Of a stretch of DNA of 64,000 bases, positions 1 to 64,000 are shown in pieces; the stretch's first letter is position 1; each line of letters starts with the position of its first letter. The notes under the pieces were generated by a model. The model was not told the DNA's origin. It made no database searches and saw only the letters and a program-made list of their open reading frames with translations. The translations under genes and the position numbers were made by a program. Source of the stretch: Bacteroidota bacterium (GTDB lineage Bacteria; Bacteroidota; Rhodothermia; JANXDC01); contig JANXDC010000012.1 in assembly GCA_025059945.1 (NCBI GenBank), positions 124,001 through 188,000 on the forward strand, read 5' to 3'.

Positions 1-307
1 GTTCATACAAGGGCAGCTCCGCATACAGGGGCACGCCCAAGACCAGTATCGCCCCCTCTATGCCCGCCTCGCGTAGCTTTACGGCCTCCTGCACGCTGGC
101 CACAGCCCAATGCTCCACGCCCACCTGCCGAAGCGCTCGGGCCACGGCAACGGCCCCATGGCCGTAGGCATCGGCCTTGACCACGGCGACAATGCGCACC
201 GCAGGGTGCATTCGGCGACGCAGCGCGAGGAGGTTGCGCTGCACCGTCCGCAAGCACACCTGCGCCTGGGGCGCGCTAATCGGGCCTTTGTGAACGGGCT
301 GCTTCAT
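1..307 (-). CDS. alr: Alanine racemase, N-terminal part (cut by window edge)
   Basis: PLP enzyme that interconverts L- and D-alanine for peptidoglycan. Only the first 102 codons lie in the window; the 3' end is beyond position 1. The reading MKQPVHKGPISAPQAQVCLR leads into the family PLP-lysine motif VVKADAYGHGA near residues 43-53, followed by ARALRQVGVEHWAVAS, typical of the alanine racemase barrel. The ATG at 305-307 has no clear ribosome-binding site. A TATTTT element at 328-333 could be its -10, so it may be transcribed apart from ltaE, which ends 47 bases upstream. The family call is firm; catalytic residues farther on cannot be seen. Confidence 0.88.
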   Translation of the reverse strand, partial: MKQPVHKGPISAPQAQVCLRTVQRNLLALRRRMHPAVRIVAVVKADAYGHGAVAVARALRQVGVEHWAVASVQEAVKLREAGIEGAILVLGVPLYAELPLYE

Positions 308-354
308 GGAAACGGCCCAACGTTTTTAAAATAGCACGAGCCACGAGCGTCTGC

Positions 355-1377
355 TCAAATACGGATCCGCCTGATGCGACGCAGCGCCTCCTCGATGTCG
401 TGCATGGAAACGTCCCGGTGCGTTACCGCGCGCACGCAGGCCGGACCGAACGGCACCATCCAGACCCCCACAGCGGCGAGCTTCCTTACGAACGCCTCCG
501 CAGGCTGATCCAGAAGCTCAATCAGCACGATGTTCGTCTGCACGGTCTGCACCGCCACGTGCAAACCGGGGAACTCCGCCAGACCCTCGGCCAAACGGCG
601 CGCCTTTTCGTGATCGGCTCGCAACATTTCAAGATGGCCGTTTCGGAGCGCATACAGGGCGGCTGCCGCCAGCAGGCCAACCTGACGCATACCCCCGCCC
701 ATGCGCTTGCGGATGCGGCGCGCCTCCTGAATCGCCTCCTCAGAGGCGCACAGCAGGGATCCGGCCGGAGCGCCCAACCCTTTGGAAAAGGAGACCATAA
801 CGGAGTCCACAAGCCGAGCCCAGGCCTGCAGGGGCTCGCCCGTGGCCACGTGGGCGTTCCAGAGCCGGGCTCCGTCCAAATGCACGCGCAAGCCCAAAGC
901 GCGCGCTCGCTCTACCGTCTCCCGAAAAAGCTGGACCGGATAGACCGCGCCGCCGCCCCGGTTGTGGGTGTTCTCCAGACACAACAGCCGGGTGCGCGCC
1001 TCCCAGTCGGCCTCCCCGCGCACGGAGAGCTGCTCGGCCCGAATAAGACCTCGGGGGGCCGGGATGGGCCTTAGACGCACGCCCGCATAACGCTCCGGCG
1101 CCCCGCCCTCGTAATGCAGGATGTGCGCTTCGGCATCCAAGAGCACCTCTTCACCCGGTGTGGTCCAAAGCTGCAGAGCGATCTGGTTGCCCATCGTGCC
1201 GCTGGGCACAAACAGGCCGGCCTCCTGTCCGAGCAGGGCGGCCACTTCCTCCTCTAGGCGTCGCACCGTGGGGTCTTCGCCAAAGCCGTCATCGCCCATC
1301 TCCGCGCGCGCCATGGCCCGCAGCATGCCCGGCGTAGGACGCGTAACGGTGTCGCTGCGCAGATCAATGGGACGCAT
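355..1377 (-). CDS. ltaE: Low-specificity L-threonine aldolase
   Basis: PLP-dependent cleavage of L-threonine or L-allo-threonine to glycine and acetaldehyde in the cytosol. The 340-residue protein starts with the family hallmark [18 protein letters not shown], carries [10 protein letters not shown] (about residues 56-65), [10 protein letters not shown] (166-175) and the PLP lysine K199 in [12 protein letters not shown]. Length is usual for the family. It sits upstream of alr on the same strand and is divergent from threonine synthase at 1441, so threonine making and breaking lie back to back across a 63-base gap. A substrate preference between threonine and allo-threonine cannot be read from sequence. 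Confidence 0.93.
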
Positions 1378-1440
1378 CCTGGACTTTTGGCCTTCTAGCG
1401 GGTCAATTTAGCGCGGCTTTGCAGAGAAAAGGGAACCTCG

Positions 1441-2616
1441 ATGCTGCTTGATTTAATCTGCAGCCGATGTGGGCTTCACCATGAGGCCGATCGACCCCAA
1501 ACGGTCTGTAGAGCCTGCGCTAAGCCGCTTTGGGCGCGCTACGACCTGCGGGCGTGCGCCGAGCGGTTGCGCCCTGAGGTTATGCGAAGCCGACCCCCCT
1601 CTCTGTGGCGCTATGCGGAGCTGTTGCCCGTCCGAGAGGAACGCAATCGCATAAGCCGACTCGAAGGCTGGACTCCGTTGCTATCGCTTAGAGGCCTAGC
1701 GCAGCGCTATGGGCAGCGCGCGCTTTGGCTGAAAGAGGAATCGCGCAACCCCACGGGGAGCTTCAAGGCCCGGGGCCTGTCGGTGGCCATCAGCCGGGCC
1801 CTGGAGTTGGGCATTCGGCACGTGGGCCTGCCTTCGGCGGGAAACGCCGCTGGAGCGGCCGCCGCCTATGCCGCCCAAGCTGGGCTGCGCTGCACGCTCT
1901 TTATGCCCGAGGATACGCCCAAGGCCAACGTGCTCGAATGCCGCCTGCTGGGAGCCGAAGTGCACCTGGTGCCGGGTACGATCGCCGACTGCGCCCGGGC
2001 CCTGGAGGCCTATCGGGCCGCGCATCCGGAGCTGTTCTCCCTGGCCACGCTGCGCGAACCGTATCGTCTGGAGGGCAAAAAGACCCTGGGATATGAGCTC
2101 TTCGAACAGCTTGGCCGCCTGCCGGACGTCGTGCTCTACCCCACCGGAGGCGGAACCGGCCTTATCGGCATGGGCAAGGCCTTCGACGAGATGGCCGAGA
2201 TGGGCTGGATCGGGCCCGAACGGCCGCGCCTGTTTCTGATTCAGGCCTCCGGATGCGCTCCGCTTGTGCGAGCCTTTGAGGAACAGAGCCCCGAGGCGCG
2301 GCCCTGGGATGCGGCGCACACGATCGCCTCCGGGCTTCGGGTGCCGGCCGCGATAGGAGATTTCCTGATGCTGGATCTGGTGCGTCGCACCGGCGGCGGG
2401 GCCCTGGCCGTATCCGATGCGGAAATCCAGGAGGCCATGCGCGAAGTGGCCCACATCGAGGGCCTGCTGTTGTGCCCCGAGGGCGCGGCCACCTGGGCCG
2501 CCTATCGAAGGCTGCGCCAAGCGGGCCGCATCCGAGAAGACGAGGAGGTGGTGCTCTTCAATACAGGCAGCGCCTATAAGTACGTCGAGGTCCTGGAGAG
2601 CCTGCTCTGGGACTAG
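1441..2616 (+). CDS. thrC: Threonine synthase
   Basis: PLP enzyme converting O-phosphohomoserine to threonine, the last step of the branch fed by the aspartokinase/homoserine dehydrogenase next door. Of 391 residues, the first 30 form a zinc-ribbon-like stretch with C7, C10, C23 and C26. The catalytic lysine is K109 in NPTGSFKARGL and the phosphate-binding loop is PTGGGTGLIGMG. The zinc ribbon and length match the class found in many bacteria and archaea rather than the longer E. coli type. It converges on thrA: the two stop codons share the palindrome CTAG at 2613-2616. A homoserine kinase is not in the window. Confidence 0.92.
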   Translation: MLLDLICSRCGLHHEADRPQTVCRACAKPLWARYDLRACAERLRPEVMRSRPPSLWRYAELLPVREERNRISRLEGWTPLLSLRGLAQRYGQRALWLKEESRNPTGSFKARGLSVAISRALELGIRHVGLPSAGNAAGAAAAYAAQAGLRCTLFMPEDTPKANVLECRLLGAEVHLVPGTIADCARALEAYRAAHPELFSLATLREPYRLEGKKTLGYELFEQLGRLPDVVLYPTGGGTGLIGMGKAFDEMAEMGWIGPERPRLFLIQASGCAPLVRAFEEQSPEARPWDAAHTIASGLRVPAAIGDFLMLDLVRRTGGGALAVSDAEIQEAMREVAHIEGLLLCPEGAATWAAYRRLRQAGRIREDEEVVLFNTGSAYKYVEVLESLLWD

Positions 2617-5063
2617 ACCAGCTCCCGGGCGGCCTGTAGGATATCGGCCAGCACCCCGGCTGCGGTCAGCTCGGCTCCTGCTCCCGGTCCGCGCACGATG
2701 AGGGGCAGCTCGCGGTATCGATCCGTGTACAGCACCACGATGTTCTCCCCGGACGTCAGATGGCCCAGCGGTCCATTCGGATCCACCTCGGCCACCCCCA
2801 CGGTCGCCACTTGCCCGTTGAAGCGCGCCACATAGGCCAGCTCCCGGCCTCTCTGCTGGGCGGCTTGCAGCCGCCTCATCCAGCGCTCATCTTCCTGGGC
2901 CAAAAGGCCCCAGAAGCGTTCTAGGTCGTCTTCCTGGTGGCAGAAAAGCGGCTCGACCGCGATATCGGATCGCTCCAGGCGCCAGCCCGCCTCGCGGAGC
3001 AAAATAAGCAGCTTGCGCGCCACATCCTCCCCGCTTAGATCGGCCATCGGATGGGGCTCGGTATAGCCTCGCTCGTAGGCCTGTCGCACGGCAAGGGAGA
3101 ACGAAACACCCCGGCGCAGCTGCTCGAAAACAAACGAAAGCGTACCCGATAGCACCCCCTCAAGCCTGTGCAGCCGGTCCCCGGTGCGCCGCAGGCCCTC
3201 TACGGTTTGCACAAGAGGCATGGCCGAGCCCACGGTGGTCTCGTAGCGATACGGCACACCGCCGCGCTCGGAGAGCTGCTTAAGTTGTTCGTAATAGGTC
3301 CATTCCAGCGTATTGGCGAACTTATTGGGCGTGACCACGGCCACACCGGCCCTGAGCCAGGCTTCATAACGCCGGGCGACGGCCTCACTTGCCGTGCAGT
3401 CGACCAAGATGGCGTGTTCTAGGCGCGTCTCCTGGAGCTGATGCAACAGCGCCTCCCAATCCGCCTCTGGACCTGTCTGCAATAGCTCCCAGAGCCGATC
3501 ATCCAAAGGCAACCCATTGGGATCGAAGCGCATCCGGCTGCGCGTGATAACGCCCACTAGACGCAGCTCCAGGCGCAGAGCCTCAAGCAGCCAAGGGTGG
3601 CGTGCGCGCAGCTGGCGCAATAGCGCCCGTCCCACCTGACCTGTTGGACCGGCTAGAAGAAGCGAAACCCGATTGTGAGACAAAAAGAAAGCCCCGTGCA
3701 AGACGGAGACGGCCTTGCGCAGATCGGCCCGATCCAGGACCACCGAGACGCTCTGATGCGAAGCTCCATCGGAGACGGCCAACACGTTGATGCGGCTTCG
3801 GCCCAGGGCGCCGAAAAAACGCCCCGCGATACCGGCTTGCTGCTCCATGCCGCTTCCCACGGCCGCCACAACCCCGATGCCCTCCCGAAGGGCGATCGAT
3901 CGGATCTGCCCCCCCGCCAGTTCGGGGGCGAACTCCCTATACAGAGCCCGAAGCACGGCTCGGGCCTGATCGGCCCGCACGACAAAGCAGATGGACTCAT
4001 CCGAGGAGGCCTGGCTGGAGAGGATCACCGACACCCCCAACCGGTCCAGGAGCCCAAAAAGACGCGCGGCCAGCCGGGCCCCGCCCATGAGCCCATAGCC
4101 CTCGATGGTCAGCAGCGCGGCCTCATCCAAAGAGGTGATGGCCTTTACGCAGCCCTCCCAGAGCTCCGATTCGGGGCCGATCCACGTGCCCTCCGCTTCG
4201 GGGCGAAAGGTGTTTCTGATCCAGACCGAAATACGGCGCCGCTCCAAAGGGTGCATCGTTTTCGGATGCAAAACTTTGGCCCCGAAGTAGGCCATCTCCG
4301 CCGCCTCGCGGTAGCTGATGCGCGGCAGCACGAAAGCCTCCGGCACCAGGCGAGGATCGGCGCTCTGCACCCCGTCGACGTCCGTCCAGATCTCTACGAC
4401 ATCGGCGCCCAAGGCGGCCCCCAGAAGCGTGGCCGTGTAATCGGAGCCGCCCCGCCCGAGCGTCGTCGGCACGCCCTCCTCGGTGGCCCCGATAAAACCG
4501 GTGACCACGGGGATTTGGCTTTCCAGGAGCGGAAGCAGGTAGGCGCGCACAAGGGCCTCCGTGGCCTCCCAGTCCACGTTGGCCTCTCCATGCGCGGCGT
4601 CGGTGCGGATGAGCCGGGTGGCATCCCAGGCCTGAGCCGACAGACCGCGGGCCTGCAGGGCCTCGGCTGCGATCGGCACCAAAAGCCGCTCGCCTACGCC
4701 CAAGATCCGGTCCCGCACCCGAGGGGAGCACTCCTCCAGTTGCTCTATTCCGGCGAGCCACTGGCGCAGATCCGCGATCCACCGCGTAAGCTCCTTCAAA
4801 AGCTCCGAACAGGCCTCAGGCCGCGCAAAGCGCGCCACGTAGGCCGCATGACGGGCTTGCAGCTCCTGCAGAAAGCCTTCCCAGGAGCGGTCGCGCCCGA
4901 GCGCCCACTCGATGGCCTGTAGTAGCCCGTTGGTCACCCCGCTTAGCGCCGAGAGCACCACCACAACGGGCTCCCGGCGGGCGGCGCGTTCGATGATCTC
5001 AAGCACCACGGCGAAGCGATCAAGAGAACCCACCGAGGTGCCCCCGAATTTGAGCACACGCAT
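2613..5063 (-). CDS. thrA: Bifunctional aspartokinase / homoserine dehydrogenase
   Basis: Catalyses the first and third steps of the aspartate pathway: aspartate to aspartyl phosphate, and aspartate semialdehyde to homoserine. Begins MRVLKFGGTSVGS (kinase nucleotide-binding motif), followed by GRGGSDYTATLLGAALGAD, two ACT-type regulatory segments (about residues 300-450), then an NAD(P)-binding region starting near SLLLAGPTGQVGRALLRQL and homoserine dehydrogenase motifs TVGSAMPLVQTVEGL and GVLSGTLSFVFEQ. The ATG at 5061-5063 is chosen over an upstream in-frame start because it has a GGGGTAAGGG ribosome-binding site and clears the metX stop at 5069. 816 residues, as in ThrA/MetL fusions. Third gene of the SAM-riboswitch operon; likely also allosterically regulated. 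Confidence 0.93.
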   Translation of the reverse strand: MRVLKFGGTSVGSLDRFAVVLEIIERAARREPVVVVLSALSGVTNGLLQAIEWALGRDRSWEGFLQELQARHAAYVARFARPEACSELLKELTRWIADLRQWLAGIEQLEECSPRVRDRILGVGERLLVPIAAEALQARGLSAQAWDATRLIRTDAAHGEANVDWEATEALVRAYLLPLLESQIPVVTGFIGATEEGVPTTLGRGGSDYTATLLGAALGADVVEIWTDVDGVQSADPRLVPEAFVLPRISYREAAEMAYFGAKVLHPKTMHPLERRRISVWIRNTFRPEAEGTWIGPESELWEGCVKAITSLDEAALLTIEGYGLMGGARLAARLFGLLDRLGVSVILSSQASSDESICFVVRADQARAVLRALYREFAPELAGGQIRSIALREGIGVVAAVGSGMEQQAGIAGRFFGALGRSRINVLAVSDGASHQSVSVVLDRADLRKAVSVLHGAFFLSHNRVSLLLAGPTGQVGRALLRQLRARHPWLLEALRLELRLVGVITRSRMRFDPNGLPLDDRLWELLQTGPEADWEALLHQLQETRLEHAILVDCTASEAVARRYEAWLRAGVAVVTPNKFANTLEWTYYEQLKQLSERGGVPYRYETTVGSAMPLVQTVEGLRRTGDRLHRLEGVLSGTLSFVFEQLRRGVSFSLAVRQAYERGYTEPHPMADLSGEDVARKLLILLREAGWRLERSDIAVEPLFCHQEDDLERFWGLLAQEDERWMRRLQAAQQRGRELAYVARFNGQVATVGVAEVDPNGPLGHLTSGENIVVLYTDRYRELPLIVRGPGAGAELTAAGVLADILQAARELV

Positions 5064-5068
5064 CGCCC

Positions 5069-6151
5069 TTACCCCGTTCTGCGACAAGCCCAATGTCCCA
5101 GTTCGGCGCGAAAACGCGCCAGAAGCGCCCCCAGGCGCTCGGTCTCGATCAGAAACGCGTCATGTCCATGGGGGGAGTCCAACTCGACAAGCCGGGCGTT
5201 GGGTATGAGCCGCGCAAGCTCCCGTTGCTCTTCCGGCACGTAGAGCCTATCCGTTGGGATGCTCACCACAAGCGTAGGATGCGCTATGGAACGGAGCACC
5301 GCCTCATAGGGCCCGCGGCTGCGCGCCAGATCATGGCTATCCATGGCGCGTGTAAGCAGCACGTAGCTATTGGCATCGAAGCGGTGCACAAGTTTGCGAC
5401 CCTGATAGCGCAAATAGCTCTCCACGGCGAAGCAGTCGGCCTCCGGCTGCAGGTTGCGACCAAAGCGCAGCGCGAAGCTCTCGGGGCTCCTGTACAGACA
5501 CATCGCCATCATGCGCGCCGCGCTCAAGCCCGCCTCGGGCCCCGGCCCAGGGTAATAACGCCCTCCTTGCCAACGGGGATCAGCGTAAATGGCCTGCCGC
5601 TGGGCCTCGCTGATGGCGATGCACCAGGCCGAATGCCGACCCGAGACGGCGATCGCGGCGACGGCCTCCACCCGCTCCGGATACAACAGGGCCCACTCAA
5701 GCGCTTGCATGCCACCCATGGATCCGCCCACGACAAGCCGCAGCCGGCGCACGCCCAGATGCTCCAAAAGCACCGCCTGCAGCCGCACCATATCCCGGAT
5801 CGTAATCGGCGGAAAATCCGGACCCCAAGGGTCCCGACCCTTAGCCCTGGGGCTAAGCGGCCCCGTGGTCCCGTAGCAGCTGCCCAGCACGTTGGAGCAG
5901 ACGATGTAATCGCGCTCCACATCAAGAGCCCGGCCTGGACCTATGAGGCCGGCCCACCAGCGATCGGCGTCGGCCGAGCCCGTGAGCGCATGACAGACGA
6001 GCACGGCGTTTACGCACCCCTCTGCCAGACGCCCCCACGTGCGGTAGGCCACCTGTACATGAGGCAAGACGGCTCCGCATTCAAGCTTGAAAGGACCCGG
6101 GTGGGTCCAAAATCGCGTATCCGGGTCGATATGCGCACGCCAGGCAAGCAT
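5069..6151 (-). CDS. metX: Homoserine O-acetyltransferase
   Basis: Alpha/beta-hydrolase fold enzyme activating homoserine with acetyl-CoA (or possibly another acyl-CoA) for methionine synthesis. The nucleophile serine is in LVVGGSMGGMQALEWA, the oxyanion/substrate region is NVLGSCYGTTGP, and the catalytic Asp and His are in SIPTDRLYVPEEQ and SPHGHDAFLIE. 360 residues is normal for MetX. It follows metY after 9 bases and precedes thrA by 5, so the three form one transcript. Acetyl versus succinyl specificity is inferred from pairing with an O-acetylhomoserine sulfhydrylase, not read directly. Confidence 0.93.
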   Translation of the reverse strand: MLAWRAHIDPDTRFWTHPGPFKLECGAVLPHVQVAYRTWGRLAEGCVNAVLVCHALTGSADADRWWAGLIGPGRALDVERDYIVCSNVLGSCYGTTGPLSPRAKGRDPWGPDFPPITIRDMVRLQAVLLEHLGVRRLRLVVGGSMGGMQALEWALLYPERVEAVAAIAVSGRHSAWCIAISEAQRQAIYADPRWQGGRYYPGPGPEAGLSAARMMAMCLYRSPESFALRFGRNLQPEADCFAVESYLRYQGRKLVHRFDANSYVLLTRAMDSHDLARSRGPYEAVLRSIAHPTLVVSIPTDRLYVPEEQRELARLIPNARLVELDSPHGHDAFLIETERLGALLARFRAELGHWACRRTG

Positions 6152-6160
6152 GGGTCGCCT

Positions 6161-7507
<1,347 letters not shown>

Positions 7508-7553
7508 TCAGAGGGGTTAGGCCCGAACGCTGCCTTGGAGCGGAAGGGCGCGC

Positions 7554-7598
7554 AAAAACAAACGCGCCTCTTCCAGGGTCGATGCGGAAGAGGCGCGT
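7554..7598 (-). terminator. Intrinsic terminator of the SAM riboswitch expression platform
   Basis: On the minus strand the 13-base arm ACGCGCCTCTTCC (7598-7586) pairs perfectly with GGAAGAGGCGCGT (7574-7562), followed by the U-rich run TTGTTTTTGC. It sits between the aptamer and metY. The 5' arm and loop can instead pair with the 3' side of aptamer helix P1 (GATGACGGAAGGAG), giving a mutually exclusive antiterminator. This is the arrangement of transcription-attenuating SAM-I riboswitches. Confidence 0.92.
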
Positions 7599-7642
7599 CG
7601 CGTATTTGGGATAGGGTTGAGGTTTCTACACGCCGGCTCCTT

Positions 7643-7768
7643 CCGTCATCTCCCCCGCATGGTCAGAAGACCAAGCGGGCGGGAATTGGCACCGTTTTCT
7701 TCCCTCAGCCGGAAGAAAGGTTGCCAAGGCTTCTTCGGGCCCGTTCCCTCCGCCTTTCTCGATGACGG
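7643..7768 (-). promoter_or_regulatory. SAM-I (S-box) riboswitch aptamer
   Basis: The minus strand reads CCGTCATC (P1 5' arm, 7768-7761), then GAGAAAGGCGGAGGGAACGG, GCCCGAAGAAGCC, TTGGCAACC, later GGTGCCAATTCCCGCC and finally GGGGGAGATGACGG closing P1 (7650-7643). These are the conserved SAM-I core elements in order: the GGAGGGA-type internal loop, the GGCAACC and GGTGCCAATTCC strands, and GAGATGA. Helix P1 is 8 of 8 paired. The aptamer is 175 bases upstream of metY and should switch off metY-metX-thrA when SAM binds, by releasing the terminator at 7554-7598. Confidence 0.95.
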
Positions 7769-7792
7769 TTGGATCCCGTAAAGAACACGGCG

Positions 7793-7824
7793 CAAAGATA
7801 ACCCCTATACACAAGGCGATGCAA
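7793..7824 (-). promoter_or_regulatory. Predicted promoter for the riboswitch-metY-metX-thrA transcript
   Basis: Minus-strand TATCTTTG (7800-7793) matches the Bacteroidota -7 consensus TAnnTTTG. TTGCAT (7824-7819) lies 18 bases upstream as a possible -35. The expected start near 7786 is about 18 bases before the aptamer P1. Confidence 0.55.
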
Positions 7825-7829
7825 GGGCT

Positions 7830-7837
7830 TACCTTTG
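7830..7837 (+). promoter_or_regulatory. Predicted -7 element for the inositol-cluster transcript
   Basis: TACCTTTG matches TAnnTTTG exactly. It faces away from the metY promoter only a few bases off, and would start transcription near 7844, about 19 bases before the ATG at 7863. No convincing -33/-35 element is visible. Confidence 0.4.
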
Positions 7838-7862
7838 TCACCGATCGCGTTTCATCAGGCCT

Positions 7863-8198
7863 ATGCGGATCACTGCCCTGTTCCGTCAAGCGGGTTGGGA
7901 TGTGTCGGTTTGCCTTCTTGTGATAGGAGCCGTGCTGAGCGGGCATCCGATCCTACGGTGGGGTGTCTACGCATACACGGTAATACTTCTGCTGTTGCAT
8001 CTGGTAGTGCTAGGGATGGGCCTTCGGGTGCGGCCCGTGCGCCAGGGGGAGCCTGTGCCCCAATGGTTCTATCATCTTCTGTATGGGATCAACGTAAGCG
8101 CGCTGCTTCTTTCTGGATCGTGGCTCTGGGCCGCTCTCTGGGGGCTGATCTGGATCCTGGCTGCTCGACACAGGTCCTCCTCCGGGCGCTATAACTAA
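7863..8198 (+). CDS. Small integral membrane protein of unknown function
   Basis: 111 residues, not recognised. Three hydrophobic stretches can be seen: about residues 14-30, 33-53 and 73-100, joined by an Arg-rich loop (GLRVRPVRQGEPVP). There is no signal-cleavage site or catalytic motif. It is the first gene of a rightward set that continues with a CDP-alcohol phosphotransferase after 94 bases, so a membrane role linked to inositol metabolism is possible but only by position. Its ATG lacks a strong ribosome-binding site; a promoter element lies 26 bases upstream. Confidence 0.6.
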   Translation: MRITALFRQAGWDVSVCLLVIGAVLSGHPILRWGVYAYTVILLLLHLVVLGMGLRVRPVRQGEPVPQWFYHLLYGINVSALLLSGSWLWAALWGLIWILAARHRSSSGRYN

Positions 8199-8292
8199 GT
8201 AGATCTCCCAGGGTTGATGGAGGTCCTTGTACGAGGCGCGAAGCCGGCGTATCTTTTCGGTTGTTTACGATTTGTTAACAAGGAGCGCCAAC

Positions 8293-9258
8293 GTGGCCAG
8301 CCCGAACAGAGCGGTGTGGCGCACCCCGGAGATCGAAGATCCCACGAATCGTTACCTGATCCACCCGATCAGCTGGGCGCTGGTGCGGGTTCTTTCGCGC
8401 ACCCGGGTGCATCCGAATCTCGTATCCCTGGCTGGGTTGGGTAGTGGCCTAGGGGCCGCTTTCGCTCTCAGCCAATACGAGCAGGGCGGTTGGCTTTGGC
8501 TCGGGGCGGGGCTTCTTTTTCTGTGGCATGTGTTCGATGGGGCCGATGGGCAGCTCGCGCGTCTTACGGGACGCAGCTCCGAGCTGGGCAAAATCTTAGA
8601 CGGGCTCTGCGACCACGGCACCTTTGCGGCTCTATACGTGAGCTTGGCTTGGGCCTCGGCTCCCTCTTGGGGCTCTTGGGCTTTCCTATTGGCCGCTTCG
8701 GCGGCGCTGAGCCATTTCGTACAAGCCAACGCCTACGAGCTGCAGCGGCAGCTGTACGACTATTGGGTGCACGGGAAGGCCACCTCGCCTCTGGAGCATC
8801 CGGCGCAGCTGTGGGCCCGTCGGGCGGCGTTTCGAGGCGTAGGGCGCTGGCTTGTGTTGCCGTATTACGTATATCTGCGCCTACAAAAGCTCGCCGGTCG
8901 GGTCCAAGAGCCCCTTCTGGAGCACCTGCGCTCACTGCGAGAGCCAAGCGAGCAAGAGCGGGCTCGTATGCTGTATCGCGCCTATCAGGCGCCCATGGTG
9001 CGCATTTGGGGGGCGCTGAGCTCTAACTACAGAACAGCCGCCCTCCTACTAGCCTGTGGATCAGGAGAGCCCGTTGGGTTCTTCCTCTGGGAGCTCACAA
9101 TCCTGAACGGTCTTCTACTTGGGCTGCTTGTGGCGCAGTGGCGGCGCAACCAGACGCTGCTGCGTCAGCTGCGGGCTGAGCCTGCTCGTGCTCCTCACGT
9201 TAATAGGTGGGCCTTAGCCGCAATCCGCTCGTTTTGCTACCCCAAACGGAGAAGGTAA
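8293..9258 (+). CDS. CDP-alcohol phosphatidyltransferase family protein
   Basis: Membrane enzyme that moves a phospho-alcohol from a CDP-activated donor to an acceptor hydroxyl. The full family signature is present: DGADGQLARLTG and then SSELGKILDGLCDH, giving the four aspartates in their usual D-G-A-R-G-D-D spacing. Several membrane segments flank it, and a long soluble insert follows FVQANAYELQRQLYDYWVHG. The GTG at 8293 is chosen over an upstream TTG because AAGGAG lies 7 bases before it (321 residues). Its neighbour inositol-3-phosphate synthase suggests an inositol phosphate acceptor or donor: phosphatidylinositol, inositol phosphoceramide or di-myo-inositol phosphate synthesis are all possible. 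Confidence 0.85.
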   Translation: MASPNRAVWRTPEIEDPTNRYLIHPISWALVRVLSRTRVHPNLVSLAGLGSGLGAAFALSQYEQGGWLWLGAGLLFLWHVFDGADGQLARLTGRSSELGKILDGLCDHGTFAALYVSLAWASAPSWGSWAFLLAASAALSHFVQANAYELQRQLYDYWVHGKATSPLEHPAQLWARRAAFRGVGRWLVLPYYVYLRLQKLAGRVQEPLLEHLRSLREPSEQERARMLYRAYQAPMVRIWGALSSNYRTAALLLACGSGEPVGFFLWELTILNGLLLGLLVAQWRRNQTLLRQLRAEPARAPHVNRWALAAIRSFCYPKRRR

Positions 9259-9262
9259 CGCG

Positions 9263-10594
9263 ATGCGCACCGGATCCCCGATTCCCCCAGCAGAGGGCAA
9301 GTTGCTCGTCTTGCTCCCCGGTCTTGGGGCCGTGGCCACCACCTTTATCGCCGGCGTAGAAGCGGTCCGGCAAGGCCGCGCCCGGCCCTTCGGATCCCTG
9401 ACGCAGATGCAGACGATTCGGCTTGGCCGGCGTTCTGAGAACCGCAACCCGCTTATCCGGGATTTTCTCCCGCTGGCCCGTTTGGAGGACCTAGTCTTTG
9501 GCGCCTGGGACATCTTCCCGGACGACGCCTTCGAGGCGGCGGTGCGCGCGCAGGTGCTTGAGATGCGCGACCTAGAGCCCCTGGAGCCCTTCCTGCGCAC
9601 GATCCGGCCCATGCCGGCCGTCTTCGACCGCCGCTATGTCAAGCGCCTAGATGGGCCCAATAAAAAGCAGGCGCCTAATAAGCGCATACTGGCCGAGATG
9701 CTGCGCGAAGACATCCGCCGCGCGCTTGCGGAGACCGGAGCAAATCGAGCCGTGATGATCTGGTGCGGTTCGACCGAGGTCTACATGCGGCCCGCGCCCT
9801 GCCATGAGAGCCTGGAAGCCTTCGAGCGAGGTTTGGAGGAGAACGACCCCGCCATCACCCCCTCTCAAATCTATGCCTACGCGGCCCTACGGGAAGGCGT
9901 TCCCTACGCGAACGGCGCCCCGAACCTCTCGGCCGATATACCCGCCCTGGAGCGACTGGCCGAGGAACGCGGCGTGCCCATTGCGGGCAAGGACTTCAAG
10001 ACGGGCCAGACTTTTCTGAAAACCGTCATCGCTCCCGGCCTAAAGGCGCGCATGCTCGGGGTGCGGGGATGGTTCTCGACGAACATCCTCGGCAACCGGG
10101 ACGGGGCCGTGCTGGATGATCTGGACAGCTTCCGGGCCAAGGAGGCCACCAAATCCGGGGTCTTGTCGACGATCCTGCAACCGGAGCTGTATCCGGAGCT
10201 CTACGGGGAACTCTACCATAAAGTGGACATCAACTACTACCCTCCGCGCGGAGACGCCAAGGAGTCCTGGGACAACATCGACATCTTTGGCTGGATGGGC
10301 TATCCCATGCAGATCAAGGTCAACTTTCTGTGCCGCGACTCGATCTTGGCCGCCCCTGTAGTGCTGGACCTGGCGCTGCTGTTGGACCTAGCTGGACGCG
10401 CGGGCCTAAAGGGTATTCAAGAGTGGCTGTCGTTTTACTTCAAAAGCCCTCATGTGCACCCGGGCCACGTGCCGGAGCACGACCTGTTCATTCAGCATTT
10501 TCGGCTCAAAAACACGCTGCGCGTGCTAGGTGGAGAAGCGCCGATCACCCACCTTTCCGAAGAATTTGACCTGCTTGAGACGCTGCGCGCATGA
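9263..10594 (+). CDS. ino1: Myo-inositol-3-phosphate synthase
   Basis: NAD-dependent isomerase converting glucose 6-phosphate to inositol 3-phosphate (L-myo-inositol 1-phosphate), the only de novo route to inositol. 443 residues with family motifs KDFKTGQTFLKTVIAPGL, STNILGNRDGAVL, SWDNIDIFGWMGYPMQIKV and NFLCRDSILAAPVVLDL. The nucleotide-binding glycine-rich start (LLVLLPGLGAVATTFIAG) is recognisable. Begins 4 bases after the phosphotransferase with GAGAAGG 8 bases upstream of the ATG, and overlaps the next gene by 4 bases. Closest in style to bacterial and archaeal forms rather than the longer eukaryotic enzyme. Confidence 0.95.
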   Translation: MRTGSPIPPAEGKLLVLLPGLGAVATTFIAGVEAVRQGRARPFGSLTQMQTIRLGRRSENRNPLIRDFLPLARLEDLVFGAWDIFPDDAFEAAVRAQVLEMRDLEPLEPFLRTIRPMPAVFDRRYVKRLDGPNKKQAPNKRILAEMLREDIRRALAETGANRAVMIWCGSTEVYMRPAPCHESLEAFERGLEENDPAITPSQIYAYAALREGVPYANGAPNLSADIPALERLAEERGVPIAGKDFKTGQTFLKTVIAPGLKARMLGVRGWFSTNILGNRDGAVLDDLDSFRAKEATKSGVLSTILQPELYPELYGELYHKVDINYYPPRGDAKESWDNIDIFGWMGYPMQIKVNFLCRDSILAAPVVLDLALLLDLAGRAGLKGIQEWLSFYFKSPHVHPGHVPEHDLFIQHFRLKNTLRVLGGEAPITHLSEEFDLLETLRA

Positions 10595-11340
10595 CCATCC
10601 CCACCGCCCTTATATTGGCCGCAGGCTTGGGCTCGCGCTTGCGCACCCCCAATGGGGTCTTTTCCGTGCCCAAGCCCCTTCTGCCCGTAGCCGGCCGGCC
10701 CCTTATCGCCTACGCCTTGGAGAACGCCGAACAGGCCGGCTGCCAAGAGGCCGTTATCGTGCTGGGGCACGAGGCCTCCGAGATTCAGGGAGCTATACTC
10801 GCCTTCTACAAGGGCCCCCTCCGGCTGCGCTTCGTATACAATCCCCTCTACGCCCTTCAAAATGGGATCTCGGTGCTCGCGGCCGAGCCGTATCTATCGG
10901 ATCCGTTTCTACTTCTCATGGCGGATCACTTGATCGAGCCGCAGCTCATGCGACGCATACGCCAGGCCCGGCCCCCCGTCGGCGGAGCGCTACTGGCTGT
11001 GGACTTTCAGTTGGAGCGCATCTTCGATCTAGCAGACGCCACCAAGGTGCTCGTCGAAGAGGACCGTATTCGCGCCATAGGCAAGGACTTGTCTGAGTAC
11101 AACGCGATCGACACAGGATTATTTCTCTGCACGCATGGGCTGCTGGAGGCGTTGCGGCAAGCCCGCCAAGAACAAGATGGCGATGCATCGCTATCCGACG
11201 GGGTGCGGATCTTAGCGCAATCCGGGCTCATGATCGCCTTTGATATCGAGGGGGCCTTTTGGCAAGACGTCGACACAGCCGCTATGCACGCCTATGCGGA
11301 GAGCCAGTGGCGTGCGCTCATGGCGGCGCAGTTGCCTTGA
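10591..11340 (+). CDS. Nucleotidyltransferase, probably inositol-phosphate cytidylyltransferase
   Basis: 249 residues of the NTP_transferase fold. Begins ALILAAGLGSRL with the usual VPKPLLPVAGRPL; LLLMADHLIEP holds the metal-binding Asp, and NAIDTGLFLCT and FWQDVDTAAMHAYAE are C-terminal motifs. The pattern resembles CTP:inositol-1-phosphate cytidylyltransferases, which are often fused to a CDP-alcohol transferase; here the two are separate genes flanking ino1. CTP versus UTP or a different sugar phosphate cannot be decided from sequence. Overlaps ino1 by ATGA, so the two are probably translationally coupled. Confidence 0.78.
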   Translation: MTIPTALILAAGLGSRLRTPNGVFSVPKPLLPVAGRPLIAYALENAEQAGCQEAVIVLGHEASEIQGAILAFYKGPLRLRFVYNPLYALQNGISVLAAEPYLSDPFLLLMADHLIEPQLMRRIRQARPPVGGALLAVDFQLERIFDLADATKVLVEEDRIRAIGKDLSEYNAIDTGLFLCTHGLLEALRQARQEQDGDASLSDGVRILAQSGLMIAFDIEGAFWQDVDTAAMHAYAESQWRALMAAQLP

Positions 11341-11396
11341 GCGCCCGCATTAATTTAGATTTTAACTTGCCATCGGGGGCTTCCACGAAAGCGGGC

Positions 11397-12992
11397 ATGA
11401 GCCGCCTATCACGTCGCTCGCTTACGCTTCTAGGCTTGATGGCCCTCTCCATTCTGGCCAGCTTGTATCTGGCTCTGCAGGAACTACGCACGAGCGCGCA
11501 TCTGGCCGAGGAGGTCGAGCGCGGCCTACGCAGCGACGGAGAATTCTTTCTAGATCGCCTGAGTCGGTACACGGAAGAGCTCGTCTACGATCAAAACCTC
11601 CGACGGGCCGTTGAGAGTGAAAGCTACCTCATCCAGACCTCCTCCGGACCGGTCTTTGGCTTCGACTACACCTACTCTATCCCCAACCTGGTCGAATACG
11701 CCTTCTATATCGACCTACGCGAAGGCCTCGTTTACACCAGCGACCCCAGCCAGGACCCCAAGGAGGTGTTGGCGGTGTTTTCCATCGACACGTTATTGGC
11801 GCAGGTGCCTGATCTGTATCCGTACATTCTGCGGGGTGTCCGGCAGGGTCCAAAGGGCCCCTTTCACTATGTCTACCTATACGCTATGGTGGGGGAGCAT
11901 GACGATTTTGTGGTCAAGGGGGTCAAGATCAATCCTCAGGTGGTGCTTCGAGAAGTCATTCCCCGCGCCTATGCACGCCTACAGGAGCTTGTGCGTACGC
12001 AGCGGGGGCGATTTCCGGACGAATACTTTGAGCTTTGGCTTTATACACCCTACGATACGCTTCGGCTTTCTCCTCGCAGCAGGAACTTAGAATACACGAA
12101 CGTATATCGCGCCGGCTTCGATCCGGCCGGAGGGCTGTTCTCGAATTGGATCCTGGAGGTGCGCTACCGGAACCGGCTGGCCGCCGAGGGCCTGTTCCGA
12201 TACGTGCGCGTTTTCATCCCGGCCTTGGTGTTGATCTTGGCTTTGTTGCTCGTCTACCGCATGGCCACACGCGAGATGGAACTGGCCCGGCTCAAGGCGG
12301 ATTTCGTCTCCAACGTATCGCATGAGCTCAAAACCCCCCTGGCTAAGATCCGCTTCTTTGCCGAGATGCTGCGCCTGGGAAGGGCTCGGACCTCGGAGCG
12401 GAGGACGCAGTACCTGCAGATCATCGAGCAAGAGTGCGAGCGCCTGACCCGGCTAGTGGACAATGTGCTGGATTTCGCCCGTATCGAACGCGGACACCTC
12501 CGCTATGACATGCAACCGGTGGAGTTGCGCGCCCTCCTGGATCAGGTTCTGCGTACTTTCGGCACCTTGTACCAGAGCCGAGGCTATAAGCTGCGGGCTG
12601 AATGGGGCCCCGATCTGCCCGCCACGATCGAGGCCGATGCGGGCGCGCTCACGCAAGCCCTGGTTAACCTGATCGACAACGCCGTCAAGTACTCCGAGCC
12701 TCATGAGATCCGCGTTCGGCTCGAACGCGCCAACGGGCATGTGCGCATCAGCGTACACGATCAAGGCATTGGGATTCCGAAGGAGCAGCTGCCGTATATT
12801 TTCCGCAGCTTCTACCGCATTGAGACGGGCCTGGCGCAGCGCGCCTCCGGAAGCGGTCTAGGGCTGGCCGTGGTCGAACACATCGTCCAAGCTCATCGGG
12901 GGCGTATCGAAGTGGAAAGCGAGCTCGGTCGCGGCAGCACCTTTACGCTCGTTTTGCCTATTAGCCAACGCAAAACTACAGCGGGATCATGA
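11397..12992 (+). CDS. Membrane sensor histidine kinase
   Basis: 531 residues. TM1 is at about 8-27, followed by a roughly 240-residue periplasmic sensor region rich in aromatic residues, TM2 at about 271-289, a HisKA domain with phospho-accepting H309 in FVSNVSHELKTPLAKIRFF, then a HATPase with NLIDNAVKYSEP (N box), DQGIGIPKEQLPYIF (G1/F) and GSGLGLAVVEHI (G2). The ATG at 11397 is preferred over longer in-frame starts because it places TM1 at the N-terminus; a TTG overlapping the upstream stop at 11337 is the alternative. It overlaps the response regulator by 4 bases. No PAS or HAMP domain is evident. The signal is unknown; the inositol genes in front hint at osmotic, heat or envelope stress. 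Confidence 0.93.
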   Translation: MSRLSRRSLTLLGLMALSILASLYLALQELRTSAHLAEEVERGLRSDGEFFLDRLSRYTEELVYDQNLRRAVESESYLIQTSSGPVFGFDYTYSIPNLVEYAFYIDLREGLVYTSDPSQDPKEVLAVFSIDTLLAQVPDLYPYILRGVRQGPKGPFHYVYLYAMVGEHDDFVVKGVKINPQVVLREVIPRAYARLQELVRTQRGRFPDEYFELWLYTPYDTLRLSPRSRNLEYTNVYRAGFDPAGGLFSNWILEVRYRNRLAAEGLFRYVRVFIPALVLILALLLVYRMATREMELARLKADFVSNVSHELKTPLAKIRFFAEMLRLGRARTSERRTQYLQIIEQECERLTRLVDNVLDFARIERGHLRYDMQPVELRALLDQVLRTFGTLYQSRGYKLRAEWGPDLPATIEADAGALTQALVNLIDNAVKYSEPHEIRVRLERANGHVRISVHDQGIGIPKEQLPYIFRSFYRIETGLAQRASGSGLGLAVVEHIVQAHRGRIEVESELGRGSTFTLVLPISQRKTTAGS

Positions 12993-13681
12993 GCCAGAAC
13001 CTTACAAAAGCCCGACTGCTGATCGTAGAAGACGATCAAGAGCTGGCTATAGGGCTTCGGGATTTCTTCGAAGACGAAGGTTTCTCCGCACAACTAGCCT
13101 TCGATGGAACCCAGGCGCTGAAGCAGGCACGCGAGCAAACCTTCGACCTGATCATTCTGGACGTGATGTTGCCCGGTATAAGCGGCTTTGAGCTGCTTCG
13201 CCGTTGGCGTCATGAGGGGCTTCATACACCCGTGTTGCTGCTAACCGCCAAAGGCCAGGAGGCGGATAAGATCGAGGGCTTTCGATCCGGGGCTGACGAT
13301 TATGTAACAAAGCCCTTCAGCGCGGCGGAGCTTCTGGAGCGCGTGCGGGCCATCTTACGACGCGCTATACCCGGTCCGGTGGAGCTATACAGCTTCGGAA
13401 ACGTCACGGTCAACTTCACCACGCATACGGCCTATAAAGACAACCAACCCATCAGCTTCACGGCGCTTGAATTTGCCATCCTCAAGTACCTCATCGAACA
13501 CCGAGGTCGATCGGTTTCGCGTCAGCAGCTGCTGCGTGACGTCTGGCATACGCGCGAGGATCTTACCACGCGCACCATCGATCGGCACATCGCCAGCCTT
13601 CGCAAAAAGATCGAGGACGACGCCGATAACCCCCGCTACATCGCCACCGTTTACGGGGTAGGGTACAAGTTCCTCGGTTAG
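12989..13681 (+). CDS. OmpR-family response regulator
   Basis: 230 residues: receiver domain (about 9-120) with acidic pair ED in LLIVEDDQE, phospho-acceptor D58 in DLIILDVMLPG, switch Thr in LLLTAKGQ and lysine in YVTKPFSAAEL, then a winged-helix DNA-binding domain (about 135-229) ending DDADNPRYIATVYGVGYKFL. Starts within the kinase stop (ATGA), so the pair is coupled and clearly cognate. Target promoters cannot be identified from this window. Confidence 0.95.
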   Translation: MSQNLTKARLLIVEDDQELAIGLRDFFEDEGFSAQLAFDGTQALKQAREQTFDLIILDVMLPGISGFELLRRWRHEGLHTPVLLLTAKGQEADKIEGFRSGADDYVTKPFSAAELLERVRAILRRAIPGPVELYSFGNVTVNFTTHTAYKDNQPISFTALEFAILKYLIEHRGRSVSRQQLLRDVWHTREDLTTRTIDRHIASLRKKIEDDADNPRYIATVYGVGYKFLG

Positions 13682-13702
13682 CCCCTCCTCTTTCGCCCTC
13701 TG

Positions 13703-13726
13703 GGGCGTCGCCTTTGAGGCGCGCCC
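13703..13726. terminator. Hairpin between convergent response regulator and nhaC genes
   Basis: GGGCG-T-CGCC, loop TTTGA, GGCG-CGCCC forms a 9-pair stem with one bulged base in the 45-base gap between the two stop codons. No long U run follows on either strand, so it may be a weak bidirectional terminator or a transcript-end stabiliser. Confidence 0.4.
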
Positions 13727-15628
13727 TTAACGCTCCGGGCTGCGCCCGAAGAGATACAGAAACGCCACCAGTACGCCCGTACCCAGAGCGATCGAGATCC
13801 ACGGGGAAAGCCCAAAGGCGGTCGGAATATCCCCCAGGAGCATTCCGACCGCGGCCGCCAGCAGCGCATACGGCAGCTGGGTCTTGACGTGATCGATGTG
13901 ATCGCAGGCCGAAGACATGGAGCTCAAAATGGTCGTATCGGATATGGGAGAGCAGTGGTCCCCGAAAACGGCCCCGGCCAGCACAGAGCTGATCACCCCG
14001 TGTAGGATCAAGGTCTGCTCCGAAAGCGTCAAGCCCGCATCCAGGCTCAGCGTGTGGGCCAGCGGAATCACGAGCGGCATCATAATCGCCATCGTGCCCC
14101 AACTGGTGCCGGTGGCGAAGCTTATGGCCGCAGCGGTCAGAAAAACCAACACCGGAAGCCAATGCGGTGCGATCGCGCCGCGCAATAGGTCCACAAGGTA
14201 GTGGGCCGTATGCAGCTCCTCGGTCACGGCCCCAATGGACCAGGCCAGCACCAAAATGAGCATGGCCAGCAGCATGGCCTTAAGCCCACCAAACCAAGCC
14301 TCAAGGGCCTCTTTAAGGCTTAAGATGCGCTGCAGGACGCTGAGCAGAATCGCCACCAAGGATCCGGACAGCGACGCCCACAGAAGGGCCCGGTACGAGT
14401 CCGAATGGCTGATGATGGCCCCGATCGTGTACGAAGAGGCGCCTTGATTGCGCAGGGCCTCCATACCGGTTGTGTACAGCCCATATCCCCCGACTAGAAG
14501 CACGGCCAAAATGGGCAAGAGCCCGTTATACCAGCGCGCTGGACGGGATCCGTCGTCGATTGGGCTCGTGCTCTCCGTCAAATCCGTAGCCGGCCTTGAG
14601 CCCGGACGCAACACCTGTCCTGTGGCCCGGGCTCGTCGCTCCGCTTCCAGCATCGGACCGATGTCGCGCCCCAGAAGCGCAACCAGGAGAGCCAAAATCA
14701 GAGCGAAGATGGGATAGAACCGATACGGGATCGTTTGAATAAAGACCGCGTAGGCTTCCTCTGGCCACTGGATGAGCTTTAGACCCTGCTCGATTAGCCC
14801 CACCTCGTATCCGATCCAAGTCGAGATCAGAAAGATGCTGGCCACCGTGGCCGCGCCGGTGTCGACAAGAAAAGAGAGCTTTTCGCGTGAGATCCGCAAC
14901 CTGTCCGTGATGGGACGCATGAGGTTGCCGCGCACCAGCACGTTGGCGTAGTCGTCAAAGAAGATCACAAGCGCCATAAGCCAGGTGGCGATCTGGCCTC
15001 CGCGGGCGGTGCGGGCGTAACGGGTAATGAGGCTCGCTATACCCCGGGTACCCCCATTGCGGGCGATCACCCCCACCATCCCTCCGAAGAGCATACTGAA
15101 GAGGATGATCTGCAGATGGCTTGATTCGCTTAACGCCTTGAGCACGAAATGATCCAAGACCCGATATAGGCCCCCGATGGGATCGTAGTCAAACAAAAAC
15201 ACCGCCCCAAGCCAGATGCCCGCCACAAGCGCGATGATGACCTCCCGCGATAGCAGAGCCAGTAGAATCGCCACCAGCGGAGGCAACACGCTGAGCACCC
15301 CGGGGATGACCCGCACCACGTGGCTGGCCTCGAAGTCCGGCCCCATGATCCGGATCCTCTGGCGCCCCGCGTGGGCGAGCACGGCCTTCGGTAGACGCAG
15401 CTGGCCGTTTTCAAAACGCGCCTCGGATAACCCGTGAAGGCCCTCAAGACGCACCTTAGCCGAGAAGCCCTTTAGCACTTGCCCGGAGCTGTCGCGCGCC
15501 GTAACGGTGAGGGCAAACGGGATCCCCCGTAAGACCACCGAGGGGGCCTCAAAGACCCACTGCGCAGGAGCTTGGGCCCACCCGAAAGACGGCAAAAGCC
15601 CGATGAGCGCTACCAGCAGGCGCCGCAC
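13727..15628 (-). CDS. NhaC-family Na+/H+ antiporter with exported N-terminal domain
   Basis: Secondary cation antiporter of the inner membrane. About 12 membrane segments follow residue 112; motifs IIALVAGIWLGAVF, FFDDYANVLVRGNLM, SFATGTSWGTMAIMMPL and GDHCSPISDTTILSSM identify the NhaC group. Unusually, the first 20 residues form a signal peptide (RRLLVALIGLLPSFGWAQA) followed by a roughly 90-residue Ig-like beta domain (about 21-108) before the first transporter helix. The GTG start at 15628 follows AAAGGAG by 8 bases; a longer ATG start at 15676 is possible. 633 residues, against about 450-500 for plain NhaC. Lies 90 bases downstream of the TonB receptor on the same strand. Confidence 0.88.
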   Translation of the reverse strand: MRRLLVALIGLLPSFGWAQAPAQWVFEAPSVVLRGIPFALTVTARDSSGQVLKGFSAKVRLEGLHGLSEARFENGQLRLPKAVLAHAGRQRIRIMGPDFEASHVVRVIPGVLSVLPPLVAILLALLSREVIIALVAGIWLGAVFLFDYDPIGGLYRVLDHFVLKALSESSHLQIILFSMLFGGMVGVIARNGGTRGIASLITRYARTARGGQIATWLMALVIFFDDYANVLVRGNLMRPITDRLRISREKLSFLVDTGAATVASIFLISTWIGYEVGLIEQGLKLIQWPEEAYAVFIQTIPYRFYPIFALILALLVALLGRDIGPMLEAERRARATGQVLRPGSRPATDLTESTSPIDDGSRPARWYNGLLPILAVLLVGGYGLYTTGMEALRNQGASSYTIGAIISHSDSYRALLWASLSGSLVAILLSVLQRILSLKEALEAWFGGLKAMLLAMLILVLAWSIGAVTEELHTAHYLVDLLRGAIAPHWLPVLVFLTAAAISFATGTSWGTMAIMMPLVIPLAHTLSLDAGLTLSEQTLILHGVISSVLAGAVFGDHCSPISDTTILSSMSSACDHIDHVKTQLPYALLAAAVGMLLGDIPTAFGLSPWISIALGTGVLVAFLYLFGRSPER

Positions 15629-15718
15629 GACCCGACTCCTTTCGACTTGCCCACCCTGGATAGAGAAAGTGCGCAATGTTACGGCCTTTTTGCCCCCTCA
15701 GCAAGCCCTTACGGGGAA

Positions 15719-17941
15719 CTAGAAGTAGACCCGGTACAGAAGCCTGAGGTTGCGGCCCGGTTCGGGCATGATGCGCTTGACTCGCGATAGGTGATTCCGA
15801 TAGGCGGCGTCGGTCAGGTTCTGCAGGCCTAAAACCAGGGTATGCAGCAGCGCGCCGCCCGACCAGTAGTACTGAACCGAGGCGTCCAGGACGGCGTATC
15901 CCGGCGTGGGCTCCTCGAAGACGTCGACCCGTTCTTGACGCATGGCGAATCGGAGGCCTAAGAGCGCCGATAGCGCTCCGCTGCCGTAATGCAGCTCCAG
16001 GCGCCCCATCACGGGAGGTATCATGGGCAGGGGCTTGCGGGTATCGGCAAAGCCGCCCCAGACCCAACTGCTCGAGGCGAACAGGCCCCAATTCGCTAGC
16101 GGCCGCCACTCCAGAGCCCCCTCCCCGCCCCACAGGAGGGCGTCGGTGCCCATGTACTGGTAGATGGGCAACAGCGTTCTTGCGCTGATCCGGCCCGTGT
16201 TTCGAGGAAAGATGTAGCCCCGTATCCGATTGCCAAAGCCCGTAAGCCGCAGGCGCATCCCGGGCCGATTCCAACGCAGGGAGAGCTCGGCTCCGTGGCC
16301 CACTTCTCCGTCCAATTGGGGATTGCCGACCTCAAAAGAGTACGTGGCCAGATGGGGCCCCTCGGAGTACAACTCCTCCGGTTCCGGCGGCCGGAAGGCC
16401 CGCACAAGCCCCAGGCTCAGATCCAGTCCCGCAGGGAGAACGTAAGCGAGGGCTATAGAGGCCGATAGGTCGGCAAATTGCCGGGCGCGCATGAGCCCGA
16501 TGGTGCGCGAGATCCGCTCCCGATACGGACTGATCCAGCGGCCGTCGGCGCGCAACGCGGCGCGCACGATCCAAAGCCCGCGGGACCATTCCTGATAGGC
16601 GGCCGCAGCCAGATTGAACTCCCAGAGATCTGGGGTCGAAGACCCTAAGGCAGCCCACCGATCCCGGTAGCCCGCCTCCACACCCAAGGCCCCGTTGCGC
16701 AGCGGCCCCCAGCGCCTCTGCCGGGTGATCGCCCGAACCTGATAGGTAAATTGGGCAAATTCGCTCCCAATAAGGCCCTTTGACTCTAGCTCGCGCAGCC
16801 GAAACAGGGTGAGATCCTGTTTGAGTTGGAGCCGGCTCCAGGCGACCCATGGCAGATTGAACTCCCCCTGCGAGGCAAGCTGAACCCGATCCATCTCGAC
16901 TGTGACGCCCTCGGGGTGGGCGCCGACGAAGCCGCCCGGTATGCCGTATCGGGATCCGTACAGGATGAGAGCCCCTCCCAGGGTTCCCCAGGGGCGATCG
17001 ATTCCCCAGCCGACCGACCCTGTGGCCGTCTGCAGGGCCGTGTTGCGCAGCCTTCCGGAAGGCGTGCGCACGTCGGCCGCGCTTCGAACGGAAGCGTCCA
17101 CGCGGCCCGTGCCCTTAAGAGCGGGAAACCATAAGCCCACACCGCCGGCCAGCCCCCAGTTTACGGACTCCCCTTGCAAGCTTACGCTTCCGTGCAGGTG
17201 ATCGGTGCGCTCCATGGGGATGGCGCCGCGGACCACGTTGATCACGCCCGTTAGGGCCTTGGAGCCATAGAGCAACGCCTCCGGACCGCGCAGGATCTCA
17301 ATCCGCTCGGCCTGGAGCGGATCAACGGCCACCGCGTGATCCAGGCTCATCGCGGATAAGTCCCCGGTGCCTGCGCCATCTTCCAAGATGGTCAAGCGGT
17401 ATCCTCCCAGTCCCCGCAGCACGGGCTGGACCGTGGCCGGCCCCATGCCAGCAGAAGCCAGGCCTGGCTCGCCGCTGAGCGTCTCGGCCAGGGTGCGAGC
17501 CAGGCTCTGGCGCAGGCGCACGCCGTGTATCACGTCTCCCAAGCTACCCGCCAGGCCCTTGCGCGCCTCCAGATCCGCGGCCACCTCTACAGTCTGCATC
17601 ATGACGGCCGTGCTCGCCATGCGGATCTCTACGGTTGTGCGCGGGACCTGCACTTCCACGCGCAACGTTACGCTGTGATATCCGATTCGGAAGGCGCGCA
17701 AGGTATAACTTCCGGGAGGCACGTGGGCGATCTCGAAGCGGCCATCTTCGTGCGCGGTGGCGGATCGGTTGAGCTCCACTAGCAACACGGACGTCCAGCC
17801 CAATCCCTCGCCCGTGTCTCGATCCACAACACGCCCCTCCAGAAGGGCCGTTCGAACCTGAGCCCGACTCTGAGCGAAACTCAGAAGGAGCGCCCACAGA
17901 GCAATCCCGAAAGCCCTCCGGGGCAGGATGAGCCGTTTCAT
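15719..17941 (-). CDS. TonB-dependent outer-membrane receptor, ZnuD-like
   Basis: 740 residues. Signal peptide about 1-27 (ends QSRAQ), a carboxypeptidase-regulatory-like beta domain (about 30-108), a plug domain, and a barrel ending in RLLYRVYF with the terminal Phe of outer-membrane barrels. The plug contains QPVLRGLGGYRLTILEDGAG, then SLDHAVAVDPLQAERIEILR and GPEALLYGSKALTGVINVV, a pattern I associate with the ZnuD group of zinc receptors. It overlaps the upstream His-rich lipoprotein by ATGA. Zinc as substrate is inferred from the plug pattern and histidine-rich neighbours; copper or another metal is the main alternative. Confidence 0.85.
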   Translation of the reverse strand: MKRLILPRRAFGIALWALLLSFAQSRAQVRTALLEGRVVDRDTGEGLGWTSVLLVELNRSATAHEDGRFEIAHVPPGSYTLRAFRIGYHSVTLRVEVQVPRTTVEIRMASTAVMMQTVEVAADLEARKGLAGSLGDVIHGVRLRQSLARTLAETLSGEPGLASAGMGPATVQPVLRGLGGYRLTILEDGAGTGDLSAMSLDHAVAVDPLQAERIEILRGPEALLYGSKALTGVINVVRGAIPMERTDHLHGSVSLQGESVNWGLAGGVGLWFPALKGTGRVDASVRSAADVRTPSGRLRNTALQTATGSVGWGIDRPWGTLGGALILYGSRYGIPGGFVGAHPEGVTVEMDRVQLASQGEFNLPWVAWSRLQLKQDLTLFRLRELESKGLIGSEFAQFTYQVRAITRQRRWGPLRNGALGVEAGYRDRWAALGSSTPDLWEFNLAAAAYQEWSRGLWIVRAALRADGRWISPYRERISRTIGLMRARQFADLSASIALAYVLPAGLDLSLGLVRAFRPPEPEELYSEGPHLATYSFEVGNPQLDGEVGHGAELSLRWNRPGMRLRLTGFGNRIRGYIFPRNTGRISARTLLPIYQYMGTDALLWGGEGALEWRPLANWGLFASSSWVWGGFADTRKPLPMIPPVMGRLELHYGSGALSALLGLRFAMRQERVDVFEEPTPGYAVLDASVQYYWSGGALLHTLVLGLQNLTDAAYRNHLSRVKRIMPEPGRNLRLLYRVYF

Positions 17942-18366
17942 GGCGCAACCGTTACAGGTATGGCGGGGGTGCGAAAGTCCGCATGCCCGCCGTGCAGCAG
18001 CACGATTTCCAAGCTCGTCTGTCCGGCTGCTAGGCCGCGCAAATAGAAAGTCCAGCTGCTGCCGCTTCGAACCGAAGCGATGGCGCTGTTGGCCACGTTC
18101 AGCTGGAGCCTATACTCTGAGGGGTCGGGCTGAAAGGAGCGCTGGTTTTCGTCTAAGAAATACACCTCAATGGGTCCGAGCTCCTGACCAACACGCACCG
18201 AAAGAGAGCCTGTAACGCGCGCATCCCAGACGCGCACCACCTCTTGAGCGCCGATGCGCAACAGAAGCCCCTCGGCCTCCGCATGATCTTCATCGTGCCT
18301 GTGGCCAAAAAGCCCGCATCCCAGCCCGCCAAATAGAGCGAGCAAAAGCCAATAGTATCGCCGCAT
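17938..18366 (-). CDS. Histidine-rich lipoprotein, probable metal-binding partner of the TonB receptor
   Basis: 142 residues. Lipobox GGLGC with lipidation Cys17, then the metal-ligand-like stretch HRHDEDHAEAEG immediately after it. The rest is beta-rich (VRVWDARVTGSLSVRVGQEL; SWTFYLRGLAAGQTSLEIVL) with a late GGHADF. AGGAGGT lies 8 bases before the ATG. It shares an ATGA junction with the TonB receptor. Probably anchored to the outer membrane, where it could hand metal to or from the receptor; this role is inferred from position and the His/Asp/Glu cluster. The family was not recognised. Confidence 0.72.
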   Translation of the reverse strand: MRRYYWLLLALFGGLGCGLFGHRHDEDHAEAEGLLLRIGAQEVVRVWDARVTGSLSVRVGQELGPIEVYFLDENQRSFQPDPSEYRLQLNVANSAIASVRSGSSWTFYLRGLAAGQTSLEIVLLHGGHADFRTPAIPVTVAP

Positions 18367-18410
18367 GACACTAGACCTCCTTCGCTGAGATCAGCCAAGA
18401 CATGAAGCGG

Positions 18411-18746
18411 TTACGCACCCAGGAGGTCTCCCAGAGGAGGGGCGCGACCGGGACGCAGATGAACCGAAAGGCTGCGAGCAGAAGGCGCAGAAAACCAGGG
18501 GAGGCGGAGGCAGACTACCAGCTCCCCATTAGACCCAGAGGGGATAAACCACAATGCGCGCCCCGTATGCCAACACCAGAAGCAAGGGATCGCCTGTCCC
18601 TCAGCTTCGTGCCAGTGTCGCTGCTGTGGGGCTGCGTCGGCGCAAGAAGCGACCCAGATGACATGCCGATGCTCGGCCTCTGTCGGGGCCGGCACACTGC
18701 CTACAAGTAAGAGCGAGGCAAGCAGGCCAAGCAGAATCCGAGGCAT
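18411..18746 (-). CDS. Exported Cys/His-rich small protein, unknown family
   Basis: 111 residues, first gene of the candidate zinc operon. Signal peptide about 1-24 (LLGLLASLLLVGSVPAPTEA), followed by a run of possible metal ligands: EHRH, C35, HWHEAEG and CFWCWHTGR (CxxC plus His). The C-terminal half has a short hydrophobic stretch (ELVVCLRLPWFSAPS) and no recognised domain. No strong ribosome-binding site precedes the ATG, but a good promoter and an inverted repeat lie 33-66 bases upstream. A metal chaperone or sensor role is speculative; small exported Cys/His proteins of this kind do occur beside metal TonB receptors. Confidence 0.55.
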   Translation of the reverse strand: MPRILLGLLASLLLVGSVPAPTEAEHRHVIWVASCADAAPQQRHWHEAEGQAIPCFWCWHTGRALWFIPSGSNGELVVCLRLPWFSAPSARSLSVHLRPGRAPPLGDLLGA

Positions 18747-18778
18747 GCGGCAAGGCGGCTAGGGATTTTGCGAGGGGA

Positions 18779-18812
18779 AAATTAACTAACCCGGATCTGT
18801 ACAGCAATCCGG
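18779..18812 (-). promoter_or_regulatory. Promoter with overlapping inverted repeat upstream of the metal operon
   Basis: Minus strand: -35 TTGCTG (18807-18802), 17-base spacer, -10 TAATTT (18784-18779), start expected near 18771. The inverted repeat CCGGAT...ATCCGG (18791-18796 and 18807-18812) with the inner palindrome CTGTACAG (18797-18804) covers the -35 box. A repressor bound there would block polymerase. It does not closely match a classical Zur or Fur box as I know them. Confidence 0.55.
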
Positions 18813-18841
18813 ACTCAGTAACGAAACCGCAACGATCCCAG

Positions 18842-19702
18842 CTACTGTCGCTCTCGAGGGGCCTCGATGCGGTTTCGGACGGCCTCGGCTACGCGTTCCA
18901 TGAGCCACCTGGGCGTGGAGGTAGCCCCGCAGATGCCTACTGACTGAGCTCCTTCGAACCAGGCCGGATCCAACTCGGTCTCGTTTTCAATAAAATACGT
19001 GCGCGCATTGTGCGCGCGGCAGAGTTCATAGAGGGTCCGTCCATTGGAGCTCTTACGCCCGGCCACGAAGAGGATTACGTCGTGTTCGCGCGCGAAGGCG
19101 GCCAAATGCTCGTCGCGGTTGGAGACTTGCCGGCAGATCGTATCGAAGGCGCGTGCTTCTGGCTGCCGGACTTCTACAGCTGCCTTCAACCGATAGAAGG
19201 CATCAAGGGACTTCGTGGTTTGCGAGAACAGGGCGATCGGCCGGCTCCAATCAATGCGCTCCAGCTCCGCCTCGGAGCTGATCACCAGGGCCTCCCCCTG
19301 GGTTTGCCCCACCAAACCTCGCACCTCCGGATGTTCCGGCTTGCCGTAGATGACGACCTGATACCCGGCATCATAGGCCTGCTTGACGCGGTTCTGCAGC
19401 TTCAGCACCACAGGACAGGAGGCGTCGATCAGCGTGAGCTCGTTTTGGCGGGCGATCTCGTACGTCTCCGGAGGTTCTCCGTGGGCGCGGATGAGCACGG
19501 GGACCCCGCGAAGCCGACGCAACTCTTCGTGCGTGATCGTGCGCAAGCCCTTTTGCCGCAGCCGCTTTACTTCCTCATCGTTGTGCACGATGTCCCCCAG
19601 ACAGTAAAGCACGCCCTCAGACTCCAGCAAGGCTTCGGCCACAGCTACGGCATACTCCACGCCGAAACAGAAGCCGGATTCGGGGTCTATCGTGATGCGC
19701 AT
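18842..19702 (-). CDS. ispH: 4-hydroxy-3-methylbut-2-enyl diphosphate reductase
   Basis: Iron-sulfur enzyme of the last step of the MEP isoprenoid pathway, giving IPP and DMAPP. 286 residues. Three cluster-ligand cysteines lie in SGFCFGV (C12), DASCPVVLKL and FDTICRQVSNRD; active-site regions IVHNDEEVKRL, RAHGEPPETY and ICGATSTPRWL are present. The ATG at 19700-19702 is chosen since AGGAGG precedes it and MRITIDPESGFCFGVE is the normal family start; a longer in-frame start would overlap cmk. Last gene of the glgA-glgC-trxA-grx-ruvX-cmk-ispH run. Confidence 0.94.
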   Translation of the reverse strand: MRITIDPESGFCFGVEYAVAVAEALLESEGVLYCLGDIVHNDEEVKRLRQKGLRTITHEELRRLRGVPVLIRAHGEPPETYEIARQNELTLIDASCPVVLKLQNRVKQAYDAGYQVVIYGKPEHPEVRGLVGQTQGEALVISSEAELERIDWSRPIALFSQTTKSLDAFYRLKAAVEVRQPEARAFDTICRQVSNRDEHLAAFAREHDVILFVAGRKSSNGRTLYELCRAHNARTYFIENETELDPAWFEGAQSVGICGATSTPRWLMERVAEAVRNRIEAPRERQ

Positions 19703-19725
19703 TCCGTGCCTCCTGTCCACGGTGG

Positions 19726-20439
19726 TTATCCGCCGGAGGCGGGCACCGCCTGGCGGGCTCGCCGCGCCTCCTCGGCCCACTGGACAATCCGTTCTACTTG
19801 CTCTGCAACGGAAAGCAGGGTCGTATCCAGCAGTTTAGCATCCGGGGCAGGCCGCAGGGGGGCGAGCGTGCGGGTTGCGTCTTGCGCATCCCGGTTGCGC
19901 AGTTCGGCCTCCACTTCCTCTAGGCTCACCAGAGAGCCCCGTTCCCGCAGTTCACGCCAGCGACGCCGGGCGCGCTCGGCGAGCTCGGCGGTCAGAAAGA
20001 CCTTTAACTCGGCCTCTGGGAAGACCACGGTGCCGATGTCCCGGCCTTCGAAAACCACGCCTCCTTCAGCACCGAGGGCGCGCTCTATTTGCAGCAGCCA
20101 GCTTCGCACCTCAGGTAGGGCGCTTACCGCACTTACATGCGCCGAAACCTCAGGCAGCTGAAGCATCTCCGTAACGTCTTGGCTGTCGATCAAAACGCGT
20201 AACCCCATGGGGCTCTCTTGCAGTTCCAGATCAAGTAGGCTGAGGAATTCGGAGATGCGCTCTGGATGCGCGGGCCATATTCCGCGCGCAAGCAAAGCCC
20301 ACGTCACGGCCCGATACAGGGCTCCGGTGTTGACGTACCGCAGCCCGAGGCGTTCGGCCACAAGCCGGGCCGTGGTGGATTTGCCCGAAGCGGCGGGTCC
20401 ATCTATGGCGATGAGGATGTCCCGTCTTGTTGGGGGCAT
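19726..20439 (-). CDS. cmk: Cytidylate kinase
   Basis: Phosphorylates CMP and dCMP with ATP. 237 residues; P-loop IAIDGPAASGKSTTAR at the N-terminus, YVNTGALYRAVTWALL and VVFEGRDIGTVVFPEA for nucleotide binding, and DAQDATRTLAPLRPAPDA as the LID region. Normal length for bacterial Cmk. The start overlaps the ruvX end by 37 bases, which is long but supported by the conserved N-terminus. ispH follows after 23 bases. Confidence 0.93.
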   Translation of the reverse strand: MPPTRRDILIAIDGPAASGKSTTARLVAERLGLRYVNTGALYRAVTWALLARGIWPAHPERISEFLSLLDLELQESPMGLRVLIDSQDVTEMLQLPEVSAHVSAVSALPEVRSWLLQIERALGAEGGVVFEGRDIGTVVFPEAELKVFLTAELAERARRRWRELRERGSLVSLEEVEAELRNRDAQDATRTLAPLRPAPDAKLLDTTLLSVAEQVERIVQWAEEARRARQAVPASGG

Positions 20440-20858
20440 AGGCGCAGAAAGTCCAGATACTCCTGAAGCAACAACGCGGCAGCCGCCTGATCCAGACGTG
20501 CTTTGTTTTGGCGGTTCTTGCGTTTTACCCCCCCTTCGCGCAGCATCTGCTGCGCGCGTACCGTGCTAAGGCGCTCATCCCAGCGCACCAACTCAAGCTC
20601 AGGCGCCAGATGCTTAATGCGCCGCATGTATGCGGCCACCTCGCGAGCCATTTCCTGCGGTTGGCCGCGCATATCCAAAGGCCAGCCCACCACGAGCACC
20701 GCTACAGCTTCGCGCCGCACCTGCTCAAGCAACACCCGAAGGGCTTCCTCCTGCGCATATGTACCCAAGGGGCGGGCCACAAGGCGCATACGATCGCTGA
20801 TGGCCAGCCCCACGCGTTTGCGGCCGTAGTCGAGGGCCATAATGGGTGATAGGCTCAC
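20403..20858 (-). CDS. ruvX: YqgF/RuvX-type putative Holliday junction resolvase
   Basis: RNase H-fold protein of the YqgF family, linked to Holliday junction resolution and pre-16S rRNA processing. Motifs IMALDYGRKRVGLAISD (catalytic Asp in the first strand), VLVVGWPLDMRG, VRWDERLSTVRA (Glu) and KARLDQAAAALLLQEYL (final Asp). The GTG start at 20858 overlaps the upstream glutaredoxin stop as GTGA and has GGAGG 10 bases before it, giving 151 residues; an in-frame ATG at 20840 is the alternative. Confidence 0.9.
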   Translation of the reverse strand: MSLSPIMALDYGRKRVGLAISDRMRLVARPLGTYAQEEALRVLLEQVRREAVAVLVVGWPLDMRGQPQEMAREVAAYMRRIKHLAPELELVRWDERLSTVRAQQMLREGGVKRKNRQNKARLDQAAAALLLQEYLDFLRLCPQQDGTSSSP

Positions 20859-21097
20859 GCCCGGCATTCCTCCAACAGGCGAGCCAAAACGGGCAGGGGC
20901 GGATTGCCGTATAGCCGTCCATCGAAGGCGATTGTGGGCACCCGGCGCCGGCCCTCGTTGTGTTGCATCACGAGCGCCTCCGCCTCCGGATCCTGATCGA
21001 TATCGATCTTTTCGAAAGCGATGCCCGGTTGGCGCAAAAACCACTTGACTCGATGGCAATCTGGACGCCAAGCTGTGGTGTAGAGCCGAACTTGCAT
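20855..21097 (-). CDS. Glutaredoxin-like protein (single active-site Cys)
   Basis: 80-residue thioredoxin-fold protein: [20 protein letters not shown] holds one Cys where glutaredoxins have CxxC or CxxS, RRRVPTIAFDG supplies the cis-proline and YGNPPLPVLARLLEECRA the C-terminal helix. It begins inside the trxA stop (TGATG) and ends in the ruvX GTG, so the three are translationally linked. With bacillithiol made by this organism (BshB1 at 39276), a bacilliredoxin- or mycoredoxin-like monothiol role is possible, but this is inference. Confidence 0.75.
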   Translation of the reverse strand: MQVRLYTTAWRPDCHRVKWFLRQPGIAFEKIDIDQDPEAEALVMQHNEGRRRVPTIAFDGRLYGNPPLPVLARLLEECRA

Positions 21098-21435
21098 CAA
21101 GCGACCGCAAGGTGCCGTTCTAGATACCCTACAAGCATATGTTTGGGCACGGCGCCGATGAGCTGCTCAACCACCTGCCCGTTTTTGAAGATCAACAGCG
21201 TGGGAATAGAGCGGATATTGTACTGCATGGACACCTGCGGGTTGTGGTCCACGTCCAGCTTGCCCACCTTAAGCCGGCCCGCGTATTCCTGGGCCAGCTC
21301 CTCGATAATGGGGGCGATCATGCGACATGGCCCGCACCAGGGCGCCCAGAAATCCACCAGCACAGGCAGCTCGGATTGCAATACCTCTTGTTCGAAGTTT
21401 TGATCCGTGAGCGTAATAGGTCCGTTTTGTGGCAT
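21097..21435 (-). CDS. trxA: Thioredoxin
   Basis: 112-residue cytosolic disulfide reductase. The active site is [15 protein letters not shown], and the cis-proline loop [14 protein letters not shown] is intact. The length is standard. AAAGGGAG stands about 12 bases before the ATG. It lies 71 bases downstream of glgC, with a hairpin in between that may separate it from glgC expression. Confidence 0.95.
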
Positions 21436-21477
21436 TGCGCAGCGCTCCCTTTGCTTGTCGCCTCAGCTTCTCGCTCC

Positions 21478-21501
21478 AACCCCCCGGCATCCGGCCGGGT
21501 T
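21478..21501 (-). terminator. GC-rich hairpin after glgC
   Basis: Minus strand AACCCGGC, loop CGGAT, GCCGGGGGGTT just past the glgC stop. The stem is strong but only a short U stretch follows, so it may be an attenuating hairpin rather than a full terminator before trxA. Confidence 0.35.
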
Positions 21502-21506
21502 CCCAG

Positions 21507-22787
21507 CTAGATCACCGTTCCCGGGGGTACGATGGCGTTTTTGGGGATGATCACGATCCGCTCGCGGATATAGTAAAAATCCGCGTCGTGCTTCTCTAGC
21601 CCCATTGCGTTGCGAATCTGGACTCCGTCCCCGATGCGGGCGTTTTTGTCTACGATCGCCCGCTCGATATAGACGTTCCGGCCAATCCCCACATCCGGAC
21701 GACCCAGCTCTCGGTTTACACGCTGGTCTTGAGGCGTCTCGTAATAGTCGGCCCCCATGATGATGCTATCCCGTATCACGGTGCCCGGTCCGATGATGGA
21801 GCGGATCCCAATCACGGAATGCTCGATATCACAGCCCTCCAAGATGCACCCTTCAGCCACGATGGATTGGTGCACACGGCTCATCTGAAATTTTGTGGGA
21901 GGTAGCATGCGAGCGTGCGTATACAAAGGCCGCTCAGCATCGTACAGGTTAAAAGCCGGCAGCAGATCTGTGAGCGCCAAGTTCGCCTCATAAAAGGAGG
22001 CGATGGTGCCGATATCGGTCCAATATCCGTCGAAGCGATAGCTATATACGGGCAGCCGCTCTATGGCCAGCGGGATCACCTCCCGGCCGAAATCCACCAG
22101 ATCCGGATGTTCTAATAACAGATCGAACAGGACGTCGCGGTTGAACAGGTAAATCCCCATTGAGGCCAGGAAGCGACGGCCCTGATCGCGCATCTCGGGC
22201 CCCGTGTCGCTTTCCAGTTCACCCAAAAGCTCTGGCGGAGGCTTTTCCACAAAACGAACGATGCGCTGCGTACCGTCTGTCTTCATAATCCCCAGCCCCG
22301 GGGCCTCTTCTGCCCGCACGGGAGTGGTGGCGATTGTGATCGCCGCGCCACGCTCGCAGTGATAGGCACCAAATAGCCGAAAATCCATTTGATAGAGTTG
22401 ATCTCCCGACAAAATGAGCGCGTAGCGGAAAGGGTATTCCTCAAAGTGATGCAAGCTCTGGCGCACGGCATCGGCCGTGCCCTGAAACCAACGTTGGGAG
22501 CGCGGGGTCTGCTCTGCAGCCAGAATGTCCACAAACCCTCGACTAAAAGGGCTAAAGCGATACGTGTGGTTGATATGTCGATTTAAGGAAGCGGAATTGT
22601 ATTGGGTCAGGATAAAGATGCGGTTGATGCCCGAGTTGAGGCAGTTGCTCACGGGCACATCGATGAGCCGGTACTTGCCCCCCAGAGGAACAGCCGGCTT
22701 GGAGCGCAGCAAAGTGAGCGGAAACAGGCGCGTTCCCGCCCCACCCCCCAGAATTATGGCCAGTACATCTTGCTGCTTAAACGTCAT
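21507..22787 (-). CDS. glgC: Glucose-1-phosphate adenylyltransferase
   Basis: Makes ADP-glucose for glycogen synthesis. 426 residues with [17 protein letters not shown] (nucleotide binding), [16 protein letters not shown] (catalytic Asp region), [10 protein letters not shown] and a C-terminal left-handed beta-helix ([18 protein letters not shown]). FEALPLYS-type contacts are replaced by [19 protein letters not shown]. Overlaps glgA by ATGA. Probably allosterically controlled as in the family; the effector cannot be inferred here. Confidence 0.94.
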
Positions 22788-24235
22788 CGCGTCACGAGAG
22801 CCTCATAGAGCGCTTGATAGGCCGAGGCGGAGCGATCCCAAGAGAAATCTTCTCGCATAGCGCGGCGCTGCAGCGCGCGCCACCGGACCGGATCGCACCA
22901 AAGCGACCGAGCCTGCCCGATCGCCTCGAAAAGGGCCTCAGCGCCATAGGCGGCCATCCAGAAGCCGGTGCCGTTTCGAGGATCTTGTTCCAGGGGCCTT
23001 ATCGTATCGCGTAGCCCACCGGTGGGATGGACGATCGGTATGCATCCATAACGCAAGGCGTAGAGCTGATTGAGCCCGCAGGGTTCGGTGCGCGAGGGCA
23101 TAAGCAGCACATCGGCTGAGCCGTACAGAAGATGCGCTAAGCCCTCGTCGAAGCGCAACCAGGCGCGCACACGCTCCGGGTACGTGGCCTCTAGCTCTCG
23201 AAAGGCCCGCTCCCAATCTGGCCAGCCCGTTCCCAGCACCACCAGACGGGCTTCAGGAAATGCCTCCACCCAGCGCGGAACGACCTCAAGCACAAGCTCT
23301 ACACCCTTTTCCGGCACCAGGCGGCCGATAAAGGCCATCAGGAAGGCGTTCGCGTCCAGGGATAACCCGAGCCGCCACCCCAGGGCGCGCTTGTTCTGCT
23401 GACGCCGCTCCAGATGACGCGCATCATACGGAACGGCCAGGTTTGCGTCCTGGGCCGGATTCCAGCACTCCGGATCGATCCCGTTCAGGATGCCGAGCAG
23501 TTTGGGGGCGATCTCTTGAAACACGTACTCCAGGCCTCCGCCGGCCCATTCGGCAAGCTCGCGCGCGTACGTGGGGCTCACGGTCGTAACCCGCTCAGCC
23601 AGAAGCAAGGCGGCTTTGAGCGCGTTAAAGGCCCCGTCATGGTCCAGGCTGGAGCGCGGAAGCCCAGCGGGCCACCGCAACGCCTCTACTTGGGCCCAAG
23701 GATAACGGCCTTGATAAAGCGCGTTGTGTACGGTCAGAACAAACGGCTTCTCCGATCGCAAAACGCCGTAGCGCATCCACAGGGGCGTAAAGGCGGCATG
23801 ATGATCGTGACCGTGCACGAGGTCTATTGGGGTGAGCTCGGACGTCCGCCAAGCGGCCCCGGCGGCCAAGGCCGCGGCCGCATGCCCTAGAACGGCATAA
23901 CGGGCCAGTTCGTTTTCAAAAGGCTTGCCCGTATCGGGGTCCGCGTAGACACCCGGAGGGCGAAACCCATCGTATTCGAGCAAGTACAGCGGAAACGGGG
24001 TCCATCCGCTCTGATCGCGCCAGATCCGATACCTATGTCTGCGATCTGCGATCCAGAGCTCCCCCTCTCCGACCCGGCGCACTTGCTCGGGGTCCAGATG
24101 TCCGTACCACGGGATGAGCACAGAGGCCTGCAAGCCCCGGCGGATTAGGTACCGGGGCAGCGCCCCGACTACGTCCGCTAGCCCCCCTACCTTAACTACA
24201 GGGAAGCACTCCGCGGCCACGTGCAGTACGTGCAT
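22784..24235 (-). CDS. glgA: Glycogen synthase (ADP-glucose)
   Basis: GT5 glucosyltransferase that extends alpha-1,4-glucan from ADP-glucose. 483 residues: [13 protein letters not shown] near the N-terminus (K15 binds the nucleotide), [25 protein letters not shown] and the C-terminal signature [18 protein letters not shown] followed by TGGLRDTI. The start at 24235 ([18 protein letters not shown]) matches the family and lies about 19 bases after a predicted transcription start, which excludes the longer ORF start at 24313. First gene of its operon. Confidence 0.94.
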
Positions 24236-24260
24236 GGTGTCATGGCCAGGCTGCTCGGCC

Positions 24261-24289
24261 AAATTACGGGCCTTGTCGGCCTCGAACAA
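24261..24289 (-). promoter_or_regulatory. Predicted glgA promoter
   Basis: Minus strand -35 TTGTTC (24289-24284), 17-base spacer, -10 TAATTT (24266-24261) followed by G. The expected start is near 24254, leaving a leader of about 19 bases to the glgA ATG. Confidence 0.55.
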
Positions 24290-24300
24290 CCGCGCTTGGC

Positions 24301-24331
24301 TTGATAAGCCCACCTCCGTCCTCTACTTTTG
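24301..24331 (+). promoter_or_regulatory. Predicted trkH promoter
   Basis: -35 TTGATA (24301-24306), 17-base spacer, then TACTTTTG (24324-24331), an exact TAnnTTTG match. The start should fall near 24337, only about 12 bases before the chosen ATG at 24350. It argues against a TTG start at 24329, which would lie inside the promoter. Confidence 0.6.
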
Positions 24332-24349
24332 AGGGGCCTTCTCCCGAAT

Positions 24350-25849
24350 ATGGACCTGTCGCGCATCCTGCGGACGCTAGGCGCGCTGCTGTTTTTCGAT
24401 GCGGCCGCGATGGGGATCTGTGGTCTGCTCGGCCTGGCTTGGGACGATGCCGGCGCCTCCCCTCTGCTCAGGGCCGCGGCCGTGGGCGCGCTCTGCGGCG
24501 CTTTTCTGTACGCCTGGGGCCTTCGGAGGCGACGATCGCCGCTTGGCGCGAATGCCGAGGGCCTGCTTTTGGTGCCCACGGCACTCGGCCCGCGGGAAGC
24601 AACGCTGATCGCCGCGTTGGGCTGGCTGCTTGTGCCCATGCTGGGCGGCCTGCCATACCGGATGGCGGGAGTTGTGCCCACGTGGACGGACGCCTACTTT
24701 GAGGCGGTCTCGGGCTTTACCACCACCGGATCCAGCGTGATCGCCTCCGTTGAGTCCCTGCCTGCGAGCCTGCTGCTGTGGCGCGCTCTTACGCACTGGT
24801 TGGGCGGTCTGGGGATCGTGCTTTTGGTGCTGCTGGTGCTGCCCGCCCTGGGCATCGGGGGGCTGGCCTTGTATCAACTCGAGGCCAGCCAGGTGGGCCA
24901 GGAGAAACTCGCCCCTCGTATGCATCAGACCGGCCTAATTCTGTGGTCGATTTACGCCTTGTTGACCGTCAGCCTGGCCTTGTTGCTGCGCCTGGGCGGC
25001 ATGAGCTGGTTTGAGGCCATCACGCATAGCTTTGCCGCGATCGCCACCGGCGGATTCTCGACTCGCAACACCTCTTATGCGGCCTTCGAGAGCGCTTATC
25101 TGGAGCTCATCACGGCCCTGTTTATGTTCCTGGCCAGCTGCAACTTCGGGTTCTTCTACTGGATCTACCGCGGACGGTGGGACCTGGTGCGCCGCAGCCG
25201 CGATGTAGCCTTCTACGCGCTGAGCACCCTGATCTCTACGCTGCTTGTGAGCGCCTACTTGGTGGGGAGCGGGGTTTACGGCTCCTGGCCGCAGGCCCTG
25301 CGCTATGGGGTTTTCCAGGTCGTCTCTTTGCACTCCACCACGGGGTTCGCTTCCGCCGACTACGAAACCTGGGGGGCGTTTCCGCAGTGGTGGATGCTGT
25401 TGCTTATGCTCATGGGCGGCTGCGCGGGCTCCACAGCCGGCGCGATCAAAAACATCCGCATCCTGGTGCTCGTGAAATACGTCGTACGGGAGGTCCGCCA
25501 GTTCCTTTTTCCACGGGCCGTGCTTCCGATCCGCATCGGTGCGGAGGTCATCCCGGAGCCCGTCGTGCAGCGCATGGTGGCCTACGTGGGCGTCTACATG
25601 GGCTTTGTCCTGCTGGGATCGGCCCTGGTGACGGCGACCGGGGTGGACATCATGAGCGCACTCTCGGGGGCCATCGCCACGATGGGCGGCGTGGGGCCGG
25701 GTATTGGGCTGCTGGGCCCGATGGACAACTACGGCAGTCTGCCCGAGGCGGCCAAGTGGGTCTACATCGTCCTCATGTACCTGGGTCGTCTGGAGATCTT
25801 CACCCTGCTTGCCCTCTTCAGCCCCGAGATTTGGCGCGGGCACCCTTAG
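24350..25849 (+). CDS. trkH: TrkH/KtrB-family potassium uptake protein
   Basis: Integral membrane potassium-translocating subunit, 499 residues with about 10 membrane segments. Four pore repeats are readable, each with its filter: SGFTTTGSSV, AAIATGGFSTRN, SLHSTTGFASAD and ATMGGVGPGIG. LTHWLGGLGIVLLVLLVLP is typical of TrkH. The ATG at 24350 is preferred for the reason given under the promoter. The regulatory NAD-binding partner (TrkA/KtrA) is not in the window. The AAA ATPase follows 36 bases later on the same strand. Confidence 0.93.
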   Translation: MDLSRILRTLGALLFFDAAAMGICGLLGLAWDDAGASPLLRAAAVGALCGAFLYAWGLRRRRSPLGANAEGLLLVPTALGPREATLIAALGWLLVPMLGGLPYRMAGVVPTWTDAYFEAVSGFTTTGSSVIASVESLPASLLLWRALTHWLGGLGIVLLVLLVLPALGIGGLALYQLEASQVGQEKLAPRMHQTGLILWSIYALLTVSLALLLRLGGMSWFEAITHSFAAIATGGFSTRNTSYAAFESAYLELITALFMFLASCNFGFFYWIYRGRWDLVRRSRDVAFYALSTLISTLLVSAYLVGSGVYGSWPQALRYGVFQVVSLHSTTGFASADYETWGAFPQWWMLLLMLMGGCAGSTAGAIKNIRILVLVKYVVREVRQFLFPRAVLPIRIGAEVIPEPVVQRMVAYVGVYMGFVLLGSALVTATGVDIMSALSGAIATMGGVGPGIGLLGPMDNYGSLPEAAKWVYIVLMYLGRLEIFTLLALFSPEIWRGHP

Positions 25850-25885
25850 GGGCCCATCTTCGCATCAACGGAGGTCCATAGAAGA

Positions 25886-27643
25886 ATGCGCGCGCACATC
25901 CGCTCTCGCGGCGCCCGTTCGATTGAAAACGCCCTAGCGCACTATCCGGCATGGGCCCAGGAGATGGCCCAGCGGTACCTCAGCAAAACGATCGGCCACT
26001 TTATCCTGCACGGCAATGTGCGCGATCTGGTGCCGATGCGCACCGGGCGCTCATGGACATACGTACCGCTTGCGGAGTTTCTGGCGCAAGACGTTTTCGC
26101 AGGCCGCGATCTGGTCCTGTTCTACGACCGGGGTTCCGGGGTGCGCTTTCGCACAAGCCAAGAGCAACTGGACTTTCGCCGGGCCCTGGCCGGATTCGAC
26201 GCTCGCTACGGCACCTCTTACAGCCAACGGCCGCCTCGTGAGCCCGGCCTCCTACTGCCCCTGTTGGAGCACTACTTTCGGCTGCGACTTGGGGAGGGCA
26301 AACGGATCGCTTGCATCCTGGATTTTGCGGAAACGCTCGTGCCCAACACCGAGCTCTCCGGGCATTCCCCCGAGGAGCGGGCCACGCTGGTCTTGCTGCA
26401 GCGTTGGGCAAGCGATCCGCTTTTCCTGGAGGCCGATTTTACGCTCGTCCTGCTTACGGAGAACCTAGCGGACCTGGCGCGCCCCCTTGTGCGAAGCCCG
26501 CACCATGCGACAATCCCCATACCCTTTCCCGACGAGGCCGAAAGGCTGCGCTTTATCCGCCGTTTTCCGCGCGCTCGGTCGCTAAGACGCTATGCCCGGC
26601 TGTCGATAGAAGCGCTGGCTGAGCTTACGGCCGGATTGCGCCTGGAGCACATCCGCCAACTATTGGCCGACGCGATCGAAAACAGACGCCCGATCACCCC
26701 GGAGACCCTGCGCGAGCGCAAAAAAGCGATCATCGAGGCCGAGGCTTACGGGCTGCTCGAGTTCGTCGAGACGCCCTACACCCTCGACATGGTAGCCGGC
26801 CATAGAGCCGTCAAGGAGCTCCTGCGCCAGGCCGCTCAGGCCCTGCGCGCCGGCAGGCGCGATGTGCTGCCCATGGGATATCTCATTACCGGTCCTGTGG
26901 GCACAGGCAAGAGCTTTCTTATCAGCTGCTTTGCCGGGGAAATCGGCATACCCATGGTCAAGCTGCGCAACTTCCGCTCCCAATGGCAGGGGGTCACCGA
27001 GGGGAACCTGGAGAAGATTCTGCGCCTGCTGGAGGCCATGAGCCCGGTGGCCGTGCTCATCGACGAAGCAGACGCCTTCCTGGGAGATCGACGCGAAGAG
27101 GGCGATAGCGGCGTCTCCCGGCGCGTGTTTGCGATGATCGCCTCCTTTATGAGCGACACGACGCATCGAGGCCGAATCCTGTGGTTCTTGCTGACGGCCC
27201 GCCCAGATCTTATGCCCGTAGATCTAAAACGGCAAGGGCGCGCCGAAGAGCACCTAGCCCTTTTTTATCCCCAAAACGCCGAAGAACGCGAGGAGCTCTT
27301 CTGGGGGCTGGTGCGCAAAACGGGAGCTACCTTCGTAGGCCGCATCCCCGGGCGGCTGCTCGACGGCTCCATAGCCTTGTCGGGGGCCGATATGGAGGCG
27401 CTTCTGGTGCGGGCGAAGTTTCTGGCGGCCAGCCGGGGGCAGGAGGCGATCGATGAAACGCTGCTAGAGGAGGTAATGGCCGATTTCCTGTCGCCCGCCT
27501 ATCCGTTGGAAATCGAACTACAGACGCTCGTGGCCGTACTGGAGTGCACCCGACGCTCCCTGCTGCCCGAGGCATATCGAGAGGCAGACCGCGAGGCGCT
27601 TCTACGCCGCGTGCGGAAGCTAAAACAGCTGCTCGGCGAATAG
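25886..27643 (+). CDS. Two-module AAA ATPase with degenerate N-terminal module (Ycf46-like)
   Basis: 585 residues. The C-terminal AAA module (about 300-480) has Walker A GPVGTGKS at 336-343, Walker B VAVLIDEADAF at 388-398 and a sensor/Arg region DLKRQGRAEEH. The N-terminal half (about 35-230) looks like a second AAA fold that lacks a P-loop: HFILHGNVRDLVP, then a Walker-B-like ACILDFAETLVP and FTLVLLTENLADL. This one-dead, one-live design resembles Ycf46-type ATPases, whose exact role is unclear. GGAGGT precedes the ATG by 11 bases. It ends one base before the convergent lipoprotein gene. Confidence 0.75.
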   Translation: MRAHIRSRGARSIENALAHYPAWAQEMAQRYLSKTIGHFILHGNVRDLVPMRTGRSWTYVPLAEFLAQDVFAGRDLVLFYDRGSGVRFRTSQEQLDFRRALAGFDARYGTSYSQRPPREPGLLLPLLEHYFRLRLGEGKRIACILDFAETLVPNTELSGHSPEERATLVLLQRWASDPLFLEADFTLVLLTENLADLARPLVRSPHHATIPIPFPDEAERLRFIRRFPRARSLRRYARLSIEALAELTAGLRLEHIRQLLADAIENRRPITPETLRERKKAIIEAEAYGLLEFVETPYTLDMVAGHRAVKELLRQAAQALRAGRRDVLPMGYLITGPVGTGKSFLISCFAGEIGIPMVKLRNFRSQWQGVTEGNLEKILRLLEAMSPVAVLIDEADAFLGDRREEGDSGVSRRVFAMIASFMSDTTHRGRILWFLLTARPDLMPVDLKRQGRAEEHLALFYPQNAEEREELFWGLVRKTGATFVGRIPGRLLDGSIALSGADMEALLVRAKFLAASRGQEAIDETLLEEVMADFLSPAYPLEIELQTLVAVLECTRRSLLPEAYREADREALLRRVRKLKQLLGE

Positions 27644-27644
27644 G

Positions 27645-28430
27645 CTACCAAAAAAGGCCCTCAGGCAGCTCTAGGTTTAGCTCCGTCAGCAACACTCGCA
27701 GCCGGTCCCGACCTTCCTGCGTATAGACGTCAACCTGATGCGGGATGCGCAGAGGTCCCACGGGACGATAATCCGCATATCGATAGCGGACGCTATAGCC
27801 AGAGGCGCGCCAAGATTCCTCCTCTAGCAAGAGGGTGGCTGCACTGTAGAGGAGCTCCAACTCCACCCCATCCGGAGCCTGAGCTTGCAGGCGATAGACC
27901 AACCCTCCATCGCGCTGAATCAGCTCAGCTGCGAGCAGACGCCAGCCGCCTTGGGGCTCCAACAAGAGCAGCTCGGGGCGAGGTCGGGCTAGTTGCCAAC
28001 GCACGACGCGCTCCATGGGGCCATCCAGCCGCTGCCTACCTTGCGGGCCGTGCAGAAAAAGCCCCTCGGCGTTAAACAGGAGGCCGCCTTGAGCGCCGTC
28101 GCCGCTAACGGCCACTTCTAGTCGCATACGGCCTGGATAGCGCACCCACAGCAACACGAGATCGTGGTTCTGAGGCTGGGCTGAGCGCTCTAGCTCCAAT
28201 TCCTGCCGATAACTTCGCACCGAGGCCCAAGCCTGCACGCCTCCTGTCGTGTTCAGTGCCCTTCGTAGCCATGCGATCGGCTCCTGCAGACTATCCCCCG
28301 ATGGGCTAGCCGAGATAGGGGAGGGCTCGGAGGGGGGATATGGCGGATCGGGGCGCGGCCCAGCACATCCAAGCAAGCAAGCGCCGCTCCACACGAGTAT
28401 TGCATACCATAACGCGCTCATGAGCGGCAT
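27645..28430 (-). CDS. LolA-like lipoprotein
   Basis: 261 residues. Lipobox SGACLLGC near residue 22-29, then a Pro-rich tether (PRPDPPYPPSEPSPI) and a beta-rich domain: VQAWASVRSYRQELELER, LVLLWVRYPGRMRLEVAV, YRYADYRPVGPLRIPHQVDV. The alternating strands and the late RYADYRPVGPLRIP stretch recall LolA/LolB-fold lipoprotein-handling proteins. GAGGAGGT lies 7 bases before the ATG, fixing the start against a longer ORF. Last gene of the long leftward operon, 13 bases after the M28 peptidase. A role in envelope lipid handling is inference. Confidence 0.7.
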   Translation of the reverse strand: MPLMSALWYAILVWSGACLLGCAGPRPDPPYPPSEPSPISASPSGDSLQEPIAWLRRALNTTGGVQAWASVRSYRQELELERSAQPQNHDLVLLWVRYPGRMRLEVAVSGDGAQGGLLFNAEGLFLHGPQGRQRLDGPMERVVRWQLARPRPELLLLEPQGGWRLLAAELIQRDGGLVYRLQAQAPDGVELELLYSAATLLLEEESWRASGYSVRYRYADYRPVGPLRIPHQVDVYTQEGRDRLRVLLTELNLELPEGLFW

Positions 28431-28443
28431 ATTGGCACCTCCT

Positions 28444-29343
28444 CTATTCGAGATCTGGGCGCCCTGCCGAGGTGGTCCACATCCACAGGGCCTTGGCGAC
28501 CACTCGCCAGGCCGTGCCCAGGGCTTCAGAGCGCAGATGCGCGCTGCGATCCGAGGCCCTGTGCAGGCGCCTGAGCACGCGCGGGCTTGCGCCCGAACGC
28601 CGCCCCTGGGCCCAGGCCGCCAGCCGATCGGCATCCCCCCGAGGCACGATAGAGAGCGAAAGGTTCTCCAAGCCGGCCCGAGCAAAGGAGGCGTGGTCCG
28701 AGTGAGGATAAAAGGCGCGCTCCCGAAGCGGAAAAAGCTCACCCTGCACCGCACGGCGCAGGCGGGGCAGAATCCAATCGTCGTCCCCGCCTCCTACAGG
28801 TCCCACGTAGATCTCCTCCCCCTCTCCCACTACGTCGAGGTTGAGCATGGCCCGGATCTCACCGCGTTCAGCCGAGCGCACGTAGTGGGCCGAACCCAGC
28901 AGGCCTTGCTCCTCGAGGTCGTAAAAGTGAAACGCTATGGGCTCCTGAAGCGGACGTCCATGGAAAAACCGGATAAGCCCCAGCAGCACGGCCACCCCCG
29001 TGGCGTTGTCATTGGCCCCTGGAGATCCAGCCGCGGCGTCGTAGTGGGCACCCACGATCCACGCAGGCCGCTTGGCCGGACCCATGGACACGATCACGTT
29101 TACGCCCCGCAGCGTATCGGAGGTGCGGGCCAGCACGGTATCGAAAGGCTGCAGCCGATAGGGCACAGCCCAGGACTTCAGATACGAAAGGATCACCTGC
29201 CGGCGCTCGGCACCGCTTTTGCCCTCTAAGGCCCGCACGTAGCGCAGCAGCTCATGACCGACCTCCGAGGCCGACGGAAGCCCCTGCGCCCCCGCCGATC
29301 CGACCAGCGCGCCCAGCAGCACCAGGGCCAACCGAGTCCGCAT
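28444..29343 (-). CDS. Exported M28-family zinc aminopeptidase
   Basis: 299 residues with a signal peptide (LALVLLGALVGSAGAQ, about 1-20). The five expected zinc ligands and catalytic acid can be placed: H100 and D102 area in VGAHYDA, D112 in GANDNATG, E144-E145 in YDLEEQGLLGS, D170 in LNLDVVGEG and H217 in YPHSDHASF. Likely a periplasmic or cell-surface aminopeptidase. Lies 10 bases after pyrD on the same strand. Substrate unknown; glutaminyl cyclase members of the fold are a less likely alternative. Confidence 0.88.
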   Translation of the reverse strand: MRTRLALVLLGALVGSAGAQGLPSASEVGHELLRYVRALEGKSGAERRQVILSYLKSWAVPYRLQPFDTVLARTSDTLRGVNVIVSMGPAKRPAWIVGAHYDAAAGSPGANDNATGVAVLLGLIRFFHGRPLQEPIAFHFYDLEEQGLLGSAHYVRSAERGEIRAMLNLDVVGEGEEIYVGPVGGGDDDWILPRLRRAVQGELFPLRERAFYPHSDHASFARAGLENLSLSIVPRGDADRLAAWAQGRRSGASPRVLRRLHRASDRSAHLRSEALGTAWRVVAKALWMWTTSAGRPDLE

Positions 29344-29353
29344 CCCTCATCGT

Positions 29354-30295
29354 CTAGATCCGCAGCGCTCCCACCAGTTCGCCGATATCGCGCAGGCCTT
29401 CGCTGCGAGCGTACGCCTCCATGCCCTCGACGATGCGCACGGCCAGATCCGGAATCACAAAGGTGCCCGTGCCGACTTGCACGGCCTGAGCGCCTACAAG
29501 TAAAAACTCAAGCGCGTCCTCTGCGCTCATAATGCCCCCGATTCCGATAATCGGGATGCGCACAGCCCTGTAGGCCTCCCACACCTTGGCCAGGGCGACG
29601 GGCTTGATGGCGGGTCCCGAGTAGCCGCCCGTTACGTTGGCCAGCTTAGGCCTGCGGGTGCGCACGTCGACGGCCATACCGACCAGCGTGTTGATAAGCG
29701 AAACCGAATCGGCCCCCTCCTCTTCGCAGATGCGCGCTATCTGCCCGATGCGGGCCACATTGGGGCTGAGCTTGATCATGAGATGCCGGTCTGTGACGGG
29801 CCGCAGCGCGCGCACAACCTGGCGCGTCATCATGGGATCGTCGGCGAAGCAAGCCCCCCCTTCCTTAACATTCGGGCAAGAAAGGTTGACCTCATAGGCG
29901 TCGATGCCCTCATGTTCATCCAAAAAGCGCACAAGCCGTACGTAGTCCTCCACACAAAAGCCCACCACGTTGACCACAATGGCCGTATCAAGCTGGCGCA
30001 GACGCGGCAGCTTGTCCCGCACAAAAGCCCGCGCGCCGACGTTCGCCAGCCCAATTGCGTTCAGCAAGCCGCCTGGAACCTCGACGATCCGAGGAGGCGG
30101 ATTGCCCTCTCGGGGCTCTAGGCTGATGGCCTTCGTGACGACCCCGCCCAGCCGAGACACGTCCACGAGCTCTCCCACCGTATCGGCGTAGGCGAAGGTG
30201 CCGCTTGCGACCAGGACGCGGTTTTTGAGCCGCAGCCCGCGGCCCAGGTCCACCTCCGTGCGCACAGCGGGGGCGGCTTCAGAGGCCAAGGGCAT
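29354..30295 (-). CDS. pyrD: Dihydroorotate dehydrogenase B, catalytic subunit
   Basis: FMN enzyme oxidising dihydroorotate to orotate in pyrimidine synthesis, class 1B using NAD through PyrK. 313 residues: VASGTFAYADTVGEL at the N-terminus, NAIGLANVGARAF, EVNLSCPNVKEGG with the active-site Cys, LMIKLSPNVARIGQIA, GGYSGPAIKPVALAKV and IIGIGGIMSAEDALEFLLVG. Overlaps pyrK by 17 bases, so the two subunits are coupled. Confidence 0.95.
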   Translation of the reverse strand: MPLASEAAPAVRTEVDLGRGLRLKNRVLVASGTFAYADTVGELVDVSRLGGVVTKAISLEPREGNPPPRIVEVPGGLLNAIGLANVGARAFVRDKLPRLRQLDTAIVVNVVGFCVEDYVRLVRFLDEHEGIDAYEVNLSCPNVKEGGACFADDPMMTRQVVRALRPVTDRHLMIKLSPNVARIGQIARICEEEGADSVSLINTLVGMAVDVRTRRPKLANVTGGYSGPAIKPVALAKVWEAYRAVRIPIIGIGGIMSAEDALEFLLVGAQAVQVGTGTFVIPDLAVRIVEGMEAYARSEGLRDIGELVGALRI

Positions 30296-31058
30296 CCCAG
30301 TTCACCTCCTGGGCCTTGAAAACGGGCCCCTCCATGCAGGCAAGCCCGTAGCGGGGCCTAGGCCCCCGAAGGGGCACCACACAGCCCTGACAGACGCCAA
30401 AGCCGCAGCCCATGGGCGTCTCCAAGGCCACTTCGTGTTCCCAGCCCCCGGCTTGGCTTTCCCAAGCTAGGGCGCGTAGCATGGCCAAGGGTCCGCAGGA
30501 GAACCACTTCATCCGGCCTCGGATATGACCTTGCAGCCGGATCCGCCACAAATCGAGCACCGTGCCCCGAAGGCCCGCAGAGCCGTCCTCGGTGGCCACG
30601 AAGGGATCCTCAAGATGGCGAAGCACCAGCTCCGAGGCCGTGCGCGCCCCCAGGAGCGTGCACACCCGACGACCTCGGCGTCGCAGCTCCCGCTCGAGGA
30701 ACACCAACGGGGCCACGCCAACACCCCCGCCGAAAAGCACCGCCACCTCGAAGTCCCCCTCTACCTCAAAGGGTCGCCCCAGGGGGCCCAATAGGTGCAG
30801 GTGCGCTCCGGGCTCGGCCTCGTAAAGCAGGCGGGTTCCGACCCCCACGACCTTGACCAAGAGCAGCAGGGATGAGTCCTCCACGGCGCATATGCTCATG
30901 GGCCGTCTGAGAAGCGGAAAGAAACCCTCGGCTGCGCGCACGGCCACAAACTGACCGGGAAGGGCCCGGGCGGCAATTTCAGGGGCTTCAAGGCGCAGCA
31001 GACAAAGCCGGGGGCCTATGCGCTCGTTTTCCAAAAGCCGAGCCGATACGTCCCGCAT
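30279..31058 (-). CDS. pyrK: Dihydroorotate dehydrogenase electron transfer subunit
   Basis: FAD and [2Fe-2S] protein passing electrons from PyrD to NAD. 259 residues: RPMSICAVEDSSLLLLVKVV for FAD, LFGGGVGVAPLVFLERELR for the nucleotide, and cluster cysteines in PMGCGFGVCQGCVVP plus the later C in YGLACMEGP. Start at 31058 with GGCGGAG a few bases upstream. A promoter-like element lies in the 65-base gap behind the TPR gene, so pyrKD may also be expressed on their own. Confidence 0.94.
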   Translation of the reverse strand: MRDVSARLLENERIGPRLCLLRLEAPEIAARALPGQFVAVRAAEGFFPLLRRPMSICAVEDSSLLLLVKVVGVGTRLLYEAEPGAHLHLLGPLGRPFEVEGDFEVAVLFGGGVGVAPLVFLERELRRRGRRVCTLLGARTASELVLRHLEDPFVATEDGSAGLRGTVLDLWRIRLQGHIRGRMKWFSCGPLAMLRALAWESQAGGWEHEVALETPMGCGFGVCQGCVVPLRGPRPRYGLACMEGPVFKAQEVNWDALGL

Positions 31059-31087
31059 AAACGCTCCGCCAGAAGGCCTTAACGCGC

Positions 31088-31117
31088 AAGATAGGCCGCT
31101 TTAGCCCAACAGACCAA
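31088..31117 (-). promoter_or_regulatory. Possible internal promoter before pyrK
   Basis: Minus strand TTGGTC (31117-31112), 18-base spacer, TATCTT followed by G (31093-31088). The start would be near 31081, 23 bases before the pyrK ATG. It lies in the only sizeable gap of the long operon. Confidence 0.4.
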
Positions 31118-31123
31118 GACCGG

Positions 31124-33859
31124 CTACGCATCACGGCGCCGAAAACGAGATGTATCTCGCCTGGCGCGCGCCGTGTCGGGCTCCAGGCGCGGGGTGGGGG
31201 ATCGAAGACGACGAGGCGCATCGTCTAAAAGCAGACTATCCGGAACGGTTGGACGGCCGCTAGGAGCCGGCAAGGAGGCTCGATCGGCCGGTTGTGTCCG
31301 CATGACCGACCGCGCAGGACGGACTCCGGCCTCAGGGGACGAGGCTTCCACAGCCAGCGCCTCCAGCGCCCTGCGGGCCCGCTCGGCCAGGGGCGCGTTC
31401 GGATACCGCTCCAGGATCAGGCCAAGAAGCGCGCTCATGGTGAGCGTATCGGGCCCCTCTGGACGGGCCGAATCGAGCGCCGATTTGCGCAGCAGAGCCT
31501 CCAGGCTCGCCGCTTGGCTCTTCATCTGCTCTCGGGCCCGGCGCAGGGAGTCCGTCCACTCCGAGTCCGGGGCAGCCTCCCAGAGGCTCAACATGGCGCG
31601 CAGGGAATCGAGCTTCTGCCTCCACAGAAGGGAGTCGGCCTGAAAGGCCCTGCGCACTCGGCGCAGCCGTTCGCGCTCTAGCATGGGATGGCGCATGACG
31701 AGCGCAAAGGCCTCTACACGCTTTTCGCCCCTGGCGAGGGCGGAGTCGCGCAGGGCATGGGCGGCGGCCCAAAGCGCGCGCGGCGCGTATTCGGAGTCCG
31801 GATACCGATCTACTACTTCCAAAAACGCCTCTATGCTGCGCCCAAACCTGCCTGCGCTCCACAGCGAAAGGGCTTGCTCGTAGAAGGCGCGCGCCCTTTC
31901 CGGATCGGGCTCTTGAAGGGGCTCCCGCATGCCCAGCCGCAGCCGGGCTCGCACGGCCAGAGGCCCGCTTCCTGAGGCCAGCTGCGCGTAGTGTGGGCGC
32001 GCGCTCAAGCTGTCCCCTCTGGCCAGATGCAGCTCGGCGAGCGCGAAGCGGGCCTGATCTGCCAGCCTCTTTTCGGGGTTCTCCTGTAGAACGCGCTCGT
32101 AGTAAAGACGGGCCGAATCCGCAAGCCCGAAGGCGAACCAAAACAGGTTGCCGAGTTCGTAGATGCTCTGCGCGCGACGCAGGCGAAGCCGAGCCCACGA
32201 GGCCGAGTCCCGGGGCACCTCTGTGGTGTCGATGCGCACTAGGCTTTCTAGATCATCGTCCTGGAGGCCACGGGAGCCGATCTCGTCGGCTAGATTGGGC
32301 GAAGCCGAGGCCAAGAGTACGGCTCGTCTTCGCCAGTTCGGCGCATACGGCCGATCGCCCCAACGCGCCCGAAACGCCTCGCGGCCTGCGCGCACCAGCG
32401 CCGGATCTTTGTGAAACAGAAAACCGGCCGCCAGAGCGCTTTCCTGTCCGGCCCCCGTAACCGCCCCTGAGCGCCTCCAAGCCGGGGGATCTGGGCTTGC
32501 CATCGAGAAGGCCTCGCGACGCCTTTCGGCCTGCGCGCGAAGGCGCTCCGCTCTGAGATCGGCCAGTTTGCGCGCTCGCAGGACCTCAAGCAGGGAATCG
32601 AAGGCCCTGCGAGGCAGGGCCGCCACCTTGAGCAGGCTATCGGAGCGCTCCAGATCCCGGCGCAGCTGCACGTAGGCGGAAAGCCGGGCCTGCTCCCGTT
32701 CCAGCCCCACCTGTTCGGCCCAGCGTGGGTCCGCCCCCAGGCGGGCGCTGTCGGCGTAGGCCTTAGCCAGGGCCCATTGACGGTAAACGTCCCGGTATAA
32801 GATCGCGAGCCGCCAGTAGACCTTGGGACGAACCCGCATCCAGCTAGCCTGCCCGCGGCTATAGCGCGCCGCTCCGCGCAGCATATCTCGATAGATACTC
32901 AAGGCCTCTTGCGGCCGACCCATCTGTTCCAGGGTGTAGGCGCGCTCGAAGTCGAGCTCAGCCAGGGTTTCTAGGTACTTGGCGTCGGCCCGCATTCGGT
33001 CTAACAGCCGAAGCGCCTCGACGGGAGCGCCGGAGCGCCGAAGCGCCTCAACCCGGCCGAGGGCGGCTGTGCGTATCAAGATGAAATCCACTCCGGAACG
33101 GACAACCGCCTCAAAAGCCCGATCGGCCTCCCGGTTGCGGCCCAGTCTAAGGCCCACTTGCCCGCATAGCAGCCTAGCACGAGCTCGCTCCCGAGCCGAT
33201 TTTAGGGCACCTGCGGCTTCCTCGAGGTGCTGGAAGGCTTCCTCAAGACGATCTTCTCGCAAGTAGATCTCGCCCAGCAACACCCGAAGCCGGGGCTGCG
33301 CTGAGGAGGCGCGGCTGTCCAGGCGCCTAAGCTCTTCCTCCAAGGAGACGCGCGCCTCCTGTAAGCGTCCCATGGCCACCAGAGTCCGGGCCCGCCAGAA
33401 GAACGCCTCCTGGCGGAAGGGGCTTTCAGGGAAGTGCTCCAGAAGCTCGCGAAATCTCTGCTCGGCCAGCCCATATTGGGCTTGGTAAAAGTGGGCCCGT
33501 CCGATTAAGAGCAGGGCGTCGTCAACGAACCGGCTCCGGGGCCGATCCCGAATCACGGCGGCGGCCTTTTCGATGGCCGTGCTCCATGGGTCGGAGGGGC
33601 TGGCCCCTCTCGAAGGTCCTGCTGCGGGAACCTCAGGCGCCTCCGGTGTGAGGGTATAGACCCACAGCCATTCATGCAGAGTCGGCTGCCCGTGTTCCGT
33701 CCTCTGCTGCCTTTCGGCTTTCGAGAAAGCCGCCCGAGCGTTGTAGAAGGTGTTGAAGTAGGCCGTGAAGTCCACCCACGTCTGCGCGGCCCGAGGTCGG
33801 AGCGCGCTGCAACCGGCAAGCAAGACGGCGCCCAGCGCTATGGTGGCGATGGTTCTCAC
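31124..33859 (-). CDS. TPR lipoprotein, SprE/PorW-like
   Basis: 911 residues. Lipobox ALGAVLLAGC (Cys17), then WVDFTAYFNTFYNARAAFSKA and, after a linker, AIEKAAAVIRDRPRSRFVDD plus ALLLIGRAHFYQAQYGLAEQ, a TPR arrangement like that of SprE/PorW, outer-membrane lipoproteins of the type IX secretion and gliding machinery. Many further TPR-type helices run to about residue 720 (for example VLQENPEKRLADQARFALAE and VVDRYPDSEYAPRALWAA); the C-terminus is a basic, Pro/Arg-rich tail. The GTG start overlaps the pyk stop (GTGA). A generic TPR scaffold is the alternative; the T9SS-tagged protein at 55209 supports the reading. Confidence 0.7.
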   Translation of the reverse strand: MRTIATIALGAVLLAGCSALRPRAAQTWVDFTAYFNTFYNARAAFSKAERQQRTEHGQPTLHEWLWVYTLTPEAPEVPAAGPSRGASPSDPWSTAIEKAAAVIRDRPRSRFVDDALLLIGRAHFYQAQYGLAEQRFRELLEHFPESPFRQEAFFWRARTLVAMGRLQEARVSLEEELRRLDSRASSAQPRLRVLLGEIYLREDRLEEAFQHLEEAAGALKSARERARARLLCGQVGLRLGRNREADRAFEAVVRSGVDFILIRTAALGRVEALRRSGAPVEALRLLDRMRADAKYLETLAELDFERAYTLEQMGRPQEALSIYRDMLRGAARYSRGQASWMRVRPKVYWRLAILYRDVYRQWALAKAYADSARLGADPRWAEQVGLEREQARLSAYVQLRRDLERSDSLLKVAALPRRAFDSLLEVLRARKLADLRAERLRAQAERRREAFSMASPDPPAWRRSGAVTGAGQESALAAGFLFHKDPALVRAGREAFRARWGDRPYAPNWRRRAVLLASASPNLADEIGSRGLQDDDLESLVRIDTTEVPRDSASWARLRLRRAQSIYELGNLFWFAFGLADSARLYYERVLQENPEKRLADQARFALAELHLARGDSLSARPHYAQLASGSGPLAVRARLRLGMREPLQEPDPERARAFYEQALSLWSAGRFGRSIEAFLEVVDRYPDSEYAPRALWAAAHALRDSALARGEKRVEAFALVMRHPMLERERLRRVRRAFQADSLLWRQKLDSLRAMLSLWEAAPDSEWTDSLRRAREQMKSQAASLEALLRKSALDSARPEGPDTLTMSALLGLILERYPNAPLAERARRALEALAVEASSPEAGVRPARSVMRTQPADRASLPAPSGRPTVPDSLLLDDAPRRLRSPTPRLEPDTARARRDTSRFRRRDA

Positions 33860-35274
33860 AGCGTGGCCACCTGCACCATATTGGTTCGGCCTTTGGCCGG
33901 AAGCGGCATGCCGGCCGTGATCACCACGCGATCACCGGGCTTGGCCCAGCCGCGGCGCAGCAATTCCTCTCGGACCCGGTCGATGACGGCATCCGTGTGC
34001 GCCTGAAAAGGGATGGGCACGCCGATTGTGCCCCGAACCAGATGCAGCAGGGCCGCTACATGGGGATCGTCCGTAAAGGCCACGATCGGCACCCAGGGGC
34101 GGTACTTGGCGATCACGCGGGCCGTCTGCCCCGAAAATGTCAAGCAGGCAATCGCACGCGCCCCAACTTGTCGAGCCAGCTCGCAGGCCGTGTAGCTGAT
34201 GGCCTCTGTTACAGCCTCCTCCGCAGTGCGGGCTGGGGTAAATGGGTGCGGTGGGAAGAGATCCGGTCGCGCCTCTGTGGCCTCAATAATGCGCGCCATC
34301 ACGCGCACCGCCTCTACGGGATGACGCCCCATCGCCGTTTCGGCCGAGAGCATCACAGCGTCTGTACCGTCCAGCACAGCGTTGGCTACATCGGTGGCCT
34401 CAGCCCGCGTGGGTCGAGGGTTTTCGACCATGGATTCCAACATCTGCGTGGCCGTGATGATGGGCCGAGCCCGTTGCAGGCTTTTGCGGATAATATCCTT
34501 CTGCAACAGCGGAATCTGATCGGGTGACGCCTCAATCCCCAAATCCCCCCGCGCCACCATCACGGCATCGGCCACCTCCAGGATTTCCTCCAGGGCCTCC
34601 ACCGCTTCAGGCTTCTCGATCTTCGCCACCACGCCCGCCCGACCCCCCAGGGCCGCGATCTCGCGCCGCAGCGTGCGCACATCCTCCGCAGTCCGCACAA
34701 AGGAAAGGGCTATCCACTCCACCCCCTGCGCCAACGCAAAACGCAGATCCTCTCGGTCCTTGCTCGTGAGCGCCGGCAGCCGCACCGGCACGCGAGGCAG
34801 GTTCATCCCCTTTCGGGAACGCAGCAGCCCCCCAACCTCCACAACCGCTAAAACCTCCCGCGGACGCGTCTCCAGCACCCGCAGCTCCATCAGGCCATCA
34901 TCTAACAGAATCCGGTCCCCGGGCCGCACGTCCTCCGGCAAGTGCGCGTAGTTCGTGCTCAGCCGCCAGCTGGTGCTCGGCAGAGGTTCGGTGCTGATCA
35001 GCACCTGCTGACCGGCGCGTAGTTCTACGGCATCACCCTCTACGGGGCCGATGCGGATCTTCGGACCCTGTAGATCGTACAGAATCGGCACCGTACGAGA
35101 GAGCTCGCGCCCAGCCTGACGCACATAGGCGATCAGCCGGGCTTGATCCTCGTGCGTGCCGTGCGCGGCGTTGAGCCGGGCCACGTCCATACCGGCCTCT
35201 AGTAGGGCCCGAATCCGCTCCGGGCTCTGTGTAGCCGGCCCCAGGGTGCAGATGATCTTCGTATGCCGCATCAT
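33856..35274 (-). CDS. pyk: Pyruvate kinase
   Basis: Glycolytic enzyme making pyruvate and ATP from phosphoenolpyruvate. 472 residues: KIICTLGPATQSPERIRALL at the start, LYDLQGPKIRIG, VVAKIEKPEAVEALEEI with the catalytic Lys, VMVARGDLGIEASPDQIP and IITATQMLESMVENPRPTR. The C-terminal domain ends at QVATL without an added PEP-utiliser domain. Starts in the cobB stop (ATGATG, either ATG possible) and ends in the GTG of the TPR gene, so it is coupled on both sides. Confidence 0.96.
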   Translation of the reverse strand: MMRHTKIICTLGPATQSPERIRALLEAGMDVARLNAAHGTHEDQARLIAYVRQAGRELSRTVPILYDLQGPKIRIGPVEGDAVELRAGQQVLISTEPLPSTSWRLSTNYAHLPEDVRPGDRILLDDGLMELRVLETRPREVLAVVEVGGLLRSRKGMNLPRVPVRLPALTSKDREDLRFALAQGVEWIALSFVRTAEDVRTLRREIAALGGRAGVVAKIEKPEAVEALEEILEVADAVMVARGDLGIEASPDQIPLLQKDIIRKSLQRARPIITATQMLESMVENPRPTRAEATDVANAVLDGTDAVMLSAETAMGRHPVEAVRVMARIIEATEARPDLFPPHPFTPARTAEEAVTEAISYTACELARQVGARAIACLTFSGQTARVIAKYRPWVPIVAFTDDPHVAALLHLVRGTIGVPIPFQAHTDAVIDRVREELLRRGWAKPGDRVVITAGMPLPAKGRTNMVQVATL

Positions 35275-35996
35275 CCCAGTAACTCCAGCAGGCGCACGAG
35301 AGCCGCAGTGGCGCGCTCCCGGACGGAATCGTGAACCCGATCGGAAAGAGCGGTGGGCTCGAGGTTGATCTCGACCGTATAGGCGCCCGATTCCCAGGCG
35401 ATCTCCGGAAGCCAGGCCGCCGGATAAACAACGGCGGAGGTGCCGATCACCAAAAAGACCTCAGCGCGTCGGGCGGCGGCCTCGGCCCGCATCCAGGCCT
35501 CTTCCGGCAGAGGTTCGCCAAACCAGACCACATCGGGCCGAACAAGCTCCCCGCAGTGCGCGCAACGGGGCGGCTCTTTGAGCTCTGTATCGGGTTCGAC
35601 CCAGGGCCGCTGGCAGGCGACGCAACGGTTGCGTTCTATGTTGCCGTGCAGCTCCACCACGTTGCGGCTGCCGGCGCGCCGGTGCAGGTTGTCGACGTTC
35701 TGCGTGATGAGCGTAAAATCCGGATAGCGCTCCTCCAGCGCAACAAGGGCCAGATGGGCGGCGTTCGGCTGGGCCTCCCGCGCCACCCGACGCCGGTGTT
35801 CGTACCAAGACCAGACAAGCTCGGGGTTGCGCAGGAAGGCCTTTACGTTGGCCAGCTCTTCGGGCTTGAACCGGGCCCAGAGGCCCTCTGGGCTGCGAAA
35901 AGTCGGAATTCCGCTCTCCGCGGATATGCCCGCTCCGGTTAGCACGGCCACTGAGCGGGCGCGCCGCAGTCGTTCAATGGTCTTCGGATGGTACAT
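35271..35996 (-). CDS. cobB: Sirtuin NAD-dependent protein deacylase
   Basis: 241 residues, Sir2 family. VLTGAGISAESGIPTFRS (NAD binding), LITQNVDNLHRRAGS and catalytic H117 in VVELHGNIER. Structural zinc is held by C125, C128, C145 and C148. Y65 and R68 in WSWYEHRRR form the YxxR pair that class III sirtuins use to bind succinyl or malonyl lysine, so desuccinylase activity is likely besides deacetylation. Overlaps rluD upstream by 23 bases and pyk downstream by 4. Confidence 0.93.
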   Translation of the reverse strand: MYHPKTIERLRRARSVAVLTGAGISAESGIPTFRSPEGLWARFKPEELANVKAFLRNPELVWSWYEHRRRVAREAQPNAAHLALVALEERYPDFTLITQNVDNLHRRAGSRNVVELHGNIERNRCVACQRPWVEPDTELKEPPRCAHCGELVRPDVVWFGEPLPEEAWMRAEAAARRAEVFLVIGTSAVVYPAAWLPEIAWESGAYTVEINLEPTALSDRVHDSVRERATAALVRLLELLG

Positions 35997-36972
35997 GGCT
36001 CATGCGGCGCAGCAGTTCCATCACCTCGGCCATGTCCTCAGGGGGATCGGCCGCAAACTGGAGCCATTGCCCCGTTACGGGGTGCCGAAACCCCAGCGTG
36101 CGGGCGTGCAGGGCCTGTCGGGGCAGGCGTTCCAGAAGCGCCTGATACGCAGCTCGCCGGCCGGCGCGCTCAGCCCCGTAGCGCAGGGTCCGCCCCCCGT
36201 AGACCGGATCCCCGAAGACGGGATGCCCCAGCCAGGCGCAATGCACCCGTATTTGGTGCGTGCGACCCGTAAGCAGGCGCAGCTCAAGCAGAGAGAGCGC
36301 CTCGTAGCGCTCCAAGACCCGGTAGCGCGTCACAGCCGGCTTGCCCGAAGCCAGAACGGCCATGCGCTTGCGGTCGCGCGGATCTCGACCAATGGGGGCC
36401 GAGATCTCGCCCTCCGGCTCCGGATGCCCCCAGACCAGCGCCCAATAGCGGCGCTCCAAAGTTCGAAGCTGAAACTGCCGGGCTAGGTTCGCGTGTGTGC
36501 CTTCGTCCTTGGCCACCAAGAGCAGTCCGGAGGTGTCCTTGTCAAGTCGGTGCACGATACCGGGCCGGAGCACGGGATCGTTCAGCCCCGAAAGCCGGCC
36601 TACGTGGGCAAGCAGCCCGTTTACGAGCGTGCCGCTCCAGTGCCCAAAGGCCGGGTGCACGACCACGCCGGGGGGTTTATTGAGCACCAACAGGTAGGCG
36701 TCCTCATAACGGATATCTAGCTCCATGGGCTCAGGCCGCACCTCCGGAGGCGGGGGCTTGGGGATCATGACCTCGATCCGGTCGCCAGCCCGCACGCGAT
36801 AGCCCGCCCTCGTGGCGAGCTCGCCTGAGACCCGCACCAGGCCCGCCGCTATGGCGGCCTGCACCCGGGAGCGCGTGGCGTGCTCCAGGCGCCGCGCGAT
36901 GTAGAGATCAAGCCGTTCCCGCTCCCGATAGCCAGCGGGAACCTCGAGGACGACACGACGCACTTCAGCCAT
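35974..36972 (-). CDS. rluD: RluA/RluD-family 23S rRNA pseudouridine synthase
   Basis: 332 residues: S4-type RNA-binding domain (about 12-70, RLDLYIARRLEHATRSRVQ), then the catalytic core with NKPPGVVVHPAFGHWSGTLV and the active-site Asp in GIVHRLDKDTSGLLLVAKD, later LLTGRTHQIRVHCAWLGHPV. The domain order and spacing match RluD (positions 1911/1915/1917 in E. coli numbering), but RluC-like specificity cannot be excluded. ATG at 36972 gives a family-like N-terminus; an ATG five codons earlier is possible. Confidence 0.9.
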   Translation of the reverse strand: MAEVRRVVLEVPAGYRERERLDLYIARRLEHATRSRVQAAIAAGLVRVSGELATRAGYRVRAGDRIEVMIPKPPPPEVRPEPMELDIRYEDAYLLVLNKPPGVVVHPAFGHWSGTLVNGLLAHVGRLSGLNDPVLRPGIVHRLDKDTSGLLLVAKDEGTHANLARQFQLRTLERRYWALVWGHPEPEGEISAPIGRDPRDRKRMAVLASGKPAVTRYRVLERYEALSLLELRLLTGRTHQIRVHCAWLGHPVFGDPVYGGRTLRYGAERAGRRAAYQALLERLPRQALHARTLGFRHPVTGQWLQFAADPPEDMAEVMELLRRMSHVPSEDH

Positions 36973-37546
36973 CGGAGGCCGCAGCATGGCGAAGGCGCAT
37001 TCGGGCGCGGATGCGTTCTAGTTCCGGCTTCAGGAGGTCCCAGAGCGAGTCTGGAGCGGCAAGCGTTACGGAGACCACGTGATGGTTTGGCGTAAGCAGG
37101 GCCGCCTGCACAGCGTGCAACACCTGCTGCGTGCCCGGCACGAGCACGTGACCCTCGATTTCGTGCGCTTCTAGACCCGCTATCTGGGTGCGGCGCTCTT
37201 CGTGCACCTCCGTATTGGGGGCCGTGGCCGTCTGCTTGATCAGGCGCCGGCGCAATAGCTCAAGCGAAAGCGTATCCCGAACCGGATCATAGGGGGCGGC
37301 GCGGACGACCACGTTGTTGTAGCTCATCGGCACCCCCGGGGCTCGGGCCCGGAGCTCATACCAGCGCCGCTCCCCGCGCCAACCGGCCGGAAGCCAGACC
37401 TCTAAGGCGTCGCGGCCCACAACGAGCACGGAGTCGCGCCGCAGCACAAAGCGCTCCACATCCGAGGCCGGACGATCGCGCTCCAGACGGCCGCAGCCCA
37501 GGCTCAGCAGAAGCAAGCTAAGCGCAATCGCGCTCGTAGATCGCAT
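36965..37546 (-). CDS. Predicted lipoprotein of unknown function
   Basis: 193 residues. Lipobox SLLLLSLGC with lipidation Cys18. The mature part reads RFVLRRDSVLVVGRDALEVW, then SYNNVVVRAAPYDPVRDTLS and ends with ALLTPNHHVVSVTLAAPDSL and ELERIRARMRLRHA, an alpha/beta pattern reminiscent of small PsbP/DUF1795-type lipoproteins, but not clearly assigned. ATG chosen for the signal peptide; the longer ORF is unlikely. Overlaps the GNAT gene by 29 bases and rluD by 8. Confidence 0.65.
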   Translation of the reverse strand: MRSTSAIALSLLLLSLGCGRLERDRPASDVERFVLRRDSVLVVGRDALEVWLPAGWRGERRWYELRARAPGVPMSYNNVVVRAAPYDPVRDTLSLELLRRRLIKQTATAPNTEVHEERRTQIAGLEAHEIEGHVLVPGTQQVLHAVQAALLTPNHHVVSVTLAAPDSLWDLLKPELERIRARMRLRHAAASDG

Positions 37547-37976
37547 ACGCCGCTCGACGAAAGCCGGTCCGTTCGTATACGGCCATGGCCATCCGATTTT
37601 CTTGGTGCACGTACAGACGCAAGCCGCAAACGTCACTAGAGGCGCGGGCTGCGGCCTGCACTTCCCGCAAAAGGGCGCGAAAAACCCCACGACCTCGCCA
37701 TGAGGGCGCAACGTAGACGCTCTGCACCCACCAAAAATATCGGGCCCGCCAATCGCTCCACTCCCTGGTGATAAGCAGCTGCCCTACAGGAGTCGATCCG
37801 TTTTTTGCTATCCAATAACGGCCTTTTTGAGAGTCCCGCAGCACAGCCTCCACGCCGGCCCGCACCCGCTCGGGATCCAGGGTCAGGCCCTCAGACTCCC
37901 AGGCCAGGGCCAGGTTGAAAGCGACGATCGCCTCCGCGTCCTCCCAAGAGGCCACATGCACCCGAAACGAGCTCAT
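37518..37976 (-). CDS. GNAT-family N-acetyltransferase
   Basis: 152 residues of the Gcn5 fold: WEDAEAIVAFNLALAWESEG at the N-terminus, the acetyl-CoA motif VQSVYVAPSWRGRGVFRALL, and LYVHQENRMAMAVYERTGFR closing the fold. Substrate unknown. Start overlaps the stop of the hexapeptide acyltransferase (ATGA), and the longer ORF running across that gene is spurious. Confidence 0.88.
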   Translation of the reverse strand: MSSFRVHVASWEDAEAIVAFNLALAWESEGLTLDPERVRAGVEAVLRDSQKGRYWIAKNGSTPVGQLLITREWSDWRARYFWWVQSVYVAPSWRGRGVFRALLREVQAAARASSDVCGLRLYVHQENRMAMAVYERTGFRRAAYAIYERDCA

Positions 37977-38734
37977 TCCGTCCAACCCTGGTTCTCCAGC
38001 CGCTGTTCCTGTGGTACCGGCCCAGCAGGACGCGCCGGAACACCCTTGTAAATGAGACCCGGTTGCGCATGCCGCGTCAGCACAGCACCGGCGCCTACCA
38101 GCGCGTCCTCCCCGATTTCTATGCCCGGCAGGATCGTCGCATGCACCCCAATGCGCCCGCCTCGACGCACGGTCACGCCGCGAAAACGCCGAAAGCGCTC
38201 CGCCGTGCGGCCCGCAAAGGGATCGTTGCTTGTGGCTACACAGGGGGCGACGAACACAAAATCCTCCAGCCGCGAGTAGGCCGTTATGTAGGCGTTTGTT
38301 TCTAGTTTGCAATAACGGCCTATGAGGCAGTCGTTCTCCACCGCCACCCCCCGGCCGATGATCGTGCCCGCGCCCACCTGAACACGCTCCCGCACCGTGG
38401 CCAGGTCCGCCACCATGACGCCGGCCTCCAGGCGCGCCCCCGCATATATGATGGCGTGCGCCCCGATCAGGCATCCGTCGCCGATCTCCGCCGGCGGCTG
38501 CTCTTCGGCCCGCGTGACGGCGCTGCGCGCGGCCCGCATGGGCTGCTTGCCGATCACGGCGTGCTCGTCTATGCGCACCCCATCCCCGATGCGCACACCG
38601 GCGTGCACCACCACATGATGCCCGATTCGGCAGTTGCGCCCGATGCGCACCCCCGCCCCGATCACGACAAAAGCGCCCAGCTCCGTGCCTGGACCGATCT
38701 CGGCCGTGGGATCGATCCAGCATGTCGCCCTCAT
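37973..38734 (-). CDS. Left-handed beta-helix (hexapeptide) acyltransferase
   Basis: 253 residues built of hexapeptide turns: WIDPTAEIGPGTELGAFVVI, VRIGRNCRIGHHVVVHAGVR, RVQVGAGTIIGRGVAVENDC and a C-terminal GRIGVHATILPGIEIGEDAL, ending YKGVPARP. Such trimeric enzymes transfer acetyl or acyl groups to nucleotide sugars or lipid A precursors. The GVPAR ending favours an acetyltransferase of the WbbJ/WlbB kind over LpxA or LpxD. The ATG overlaps the HIT gene stop (ATGA). Substrate not identified. Confidence 0.8.
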   Translation of the reverse strand: MRATCWIDPTAEIGPGTELGAFVVIGAGVRIGRNCRIGHHVVVHAGVRIGDGVRIDEHAVIGKQPMRAARSAVTRAEEQPPAEIGDGCLIGAHAIIYAGARLEAGVMVADLATVRERVQVGAGTIIGRGVAVENDCLIGRYCKLETNAYITAYSRLEDFVFVAPCVATSNDPFAGRTAERFRRFRGVTVRRGGRIGVHATILPGIEIGEDALVGAGAVLTRHAQPGLIYKGVPARPAGPVPQEQRLENQGWTE

Positions 38735-39231
38735 GGATGCAGATGCGGCAGTATCTCGCGTAGCTTCTTCCATGTCTCCTCCAACGCCTCGGAGATAACC
38801 TTCACCTCCCCGAGCACGGGCATGAAATTCGTGTCCCCGTGCCAGCGGGGCACCACATGCAGGTGCACGTGATCCTCGATCCCGGCCCCCGCCACGCGGC
38901 CCAGGTTCATGCCCACATTATAGCCGTGGGGCTGCATAAGCGCATCGAGGGCCCGGATGGCCAAGCGCGCAGCACACCAGAGCTCCAGCAGTTCGGCCTC
39001 CTCAAGCCGCAGCAGCGAGTCCACATGCCGGAAGGGCACGGCCATCAGATGGCCGCTGTTGTACGGGTACAAGTTCAGCACAAGGAAAACGCGTTCGCCC
39101 CGCCAGACGATCAAGTTCTCGGGGCTGTCGGGCCTCTGAGGAGCCTCGCAGAAAATGCAATCCCGAGACCCGGATCCCTCCTTGAAAGAGGCGATGTACC
39201 GAGAGCGCCAGGGGGAAAAGAGCCGCTCCAT
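38731..39231 (-). CDS. HIT-family nucleotide hydrolase/phosphorylase
   Basis: 166 residues. HIT motif HVHLHVVPRW (about 127-136), Zn-type CIFC near residue 26, and the family start MERLFSPWRSRYIASF, typical of Ap4A phosphorylase-like HIT proteins of many bacteria. Substrate probably diadenosine polyphosphates or related nucleotides. The start at 39231 is chosen because the longer ORF overlaps bshB1. Follows bshB1 after 44 bases. Confidence 0.9.
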   Translation of the reverse strand: MERLFSPWRSRYIASFKEGSGSRDCIFCEAPQRPDSPENLIVWRGERVFLVLNLYPYNSGHLMAVPFRHVDSLLRLEEAELLELWCAARLAIRALDALMQPHGYNVGMNLGRVAGAGIEDHVHLHVVPRWHGDTNFMPVLGEVKVISEALEETWKKLREILPHLHP

Positions 39232-39275
39232 AGGGACCAAGGTGTGGTGGGCGTTCAAAGATACGCAACAGGGCC

Positions 39276-40022
39276 TCAGCGCGGCGGCCGCGCATGAAGA
39301 ACCTGCATGAGATCGTCTACGGGCAGCGGCCACTTGTGATAACGAAAGCCCTCGGCGTAGGCGGCTCCGATGAGCAGGCCGAAGTGCCGCAGCCGACCGA
39401 TGAGCCCCTCCCAGAAGCGATCCGTAGAGAGTAACGTCGGCGGGTCGTCCCCGGCGTAATCGGGGCTGAAAAGCTGAGACCGGTAGGCCCGCACGGCCTG
39501 TAAGCGTTCCTCGATCACATCCGATATGTCCACTACGAAGTGCGGCCGCAGATCATCGTGCTGTAGGTAATGCAGGATGTGATGAGGCCGCCAGGGCTCC
39601 TGCGGGGTGCCATCGGCCTCCAGCGTTTGGATTCGACGCAGGCCGGCGTAAAAGGAGGCCTCCACGACCAGACGGGCGGCATGTTCGTGATCCGGATGCC
39701 GATCCGTGGGCGCGTTTACCAGGATCAGATGCGGTCGATAGCGGCGCAGCACCCGGATCACGGCCAACCGCGCCGCTTCGTTTAGGGGGATGTGGCCGTC
39801 TGGAAGGCCTAGGTTTTCGCGTATGCTTAAGCCCAGTATGCGCGCGGCCGCCTCGGCTTCCTGGGCGCGTATTTCAGGCGTGCCGCGCGTACCCAGCTCC
39901 CCGCGCGTGAGATCTACAATCCCGGTCCGATAACCGGCCCGAGCAAGCTTAAGAAGCGTGCCGCCGCAGGAGAGCTCTGCGTCGTCCGGGTGCGCAGCGA
40001 AGGCCAATACATCTAGCTGCAT
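39276..40022 (-). CDS. bshB1: Bacillithiol biosynthesis deacetylase BshB1
   Basis: 248 residues, PIG-L/LmbE metal-dependent deacetylase that converts GlcNAc-malate to GlcN-malate in bacillithiol synthesis. Zinc site AAHPDDAELSCGGT (H11, D14) and the late His in APTDRHPDHEHAARLVVE. The TRGELGTRGTPEIRAQEAEA stretch is a BshB1 hallmark. The first gene of the 13-gene leftward run, with GGAG 6 bases before the ATG and a predicted promoter. bshA and bshC are not in the window. Confidence 0.9.
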   Translation of the reverse strand: MQLDVLAFAAHPDDAELSCGGTLLKLARAGYRTGIVDLTRGELGTRGTPEIRAQEAEAAARILGLSIRENLGLPDGHIPLNEAARLAVIRVLRRYRPHLILVNAPTDRHPDHEHAARLVVEASFYAGLRRIQTLEADGTPQEPWRPHHILHYLQHDDLRPHFVVDISDVIEERLQAVRAYRSQLFSPDYAGDDPPTLLSTDRFWEGLIGRLRHFGLLIGAAYAEGFRYHKWPLPVDDLMQVLHARPPR

Positions 40023-40045
40023 CGGGATCTCCGAAAAACGGGACG

Positions 40046-40074
40046 AAGTTACGAGCTCGCGCCTTATGGGTCCA
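40046..40074 (-). promoter_or_regulatory. Predicted promoter of the bshB1-led operon
   Basis: Minus strand TGGACC (40074-40069), 17-base spacer, TAACTT (40051-40046). The start would be near 40038, 16 bases before the bshB1 ATG. Confidence 0.45.
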
Positions 40075-40102
40075 GCCGTTAGCGAACTCGGGGAGTCCGG
40101 TC

Positions 40103-40110
40103 TATTTTTG
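40103..40110 (+). promoter_or_regulatory. -7 element directly before the methyltransferase start
   Basis: TATTTTTG matches TAnnTTTG exactly, with TTAGCG (40079-40084) 18 bases upstream as a weak -35. The expected transcription start (about 40115) coincides with the ATG at 40115, so the mRNA could be leaderless. Confidence 0.5.
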
Positions 40111-40114
40111 CGAT

Positions 40115-40750
40115 ATGCGCAAGCTCTTGCCGCATGAAATCCGGCGCCCCAGCCTAGAGGAGCTCCCTCGGCTTCCCCGGCATCCGATCGTGCTCGTGGC
40201 GGAGAACATCCGAAGCCTGCACAACGTGGGCTCTTTTTTCCGCACCGCCGACGGGGCGCGCATCGAGAAAGTTTACCTAACGGGCTTTACGGGCACGCCT
40301 GAACGGGCTGAGGTGCGCAAAACCGCCCTAGGAGCCGAGGCCTCTGTGCCGTGGGAGCACGATCCGGACACGCTAGCCGTGCTGGAGCGCCTGCGAGCGG
40401 CCGGCTATCGGATCGCAGCCCTGGAGCTAACCGACTGTAGCCGCCCCTACCACGCCGTGCGCCCAGAGGAATTCCCCTTGGCGCTCGTGGTAGGCAACGA
40501 GCTTACGGGCGTTTCGGATGCGGCCCTGCAGCGATGCGATTTCGCCCTCGAGATCCCTCAGTACGGGATCAAGCACTCCCTGAACGTCTCTGTTGCCGCC
40601 GGGGTGGTCCTTTTCACCCTGGTGCATCTGTACCGAGAGGCCTGCGGCCTACCCAGCGGGTATACGCCCGAGCAGGAACATCTACTGGGGCGCTTCCGCG
40701 GCCGTGAGGCGCTCTCGCAGGACCCTTGCGGCCTGCACCATGGCCCATAG
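40115..40750 (+). CDS. TrmH/SpoU-family RNA 2'-O-methyltransferase
   Basis: 211 residues with the SPOUT knot: VLVAENIRSLHNVGSFFRTA (motif 1), LALVVGNELTGVS (motif 2) and IPQYGIKHSLNVSVAAGVVL (motif 3, SAM pocket). Target could be tRNA Gm18 or rRNA; the compact form without an extra RNA-binding domain leans toward tRNA-type enzymes but cannot be decided. No ribosome-binding site is visible, fitting a leaderless transcript. The last 69 bases overlap the 3' end of metE on the other strand. Confidence 0.88.
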   Translation: MRKLLPHEIRRPSLEELPRLPRHPIVLVAENIRSLHNVGSFFRTADGARIEKVYLTGFTGTPERAEVRKTALGAEASVPWEHDPDTLAVLERLRAAGYRIAALELTDCSRPYHAVRPEEFPLALVVGNELTGVSDAALQRCDFALEIPQYGIKHSLNVSVAAGVVLFTLVHLYREACGLPSGYTPEQEHLLGRFRGREALSQDPCGLHHGP

Positions 40751-42850
40751 ATTGCGCTCCACTTCCTGCCAAGTGCGGGTCTTCAGACCGCAGTCAGGGT
40801 TGACCCAGAGCCGTTCCGGGGTAATGTACCTTAAATATGCCTCTAGGCGCCTCGTTACCTCTTCTGGGCTCACCTCCTGGGGCGAGTGCACATCGAAGGC
40901 TCCGGGACCTACGGAGAGCCCCAGGCCTTTTAGGGCCTCAAGAAAACGCGGCTCCTGGCGAGAGGCCTCGATGCTGACCACATCGGGATCCATGGCCTCA
41001 AGAAAGGGCCTCAGCACCGCGTAATCGGAGTAGCAAAGGTGCACGTGCACTTGCACCCGGGGCCCCACAGGAACAGCGCGCCGGAAGGCCTCTCGGACCA
41101 GCTCCAGATATGCCGGACGATCCGAGGCCCGAAGGGGAAGCTTCTCGAGCAGGGCCGGTTCGTCGATCTGCAAAAACCGAAAACCCGCCTCCTCTATGGC
41201 CCGCACCTCTTCTGAGAGGGCTTCGGCGAGGTTCAGCACGACTTGAGCGAAGCTTGCCCCTTCAGGTAGGTAACTCCAAGCCGCCAACGTAATAGGTCCC
41301 GTCAGAATAGCCTTCACGGGCTTGTGGGTGAGGCTTTGGGCGTAGCGCAGTTCCTCCAGGATCAGGGGTCTTGTGCGCCGCGCCGGACCCGACAGGATCG
41401 GGGGCCGGTACACGCGGCTTCCGTAGGACAGAACCCAGCCTCCGGGGTTGAGGTGAAAGCCCTCTAGCCGCTCGGCGAAGAACTCCACCATGTCGCTGCG
41501 CTCCGGCTCCCCATGCACCAGCACGTCCAGGCCGACTTCCTCTTGAAAGCGGATCACGCGCCAGATGGCCTGCCTTATGGCTTCCCAGTAGGCCGCAGAG
41601 GCGAGCTTGCCCTCTCGGAGCCTAGCCCGAAGAGCGCGCAGCTCTTGGGTCTGCGGAAAGCTTCCGATGGTGGTGGTGGGCAAAAGCGGCAGCCCTAGGT
41701 CCTGCTGCGCCTGGCGTCGCACTTCAAGAGGGGGCCGGGGCCTAGGCGGGGAGTCCGGATCAGAAAACCGCGTCGGCTCCTGACGGGGTCGCCAGCGCTC
41801 AGCCTCCCGCCAGGCCGCCTCTTCTTGACTGAGCATGCGGCTTAGTAGGGCCAGCTCACGCAGCCGCTCCTCGGCGAAGGCCAGTTTCCCCTCCAGGCCC
41901 GGAGGCGGGGTCTCAACCCGCCAGGGCAGGTGGTATAACGGGGCGCGTGGGGCTAGCCACAGTTCGCGACCCGTTTCCCCCAGAGCCCCCTGCAAGCGAT
42001 CGGCTAGCTCCGGCAAGGGGGTGCGCCAGACCTCTTGGCCCTCCACCACGCCCAAGACGAGCACGCCGGGCGCTTGGGAAAGCTCGGCCCAAATCGCCTG
42101 TTCCTTGAGGTCTAGGCTTACGCCAGCCCAGGGCAGACCATAGAGCACCCCTCGCACCCGGGGCTCCGGAAACAGGTAGGGGCAAAGGAGCACAAGCGGC
42201 AGCGCCGAAAGCATGCGTGCATAAAGCCCCCTTAGCAAGGGCGCATCCTCAGCCGCTTCGTCCAAACCCAAGGCGGGCTCCTCCAAAAGGGCTAAGGGGG
42301 CTCCGGCCTGCTTGAGCTCGGCCAAAAAGACGGCGTACACCTCCCCCAGCGCCCCCAGGTGTTCGGCGCGCCTTTGCTCCGGGGGAGGGTTTTGGGCTAA
42401 GCGCAGCAGGGTGTAAGGTCCAAGCAGCAGGGGCAGCCCTTCGGGGTGGCTCCGGTAAGCCGCAAGGGGCTTGTTCCAGTGAGGGCGGTAGTCGGGTTTC
42501 TCCGGAAGCGCCGGGGCCAAGTAATGGTAGTTCGTCCCAAACCATTTCCTTAGGGGCAGCGCGCCTTTGCCGCGCGCCAGGGCGTAGTAGGCCTCAGGAT
42601 CTTCGGGGTCTATGGGGTAGATCCCCACCATGATGGCCACATCCAGCAGGGGATCATACAGGCTCATCTCTCCCACCGGATAGCGATCCACGTACCGGCG
42701 GTAGGTGGCCAGCCGCAGTTCCTCTAGAGTCTCAAGCCCCCTCCAGAAGTCCGCCTCGGAGATCTTTCCCGCCCAGTAGCCCTCTAAGAGCTCCTTGTAC
42801 TCCCGGCTTGGGCCCAACCGGGGAAGGCCATAGGCCAGCGTTTTGAACAT
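40682..42850 (-). CDS. metE: Cobalamin-independent methionine synthase
   Basis: Transfers methyl from methyltetrahydrofolate (polyglutamate) to homocysteine. 722 residues, slightly short of the roughly 750 of E. coli. The C-terminal half has LLPTTTIGSFPQTQELRALR, VHGEPERSDMVEFFAE, and zinc ligands in VQVHVHLCYSDY (His and Cys) and WVNPDCGLKTRTW (Cys). The N-terminal half is a divergent copy of the barrel. AAGGAGGGGGAT immediately precedes the ATG. The Leu/Pro/Glu-rich composition differs somewhat from neighbours, recalling Thermus-like MetE proteins; acquisition by transfer is possible. Uses homocysteine from metX/metY. No riboswitch was seen before it. Confidence 0.92.
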   Translation of the reverse strand: MFKTLAYGLPRLGPSREYKELLEGYWAGKISEADFWRGLETLEELRLATYRRYVDRYPVGEMSLYDPLLDVAIMVGIYPIDPEDPEAYYALARGKGALPLRKWFGTNYHYLAPALPEKPDYRPHWNKPLAAYRSHPEGLPLLLGPYTLLRLAQNPPPEQRRAEHLGALGEVYAVFLAELKQAGAPLALLEEPALGLDEAAEDAPLLRGLYARMLSALPLVLLCPYLFPEPRVRGVLYGLPWAGVSLDLKEQAIWAELSQAPGVLVLGVVEGQEVWRTPLPELADRLQGALGETGRELWLAPRAPLYHLPWRVETPPPGLEGKLAFAEERLRELALLSRMLSQEEAAWREAERWRPRQEPTRFSDPDSPPRPRPPLEVRRQAQQDLGLPLLPTTTIGSFPQTQELRALRARLREGKLASAAYWEAIRQAIWRVIRFQEEVGLDVLVHGEPERSDMVEFFAERLEGFHLNPGGWVLSYGSRVYRPPILSGPARRTRPLILEELRYAQSLTHKPVKAILTGPITLAAWSYLPEGASFAQVVLNLAEALSEEVRAIEEAGFRFLQIDEPALLEKLPLRASDRPAYLELVREAFRRAVPVGPRVQVHVHLCYSDYAVLRPFLEAMDPDVVSIEASRQEPRFLEALKGLGLSVGPGAFDVHSPQEVSPEEVTRRLEAYLRYITPERLWVNPDCGLKTRTWQEVERNLWAMVQAARVLRERLTAAEAPQ

Positions 42851-42909
42851 ATCCCCCTCCTTATAAAGGCGAATCGGACGCTATAACCCTCTCGCAGATC
42901 AAAATAAAG

Positions 42910-44610
42910 CTAGCTTAGCTCTCCGATGAAAACCGCAAACGGCTTTAGGACTATTTCGCGGGGGCGCTGGAGGACTTCCTTTTCGCAAAAAAGGCGGCGA
43001 ACGGATCTACCCCTAGGCAGGGGCGCGCAAACCTCCTCCGAGCTCATGTTGAACGTGATCCAGCAGGTCTGACCGCTCACGGCATCGCGTCGCAGGAAGG
43101 TCAAACAAGCCTCCGAATCCCCGAGCGGCTCGTAGTCTCCGCCGTAAAGGGCCGGGGTGCGCTGGCGAAGCCGAATGAGCCTACGGTAATAGTGGAGCAT
43201 CGAGTTGGGGTCTTGCTCCTGATCGGCCACGTTGATCCCCTGGGCGTAGTTGGGGTTGACGGGAAGCCATGTTTCGACCCCCGGTGGGCTAAAGCCCGCG
43301 TTCGGCGCGTTGGCCCATTGCATGGGTGTGCGACAGCGGTCTCGACTTGTGCGTATGGCCAGCGTGCGCGCCCATTCCGGATCGCAGCCGCAGGCCACGG
43401 CGGTCCTATACAGCACGATGGCCTGGGTGTCGCGGAGCTGCTCTACGTCCTGCAGCAGCAGATCGGTCATGCCGATCTCCTCCCCGTAATACAGTACGGG
43501 CGTGCCCTTGAGGGTGAGCAGCAGCGCGGCGTTAAGACGCGCTATCGCCTCGTCGTGCTCGCCGTCTCCGAAGGCGGAGCGCACGCGGGAGCTGTCGTGG
43601 TTGTTGAGCGTATTGCAGGGCCATGCGCCGGGGGGAAGTTGGGCTAGCCGCTCGGCCTGATTGGCACGTACGAAAGCCGGCCGTATGCGGTTCGTGTGCA
43701 TGAGGGGAAAGTTGAAGACCAGATGCAGCTCATCTTGCCCGTTGCCGTAGTAGGATATGTCGTGATCCTCGCCGATGAGCACGCGATCTCCCGGGTACGT
43801 ATCCACTAGGGCGCGCAGCGCCTTCATGAGGACGTGCACCTCGGGTTGGGCGTTTTGGTGGCGGAACGTCTGCGCCAGGGCTTGCGCAAGCTCGCGCATC
43901 TGCTCCGGCGGCAGGTTCTCCCGCCAAGCGCGCAGGATCTCCAGATCCGAGAGCCGGATCTCGGCCGGAGGCATGTCGGGATGCTCGTAGATCGTGCTGA
44001 TGGCGTCCAGGCGAAATCCATCCACTCCGAGCGAAAGCCAAAAGCGCACGACCTCCCACATCGCCTCCTGCACTTCGGGGTTGCGCCAGTTCAGGTCTGG
44101 TTGCTCCTTGAAAAAGTAGTGATAGTAATACTGGCCCGTTGCGGGGTCGAACTCCCAGGCGGAGCCTCCGAAGACAGAGCGCCAGTTGTTCGGCGGCCCT
44201 CCGTCGGGACCCGGATCGCGCCACACGTACCAGTTTCGTTTGGGGTTGCTGCGATCTGAGCGCGACTCCAAAAACCACGGATGGCGATCGGAGGTATGAT
44301 TGAGCACGAGATCAACCAAGACGCGTATACCCCGAGCGTGCGCCTGGCGCACCAGCAGCCGAAAGTCCTCAAGCGTGCCGTATTCCGGGGCTACAGCCAT
44401 GTAGTCGGCCACGTCATAGCCCCAATCCACGTTGGGGGACGGATAGTGGGGGCAAAGCCAGATAGCGCCGATTCCGAGCCGTCGCAGGTAATCGAGCTTG
44501 CCCAGGATGCCGTTTAAGTCTCCGATGCCATCTCCGTTGGCGTCGGCGAAGCTGCGCGGATAGATCTGGTAGAAAACCTCTCGCTGCCACCATTTCAGAG
44601 GTGTGCGCAT
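42910..44610 (-). CDS. GH13 alpha-glucosidase / oligo-1,6-glucosidase
   Basis: 566 residues, cytosolic (no signal peptide). Begins WWQREVFYQIYPRSFADANG, with GDGIGDLNGI and the catalytic residues D202 (GFRLDA), E281 (VLIGED) and D339 (NNHDSS). DLVLNHTSDRHPWF is the conserved region I. The pattern fits subfamilies with alpha-glucosidase, oligo-1,6-glucosidase or trehalose-related activity; a precise linkage is not assignable. It overlaps the upstream flavoenzyme gene by 16 bases, and metE follows after 59. Pairs functionally with glgA/glgC in alpha-glucan turnover. Confidence 0.92.
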   Translation of the reverse strand: MRTPLKWWQREVFYQIYPRSFADANGDGIGDLNGILGKLDYLRRLGIGAIWLCPHYPSPNVDWGYDVADYMAVAPEYGTLEDFRLLVRQAHARGIRVLVDLVLNHTSDRHPWFLESRSDRSNPKRNWYVWRDPGPDGGPPNNWRSVFGGSAWEFDPATGQYYYHYFFKEQPDLNWRNPEVQEAMWEVVRFWLSLGVDGFRLDAISTIYEHPDMPPAEIRLSDLEILRAWRENLPPEQMRELAQALAQTFRHQNAQPEVHVLMKALRALVDTYPGDRVLIGEDHDISYYGNGQDELHLVFNFPLMHTNRIRPAFVRANQAERLAQLPPGAWPCNTLNNHDSSRVRSAFGDGEHDEAIARLNAALLLTLKGTPVLYYGEEIGMTDLLLQDVEQLRDTQAIVLYRTAVACGCDPEWARTLAIRTSRDRCRTPMQWANAPNAGFSPPGVETWLPVNPNYAQGINVADQEQDPNSMLHYYRRLIRLRQRTPALYGGDYEPLGDSEACLTFLRRDAVSGQTCWITFNMSSEEVCAPLPRGRSVRRLFCEKEVLQRPREIVLKPFAVFIGELS

Positions 44611-45653
44611 CCGAAAGTTCCCCCCCTGAAGATCTGATGCTGTCCGATCGCGAGCATATCCCGCAGGATGCGGTTGAGGCGCGACGTCTCCTGCACGGCC
44701 AACATGCCGCAGCAGGGCAGGGCGGCCAGAGTAAGCCTGCGCATGCTTTCCAGATGAACCCCGATTCGCTCAGCCCATTGGCGTTGCTCTTGAGCCGTCA
44801 TGCCGTTTCCGGCTGCCCGTTCAAGCCCGCTAATAAGTCCGAATAAGATCCTGCCGTGCCAGCGTGCCTTCCTCCTATAGGCCGCCACGCGCTGGCGACG
44901 CTCCAGGGCATGAGCCAACGACGCGACAGCTTCGTCCAAGAAGGCCATCACCAAGCCGTAGGCTACGGCACCTATGGAGACGAGCGCGAAAAGCTCGAAC
45001 GGAATCCGATATACGGGGAGGCCGGGGTCCCAGAGCTGTTCGCCCACGACGAAGCTATGGGCCTCGGGCACGAAGACCTCGGTGACGCGAAACGACCAGC
45101 TGGAGGTGGCCCGCATGCCCATGGCATGCCAATCGGGTATGAGTTCGACCGCCTCGCGAGGGAAGGCGAAAGCCCTGATGGCGTTGCCCTCCTCCGGAAG
45201 CACCGCGTTTGCGGTAAACAAGCTTGCGTACTGCGCGCCGCTGGCGTAGCGCCAGGTACCGCTTACGCGGTAACCGCCGGTGACGCGATACGCCCTTCCG
45301 CTGGGGTATCCAGAACCCGCGATCACGGCTTGCTGGGGAGAGAAGAAGGCCTTTGCCACCTCAGGCGGAAAGGAAGGCACGAAAAACCCTCCCCCTGCGC
45401 CGATCTGCACCAACCACGCCACGCTTCCGTCGGCCCTAGCGAGCGCCGCGTAGAGCGCGGCGGCCTCCCGAAGGGACAGGGCGAGCCCGCCGAATGACTT
45501 GGGCACAAACAGCTTAAAAAGCCCTCGCTCAACAAGCTGTGCCAGGACGTCCTCAGGCAGCGTCGGGTGAGCCTGCCAGCGTGGAGCGTTTTCGGCGATG
45601 AACGCGATAAAGTCCTTTTGTGCCCTCAAGTAGAAGCCATCTCCTAGCGACAT
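44595..45653 (-). CDS. Acyl-CoA dehydrogenase-fold flavoprotein
   Basis: 352 residues of the acyl-CoA dehydrogenase superfamily: LVERGLFKLFVPKSFGGLAL (N-terminal helical domain), GYRVSGTWRYASGAQYASLF (middle beta domain) and a C-terminal helical domain closing IGQHQIFRGGTF. The canonical catalytic Glu of EGTSEIQR is not visible, and the pattern resembles flavin-dependent monooxygenase-like members (HsaA/DszC group) more than true dehydrogenases. Substrate unknown. A GC-rich hairpin sits over its ribosome-binding site. Confidence 0.75.
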   Translation of the reverse strand: MSLGDGFYLRAQKDFIAFIAENAPRWQAHPTLPEDVLAQLVERGLFKLFVPKSFGGLALSLREAAALYAALARADGSVAWLVQIGAGGGFFVPSFPPEVAKAFFSPQQAVIAGSGYPSGRAYRVTGGYRVSGTWRYASGAQYASLFTANAVLPEEGNAIRAFAFPREAVELIPDWHAMGMRATSSWSFRVTEVFVPEAHSFVVGEQLWDPGLPVYRIPFELFALVSIGAVAYGLVMAFLDEAVASLAHALERRQRVAAYRRKARWHGRILFGLISGLERAAGNGMTAQEQRQWAERIGVHLESMRRLTLAALPCCGMLAVQETSRLNRILRDMLAIGQHQIFRGGTFGCAHL

Positions 45654-45662
45654 GCAGCAACA

Positions 45663-45677
45663 CCCCCTTCAAGGGGG
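45663..45677 (-). promoter_or_regulatory. Hairpin covering the ribosome-binding site of the flavoprotein gene
   Basis: Minus strand CCCCC-TTGAA-GGGGG forms a 5-7 pair hairpin. The GGGGGTG arm is the likely ribosome-binding site, 9 bases before the ATG at 45653, so folding would hide it. It could also act as a short terminator for the NYN gene, but no U run follows. Confidence 0.4.
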
Positions 45678-45728
45678 CGAAGATCCCGATCAGGGGTCGA
45701 TATTTGCTCATTGCGAACAGCTTAAAGC

Positions 45729-46373
45729 TCATGCAGGGCCGGGCTTATCGGGGTCGTCTTCCTCCCCCAGGGCTCCCCAATCGAGCTCAGAGGGCTTTTC
45801 CTCCCGATACTCTGGAGGCCATTCTGAGGGCGAGGTCTCCTCTCGGAGCGGCACAAAGGGATCCGGGATCTCAGGCAGGTGCGTGAACCAGTCCACTGCG
45901 TAGACCAACTCCGACGGGGTCGTTTCCTTGAAGGCGATCACCTCCACACGTCGGCCCGAATCGGCCACAGCCTCGATAAGCTCCAGAAAATGCCCATTGC
46001 CTGAGCCCAGCACGACCACATCCAGATGGGGCAACAGGCGCAGCACATCCGCTGCGATGCCCATGTCCCAGAGCCCGTGGTATGTCGTACGGTCCAATTC
46101 GGTATACCGGTCATGAGGTCGCACCCGGCGGCGCACGCGGTAGCCCAGCGCGGAAAGCTTGTACACAAACGGCCGGATCGAGCTCCCCCCCTCTTGTTCA
46201 ACCACGTATGCTGTGGCTCGCACCAGGCGACGGTATCCCACAGCAAACCGAAGCAAACTCTCGAAGTTTACATACCGCCCGTAGAATTCACGGCTGGCGT
46301 AGTAGAGATTCTCCGTGTCCACAAAGATCCCCACGCGCTGATCCCGCACGTTCCCCCATTTGATGGCGCCCAT
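45729..46373 (-). CDS. NYN-domain (LabA/DUF88-like) protein with altered active site
   Basis: 214 residues. GIFVDTENLYYASREF is the first acidic motif of the PIN-like NYN fold, and VVVLGSGNGHFLELIEAVAD occupies the second. In typical members that second motif reads SGDGDF or SGDSDF; here both acidic positions are replaced (NGH), so RNase activity may be lost or changed. VVEQEGGSSIRPFVYKLSAL and an acidic C-terminal tail (LDWGALGEEDDPDKPGPA) follow. The start at 46373 is set by AGGAAGAGG just upstream. Confidence 0.8.
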   Translation of the reverse strand: MGAIKWGNVRDQRVGIFVDTENLYYASREFYGRYVNFESLLRFAVGYRRLVRATAYVVEQEGGSSIRPFVYKLSALGYRVRRRVRPHDRYTELDRTTYHGLWDMGIAADVLRLLPHLDVVVLGSGNGHFLELIEAVADSGRRVEVIAFKETTPSELVYAVDWFTHLPEIPDPFVPLREETSPSEWPPEYREEKPSELDWGALGEEDDPDKPGPA

Positions 46374-46412
46374 ACGAACCTCTTCCTTTTGGGGAAGTCC
46401 AGCCAAGCTAAC

Positions 46413-46420
46413 CAAAGCTA
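46413..46420 (-). promoter_or_regulatory. Predicted -7 element for the NYN gene
   Basis: Minus strand TAGCTTTG matches TAnnTTTG. The start would be near 46406, 33 bases before the ATG. No strong -35 is present. Confidence 0.4.
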
Positions 46421-46570
46421 ACACGCGACTTGAGCTTTTTCCAGGCTCACGCTCCGAATGAAGAGGGGCAAATGGGCTCCGCCGGCGCCCGAGAATCCGC
46501 CTGCTCAGAACCGCTTCTCGACGAGGCTTTGGTTCTACGCGTGAGCTGTGTATCGGTCGAACTAGAGCCT

Positions 46571-46577
46571 TAATTTG
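46571..46577 (+). promoter_or_regulatory. Possible -10 element for the M20 amidohydrolase gene
   Basis: TAATTTG, the same variant seen before glgA and the metal operon, 34 bases before the ATG at 46611. The -35 region is poor. Confidence 0.33.
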
Positions 46578-46610
46578 GTCTGTGTGCAAAACCAACGGAG
46601 GGGTGCGATC

Positions 46611-47948
46611 ATGGATATCGCGTGGCGCTTGCTGGGCGCAGTCCTGCTAGCGGGAGCCCCGCTCCTAGCCGGAGCCCAGGGCCCCGCCCGTCGGGCACTG
46701 GAGGCCGCATCCCAGAGGGTGCGGGCCTGGTGGCCCGCGCAGGCTGATTCCGCGCTCGCGCTGTATCGCGAGCTGCACCAAAACCCGGAGCTGGCCTTTC
46801 AGGAGCGGCGCACCGCCGCGCGTCTGTCCGCCGTGCTGCGCAGGGCGGGTCTGGAGGTGCACGAGGGCATCGGTCAGACCGGCATAGTGGGCGTGCTGCG
46901 CAACGGACAGGGGCCTGTGATCCTGGTGCGCACCGACCTTGACGGCCTGCCCGTAGAGGAGCAAACCGGCCTTCCCTATGCCAGCCGCGCCCGGGCGGAG
47001 CGATCGGACGGCTCCGTGGTGCCCACGATGCACGCCTGCGGTCATGATGTGCACATGGCCACCTGGGTCGCCACGGCGCGCTTTTTGGCCGCACATCGCG
47101 ACCTGTGGCGGGGCACGATCCTCTTTGTCGGGCAGCCCGCAGAGGAGATCGGAGCCGGAGCAGCCGCCATGCTGGCCGACGGGTTCTATGAACGCTTTCC
47201 CCGACCAGAGGCGGCCCTGGCGCTACATGTAGATCCGAACCTGCCGGTGGGGACCGTTGGATACGTGCTTGGGCCGGCCTTTGCGCACGTCAACTCCGTC
47301 GACGTGACGATCTACGGGCTGGGCGGGCATGGGGCGGCGCCACACAAGGCGGTCGACCCCATAGTGCTTGCGGCCGAGTACGTGCTGCTACTACAGACCA
47401 TCCGCAGCCGGATGCTCGATCCCATGGAGCCGGCCGTGGTCACGGTCGGCTTCATCCGGGGAGGGACGCAGCACAACATCATCCCCGATCGCGTGGAGCT
47501 GGGGCTTACGATCCGCACCTATAGCGCCTCGGCCCGGGAGCAGATCTTCGAGGCCCTTCGGCGCCTGGGCCGCGGGCTGGCCGAGGCCTATGGACTACCC
47601 CCGGAACGATATCCGAAGGTGACGATCAGCCCCACGGAGACGCCCTCTACCGTTAACACCCCGGAGCTAACCCGCCGCATTGTGGAGGCTTGGCGGCAGG
47701 TATGGCCTTCGGATCGGATTCAGGAGCGCCGACCGGAGACGGTCGGCGAGGATTTCGGTCGCTTCGGGATGGTCTCCCCGCCGATTCCCACGTTCATGTT
47801 TCGGCTCGGCACCACCCCGCAGGAGGCCTTCGCGCGGGGCGACCTTCCGAGCCTGCACAGCCCCTTTTACGCCCCCGACGCGCAGGGGGCGATCCCCGTT
47901 GGACTAGAGGCCATGGTGTTGGCCATCGTCAGCCTGGCCGGGCGATGA
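46611..47948 (+). CDS. Exported M20-family amidohydrolase
   Basis: 445 residues with a signal peptide (LLGAVLLAGAPLLAGAQ). Metal-binding motifs TMHACGHDVHMATWVATA and GQPAEEIGAGAAAML, plus GLGGHGAAPHKAVDPI for the dimerisation lid, place it in the M20D group (IAA-amino-acid/N-acyl-amino-acid hydrolase-like). Likely periplasmic. GGAGGGG lies 9 bases before the ATG at 46611. The last 45 bases overlap dapA on the other strand. Confidence 0.9.
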   Translation: MDIAWRLLGAVLLAGAPLLAGAQGPARRALEAASQRVRAWWPAQADSALALYRELHQNPELAFQERRTAARLSAVLRRAGLEVHEGIGQTGIVGVLRNGQGPVILVRTDLDGLPVEEQTGLPYASRARAERSDGSVVPTMHACGHDVHMATWVATARFLAAHRDLWRGTILFVGQPAEEIGAGAAAMLADGFYERFPRPEAALALHVDPNLPVGTVGYVLGPAFAHVNSVDVTIYGLGGHGAAPHKAVDPIVLAAEYVLLLQTIRSRMLDPMEPAVVTVGFIRGGTQHNIIPDRVELGLTIRTYSASAREQIFEALRRLGRGLAEAYGLPPERYPKVTISPTETPSTVNTPELTRRIVEAWRQVWPSDRIQERRPETVGEDFGRFGMVSPPIPTFMFRLGTTPQEAFARGDLPSLHSPFYAPDAQGAIPVGLEAMVLAIVSLAGR

Positions 47949-48839
47949 CACCGGGGCCGGGGTCAGGCCGAGCGCCCGGAGGGCCTCGCCCACGGCGCGT
48001 CGGGTCTCGGCTGAGGCGGGCACAAGGGGCAGGCGCACCTCCTCTGTTCCGATCCCGAGCAGAGACAGAGCGTATTTGACGGGGATCGGATTGGCCTCCA
48101 TGAACAGGGCCCTGGCCAACGGCAGAAGGCGCGCCTGCAGGGTTTGGGCCTGGCGCAGCTGGCCCTCTTGAACGAGCCGGAAGAGCGTCTGGGCCTGCTC
48201 AGGTGCGACGTTGGCCAAAACCGAGATAAGCCCGTCGGCTCCGGCCAGGTACGCGTAGAAGGCTAGATCGTCGTCGCCGGAGTAGATGCGAAACTCCGGC
48301 CGCGCCGGCCGCAAGAGCGCAAGCAGCCGTTCCATTTGGGCCAGGGACCCGGCGGACTCCTTGATGCCCACCACTTGAGGGGCTTCCTCGGCGATCCGCA
48401 GCACGGTCTCCGGCTGCAGGTTCACCCCCGTGCGGCCCGGCACGTTGTATAGGATCACGGGTAGCCCCACCTCGGCCACGGCCAGAAAATGCCGGCGCAA
48501 CCCCTCTTGAGGGGGCTTGTTGTAGTAGGGCGTGACCACAAGCGCTGCATCGGCCCCCATGAGGGCGGCCTCCTCAGTTAGGGCGCGCGCCTGCCGGGTG
48601 TCGTAGGAGCCGGTCCCCACCACCACGGGCAGCCGGCCCTTAAGATGGGCCACGGCCGATTCGACAAGCGCCCGTCGTTCGGCCTTGTCCACGGTCGGCG
48701 CCTCGCCCGTGGTGCCTAGCACCACGACGGCGGACACGCCGCCGGAGCGTTGATGCTCGAGTAGCCGCTCCCAGGCCACCCAGTCCACCGAGCCATCGCG
48801 AAACGGCGTCGCAAGCGCCGTGGCAACCCCTGTAAACAT
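47904..48839 (-). CDS. dapA: 4-hydroxy-tetrahydrodipicolinate synthase
   Basis: Condenses pyruvate with aspartate semialdehyde, the entry to diaminopimelate and lysine. 311 residues; active-site Y131 and NVPGRTG, Schiff-base K160 in VVGIKESAGS, and VVVLGTTGEAPTV for the pyruvate pocket. Lies 3 bases after hutU. The C-terminus (APVSSPGQADDGQHHGL) extends a little beyond the usual family end. Competes with thrA for aspartate semialdehyde. Confidence 0.92.
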   Translation of the reverse strand: MFTGVATALATPFRDGSVDWVAWERLLEHQRSGGVSAVVVLGTTGEAPTVDKAERRALVESAVAHLKGRLPVVVGTGSYDTRQARALTEEAALMGADAALVVTPYYNKPPQEGLRRHFLAVAEVGLPVILYNVPGRTGVNLQPETVLRIAEEAPQVVGIKESAGSLAQMERLLALLRPARPEFRIYSGDDDLAFYAYLAGADGLISVLANVAPEQAQTLFRLVQEGQLRQAQTLQARLLPLARALFMEANPIPVKYALSLLGIGTEEVRLPLVPASAETRRAVGEALRALGLTPAPVSSPGQADDGQHHGL

Positions 48840-48842
48840 AAG

Positions 48843-50516
48843 CTAGCACCCCCCAAATTCGATCATGGGCAGGTCCAGGCCCGCCCTCTGGGCCGTTGAG
48901 AGGGCTTCCGGATAGCCCGCATCGGCGTGGCGGGCTACGCCGATGCCCGGATCGTTCGTGAGCACCCGCTGCAGCTTCTGTTCGGCCAACTCCGTTCCGT
49001 CGGCCACCACGACCATGCCGGCATGCAGGGAATAGCCGATCCCCACCCCGCCGCCGTGGTGAAAGCTCACCCAAGAGGCCCCGCTGGCCGTGTTGAGCAG
49101 CGCATTCAGGATGGGCCAGTCCGCGATGGCGTCTGAACCATCGCGCATGCCCTCGGTCTCCCGGTACGGGGAGGCGACCGAACCCGTGTCCAGATGATCG
49201 CGTCCGATCACGATCGGGGCGCTCACGCGGCCGGTGCGCACGAGCCAATTGAAGCGCTGCCCCATCTCGGCCCGCTGCCCCAGCCCCAACCAACAGATGC
49301 GAGCCGGCAACCCCTGAAAGCGCACGCGCTGCCGGGCCAAGCGGATCCAGCGCACCAAGTGCTCAAGCTCGGGAAAGGCCTCCAGGACGGCCTCGTCGGT
49401 CTTGTACAGGTCCTCCGGATCCCCCGAAAGCGCCACCCAGCGAAACGGCCCGTACCCCTGGCAGAAAAGCGGGCGAATGTATTCGGAGACAAAGCCCGGA
49501 ATCCGATACGCCTCTTGCACCCCGCGCCGGTAGGCCATGGTGCGGATGTTGTTGCCGTAATCGAAGGCGACCGCGCCGCGCGCTTGTAGCTCCAACATCG
49601 CCTGCACGTGCTGGGCGATTGAGTCCAAGGCCCGCTCCAGGTATGCCTCCGGATCGCGCCGGCGAAGCGCCTCGGCCTGCTCCACCGATAGCCCGACAGG
49701 TATGTAGCCGTTTAACGGATCATGGGCTGAGGTCTGATCTGTGAGCACATCCGGAACTAGACCCCGCCGAAGGATCTCCGGCAGCACCTCGGCGGCGTTG
49801 CCCAGTAACCCTACCGAGAGCGGCGTTCCGGTCTCGCGGGCCTGTAGTACCCACCGCAGGGCTTCATCCAGGCTCTTGCTCATGCGATCCAAGTATCCGG
49901 TCTGCAGGCGCCGCTCGATGCGCCGGGGATCGACTTCGACTACGAGGATGGCGGCTTCGTTCATGGTGGCGGCTAGAGGCTGAGCGCCCCCCATGCCGCC
50001 CAAGCCGGCCGTGAGCACCCACCGGCCCTTCAGTGAACCCCCGAAGTGCTTGCGCGCGCAGGCGGCGAAGGTCTCGTAGGTGCCCTGTAAGATCCCCTGC
50101 GTGCCGATGTAGATCCACGATCCGGCCGTCATCTGGCCGTACATGGTCAGGCCCAGGGCTTCCAGGCGGTTGAACTCCTCCCAGGTGGCCCAGGCGGGAA
50201 CCAGGTTGGCGTTGGCGATCAGCACGCGGGGAGCCCACTCGTGGGTGCGAAAAACGCCGACAGGCTTTCCGCTTTGCACCAGGAGCGTTTCGTCGTGTTC
50301 GAGCCGCTCCAAGGTGCGCACGATCGCTTCAAAGCAGGCCCAGTTTCGGGCGGCTTTGCCCCGGCCGCCGTAGACGATGAGCTCTTCGGGTTTTTCGGCG
50401 ACCTCCGGGTCCAGGTTGTTCATCAGCATCCGCAGGGCGGCTTCCTGCGCCCAGCCCTTGCAACGCAGCTGCGCTCCCCGAGGGGCGCGAATGGAGACGT
50501 CAAAAGACGCCGACAT
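48843..50516 (-). CDS. hutU: Urocanate hydratase
   Basis: NAD-dependent hydratase of histidine degradation, converting urocanate to imidazolonepropionate. 557 residues: [54 protein letters not shown], and the C-terminal [20 protein letters not shown] then [18 protein letters not shown] precedes the ATG by 9 bases, and a promoter is predicted upstream. Other hut genes are absent from the window, and dapA follows after 3 bases, an unusual pairing of degradation and lysine synthesis. Confidence 0.95.
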
Positions 50517-50547
50517 CTAGCAGATCTCCTGATTACGTAGCCTGAGC

Positions 50548-50576
50548 AAAATAGCCACCGCCATGAGGGCGCGCAA
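50548..50576 (-). promoter_or_regulatory. Predicted hutU-dapA promoter
   Basis: Minus strand TTGCGC (50576-50571), 17-base spacer, TATTTT followed by G (50553-50548). The expected start is near 50541, 25 bases before the hutU ATG. Confidence 0.5.
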
Positions 50577-50583
50577 CCGTGGC

Positions 50584-50615
50584 TTGACCCGTTCCGTCGA
50601 GCCGTCCTACTTTTG
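50584..50615 (+). promoter_or_regulatory. Predicted promoter of the small lipoprotein gene
   Basis: TTGACC (50584-50589), 18-base spacer, TACTTTTG (50608-50615), an exact TAnnTTTG match. Start near 50622, leaving a 59-base leader with AGGAGGT before the ATG at 50681. The best-formed promoter in the window. Confidence 0.6.
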
Positions 50616-50680
50616 GCAAGGCGGGTTGCTGGGGAAAGGAGGGTGTGTATAAAGCGCTCAAAAGCAGGAGGTACCTTTCC

Positions 50681-51055
50681 ATGCGCCGTTGGACTTCGCT
50701 TCTTCTTCTGGTGGTGGCCCTCATCGCGAGCGGGCTTTCCTGCAAGAAAGAGGAAAAGACCCCCGGTCTTTCCGGTCGCTGGGTGGGGATCGTGCAGGGC
50801 GTGACGTTGGATGTGACGCTTGTTGAGAGCAAGGGTACCATCACGGGATCCGGCTCTGTACAAGCCCCCGGGGTTTCGATCTCGGTCAGCGTAACGGGGA
50901 CCTATTCCTTCCCCAATGTGTCCATGACCTTCCGGAGCACGGGGTACGAGGACTTCACCTTCTCCGGAACGCTTTCGGCGGATGGCAATACGCTTGCCGG
51001 GGCGCTCAACGGCTCCGGCTTCAACAACGTAGCCATCACGCTGCGGCGCAGCTAG
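50681..51055 (+). CDS. Small predicted lipoprotein with beta-rich domain
   Basis: 124 residues. Lipobox IASGLSC (Cys at about 21), charged KKEEK after it, then a beta-strand-rich mature domain: GRWVGIVQGVTLDVTLVESK, SGSVQAPGVSISVSVTGTYS and TLAGALNGSGFNNVAITLRR, resembling a small up-down barrel of the lipocalin-like type. AGGAGGT precedes the ATG by 8 bases. No function can be assigned; monocistronic, with a strong promoter, so it is probably well expressed. Confidence 0.75.
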   Translation: MRRWTSLLLLVVALIASGLSCKKEEKTPGLSGRWVGIVQGVTLDVTLVESKGTITGSGSVQAPGVSISVSVTGTYSFPNVSMTFRSTGYEDFTFSGTLSADGNTLAGALNGSGFNNVAITLRRS

Positions 51056-51086
51056 TCAGACCCGCTGATCACGATACGGCTTTTCT

Positions 51087-51950
51087 TTACCCCAGATAGG
51101 CGCGCAGCGCGCGGCTTCGGCTGGCGTGCCGAAGTCGCCGGATGGCTTTCTCTTTGATTTGGCGCACGCGCTCCCGCGTGAGGTTGAAGCGCTCCCCGAT
51201 CTCTTCTAGGGTAAGGGAGTGCTCGCGTCCGATGCCGAAGTAAAGCCGGATGACCTCGGCTTCCCGCTCAGAGAGCGTACTAAGGGCGCGCTCGATCTCG
51301 ATTTTGAGGGATTCTTCCATCAAGTGGTGATCGGGCGGAGGCGTCTGTGCGTCCGGCAGCACGTCTAGAAGCTTATTATCCTCCCCTTGGGCGAAGGGCG
51401 CATCCATGGAAACGTGCCTGCCGGATATCTTGAGCGTATCGGCGACCTCAGCCACCGATATGTCCAGGTGCTCAGCGAGCTCGGCCGCCGTGGGCTCGCG
51501 CTCGAATTCCTGCTCCAGCTCTGAAAAGACCTTGCCGATTTTGTTCAGCGCCCCCACGCGATTTAGCGGCAGGCGCACGATGCGGCTTTGCTCGGCCAGG
51601 GCTTGCAGAATAGACTGCCGGATCCACCAGACGGCGTAGGAGATGAACTTAAAGCCGCGTGTCTCATCAAAACGCTTAGCGGCCTTGATGAGGCCTAGGT
51701 TCCCCTCGTTGATCAGGTCTCCCAGGGAGAGGCCTTGGTTCTGGTACTGCTTGGCCACGCTTACCACGAAGCGGAGATTGGCCTTGATGAGTTTTTCCAG
51801 GGCCTCCTGATCGCCCTGTTTTACGCGTTTGGCCAGCTCCACCTCCTCTTCAGGGGTAAGAAGCGGCACTTTGCCGATCTCGGCTAGGTACCGATCTAGC
51901 GACTGGCTCTCCCGATTTGTGATGCTTTTGGTGATTTTCAGTTGTCGCAT
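51087..51950 (-). CDS. rpoD: Principal sigma factor RpoD (Bacteroidota-type, short)
   Basis: 287 residues, without the long region 1.1 of proteobacterial sigma70. Begins [20 protein letters not shown] and continues [20 protein letters not shown], a start characteristic of Bacteroidota RpoD. Region 2 has [19 protein letters not shown] and [14 protein letters not shown]; region 3 [20 protein letters not shown]; region 4 ends [20 protein letters not shown]. The ATG at 51950 matches the family start. Its presence explains the TAnnTTTG promoters seen nearby. Confidence 0.96.
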
Positions 51951-52041
51951 AGGCACGCGCACACCTCTCCTGCTCTTTGGCCTGGCGTTACACGTCCTAA
52001 AAGCGCAACCTGTTCCACGGGCTTAGACCGGAAAGCGGCGG

Positions 52042-53247
52042 TTATGAGGTCATGAGCGCATGTTCCAGCACCGTAGCAAAGCTCTGGCCTGGTCCATCGT
52101 AGGGCACGGCGAAAAAGTCGGCGACCGTGGCGGCCAGATCCGAAAACGTTTGACGCAGACCCAAGTCGCGTCCGATCCCTCGAGCACCGGCCTGGTAGAC
52201 CAGCAACGGTACCAGCTCTCGGGAGTGATCCGTGCTCGGAGTTGTAGGGTCGTTTCCGTGATCGGCCGTGATGACCAGCACATCGCCGGGGCGCATGGCA
52301 TTCAGCAGCTCGGGCAACGCCCGATCGAAGGCCTCAAGCGCCTCCCGAAAGCCTCGTGTGTCGTTGCGATGGCCGTAGAGCTGATCGAAATCGACGAGGT
52401 TGGTCATGATGAAAGCCGGGCCAAGTTCGGCACGCAAGGCTTGCCGGGTCTGCGCAAGGCCCTCGGCGTTGGAGGCGGTCTTCTGCAGCCGATCGAATCC
52501 CACTTCAGCGTATAAGTCCCCGATTTTGCCGATCCCGATGGTTCGGATGCCGGCTTGCTGCAGGCGCTCCATGACAGTCGGCTTGGGAGGGCGGAGGGCG
52601 AAGTCTTTTCGGTAGGCGCTCAGCCGCGTATACGCCCCCGAAGAGCCCGCAAAGGGGCGCACGATTACGCGTCCAACGGCGTCTTCACCCACGCAGACCT
52701 CCTCGCGGGCGATCTGCCCGTAGCGATACTGCACCTCAAGCGGGATCACGTCCACGTGAGCGGCGATCTGAAAGACGCTATCAGCCGACGTGTATACGAT
52801 GGGCCAGCCCGTGCGCAGGTGCGCATCGCCGAGTTCTTGGAGGATCGCCGTTCCGGAGGCGACCTTGTTGCCGAGCACCCCTTCGCACCCCGTGCGGGCT
52901 CGAAAGCGGACGAGCAGCTCTTCGGGAAATCCGCGCGGATATGTCGGAAAGGGGCGCTCCAACCATACTCCAGCCAGCTCCCAATGGCCTGTGGTGGAAT
53001 CTTTCCCGGCTGAGACCTCCCGCATGCGGCCATAATGGGCCCGGGGCGCTCCGGCAGGTGGTATACCCTCTAGCGGGGTGATGTTGCCCAACCCCAGACG
53101 GGTCAGGTTGGGCAGCGAGAGCCGCTCAACGCGGGCCAGATTGCCAAGGGTATGGCTTCCCTCATCGCCATAGGCAGCCGCATCGGGAGCCTGTCCGATG
53201 CCCACGCCGTCTAAAACGAGCACCACAAAGCGATGGGTGCGTGTCAC
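52042..53247 (-). CDS. deoB: Phosphopentomutase
   Basis: Alkaline-phosphatase-fold enzyme interconverting ribose (deoxyribose) 1- and 5-phosphates in nucleoside salvage. About 401 residues: VVLVLDGVGIGQAPDAAAYG (metal-binding Asp), DSTTGHWELAG with the phospho-Thr, DFDQLYGHRNDTRGF and LVITADHGNDPTTPSTDHSR. The start is uncertain: GTG at 53247 gives the family N-terminus, while TTG at 53256 or GTG at 53265 overlap the upstream stop at 53253. Confidence 0.93.
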   Translation of the reverse strand: MTRTHRFVVLVLDGVGIGQAPDAAAYGDEGSHTLGNLARVERLSLPNLTRLGLGNITPLEGIPPAGAPRAHYGRMREVSAGKDSTTGHWELAGVWLERPFPTYPRGFPEELLVRFRARTGCEGVLGNKVASGTAILQELGDAHLRTGWPIVYTSADSVFQIAAHVDVIPLEVQYRYGQIAREEVCVGEDAVGRVIVRPFAGSSGAYTRLSAYRKDFALRPPKPTVMERLQQAGIRTIGIGKIGDLYAEVGFDRLQKTASNAEGLAQTRQALRAELGPAFIMTNLVDFDQLYGHRNDTRGFREALEAFDRALPELLNAMRPGDVLVITADHGNDPTTPSTDHSRELVPLLVYQAGARGIGRDLGLRQTFSDLAATVADFFAVPYDGPGQSFATVLEHALMTS

Positions 53248-53252
53248 GATGC

Positions 53253-55118
53253 TCAATCCGCCCACTGCACCCGGTTTCCCCCCGTGGCCTGGGCTGCGTC
53301 CAGCGCCGCTCGAGCCCGGACGAAAAGCTGCTCTGCTCCCATCCCTTCTTGAGCTGGGGCGAGGCCGATGCTTAAGGTAAAGCCCTGATCCCGGATGTCC
53401 CCTCCTGCCTGCTGCAGCTTATGGAGCAGTTGTCGCGCCCACAAGGCAACCTCTCCGAGCTCGGGGGCGGTCCAAACGGCGCCGAGCTCGTATTCGCCCA
53501 TCCAACCCCAGGCCAGGGCGGGTAGGCCTTCACCGCCTACCGTACGCGCCAGCTGATGCATCAGCGCGCTAAGTTCGTTTCGGGAGCGGTGCACGCGCAG
53601 AGCCTCCAGCTCATCGGGCCGAAGCAGCAGCACCCCTCTTGGGGAGTCCGCAACGTTGAGTTGGGCTCGGGCGATAGCCAAGAGCGCCTCGCGCGTAAAG
53701 AGCTTCGTGGAGGGATCCATTTCCTTTGCCAGCAGCCCCCGATCGCGCTCCCCGCCTCGCCTTGCGACGGCGAGCATGAGGCCTGCGGTATGAGCCAGTT
53801 CCTCGAGCAGAAAGCGTCGTACGGGGATGAAATACTCCGGAAGTGGGTGGTAGGCTGCCAGCGCCCCCCAGATGCGGCCTGCCAGCATAAGGGGAGCGGC
53901 GAAGAGGCTGCCGGTTCGCACGGGGGGCTCTTGACGTCGCAATAGCAAACCGCCAAACTGCGCCAAATCGGGCTCGTAGCGGCTTTTGCCCTTCTTCAGA
54001 ACCTCACCCAGCAGAGAAGCGGGGCTGATCTCCAGGCCAAGTGGCCACAGGGGGCGTTCGGCTCGGTGGCGCACTAGGTACGCCCCTGCATCTTGCACCG
54101 CCAACAAAACCGCTGCGCAGCCGGTTAGGTCTTGCGCCGCGCGCAGCAGCTCCTCCCAGAGCGCGTGTGTTTCTGTGCAGGCTATCAAGGCCCGTTGGGC
54201 GTTCTGCAGGGCACCCCAAGCCTTCTCTTGGTGCTTCAGCTCGAAGTAATCGCTATAGACCTGTAATAAGCTGCGGAGTACCTCCTGGTTGTGAGCCAAG
54301 AATCGGCTCTGAATCGGGCCCAGGGTCAAGCGCTGTCGGCTATCGAGCACAAGTAGGGCCACGGGCTCGGGTTTATCAAAAAGCACCGGTAGCAAGAGCA
54401 CGCTGCGAATGCCCTCGGAGTGGGAGGTCGAGGGTACATAATAGTACAGGGCGGCTTCATCGAGTTCCTGGCTCACCTGTAACACCTGGGCTTGGCTTTT
54501 ATGGCGGTAGCGGTCCAGAAAGACGCTCGACCAGGAGACGCGCTCACCGAGCATAAAATGCCGACTAGCCGTCACATAGGCCTCGAGCACAAACTGCTCT
54601 TTAGCTGGGTTAATCCAGTACAGAAGCGCCGAGTGCCCCTGGAAGAACTCCAGCAGCATCTCAAGCCACCCCCCCAGTAAGCGGGCAAACGGCCCCAGTT
54701 CGGGGTCGGTGTGGCGAAACCAGCTCGTGCGCGGATCCGCCGATTCGGCGCGAACCGCCGGACTCTGAAAGGACTCCGTCGCAGGCATGCTGGATGGGGG
54801 TCGCTCCGAAGACGCCGGCTCTTGCGATCCAGGATTTTCCTGCGAGGGTTCGACTTCAGACTTCTCTACGGGCCTGGAGACGGGCTTAGGAGGCAACAGA
54901 ATGTCTTCGTCTAAGGTCTGCGTGCGCGACACTACGCTCGCGGCTACCCGAGGGGTGCTAAGGGCGCGCTCAATACGACGCTGTCGAAAATGCGCCCACC
55001 ACAGGCTGGCCGCCAGCATGGTCGTGACCCCCCCGATTACCCAAAACCAGAAAAACGAGTACGCAACCGCCAGGATGAGCGTAACTAGGGCTAGGAGGGT
55101 GAAGAAGAGGCGGTTCAT
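53253..55118 (-). CDS. Membrane GAF protein with degenerate GGDEF domain
   Basis: 621 residues. Two N-terminal membrane helices (about 5-22 and 26-42), a Pro/Ser/Glu-rich linker (about 60-130), two GAF-like domains (about 140-300 and 320-460), then a GGDEF-fold C-terminus: DPSTKLFTREALLAIARAQL at its start and LSIGLAPAQEGMGAEQLFVR near its end. The signature loop reads WMGEYELGAV in place of GGDEF, so cyclic-di-GMP synthesis is unlikely and a binding or scaffold role more probable. Stops just before deoB. Confidence 0.78.
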   Translation of the reverse strand: MNRLFFTLLALVTLILAVAYSFFWFWVIGGVTTMLAASLWWAHFRQRRIERALSTPRVAASVVSRTQTLDEDILLPPKPVSRPVEKSEVEPSQENPGSQEPASSERPPSSMPATESFQSPAVRAESADPRTSWFRHTDPELGPFARLLGGWLEMLLEFFQGHSALLYWINPAKEQFVLEAYVTASRHFMLGERVSWSSVFLDRYRHKSQAQVLQVSQELDEAALYYYVPSTSHSEGIRSVLLLPVLFDKPEPVALLVLDSRQRLTLGPIQSRFLAHNQEVLRSLLQVYSDYFELKHQEKAWGALQNAQRALIACTETHALWEELLRAAQDLTGCAAVLLAVQDAGAYLVRHRAERPLWPLGLEISPASLLGEVLKKGKSRYEPDLAQFGGLLLRRQEPPVRTGSLFAAPLMLAGRIWGALAAYHPLPEYFIPVRRFLLEELAHTAGLMLAVARRGGERDRGLLAKEMDPSTKLFTREALLAIARAQLNVADSPRGVLLLRPDELEALRVHRSRNELSALMHQLARTVGGEGLPALAWGWMGEYELGAVWTAPELGEVALWARQLLHKLQQAGGDIRDQGFTLSIGLAPAQEGMGAEQLFVRARAALDAAQATGGNRVQWAD

Positions 55119-55149
55119 TTGATTTGAAGTTCAAACTGCGCACTTTGAT

Positions 55150-55179
55150 AATCTACCTCCCGATTTGGACGAAAGTCAA
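55150..55179 (-). promoter_or_regulatory. Predicted promoter of the GAF gene
   Basis: Minus strand TTGACT (55179-55174), 18-base spacer, TAGATT (55155-55150). Start near 55143, leaving a leader of about 25 bases without a good ribosome-binding site. Confidence 0.5.
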
Positions 55180-55208
55180 GAAATATGCACTCATCTGCGG
55201 ATCCAGGT

Positions 55209-56741
55209 TCACCGAGCGACAGTAAACTTGCGGGTCTGCGTAAATGGCCCGCTCAGAAGCTGACAGAAATACGCGCCGGCGGGCAGCCGAACCACGGACA
55301 GCCGCAGCTCTTGCCAACCGGGGGGAACCGCCCCGTCAAGGGGGCGCATAAGCTCCCGACCCGTAACGTCGAAAAGCCGCAGCACGACGTGGCCCCCCAG
55401 CGTATGGAAGCGGATCACCAGCTCCTGATCGGCCGGGTTGGGCCAGGGGGGATCAAGCCGAAAGCCCTGAATCTGCTCCGGATCCTCAACGCCAGTAGCC
55501 GCGCCGGTCAGCAGGGGCAAAGCCTCAAAACGCCCCAGGAGGATTCGCTCCAGTAACTCGGGCCTAAGCCCGAACCAGTCGCCTAGCAGGGTGCTATAGA
55601 CCTGCCGAAAGTCGATATGATAGAATAGGTTCCCTGTGTTATCCAGTCTGCGCAGATCCGGACGTGGCCCCAGAATGCCTCCGCGCACAGGGCGGCCCAC
55701 CAGAAACATCGGGGCGGCTGTGCCGTGATCGGTGCCGGCGCTGCCGTTCTCGCGCGGCCTGCGACCGAACTCCGAAAACGTCATAAGCAGCACGCGATCA
55801 GCCAGCCCCAAGGCGCGAAGATCCTCGTAGAAAGCCCGGATGGCTGCGGCCAGGGTGCGCAGAAGCCCGGTGTGCGTGTTGGCCTGAGCGGCGTGTGTAT
55901 CGTATCCCCCCTGCTGGACTAAATACAGACGCGTGCCGAGGCCTCCGGCGATGAGCCGGGCTACGATCGCCAGCGATCGGGCCAAGGCGCTGGAGTCATA
56001 GCTGGAGCGGTTTTGGGCTCGATCGGCGGCGCGTTTGATCACGCTTGCGTACTGATAGGTGCCCGCATAGAGGGTGTACAAAAACTCCAGCTCTCTTCCA
56101 GCAGGGGTATCGGGCGTTGCGGGGCGGACGATTGAGCCCTCCCCGACAATCTGGTAGAACTCATCTGGACTGGAGAGAGAAGTCACCATCTCGCCGTTTG
56201 GCCCATGAAAGGCCAACGAAGCCCCGGCCCCGATCTGGATGGCCAAGGGCTCCGAGGGCAACACCTGGGGGAAATCGGGATACTCCTGGCCCAGATACCG
56301 ACCTAGCCAGCCCGTCTGCAGAACCGTGTTGCCGTCGGATCCCGTTAGCCAAATGTCCGTGCTGCGAAAGTGCGACAGGTTGGGATTGGGGTAGCCCACA
56401 GACTGCACTATGGCCAGGTCTCCTTCGTCCCAGATGGCCCGCAGCGGTTCCAGGGCCGAATGAAAGCCCAAGCCAGAGCCTAGGGGCAGGACTTGATTGC
56501 GCCGTATCGCCAGCGTAGGGCGCATTTGGTAGTATAGATCGTCCTCATAGGGCACGATCGTATTGAGCCCGTCGTTGCCCCCATTGAGCTGCACCAGCAC
56601 GAGCACCCGGTCTGTGTCCAACAGGCCCAAAGCGGCCAGCAGCGGATGATATCGGAACGCGAATACGGGGAGATCACCGAAGGCGATGGGCAGCGCGATA
56701 GCCCCTGCGCCGGCTTTTCGAAGAAACGTGCGTCGATCCAT
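55209..56741 (-). CDS. DUF1501 protein with Tat signal and T9SS C-terminal domain
   Basis: 510 residues. N-terminal twin-arginine signal MDRRTFLRKAGAGAIALPIA; a sulfatase-like DUF1501 body with VLVQLNGGNDGLNTIVPYED, SFSE-like LLMTFSEFGRRPRENGSAGT and DHGTAAPMFLVGRPVRGG. Residues about 427-510 form a type A T9SS sorting domain (WPNPADQELVIRF, LRLFDVTGRELMR, LPAGAYFCQLLSG). This predicts export by Tat, then outer-membrane passage by T9SS. Paired 13 bases downstream of DUF1800, the usual genomic partner. Function unknown. Confidence 0.87.
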   Translation of the reverse strand: MDRRTFLRKAGAGAIALPIAFGDLPVFAFRYHPLLAALGLLDTDRVLVLVQLNGGNDGLNTIVPYEDDLYYQMRPTLAIRRNQVLPLGSGLGFHSALEPLRAIWDEGDLAIVQSVGYPNPNLSHFRSTDIWLTGSDGNTVLQTGWLGRYLGQEYPDFPQVLPSEPLAIQIGAGASLAFHGPNGEMVTSLSSPDEFYQIVGEGSIVRPATPDTPAGRELEFLYTLYAGTYQYASVIKRAADRAQNRSSYDSSALARSLAIVARLIAGGLGTRLYLVQQGGYDTHAAQANTHTGLLRTLAAAIRAFYEDLRALGLADRVLLMTFSEFGRRPRENGSAGTDHGTAAPMFLVGRPVRGGILGPRPDLRRLDNTGNLFYHIDFRQVYSTLLGDWFGLRPELLERILLGRFEALPLLTGAATGVEDPEQIQGFRLDPPWPNPADQELVIRFHTLGGHVVLRLFDVTGRELMRPLDGAVPPGWQELRLSVVRLPAGAYFCQLLSGPFTQTRKFTVAR

Positions 56742-56754
56742 GGAAGACCCCCTT

Positions 56755-58308
56755 CTAGGTGAGCTGGTATTCGGGTTGACGCAGCAGATACTTCACCAGG
56801 CCCTGAAGGCGCAATTCAGCGCCTGGCTTATCAAGCCCCCACTCATAGGCGGGGATCCCCTGCAAGAGTACCTCCAGAAGCATTCTCAATCGATCTACGG
56901 AAGGAGCTAGACCCCAGAGCCAGCCGACCAGTTCACGCACCAGCGTTTCGGCATCCTGGGGTTGGCTGATCTGGGTTCGAACCAGCCGCAACAGGTCAGC
57001 CCGGGCCGACAGGCGCGTCCCTCGCAGCGTGCGGCCGTCGATGAGGCCATCTGTGGCGCGCCAGCGAATCGGCAGCGTCGTGGTGCTGATCCAGGAGCGG
57101 TATCCCGGCCATCCGGCCACGTCGGGCGGATCGAGCAGATCTTGTCCGGCCTGCCGACAGGCATCATAAAGAAAGGCTTCAACGCCTGCGGGCAGCTCAA
57201 GAGCGCGCGCCGCCCCGACTATGGCCTCCACGGGGCTTTTGATCTGCGCCCCCATGACGGCCTCCTCGAAGAAATGGGCGCTGCTTAAGAGCGCGCGCAG
57301 CACAGGCCGCAGCTCGTACTGGTGCGCTCGCATGATCTGGGCTAGGCCCTCGACGATGTCCTCGTTGGGGGTCACGTAGACGAAGTGCCGATAGAGCTTT
57401 CGGCAGAGAAAGCGCGCCGTAACGGGCTGTTCGAAGATGATCTCCACGATATCGTCGGCCGTCCACGGTCCGGTCCGGCCCAAGAAGGTCTTCGTGCCCG
57501 CATCAAATCGCTGGGGGTTCAGACGACCCTCAAGCCCATCGATATACCAGCCTGTAAAGGCGCGCGCGGCCTCTACGACGTCCTGCTCCGTGTAGTGGCC
57601 TATGCCCATGGTGAAAAGCTCCAAGAGCTCGCGCGCGTAGTTCTCGTTGGGGTTGCCCGCCCGGCTCTGAACGCCATCCAGGTATATGAGCATAGCCGGG
57701 GTCTTGCCCACGGCCTTGGTGAGTTCCTTGACATTGCCCAGCGCCTGCCGCCGAAATAGATCCAACAGCCCATATAGGTAGTGCGGGATCTGCACCTTGG
57801 AAGCCTCGACGACGAAGTGGTTGGCCCAAAACAACACCATGCGCTCTCGGATGTTCAGCCCCTGCTGGCGCATCTGGGTGATCCACCAGGCGCGCAATTC
57901 GCCAAGCCAGGTGCGCCATTGAGCCTGAATGGCCTGGACCTCTTGCTGGCTCAGCCCCCGAAGGCTCTGCGGGGGCTCAAGAGCCCACGATCCCGGGGGG
58001 TTGGGCATAGGCGAGGGCGCTAACAGGGCGTCCACAAGGGCCGTGATGCCATGTGTGCGCCCGTACTCGTAGGCCCATAGGATTTCGGAACGTCGGGGAC
58101 CTATCCCGACGCGACGCAACAGGTGGGCCGCCCGTTCCCAATTCCAAGGCCGGCTAGAATCGGGGACATAGGGCTCAAGCCCCCCTGCGGTCTGCAGCGG
58201 AGCCGGGGGCTCCCAGGTCACCAAGGCGGCCCGAACCTTCGGATCTTCGGCGACGCGCTCCGCAGGCTCCTGCATTGAAGCGGCAAGCAACGCTTCCGGC
58301 GTGGGCAT
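56755..58308 (-). CDS. DUF1800 family protein
   Basis: 517 residues. Contains AAHLLRRVGIGPRRSEIL at the domain start, MRQQGLNIRERMVLFWANHF, GNPNENYARELLELFTMGIG (the most conserved stretch) and LCRKLYRHFVYVTPNEDIVE, all DUF1800 hallmarks. GGAGGAGGAGGT lies 7 bases before the ATG at 58308, which fixes the start against a longer ORF. No clear signal peptide with this start. Immediately upstream of, and probably co-translated with, the DUF1501 gene. Biochemical role unknown. Confidence 0.88.
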   Translation of the reverse strand: MPTPEALLAASMQEPAERVAEDPKVRAALVTWEPPAPLQTAGGLEPYVPDSSRPWNWERAAHLLRRVGIGPRRSEILWAYEYGRTHGITALVDALLAPSPMPNPPGSWALEPPQSLRGLSQQEVQAIQAQWRTWLGELRAWWITQMRQQGLNIRERMVLFWANHFVVEASKVQIPHYLYGLLDLFRRQALGNVKELTKAVGKTPAMLIYLDGVQSRAGNPNENYARELLELFTMGIGHYTEQDVVEAARAFTGWYIDGLEGRLNPQRFDAGTKTFLGRTGPWTADDIVEIIFEQPVTARFLCRKLYRHFVYVTPNEDIVEGLAQIMRAHQYELRPVLRALLSSAHFFEEAVMGAQIKSPVEAIVGAARALELPAGVEAFLYDACRQAGQDLLDPPDVAGWPGYRSWISTTTLPIRWRATDGLIDGRTLRGTRLSARADLLRLVRTQISQPQDAETLVRELVGWLWGLAPSVDRLRMLLEVLLQGIPAYEWGLDKPGAELRLQGLVKYLLRQPEYQLT

Positions 58309-58392
58309 ACACAACACCTCCTCCTCCAGGGGAGCACGCGCATTAGGCGACAAAGAGGGCTTCGCGGTTTAATAGCCCCCTTCAGAGAGGCC

Positions 58393-59271
58393 TCACGGTT
58401 CAGCCCAGCGCAAGGTGATGGCGCCTAGAGAAGCTTCGATTTCAAGACGCAGCATCCCTCTAGCCCGTTCGGGGGCGTGTATCCAGATCGAGCCCTGTTG
58501 AACGAATCCGGGGGGAAGATGCAAGCGTTGCAGAAAATGAGGCGAGGTCCGCAGTTCAACACGCCGATCCCGGGGAAGCTGAAGCGTCAGGCTCCCCATG
58601 CCCGCCTGAATGCGCAGTTCGACCTCCTCCGGCAAGGCCCCGGACAGATCCAACTCCAGGCTTCCCATCCCCACCTCCACGCGATACCGACGGGCCCGTG
58701 CGTTGCCCAGGGCGTGCCCCTTCAGATCCGATACCCCCAAGCGCAGGGACACTAGGTCGCACTCCATGGGATTGGGCTCGGAAAACCGCAGCACAAGGGC
58801 GCTCGCGCCGGACTCTATTTGCAGGTTTTTGATCGCTAGCCCCCCTAGCTCCAGGTTCGCTTGGGCTGCGGCCAAGGATAGCTCCAGATCCGTAGGCAAC
58901 CCTCTTGGCAGGCTCAGACGCCACGTCGCCTTTGCGGGACGCAACAGATCGCGCAGGCCCAGGTGGATACCCTCACGCCCACGTTCGTCCTCAAGTCCCA
59001 CCCAAAGCTTGCCCACCCCGTCGACAAGGCGGTACTGCACGCGGGGCTGCAGCGAAAGGTGCTCCAACAGCACGTCGCCCGAGAAGACCTCTTGTCCCGA
59101 GCCGGGGGCGATCCAGACCCGTCCCAGGGCGATCTCCAGACGCGCCTCAAGGGCGCGCTCCGATCCGCGGGGGATGCGCTCCCCAAAGCGCCGCGGAGGC
59201 TGCGCCTTGAGTTCAACGGCAAGCCCCCAACTTAGGCTCAAGCTCGCCAGAAGAATCGCTGCGCGACGCAC
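58393..59271 (-). CDS. Exported toast-rack / LiaF-like beta protein
   Basis: About 292 residues. Signal peptide RRAAILLASLSLSWGLAVEL at the N-terminus. The C-terminal half has three similar beta turns: YRVEVGMGSLELDLSGALP, LRIQAGMGSLTLQLPRDR and LEIEASLGAITLRW, the pattern of toast-rack/DUF4097-type domains. An N-terminal beta region precedes it. GTG at 59271 is chosen with low confidence; GTG at 59289 is the alternative. It lies 38 bases after the ECF sigma gene, so it may be an envelope-stress partner or target, which is inference. Confidence 0.65.
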   Translation of the reverse strand: MRRAAILLASLSLSWGLAVELKAQPPRRFGERIPRGSERALEARLEIALGRVWIAPGSGQEVFSGDVLLEHLSLQPRVQYRLVDGVGKLWVGLEDERGREGIHLGLRDLLRPAKATWRLSLPRGLPTDLELSLAAAQANLELGGLAIKNLQIESGASALVLRFSEPNPMECDLVSLRLGVSDLKGHALGNARARRYRVEVGMGSLELDLSGALPEEVELRIQAGMGSLTLQLPRDRRVELRTSPHFLQRLHLPPGFVQQGSIWIHAPERARGMLRLEIEASLGAITLRWAEP

Positions 59272-59309
59272 ATACGCTCTTACGTGCACCGGCAAGACCA
59301 AGTTGCGGG

Positions 59310-59912
59310 CTACGGGAAGAGTTGGTCCCAATGGGCGCGCAGGTACCGATACAACAACTCCCGGGCTCGAAAGATATGCGCCTTGACCGTCCCCAGGGGC
59401 AGCTCCAGCTGACGGGCGATCTCCTCGTAAGAGAGCTCCTGCTGATGGCGCATAATGATGACCTGCCGGTACTTCGGAGGAAGCCGTTCGATGGCCTCTT
59501 GAATGATGCGGCGTCGCTCCTCCTCCCATAGCACCCGGTCTGGCCGGTGATCGGGATCCGCGAACTCCAGCTCGCGCTCCCCGTTTGGGTCCGAACCCTG
59601 AAGGGAGCTCAAAGGAAGCTTTTTGCGGCGCAGGTAATCGATGGCGTGATTGGTGGCGATGCGGTATAGCCACGTAGAGAAGGCGAAGTTCTGTCGAAAA
59701 GCGCTCAGGGACTGGAAGGCTTTGATGAAGACCTCCTGCACCAGGTCTTCGAGCTCCGCGCGATCGCGCACCAGCCTATAGATATGATGGGCAATCGCCC
59801 CCCGGTATTTGCGCATCAACTGCTCGTAGGCCTCCTGATGGCCTGCGAGCGCTTCAGTGATCCAACGTTCATCCTCAAGCCGAGAAGAGGAGGGCTGCTG
59901 TTCTTCGTGCAC
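59310..59912 (-). CDS. ECF-family RNA polymerase sigma factor
   Basis: 200 residues. Region 2: YEQLMRKYRGAIAHHIYRLV, LEDLVQEVFIKAFQSL and FSTWLYRIATNHAIDYLRRK; region 4: RLPPKYRQVIIMRHQQELSY and LELPLGTVKAHIFRARELLY. This is the RpoE-like class. GTG at 59912 is chosen; a GTG two codons earlier or a longer ATG overlapping the acyl-CoA dehydrogenase gene are less likely. No recognisable zinc-finger anti-sigma factor follows; instead the toast-rack protein does. Confidence 0.9.
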   Translation of the reverse strand: MHEEQQPSSSRLEDERWITEALAGHQEAYEQLMRKYRGAIAHHIYRLVRDRAELEDLVQEVFIKAFQSLSAFRQNFAFSTWLYRIATNHAIDYLRRKKLPLSSLQGSDPNGERELEFADPDHRPDRVLWEEERRRIIQEAIERLPPKYRQVIIMRHQQELSYEEIARQLELPLGTVKAHIFRARELLYRYLRAHWDQLFP

Positions 59913-59953
59913 GACCACCCCAAGGCGAGCCCGACGTTGCGGTCGGGAAAACT

Positions 59954-61135
59954 TCAGAGCCTCTTCAACAACTGCCGCGCGATCACCAGGCGCTGGATCT
60001 CGCTTGTGCCCTCTCCGATCGTGCAAAGCTTCGCATCGCGGTAATGTTTTTCGACGGGAAAGTCCTTTACGTACCCGTAGCCACCCAAGATCTGCACGGC
60101 CTCATTGGCCACACGTACGGCCACCTCGCTGGCATATAATTTAGCCATGGAGGACTCTAACGTGGTCTTATGGCCGCGATCTTTAAGAGCGGCCGCTTTC
60201 ATCGTAAGCAGCCAGGCGGCTTCGATCTCCGTGGCCATGTCGGCCAGCTTAAACTGAATGGCTTGAAACTCATAAAGGGGCCTTCCGAACTGGCGACGCT
60301 GCAGGGCGTAGCGGAAAGCGGCCTCGAAGGCCCCCTGCGCGATCCCGAGCGAGAGGGCAGCGATCGAGATGCGCCCTCCATCCAAGACCTCCATGGCCTG
60401 CCGAAAGCCCTCGCCCACGGGGCCTATGCGCTGGGCATCCGGGATGCGACAGTTGTCAAACAACAGCTCCCCTGTTTCGGAGGAGCGCATGCCGAGCTTG
60501 TCCTCCTTTTTGCCCGCTCGGAAGCCGGGCGTACCCTTTTCGACGATGAAAGCCGTGATTCCGCCCTCCTCTCCCTGAGGGCCGCCGGTTGCACGCGCCA
60601 TCACCACAGACACTTGTCCGACGTGCGCGTGCGTGATGAAGGTCTTGGAGCCGTTGAGCACCCAGGCCTCGCCATCCCAGAGGGCTGTGGTGCGCAGGGC
60701 GGCCGCATCGGAGCCGGAGTTGGGTTCGGTAAGCCCCCAAGCACCAAGCCACTGACCAGAGGCCAACTTGGGCAGGTAGCGCCGTTTCTGCTCCTCGGAG
60801 CCAAATTGCAGAATGTGCCCCGTGCACAGGGAGTTGTGCGCGGCCATCGAGAGCGCAACCGATCCGTCGATCCGGGCTAGCTCCAGGATAGCCACTACGT
60901 ATTCGTGGTAGCTCAGCCCCGCTCCGCCGTATTCAGTCGGCACAAGCACGCCCAGTAGGCCCAGCTCGCCCAGCTCTTGAAACAGCTCATGGGGGAAGCG
61001 CTGCGTCTCGTCATAGGTGCGGATCATGGGGCGCACGCGCTCTTCGGCGAAGCGGCGCACCATGTCCCGAATCATACGCTGGTTCTCTGTCAGCTCCAGC
61101 TGCAGTCCCGTTGTGGCTAGCTCCAGTTGTGTCAT
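59954..61135 (-). CDS. Acyl-CoA dehydrogenase
   Basis: FAD enzyme of fatty-acid or branched-chain acyl-CoA oxidation, 393 residues. GLTEPNSGSDAAALRTTA for FAD contact, WVLNGSKTFITHAHVG, FGRPLYEFQAIQFKLADMA and the C-terminal catalytic Glu of CTIGEGTSEIQRLVIARQLL. Standard short/medium/branched-chain length; chain preference not readable. Begins 15 bases after apt. Ordered after apt and before the ECF sigma gene in one leftward run. Confidence 0.93.
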   Translation of the reverse strand: MTQLELATTGLQLELTENQRMIRDMVRRFAEERVRPMIRTYDETQRFPHELFQELGELGLLGVLVPTEYGGAGLSYHEYVVAILELARIDGSVALSMAAHNSLCTGHILQFGSEEQKRRYLPKLASGQWLGAWGLTEPNSGSDAAALRTTALWDGEAWVLNGSKTFITHAHVGQVSVVMARATGGPQGEEGGITAFIVEKGTPGFRAGKKEDKLGMRSSETGELLFDNCRIPDAQRIGPVGEGFRQAMEVLDGGRISIAALSLGIAQGAFEAAFRYALQRRQFGRPLYEFQAIQFKLADMATEIEAAWLLTMKAAALKDRGHKTTLESSMAKLYASEVAVRVANEAVQILGGYGYVKDFPVEKHYRDAKLCTIGEGTSEIQRLVIARQLLKRL

Positions 61136-61150
61136 CTCGTCACTCCCACC

Positions 61151-61675
61151 TCAAAAGCTCACAAGTGACGTTACCCTGTAGCCCGACAGCCGCTCGCGGC
61201 CGCGTAGATCAGCGAGCTCCACCAAAAAGCAGCAGCCCACCACATACCCTCCCATCTTTTCCACTAACGCCACCGTGGCGGCGGCCGTTCCGCCCGTAGC
61301 GATCACATCGTCGTGCACCAGCACCCGCTCCCCTGGCAGGATGGCGTCAGCATGGATTTCTATGGCATCCGTGCCATATTCCAAGGCGTACTCGACCGCA
61401 ACGGTCTCAGCGGGCAGCTTGCCTCGCTTTCGGGCCATCACGAATCCGGCTCCAAAGCGATAAGCCAAAACAGAGCCGTAAACAAAACCGCGCGATTCGA
61501 TGGAGACCACCTTATCGACGCGTTCGGATTGCCAGAGTTCGTACAGGGCGTCGGCTACGGCCCGAAACAGGGGCCCTTGTTTTAGCACGGTCGTGATGTC
61601 CTTGAACTGAATCCCCGGCTTAGGGAAGTCGGGGACGTTGCGGATCTCCGCCCGCAGCTGTTCGGCAAGGGTCAT
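61151..61675 (-). CDS. apt: Adenine phosphoribosyltransferase
   Basis: Salvages adenine to AMP. 174 residues: RNVPDFPKPGIQFKDITTVL, IESRGFVYGSVLAYRFGAGF, RKRGKLPAETVAVEYALEYG and the PRPP loop VLVHDDVIATGGTAAATVAL. GGGAGG precedes the ATG by 8 bases; the longer ORF upstream is spurious. Confidence 0.95.
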   Translation of the reverse strand: MTLAEQLRAEIRNVPDFPKPGIQFKDITTVLKQGPLFRAVADALYELWQSERVDKVVSIESRGFVYGSVLAYRFGAGFVMARKRGKLPAETVAVEYALEYGTDAIEIHADAILPGERVLVHDDVIATGGTAAATVALVEKMGGYVVGCCFLVELADLRGRERLSGYRVTSLVSF

Positions 61676-61692
61676 ATGGGGTACCTCCCGGG

Positions 61693-62250
61693 TCAAAACC
61701 AGAATCGCAAGCCCAGATTCAAGCCGGCCCTTGGGAAGCCCGCCCGATACAGGTCGTATTCCGCAACAAACTCGGCCGTAGGCGAAACGGGTACAGATAG
61801 GCCCGCATACAGCCACAGCGGCACACGGTTGGCCGTCTCCAGTAGCTCCACGTTCGCCTCTAGACCGGCCCACAGCCAAAGGGGGCGCAGGTTCGCCTGG
61901 GCGCGTAAAAAGGCCTCCAAGGCCGGACGTTCGTAATAGTGCGCCCCGCCCCCTGCGCTCAGCGCTCCGCGCGCGCCTTCGAGCAAGCGCACCTTGGCTT
62001 GCGCGCCCACGTACGGATTTCCGCCTGTGGGCATACCCCAACGCACTCCCAGCTCCAGCCCCTGAGCTAGCCCCAGATCGGCGCGCAGAAAAAGCCACAG
62101 GCGCAGCTTCTGGAGCTGAAGCCGGCTTACGCTAGTCAGCGTAGCTTGCCCTGTGGGTAGCACAGCCGCCGGGCCGTGCACGTCGGCCTGCGCTTGCATG
62201 GCGCTTAAAAGTGCTACGCAAAACAGCCCAAATCGCAACCCGCCTCCCAT
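61693..62250 (-). CDS. Predicted outer-membrane beta-barrel protein
   Basis: 185 residues. Signal peptide about 1-22 (LRFGLFCVALLSAMQAQA), then alternating strands: LRLWLFLRADLGLAQGLELG, GAQAKVRLLEGARGALSAGG, LWLWAGLEANVELLETANRV and GLNLGLRFWF, the terminal Phe being typical of outer-membrane barrels. Probably 8 strands by length. No known family. It sits between the deacetylase-like gene and apt. Confidence 0.7.
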   Translation of the reverse strand: MGGGLRFGLFCVALLSAMQAQADVHGPAAVLPTGQATLTSVSRLQLQKLRLWLFLRADLGLAQGLELGVRWGMPTGGNPYVGAQAKVRLLEGARGALSAGGGAHYYERPALEAFLRAQANLRPLWLWAGLEANVELLETANRVPLWLYAGLSVPVSPTAEFVAEYDLYRAGFPRAGLNLGLRFWF

Positions 62251-62298
62251 AGCGACCGCAAGGTACGGCGCGCCCGCAGGCGCCGTCAAACCTGGTCT

Positions 62299-63741
62299 TT
62301 AGGGCCAGCCCTCAAGTTCGGCCGCCACCTCGGCCAGGCTCCCGACGAAGGCCCCGTGCGCTATTGCCCACAGGGTGCTCCGCTCGAAAACCTCTCCCCA
62401 TCCGGGATAGTCCAACGGGTCGTAGAGCACGTTGTGCCATAGGCTTACGGCCACGCCGCCCGCGGAGCGCGTGATCTCATAGAGGCGCAAGGTCGACTCC
62501 AGGGCCTCTTGCGCGGACAGCTTGCGGTAGTCGAAGAGCGTGCTGTCCATTAGGAGCAGAGGGAACTCCCAGAGGGGCAAGATGCGGTTTGCGGGCACGT
62601 CGAAGATCCGAAACGGGGTGGCGCAGGCCCGGCGAAAGCCCTCCCGCTCGGCAAATCCCAACGTCGCATCCCAGGCGAAGCCCAGAGCGACCTGAATGCG
62701 AAACGTTTCCGGCAGCGCAAGGCGCAGAAAATGCTGCCGCACCGCGCGCAGCTCGGCCCGAGGCTCGCTCCGCTGCAGGAGGCGCAGCAGCCGATCGCGT
62801 TCCTGGCGCATGTAATCGGCCCGGTCGTGGGCACGGTAGCTGGGATGCAGGCCTACCTCGAAACCCTCCCGCAATAGACCGGCTATGAGGCCTTTGAGGT
62901 ATCTAGAGCGGTGCGAATAGCCGACATCCCGCTTGTCGCGGGCGCCCGTTTTAAAAAAATACGTCGCCCGAACCCCCCAAGAGCGCTCCAGCGCCCATAT
63001 GCGCTCTAAAGATTCCCGCATCACATCGCCGGCCCGCAGCCAATCGCGCAAAAACGCCCTTAAGCGCCCTATGCGGTCTGACCATCGCAGTCGGCGCCGG
63101 TTCTGCAGGAAATGCCAGATCAGCTCCCTGTAGATCATTCCGGGGCGCCATTTGCGCAAGTAGTCGATATCGTGGCTGAGCACAAGGGCCCATCCGCACC
63201 CCCGCCAACGAAGGCCCGGCGCAGAGAGACCAACCGAGTCAAGCCAGCTTCCCAGAAGCCGAGCGTATTCGTTGACCAGGGGGCGCTCGACCCATCCCAT
63301 GCGGGCCTGCAAACTGGCCCGGTACGGAAAGCGGCCGTGCTGATCACGCTCCGGGCTTGCGTACTCCTGCCATCCGGAGACCCAGAAGAAGGCCGAAGCG
63401 ATGAGATCCAACTCCGTATACCAGACCTCGCCCGCAAGCCGCGCCACAGGAAGGCCGAAGAGGACCGGAACGCGCTCCCAGTAGCAGAGCCACTCCGTCG
63501 GATAAGGCGCAAGGCGTTCAAAGTAGGCCCACGTCTCAGGCCGAGCTCGGATGCAGAGCCCAGCCTCCCAGTCCGGCTCCTCTGGACCGTAATAGAGCCC
63601 GCGTCGGCCCTGATCAGGGCGGGCGCGCACGGGGCGAAGGCCTAAGGGCAAGAGCAGGGCCTCTAGGCCCAGCAACGCCTTGGGCTCGAAGGCAGCCGGC
63701 ACGTCCAAATGCACGGGCAAGCTCGCCCAGGTAGTGGGCAT
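62299..63741 (-). CDS. Polysaccharide deacetylase-like protein (DUF7033-type)
   Basis: 480 residues. After a roughly 190-residue N-terminal domain (EVWYTELDLIASAFFWVSGW), the NodB-like barrel begins at WALVLSHDIDYLRKWRPG (HD metal motif) and continues FFKTGARDKRDVGYSHRSRY, GFEVGLHPSYRAHD (HPS), FAWDATLGFAEREGFRRACA and VAVSLWHNVLYDPLDYPG. No signal peptide. Substrate unknown; similar proteins often lie near surface glycan genes. It starts in the ftsE stop (TGATG). Confidence 0.78.
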   Translation of the reverse strand: MPTTWASLPVHLDVPAAFEPKALLGLEALLLPLGLRPVRARPDQGRRGLYYGPEEPDWEAGLCIRARPETWAYFERLAPYPTEWLCYWERVPVLFGLPVARLAGEVWYTELDLIASAFFWVSGWQEYASPERDQHGRFPYRASLQARMGWVERPLVNEYARLLGSWLDSVGLSAPGLRWRGCGWALVLSHDIDYLRKWRPGMIYRELIWHFLQNRRRLRWSDRIGRLRAFLRDWLRAGDVMRESLERIWALERSWGVRATYFFKTGARDKRDVGYSHRSRYLKGLIAGLLREGFEVGLHPSYRAHDRADYMRQERDRLLRLLQRSEPRAELRAVRQHFLRLALPETFRIQVALGFAWDATLGFAEREGFRRACATPFRIFDVPANRILPLWEFPLLLMDSTLFDYRKLSAQEALESTLRLYEITRSAGGVAVSLWHNVLYDPLDYPGWGEVFERSTLWAIAHGAFVGSLAEVAAELEGWP

Positions 63742-64000
63742 CAGAGCACCTTGGGGTTCACCTCGACCAGGCGTCCGTCCACAAGCGCCACCGTACGGGC
63801 CGGAAAGCGGCGCACCATCGTGTAATCGTGCGTGGCCATGAACACCGTGACCCCGCGTTTGTGGATGTTCGCCAGAATGCGCATGATGTCTTCGGAGACA
63901 TGGGGGTCTAGGTTTCCCGTGGGCTCGTCGGCCAGCAAGATCTCCGGATCATGCGCTAGGGCTCGGGCTATGGCCACGCGCTGTTGTTCGCCGCCTGAGA
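63741..64000 (-). CDS. ftsE: Cell division ATP-binding protein FtsE, C-terminal part (cut by window edge)
   Basis: Only the 3' end is in the window: the ABC signature [14 protein letters not shown], Walker [14 protein letters not shown] and the switch His in [11 protein letters not shown], then [16 protein letters not shown]. The sequence and ending fit FtsE better than LolD, although LolD/MacB-type ATPases cannot be fully excluded. FtsE with FtsX controls peptidoglycan hydrolases at the division site. Its stop overlaps the next gene by one base. Confidence 0.82.

Follow-up and report, generated by a model that had tools for sequence, protein, structure and literature searches.

A candidate metal-sensing arrest-peptide leader upstream of a ZnuD-type receptor operon in Bacteroidota and other phyla

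Results

Gene organization and conservation of the locus

The locus was analysed within a window of 64,000 nucleotides (the whole stretch of DNA examined) from a Bacteroidota bacterium. Three genes follow each other on the minus strand: a gene for a small protein of 111 aa (18411-18746), which we refer to as the leader, a lipoprotein gene (17938-18366, 142 aa) and a receptor gene (15719-17941, 740 aa). The first-pass annotation had described these genes as a candidate zinc-acquisition operon, and all three, their strand and the sequence motifs listed for them were recovered. Its range, 15719-18812, encloses the genes but extends 66 bases beyond the ATG of the small gene. Leader and lipoprotein are separated by 44 nt. 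Lipoprotein and receptor overlap in an ATGA (17938-17941, minus strand), with the receptor ATG placed on the lipoprotein stop as annotated, which would couple translation of the receptor to that of the lipoprotein. Short gaps or overlaps between these two genes also occur in many relatives, and the leader-to-lipoprotein gap is about 40-160 nt in most loci. The closest genome, ‘Bacteroidetes bacterium KatS3mg041’ (AP024675.1), belongs to the genus of the source genome and shows synteny at this locus.

Lipoprotein homologues were found in 48 of the 198 sampled genomes of the phylum. Conservation of the gene order had been named in the first-pass annotation as a check on the operon, and the order proved to be conserved: among 41 loci examined, a ZnuD-like receptor is located immediately downstream of the lipoprotein in 40 and a small ORF ending in RxPP immediately upstream in 37, the leader being missing in four. 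Only seven of about 1788 other ORFs of these loci have an RxPP ending. The association of the three genes exceeds chance.

A scan of named genomes with the receptor alignment as query gave 403 relatives, from which 77 loci were kept. These belong to Bacteroidota, Gemmatimonadota, Latescibacterota, KSB1, Calditrichota, Zixibacteria and Neomarinimicrobiota. The upstream sequence was long enough to be judged in 72 loci. The lipoprotein gene is upstream of the receptor gene in 57 of these, accompanied by the leader in 43; among the remaining 15, the lipoprotein is downstream in nine and an RxPP leader directly precedes the receptor in 11. In Gemmatimonadota, the triad is kept in the altered order leader–receptor–lipoprotein. 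The gene set holds together despite the changed order, and the lipoprotein family accompanies the receptor across Bacteroidota, Gemmatimonadota, Latescibacterota, KSB1 and others.

The receptor is predicted to be of the ZnuD type

Pfam analysis of the receptor revealed an N-terminal CarboxypepD_reg domain, a plug and a barrel. The ZnuD-like plug seen in the first pass was confirmed: the best NCBIfam model is ZnuD (E=8.7e-40), the score of 137 bits lying far below the curated cut-off of 950 bits of NF038289, and the sequence matches the ZnuD structure 4rdr in the PDB with E=7e-29. A profile of 29 relatives searched against the PDB ranked ZnuD first (E 4.4e-88) and the copper porin OprC second (1.9e-30). 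The AlphaFold model (pLDDT 83) has ZnuD as its best fold match (8.7e-47, TM up to 0.91). A grouping with siderophore or vitamin receptors, which according to the first-pass annotation would contradict its proposal, was not found; with ZnuD far ahead in profile and fold matches, we rejected identity as a siderophore or B12 receptor.

The zinc site of ZnuD from Neisseria meningitidis consists of Asp99, His100, Glu340 and His499 (4rdr; PMC4557270). Counting of positions along the alignments, in which chain and mature numbering differ by 14, placed these residues at D201, H202, E384 and H530 of the receptor, which are thus putative zinc ligands. None of the four varies among the 29 receptors found via the lipoprotein or the window. 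They are kept in 106 of 106 receptors when 77 further loci are added; these loci were partly selected on a GPHLA peptide, so that H530 is not independent there, while the set of 29 is free of this selection. OprC is without the D-H and H positions of the site in the alignment. From sequence and model, we predict a ZnuD-type receptor which binds zinc by a buried D-H-E-H site. It differs from ZnuD in its CarboxypepD_reg domain, in being encoded with a lipoprotein and a leader, and in having none of the His/Asp-rich clusters of loop 3, with 13 scattered His residues instead. The lack of these clusters would be in keeping with a sharing of tasks between receptor and lipoprotein.

The lipoprotein carries conserved histidines

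The lipoprotein (17938-18366) has its lipidation site at Cys17, followed by an acidic, His-containing tail (residues 18-32) and an Ig-like beta-sandwich (residues 33-141) with the sequence H125-x-x-H128-x-D130. Cys17 directly precedes GLFGHRHDEDHAEAEG, the stretch to which the first-pass annotation had drawn attention. The model (pLDDT 89.7) consists of a disordered tail up to residue 32 and the sandwich, the fold of which is akin to S-layer and Big_2 domains by structure comparison. No curated family of Pfam or NCBIfam scored over its cut-off, so that the lipoprotein is indeed of an unfamiliar family, as had been stated. In 34 sequences, Cys17 and H125 are strictly conserved (34/34 each), followed by H128 (30/34), D130 (29/34) and H28 (27/34), which agrees with the proposal of an operon with a His-bearing lipoprotein. 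The tails contain on average 5.3 Asp/Glu, 0.2 Lys/Arg and 1.7 His, and at least one tail His is present in 33 of 34.

Acidic export signals have been described in Bacteroidetes (PMC5080379). Part of the tail acidity may, by analogy, represent such a surface-export signal. The lipoprotein might even be no metal binder at all, with an acidic tail serving export only and a structural Ig-like domain, as the charge composition of the tails and the similarity to S-layer and Big_2 domains would allow. We regard this as unlikely, although it is the most serious of the alternatives, because the His residues are kept both in the tail and in the H125-x-x-H128-x-D130 loop and the lipoprotein is closely associated with the receptor. 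We therefore favour a surface-located lipoprotein which would capture metal. Outer-membrane lipoprotein genes next to the gene of their TonB-dependent transporter are known from BtuG–BtuB and similar pairs of Bacteroides (PMC10404256); the lipoprotein described here is small, Ig-like and of another fold, and the ligand would be a metal and not vitamin B12. It would be a new partner for ZnuD-like receptors, perhaps in place of the missing His-rich loop.

The small protein has the anatomy of an arrest-peptide leader

The leader ORF (18411-18746, minus strand) encodes a predicted signal peptide (residues 1 to about 24), a putative metal-sensor segment of three motifs (EHRH 25-28 with H26-H28, HWHE 44-47 with H44-H46, and CFWCWH 55-60 with C55-x-x-C58-x-H60), the sequence R101-A-P-P104 and, between this and the stop codon, LGDLLGA. 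The CFWC codons (18573-18584, minus strand) are 46 residues ahead of the arginine of RAPP, which is encoded by CGC GCC CCT CCT (18435-18446, minus strand). Invariant in 37 homologues are H26, C55, R101, P103 and P104. Little is conserved beyond H, C and RxPP (mean column identity of the alignment 22%), and dN/dS is about 0.2.

All 73 non-redundant leaders have a C-terminal R-x-P-P, in the form of RAPP (44), RGPP (16), RSPP (11) or RDPP (2), with two to three residues following it in 63. A Cys is located 45-50 residues before the arginine in 73 of 73, at a distance of exactly 46 in 39; in shuffled sequences this spacing occurred in a mean of 14.6 and a maximum of 23 of 73. Of these, RAPP and RGPP rank as the most potent arrest motifs known and RSPP and RDPP as permissive in part; in the arrested ribosome, the two Pro codons occupy the P and A sites (PMC12992588).

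No curated family of Pfam or NCBIfam scored over its cut-off for the small protein. Pfam PF11162 (DUF2946) has no match to the leader of the window, weak matches to eight of 37 relatives (best E 1.6e-4), and reaches at most 21.4 bits in ten others, against a gathering score of 23.7. The sequence comparisons thus suggest a remote, below-cut-off relative of DUF2946, for which we do not claim formal membership; to this extent the family is less unfamiliar than first annotated.

DUF2946 includes CruR of Bordetella pertussis (bp2923), an exported leader that senses copper by a CXXC and arrests translation by a RAPP near its C-terminus; the gene of a TonB-dependent transporter (TBDT) follows downstream (PMC9426467). 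Our leaders share with CruR the export signal, the CXXC, the Pro motif near the stop codon (RAPP three residues from the end in CruR), a Cys at fixed distance from the arginine (49 residues in CruR, 45-50 here; PMC9426467) and the position as first gene of a TBDT operon. In contrast to CruR, which responds to copper, precedes a BfrG/OprC-type receptor across a 162-nt gap and acts by Rho termination, they have extra His motifs, a ZnuD-type receptor, a short gap with a Shine–Dalgarno-masking helix (see below) and a lipoprotein gene, and occur in other phyla. CutF of Rhodobacter capsulatus is likewise a copper leader, and a stem-loop masks the Shine–Dalgarno sequence of the next gene (PMC9973294). 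Common features are an exported DUF2946-like leader, a metal motif, a C-terminal Pro motif and this RNA masking; the difference is that in CutF copper turns on the next gene, a detoxifying oxidase, whereas the logic of uptake should be the reverse. ApdA, ApdP, ApcA and SecM also combine a C-terminal arrest motif with an export signal upstream of the regulated gene (PMC10951233, PMC12992588), but monitor the protein export machinery and not metals. By its sequence, the small protein is built like an arrest-peptide leader of the CruR/CutF type, and by analogy it would stall the ribosome.

The nature of the metal is indicated in two directions, the receptor pointing to zinc by its ZnuD ligands and the relatives of the leader pointing to copper. 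The same switch might thus sense and import copper, like CruR and OprC: leaders of the DUF2946/CutF type are mostly found with copper genes, OprC is the runner-up among the receptor families and CxxC suits copper. This reading is improbable, however, as it leaves the invariance of all four ZnuD ligands and their partial absence from OprC unaccounted for. Moreover, the leaders contain additional His residues, among them HxH, and only about half of them, including that of the window, have the full CxxC, and a survey which reported RAPP leaders before TonB-dependent receptors in general found the Cu-related ones absent from Bacteroidota. Zinc therefore appears more likely than copper as the sensed metal.

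The end of the leader pairs with the lipoprotein start

In the window, the arm AGACCTCCT within the leader ORF (18421-18429, minus strand; +11 to +19 from the predicted stalled P-site codon) is complementary over 9 bases to AGGAGGTCT (18373-18381, minus strand), which is the full Shine–Dalgarno sequence of the lipoprotein gene. The pair probability is up to 0.89. Counted from the first base of this P-site codon, the 5' arm begins after 11 nt, which corresponds to the leading edge of the ribosome.

Folding of the region from the RxPP codons to the lipoprotein start revealed recurrent helices between the last codons of the leader and the start region of the lipoprotein. In one locus (L049), TTGGCTTAAT pairs with the start AAGCCATG; in another (L068), GCTCCTCCGA, the RAPP codons themselves, pairs with TTGGAGGAG; and in the sister species (L047), CCCTCCGTT pairs with AACGGAGGG. 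Over 70 loci, the pairing has a mean z of −2.10, with p<=0.05 in 39 and p<=0.01 in 23. The same starts paired with leader sequence 36-72 nt upstream of the R codon gave a mean z of −0.01 (3/70 at p<=0.05), and the same leader ends with lipoprotein positions +30 to +70 gave 0.03 (2/70). When partners were swapped between loci, the effect was also gone (mean z 0.16, 2/70 at p<=0.05), so that the pairing is locus-specific, which implies compensating change.

A modelled ribosome on RAPP raised the mean accessibility of the start region from 0.43 to 0.52 in the 70 loci. The gain exceeded 0.1 in 30 of 70, against two of 70 for a ribosome placed 45 nt upstream (Wilcoxon p 2.4e-6). A start-masking helix within reach of the stalled ribosome, as in CutF and SecM, is hence a predicted trait of the whole family. 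The helix of the window itself is not significant in comparison with its GC-rich shuffles (duplex p 0.35, fold z 0.43), and the modelled ribosome lifts accessibility there just from 0.22 to 0.25; that of the sister species is significant (p 0.005). The claim of a Shine–Dalgarno-masking helix is thus based on the family, the window alone not being significant. A search for known Rfam elements at the locus gave a chance-level match only.

The leader could instead work through Rho-dependent termination, the mechanism of CruR, its nearest characterised counterpart with a TBDT (PMC9426467). The short leader-to-lipoprotein gaps, and start-region helices that are specific to each locus and compensating, make this quite unlikely compared with Shine–Dalgarno uncovering. 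Least probable is that the small protein serves as a stable carrier of metal, periplasmic or secreted, with an incidental RxPP. Conservation of the signal peptide and of the His/Cys clusters would agree with this, but almost nothing else apart from RxPP is conserved, RxPP tails are rare in other ORFs, the Cys-to-R spacing is fixed, the last codons pair with the start of the next gene, and neither CruR nor CutF was detected as a protein in cells (PMC9426467, PMC9973294). The small protein, which the first-pass annotation had placed in a metal-capture relay, is thus unlikely to be a capture protein and has leader traits instead.

Discussion

From the computed sequences, conservation, spacing and RNA pairing and from the ligands and fold of the receptor, we consider it probable that the three genes form a metal-uptake operon under the control of a metal-sensing arrest-peptide leader. 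As some 30-40 residues fit into the exit tunnel of the ribosome, a Cys at a distance of 46 residues from the arginine would just have emerged when the two prolines are decoded. For genes of metal uptake, regulation in the manner of CruR makes sense. When metal is scarce, the ribosome would stall with the two prolines of R-A-P-P in the P and A sites and cover the end of the leader ORF; the helix hiding the Shine–Dalgarno sequence would be blocked, and lipoprotein and coupled receptor would be made (ON). Ample metal would be bound by the nascent chain at its His/Cys cluster, at that moment just beyond the tunnel exit, and would release the stall, possibly by pulling or folding the emerged chain. 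The helix could then form and translation of the second and third genes would fall (OFF). At the outer membrane, the lipoprotein would feed metal to the ZnuD-type TonB-dependent importer.

The more specific version of this reading is that a zinc-sensing His/Cys RAPP nascent chain switches a ZnuD-type importer and its lipoprotein by Shine–Dalgarno uncovering in several phyla, the RAPP codons of some species being themselves the anti-Shine–Dalgarno sequence which the stalled ribosome occupies. We judge the arguments for and against this version to be evenly balanced.

Copper is the signal for those metal-sensing arrest peptides that have been characterised, and reports of CruR homologues come mostly from Proteobacteria. 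In open-access papers, we found none linking arrest peptides, zinc and TonB-dependent receptors, nor a description of a metal-sensing leader for zinc-type receptors or for these phyla; the copper version is known in Proteobacteria. If correct, our proposal adds zinc-type uptake to the processes controlled by metal-sensing arrest peptides, and Bacteroidota, Gemmatimonadota and neighbouring phyla to the groups that use them. The dozens of natural arrest-motif variants, each locked to an RNA helix, make the mechanism directly testable.

It would also represent control of zinc import without a visible Zur box. The Zur-like box GTTA-N5-TAAC, a consensus which is proteobacterial only, was found upstream of the leader in seven of 80 cases, with 8.4 expected; its absence suits translational control. 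A second Fur paralogue is present in some relatives and absent from the own genome, so that no dedicated Zur was assigned. ZnuABC was rejected as inner-membrane partner, as ZnuA is missing from the own genome and from 10 of 11 relatives searched. A ZIP transporter is present in the own genome and in all relatives searched, and the inner-membrane step of uptake is thus probably carried out by ZIP.

Variation of the leader and gene order among relatives

In the genus g4 (G018, G108, G119), the genes for the lipoprotein and the ZnuD-type TonB-dependent receptor are both present, and no leader, the predicted arrest peptide ending in RxPP, was found. Regulation of the two genes must therefore differ there from that in leader-bearing loci. 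The RxPP leader was also not found in the relatives' loci L101, L107, L119, L126, L130, L132, L168 and similar ones, where a second related ORF precedes the lipoprotein gene.

The order leader, receptor, lipoprotein occurs in nine loci (L121, L135, L137, L138, L145, L147, L152, L153, L165), mostly from Gemmatimonadota, and thus places the leader immediately 5' of the receptor gene. Six relatives (L058, L061, L075, L076, L079, L082) carry a tandem duplication of the lipoprotein domain inside a single protein of 272–294 residues. One of these, L076 (genome G023), has no adjacent TonB-dependent receptor; an asparaginyl-tRNA-synthetase-like ORF on the opposite strand lies downstream of its leader and tandem lipoprotein.

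The Balneolaceae loci L053, L057, L086, L139, L140 and L164 share the motif AAATTGTGTAATA about 90–130 nt 5' of the leader, a candidate promoter element or operator.

Zinc transporters and the downstream antiporter gene

ZnuA was found neither in the window's own genome (G000) nor in 10 of the 11 relatives searched. ZIP transporters are present in G000 and in all relatives searched.

A gene for an NhaC-type antiporter (window 13727–15676) lies 42 nt downstream of the receptor gene, and its position is syntenic in the sister species. In the encoded protein, roughly 110 residues at the N-terminus form an exported domain ahead of the first membrane segment.
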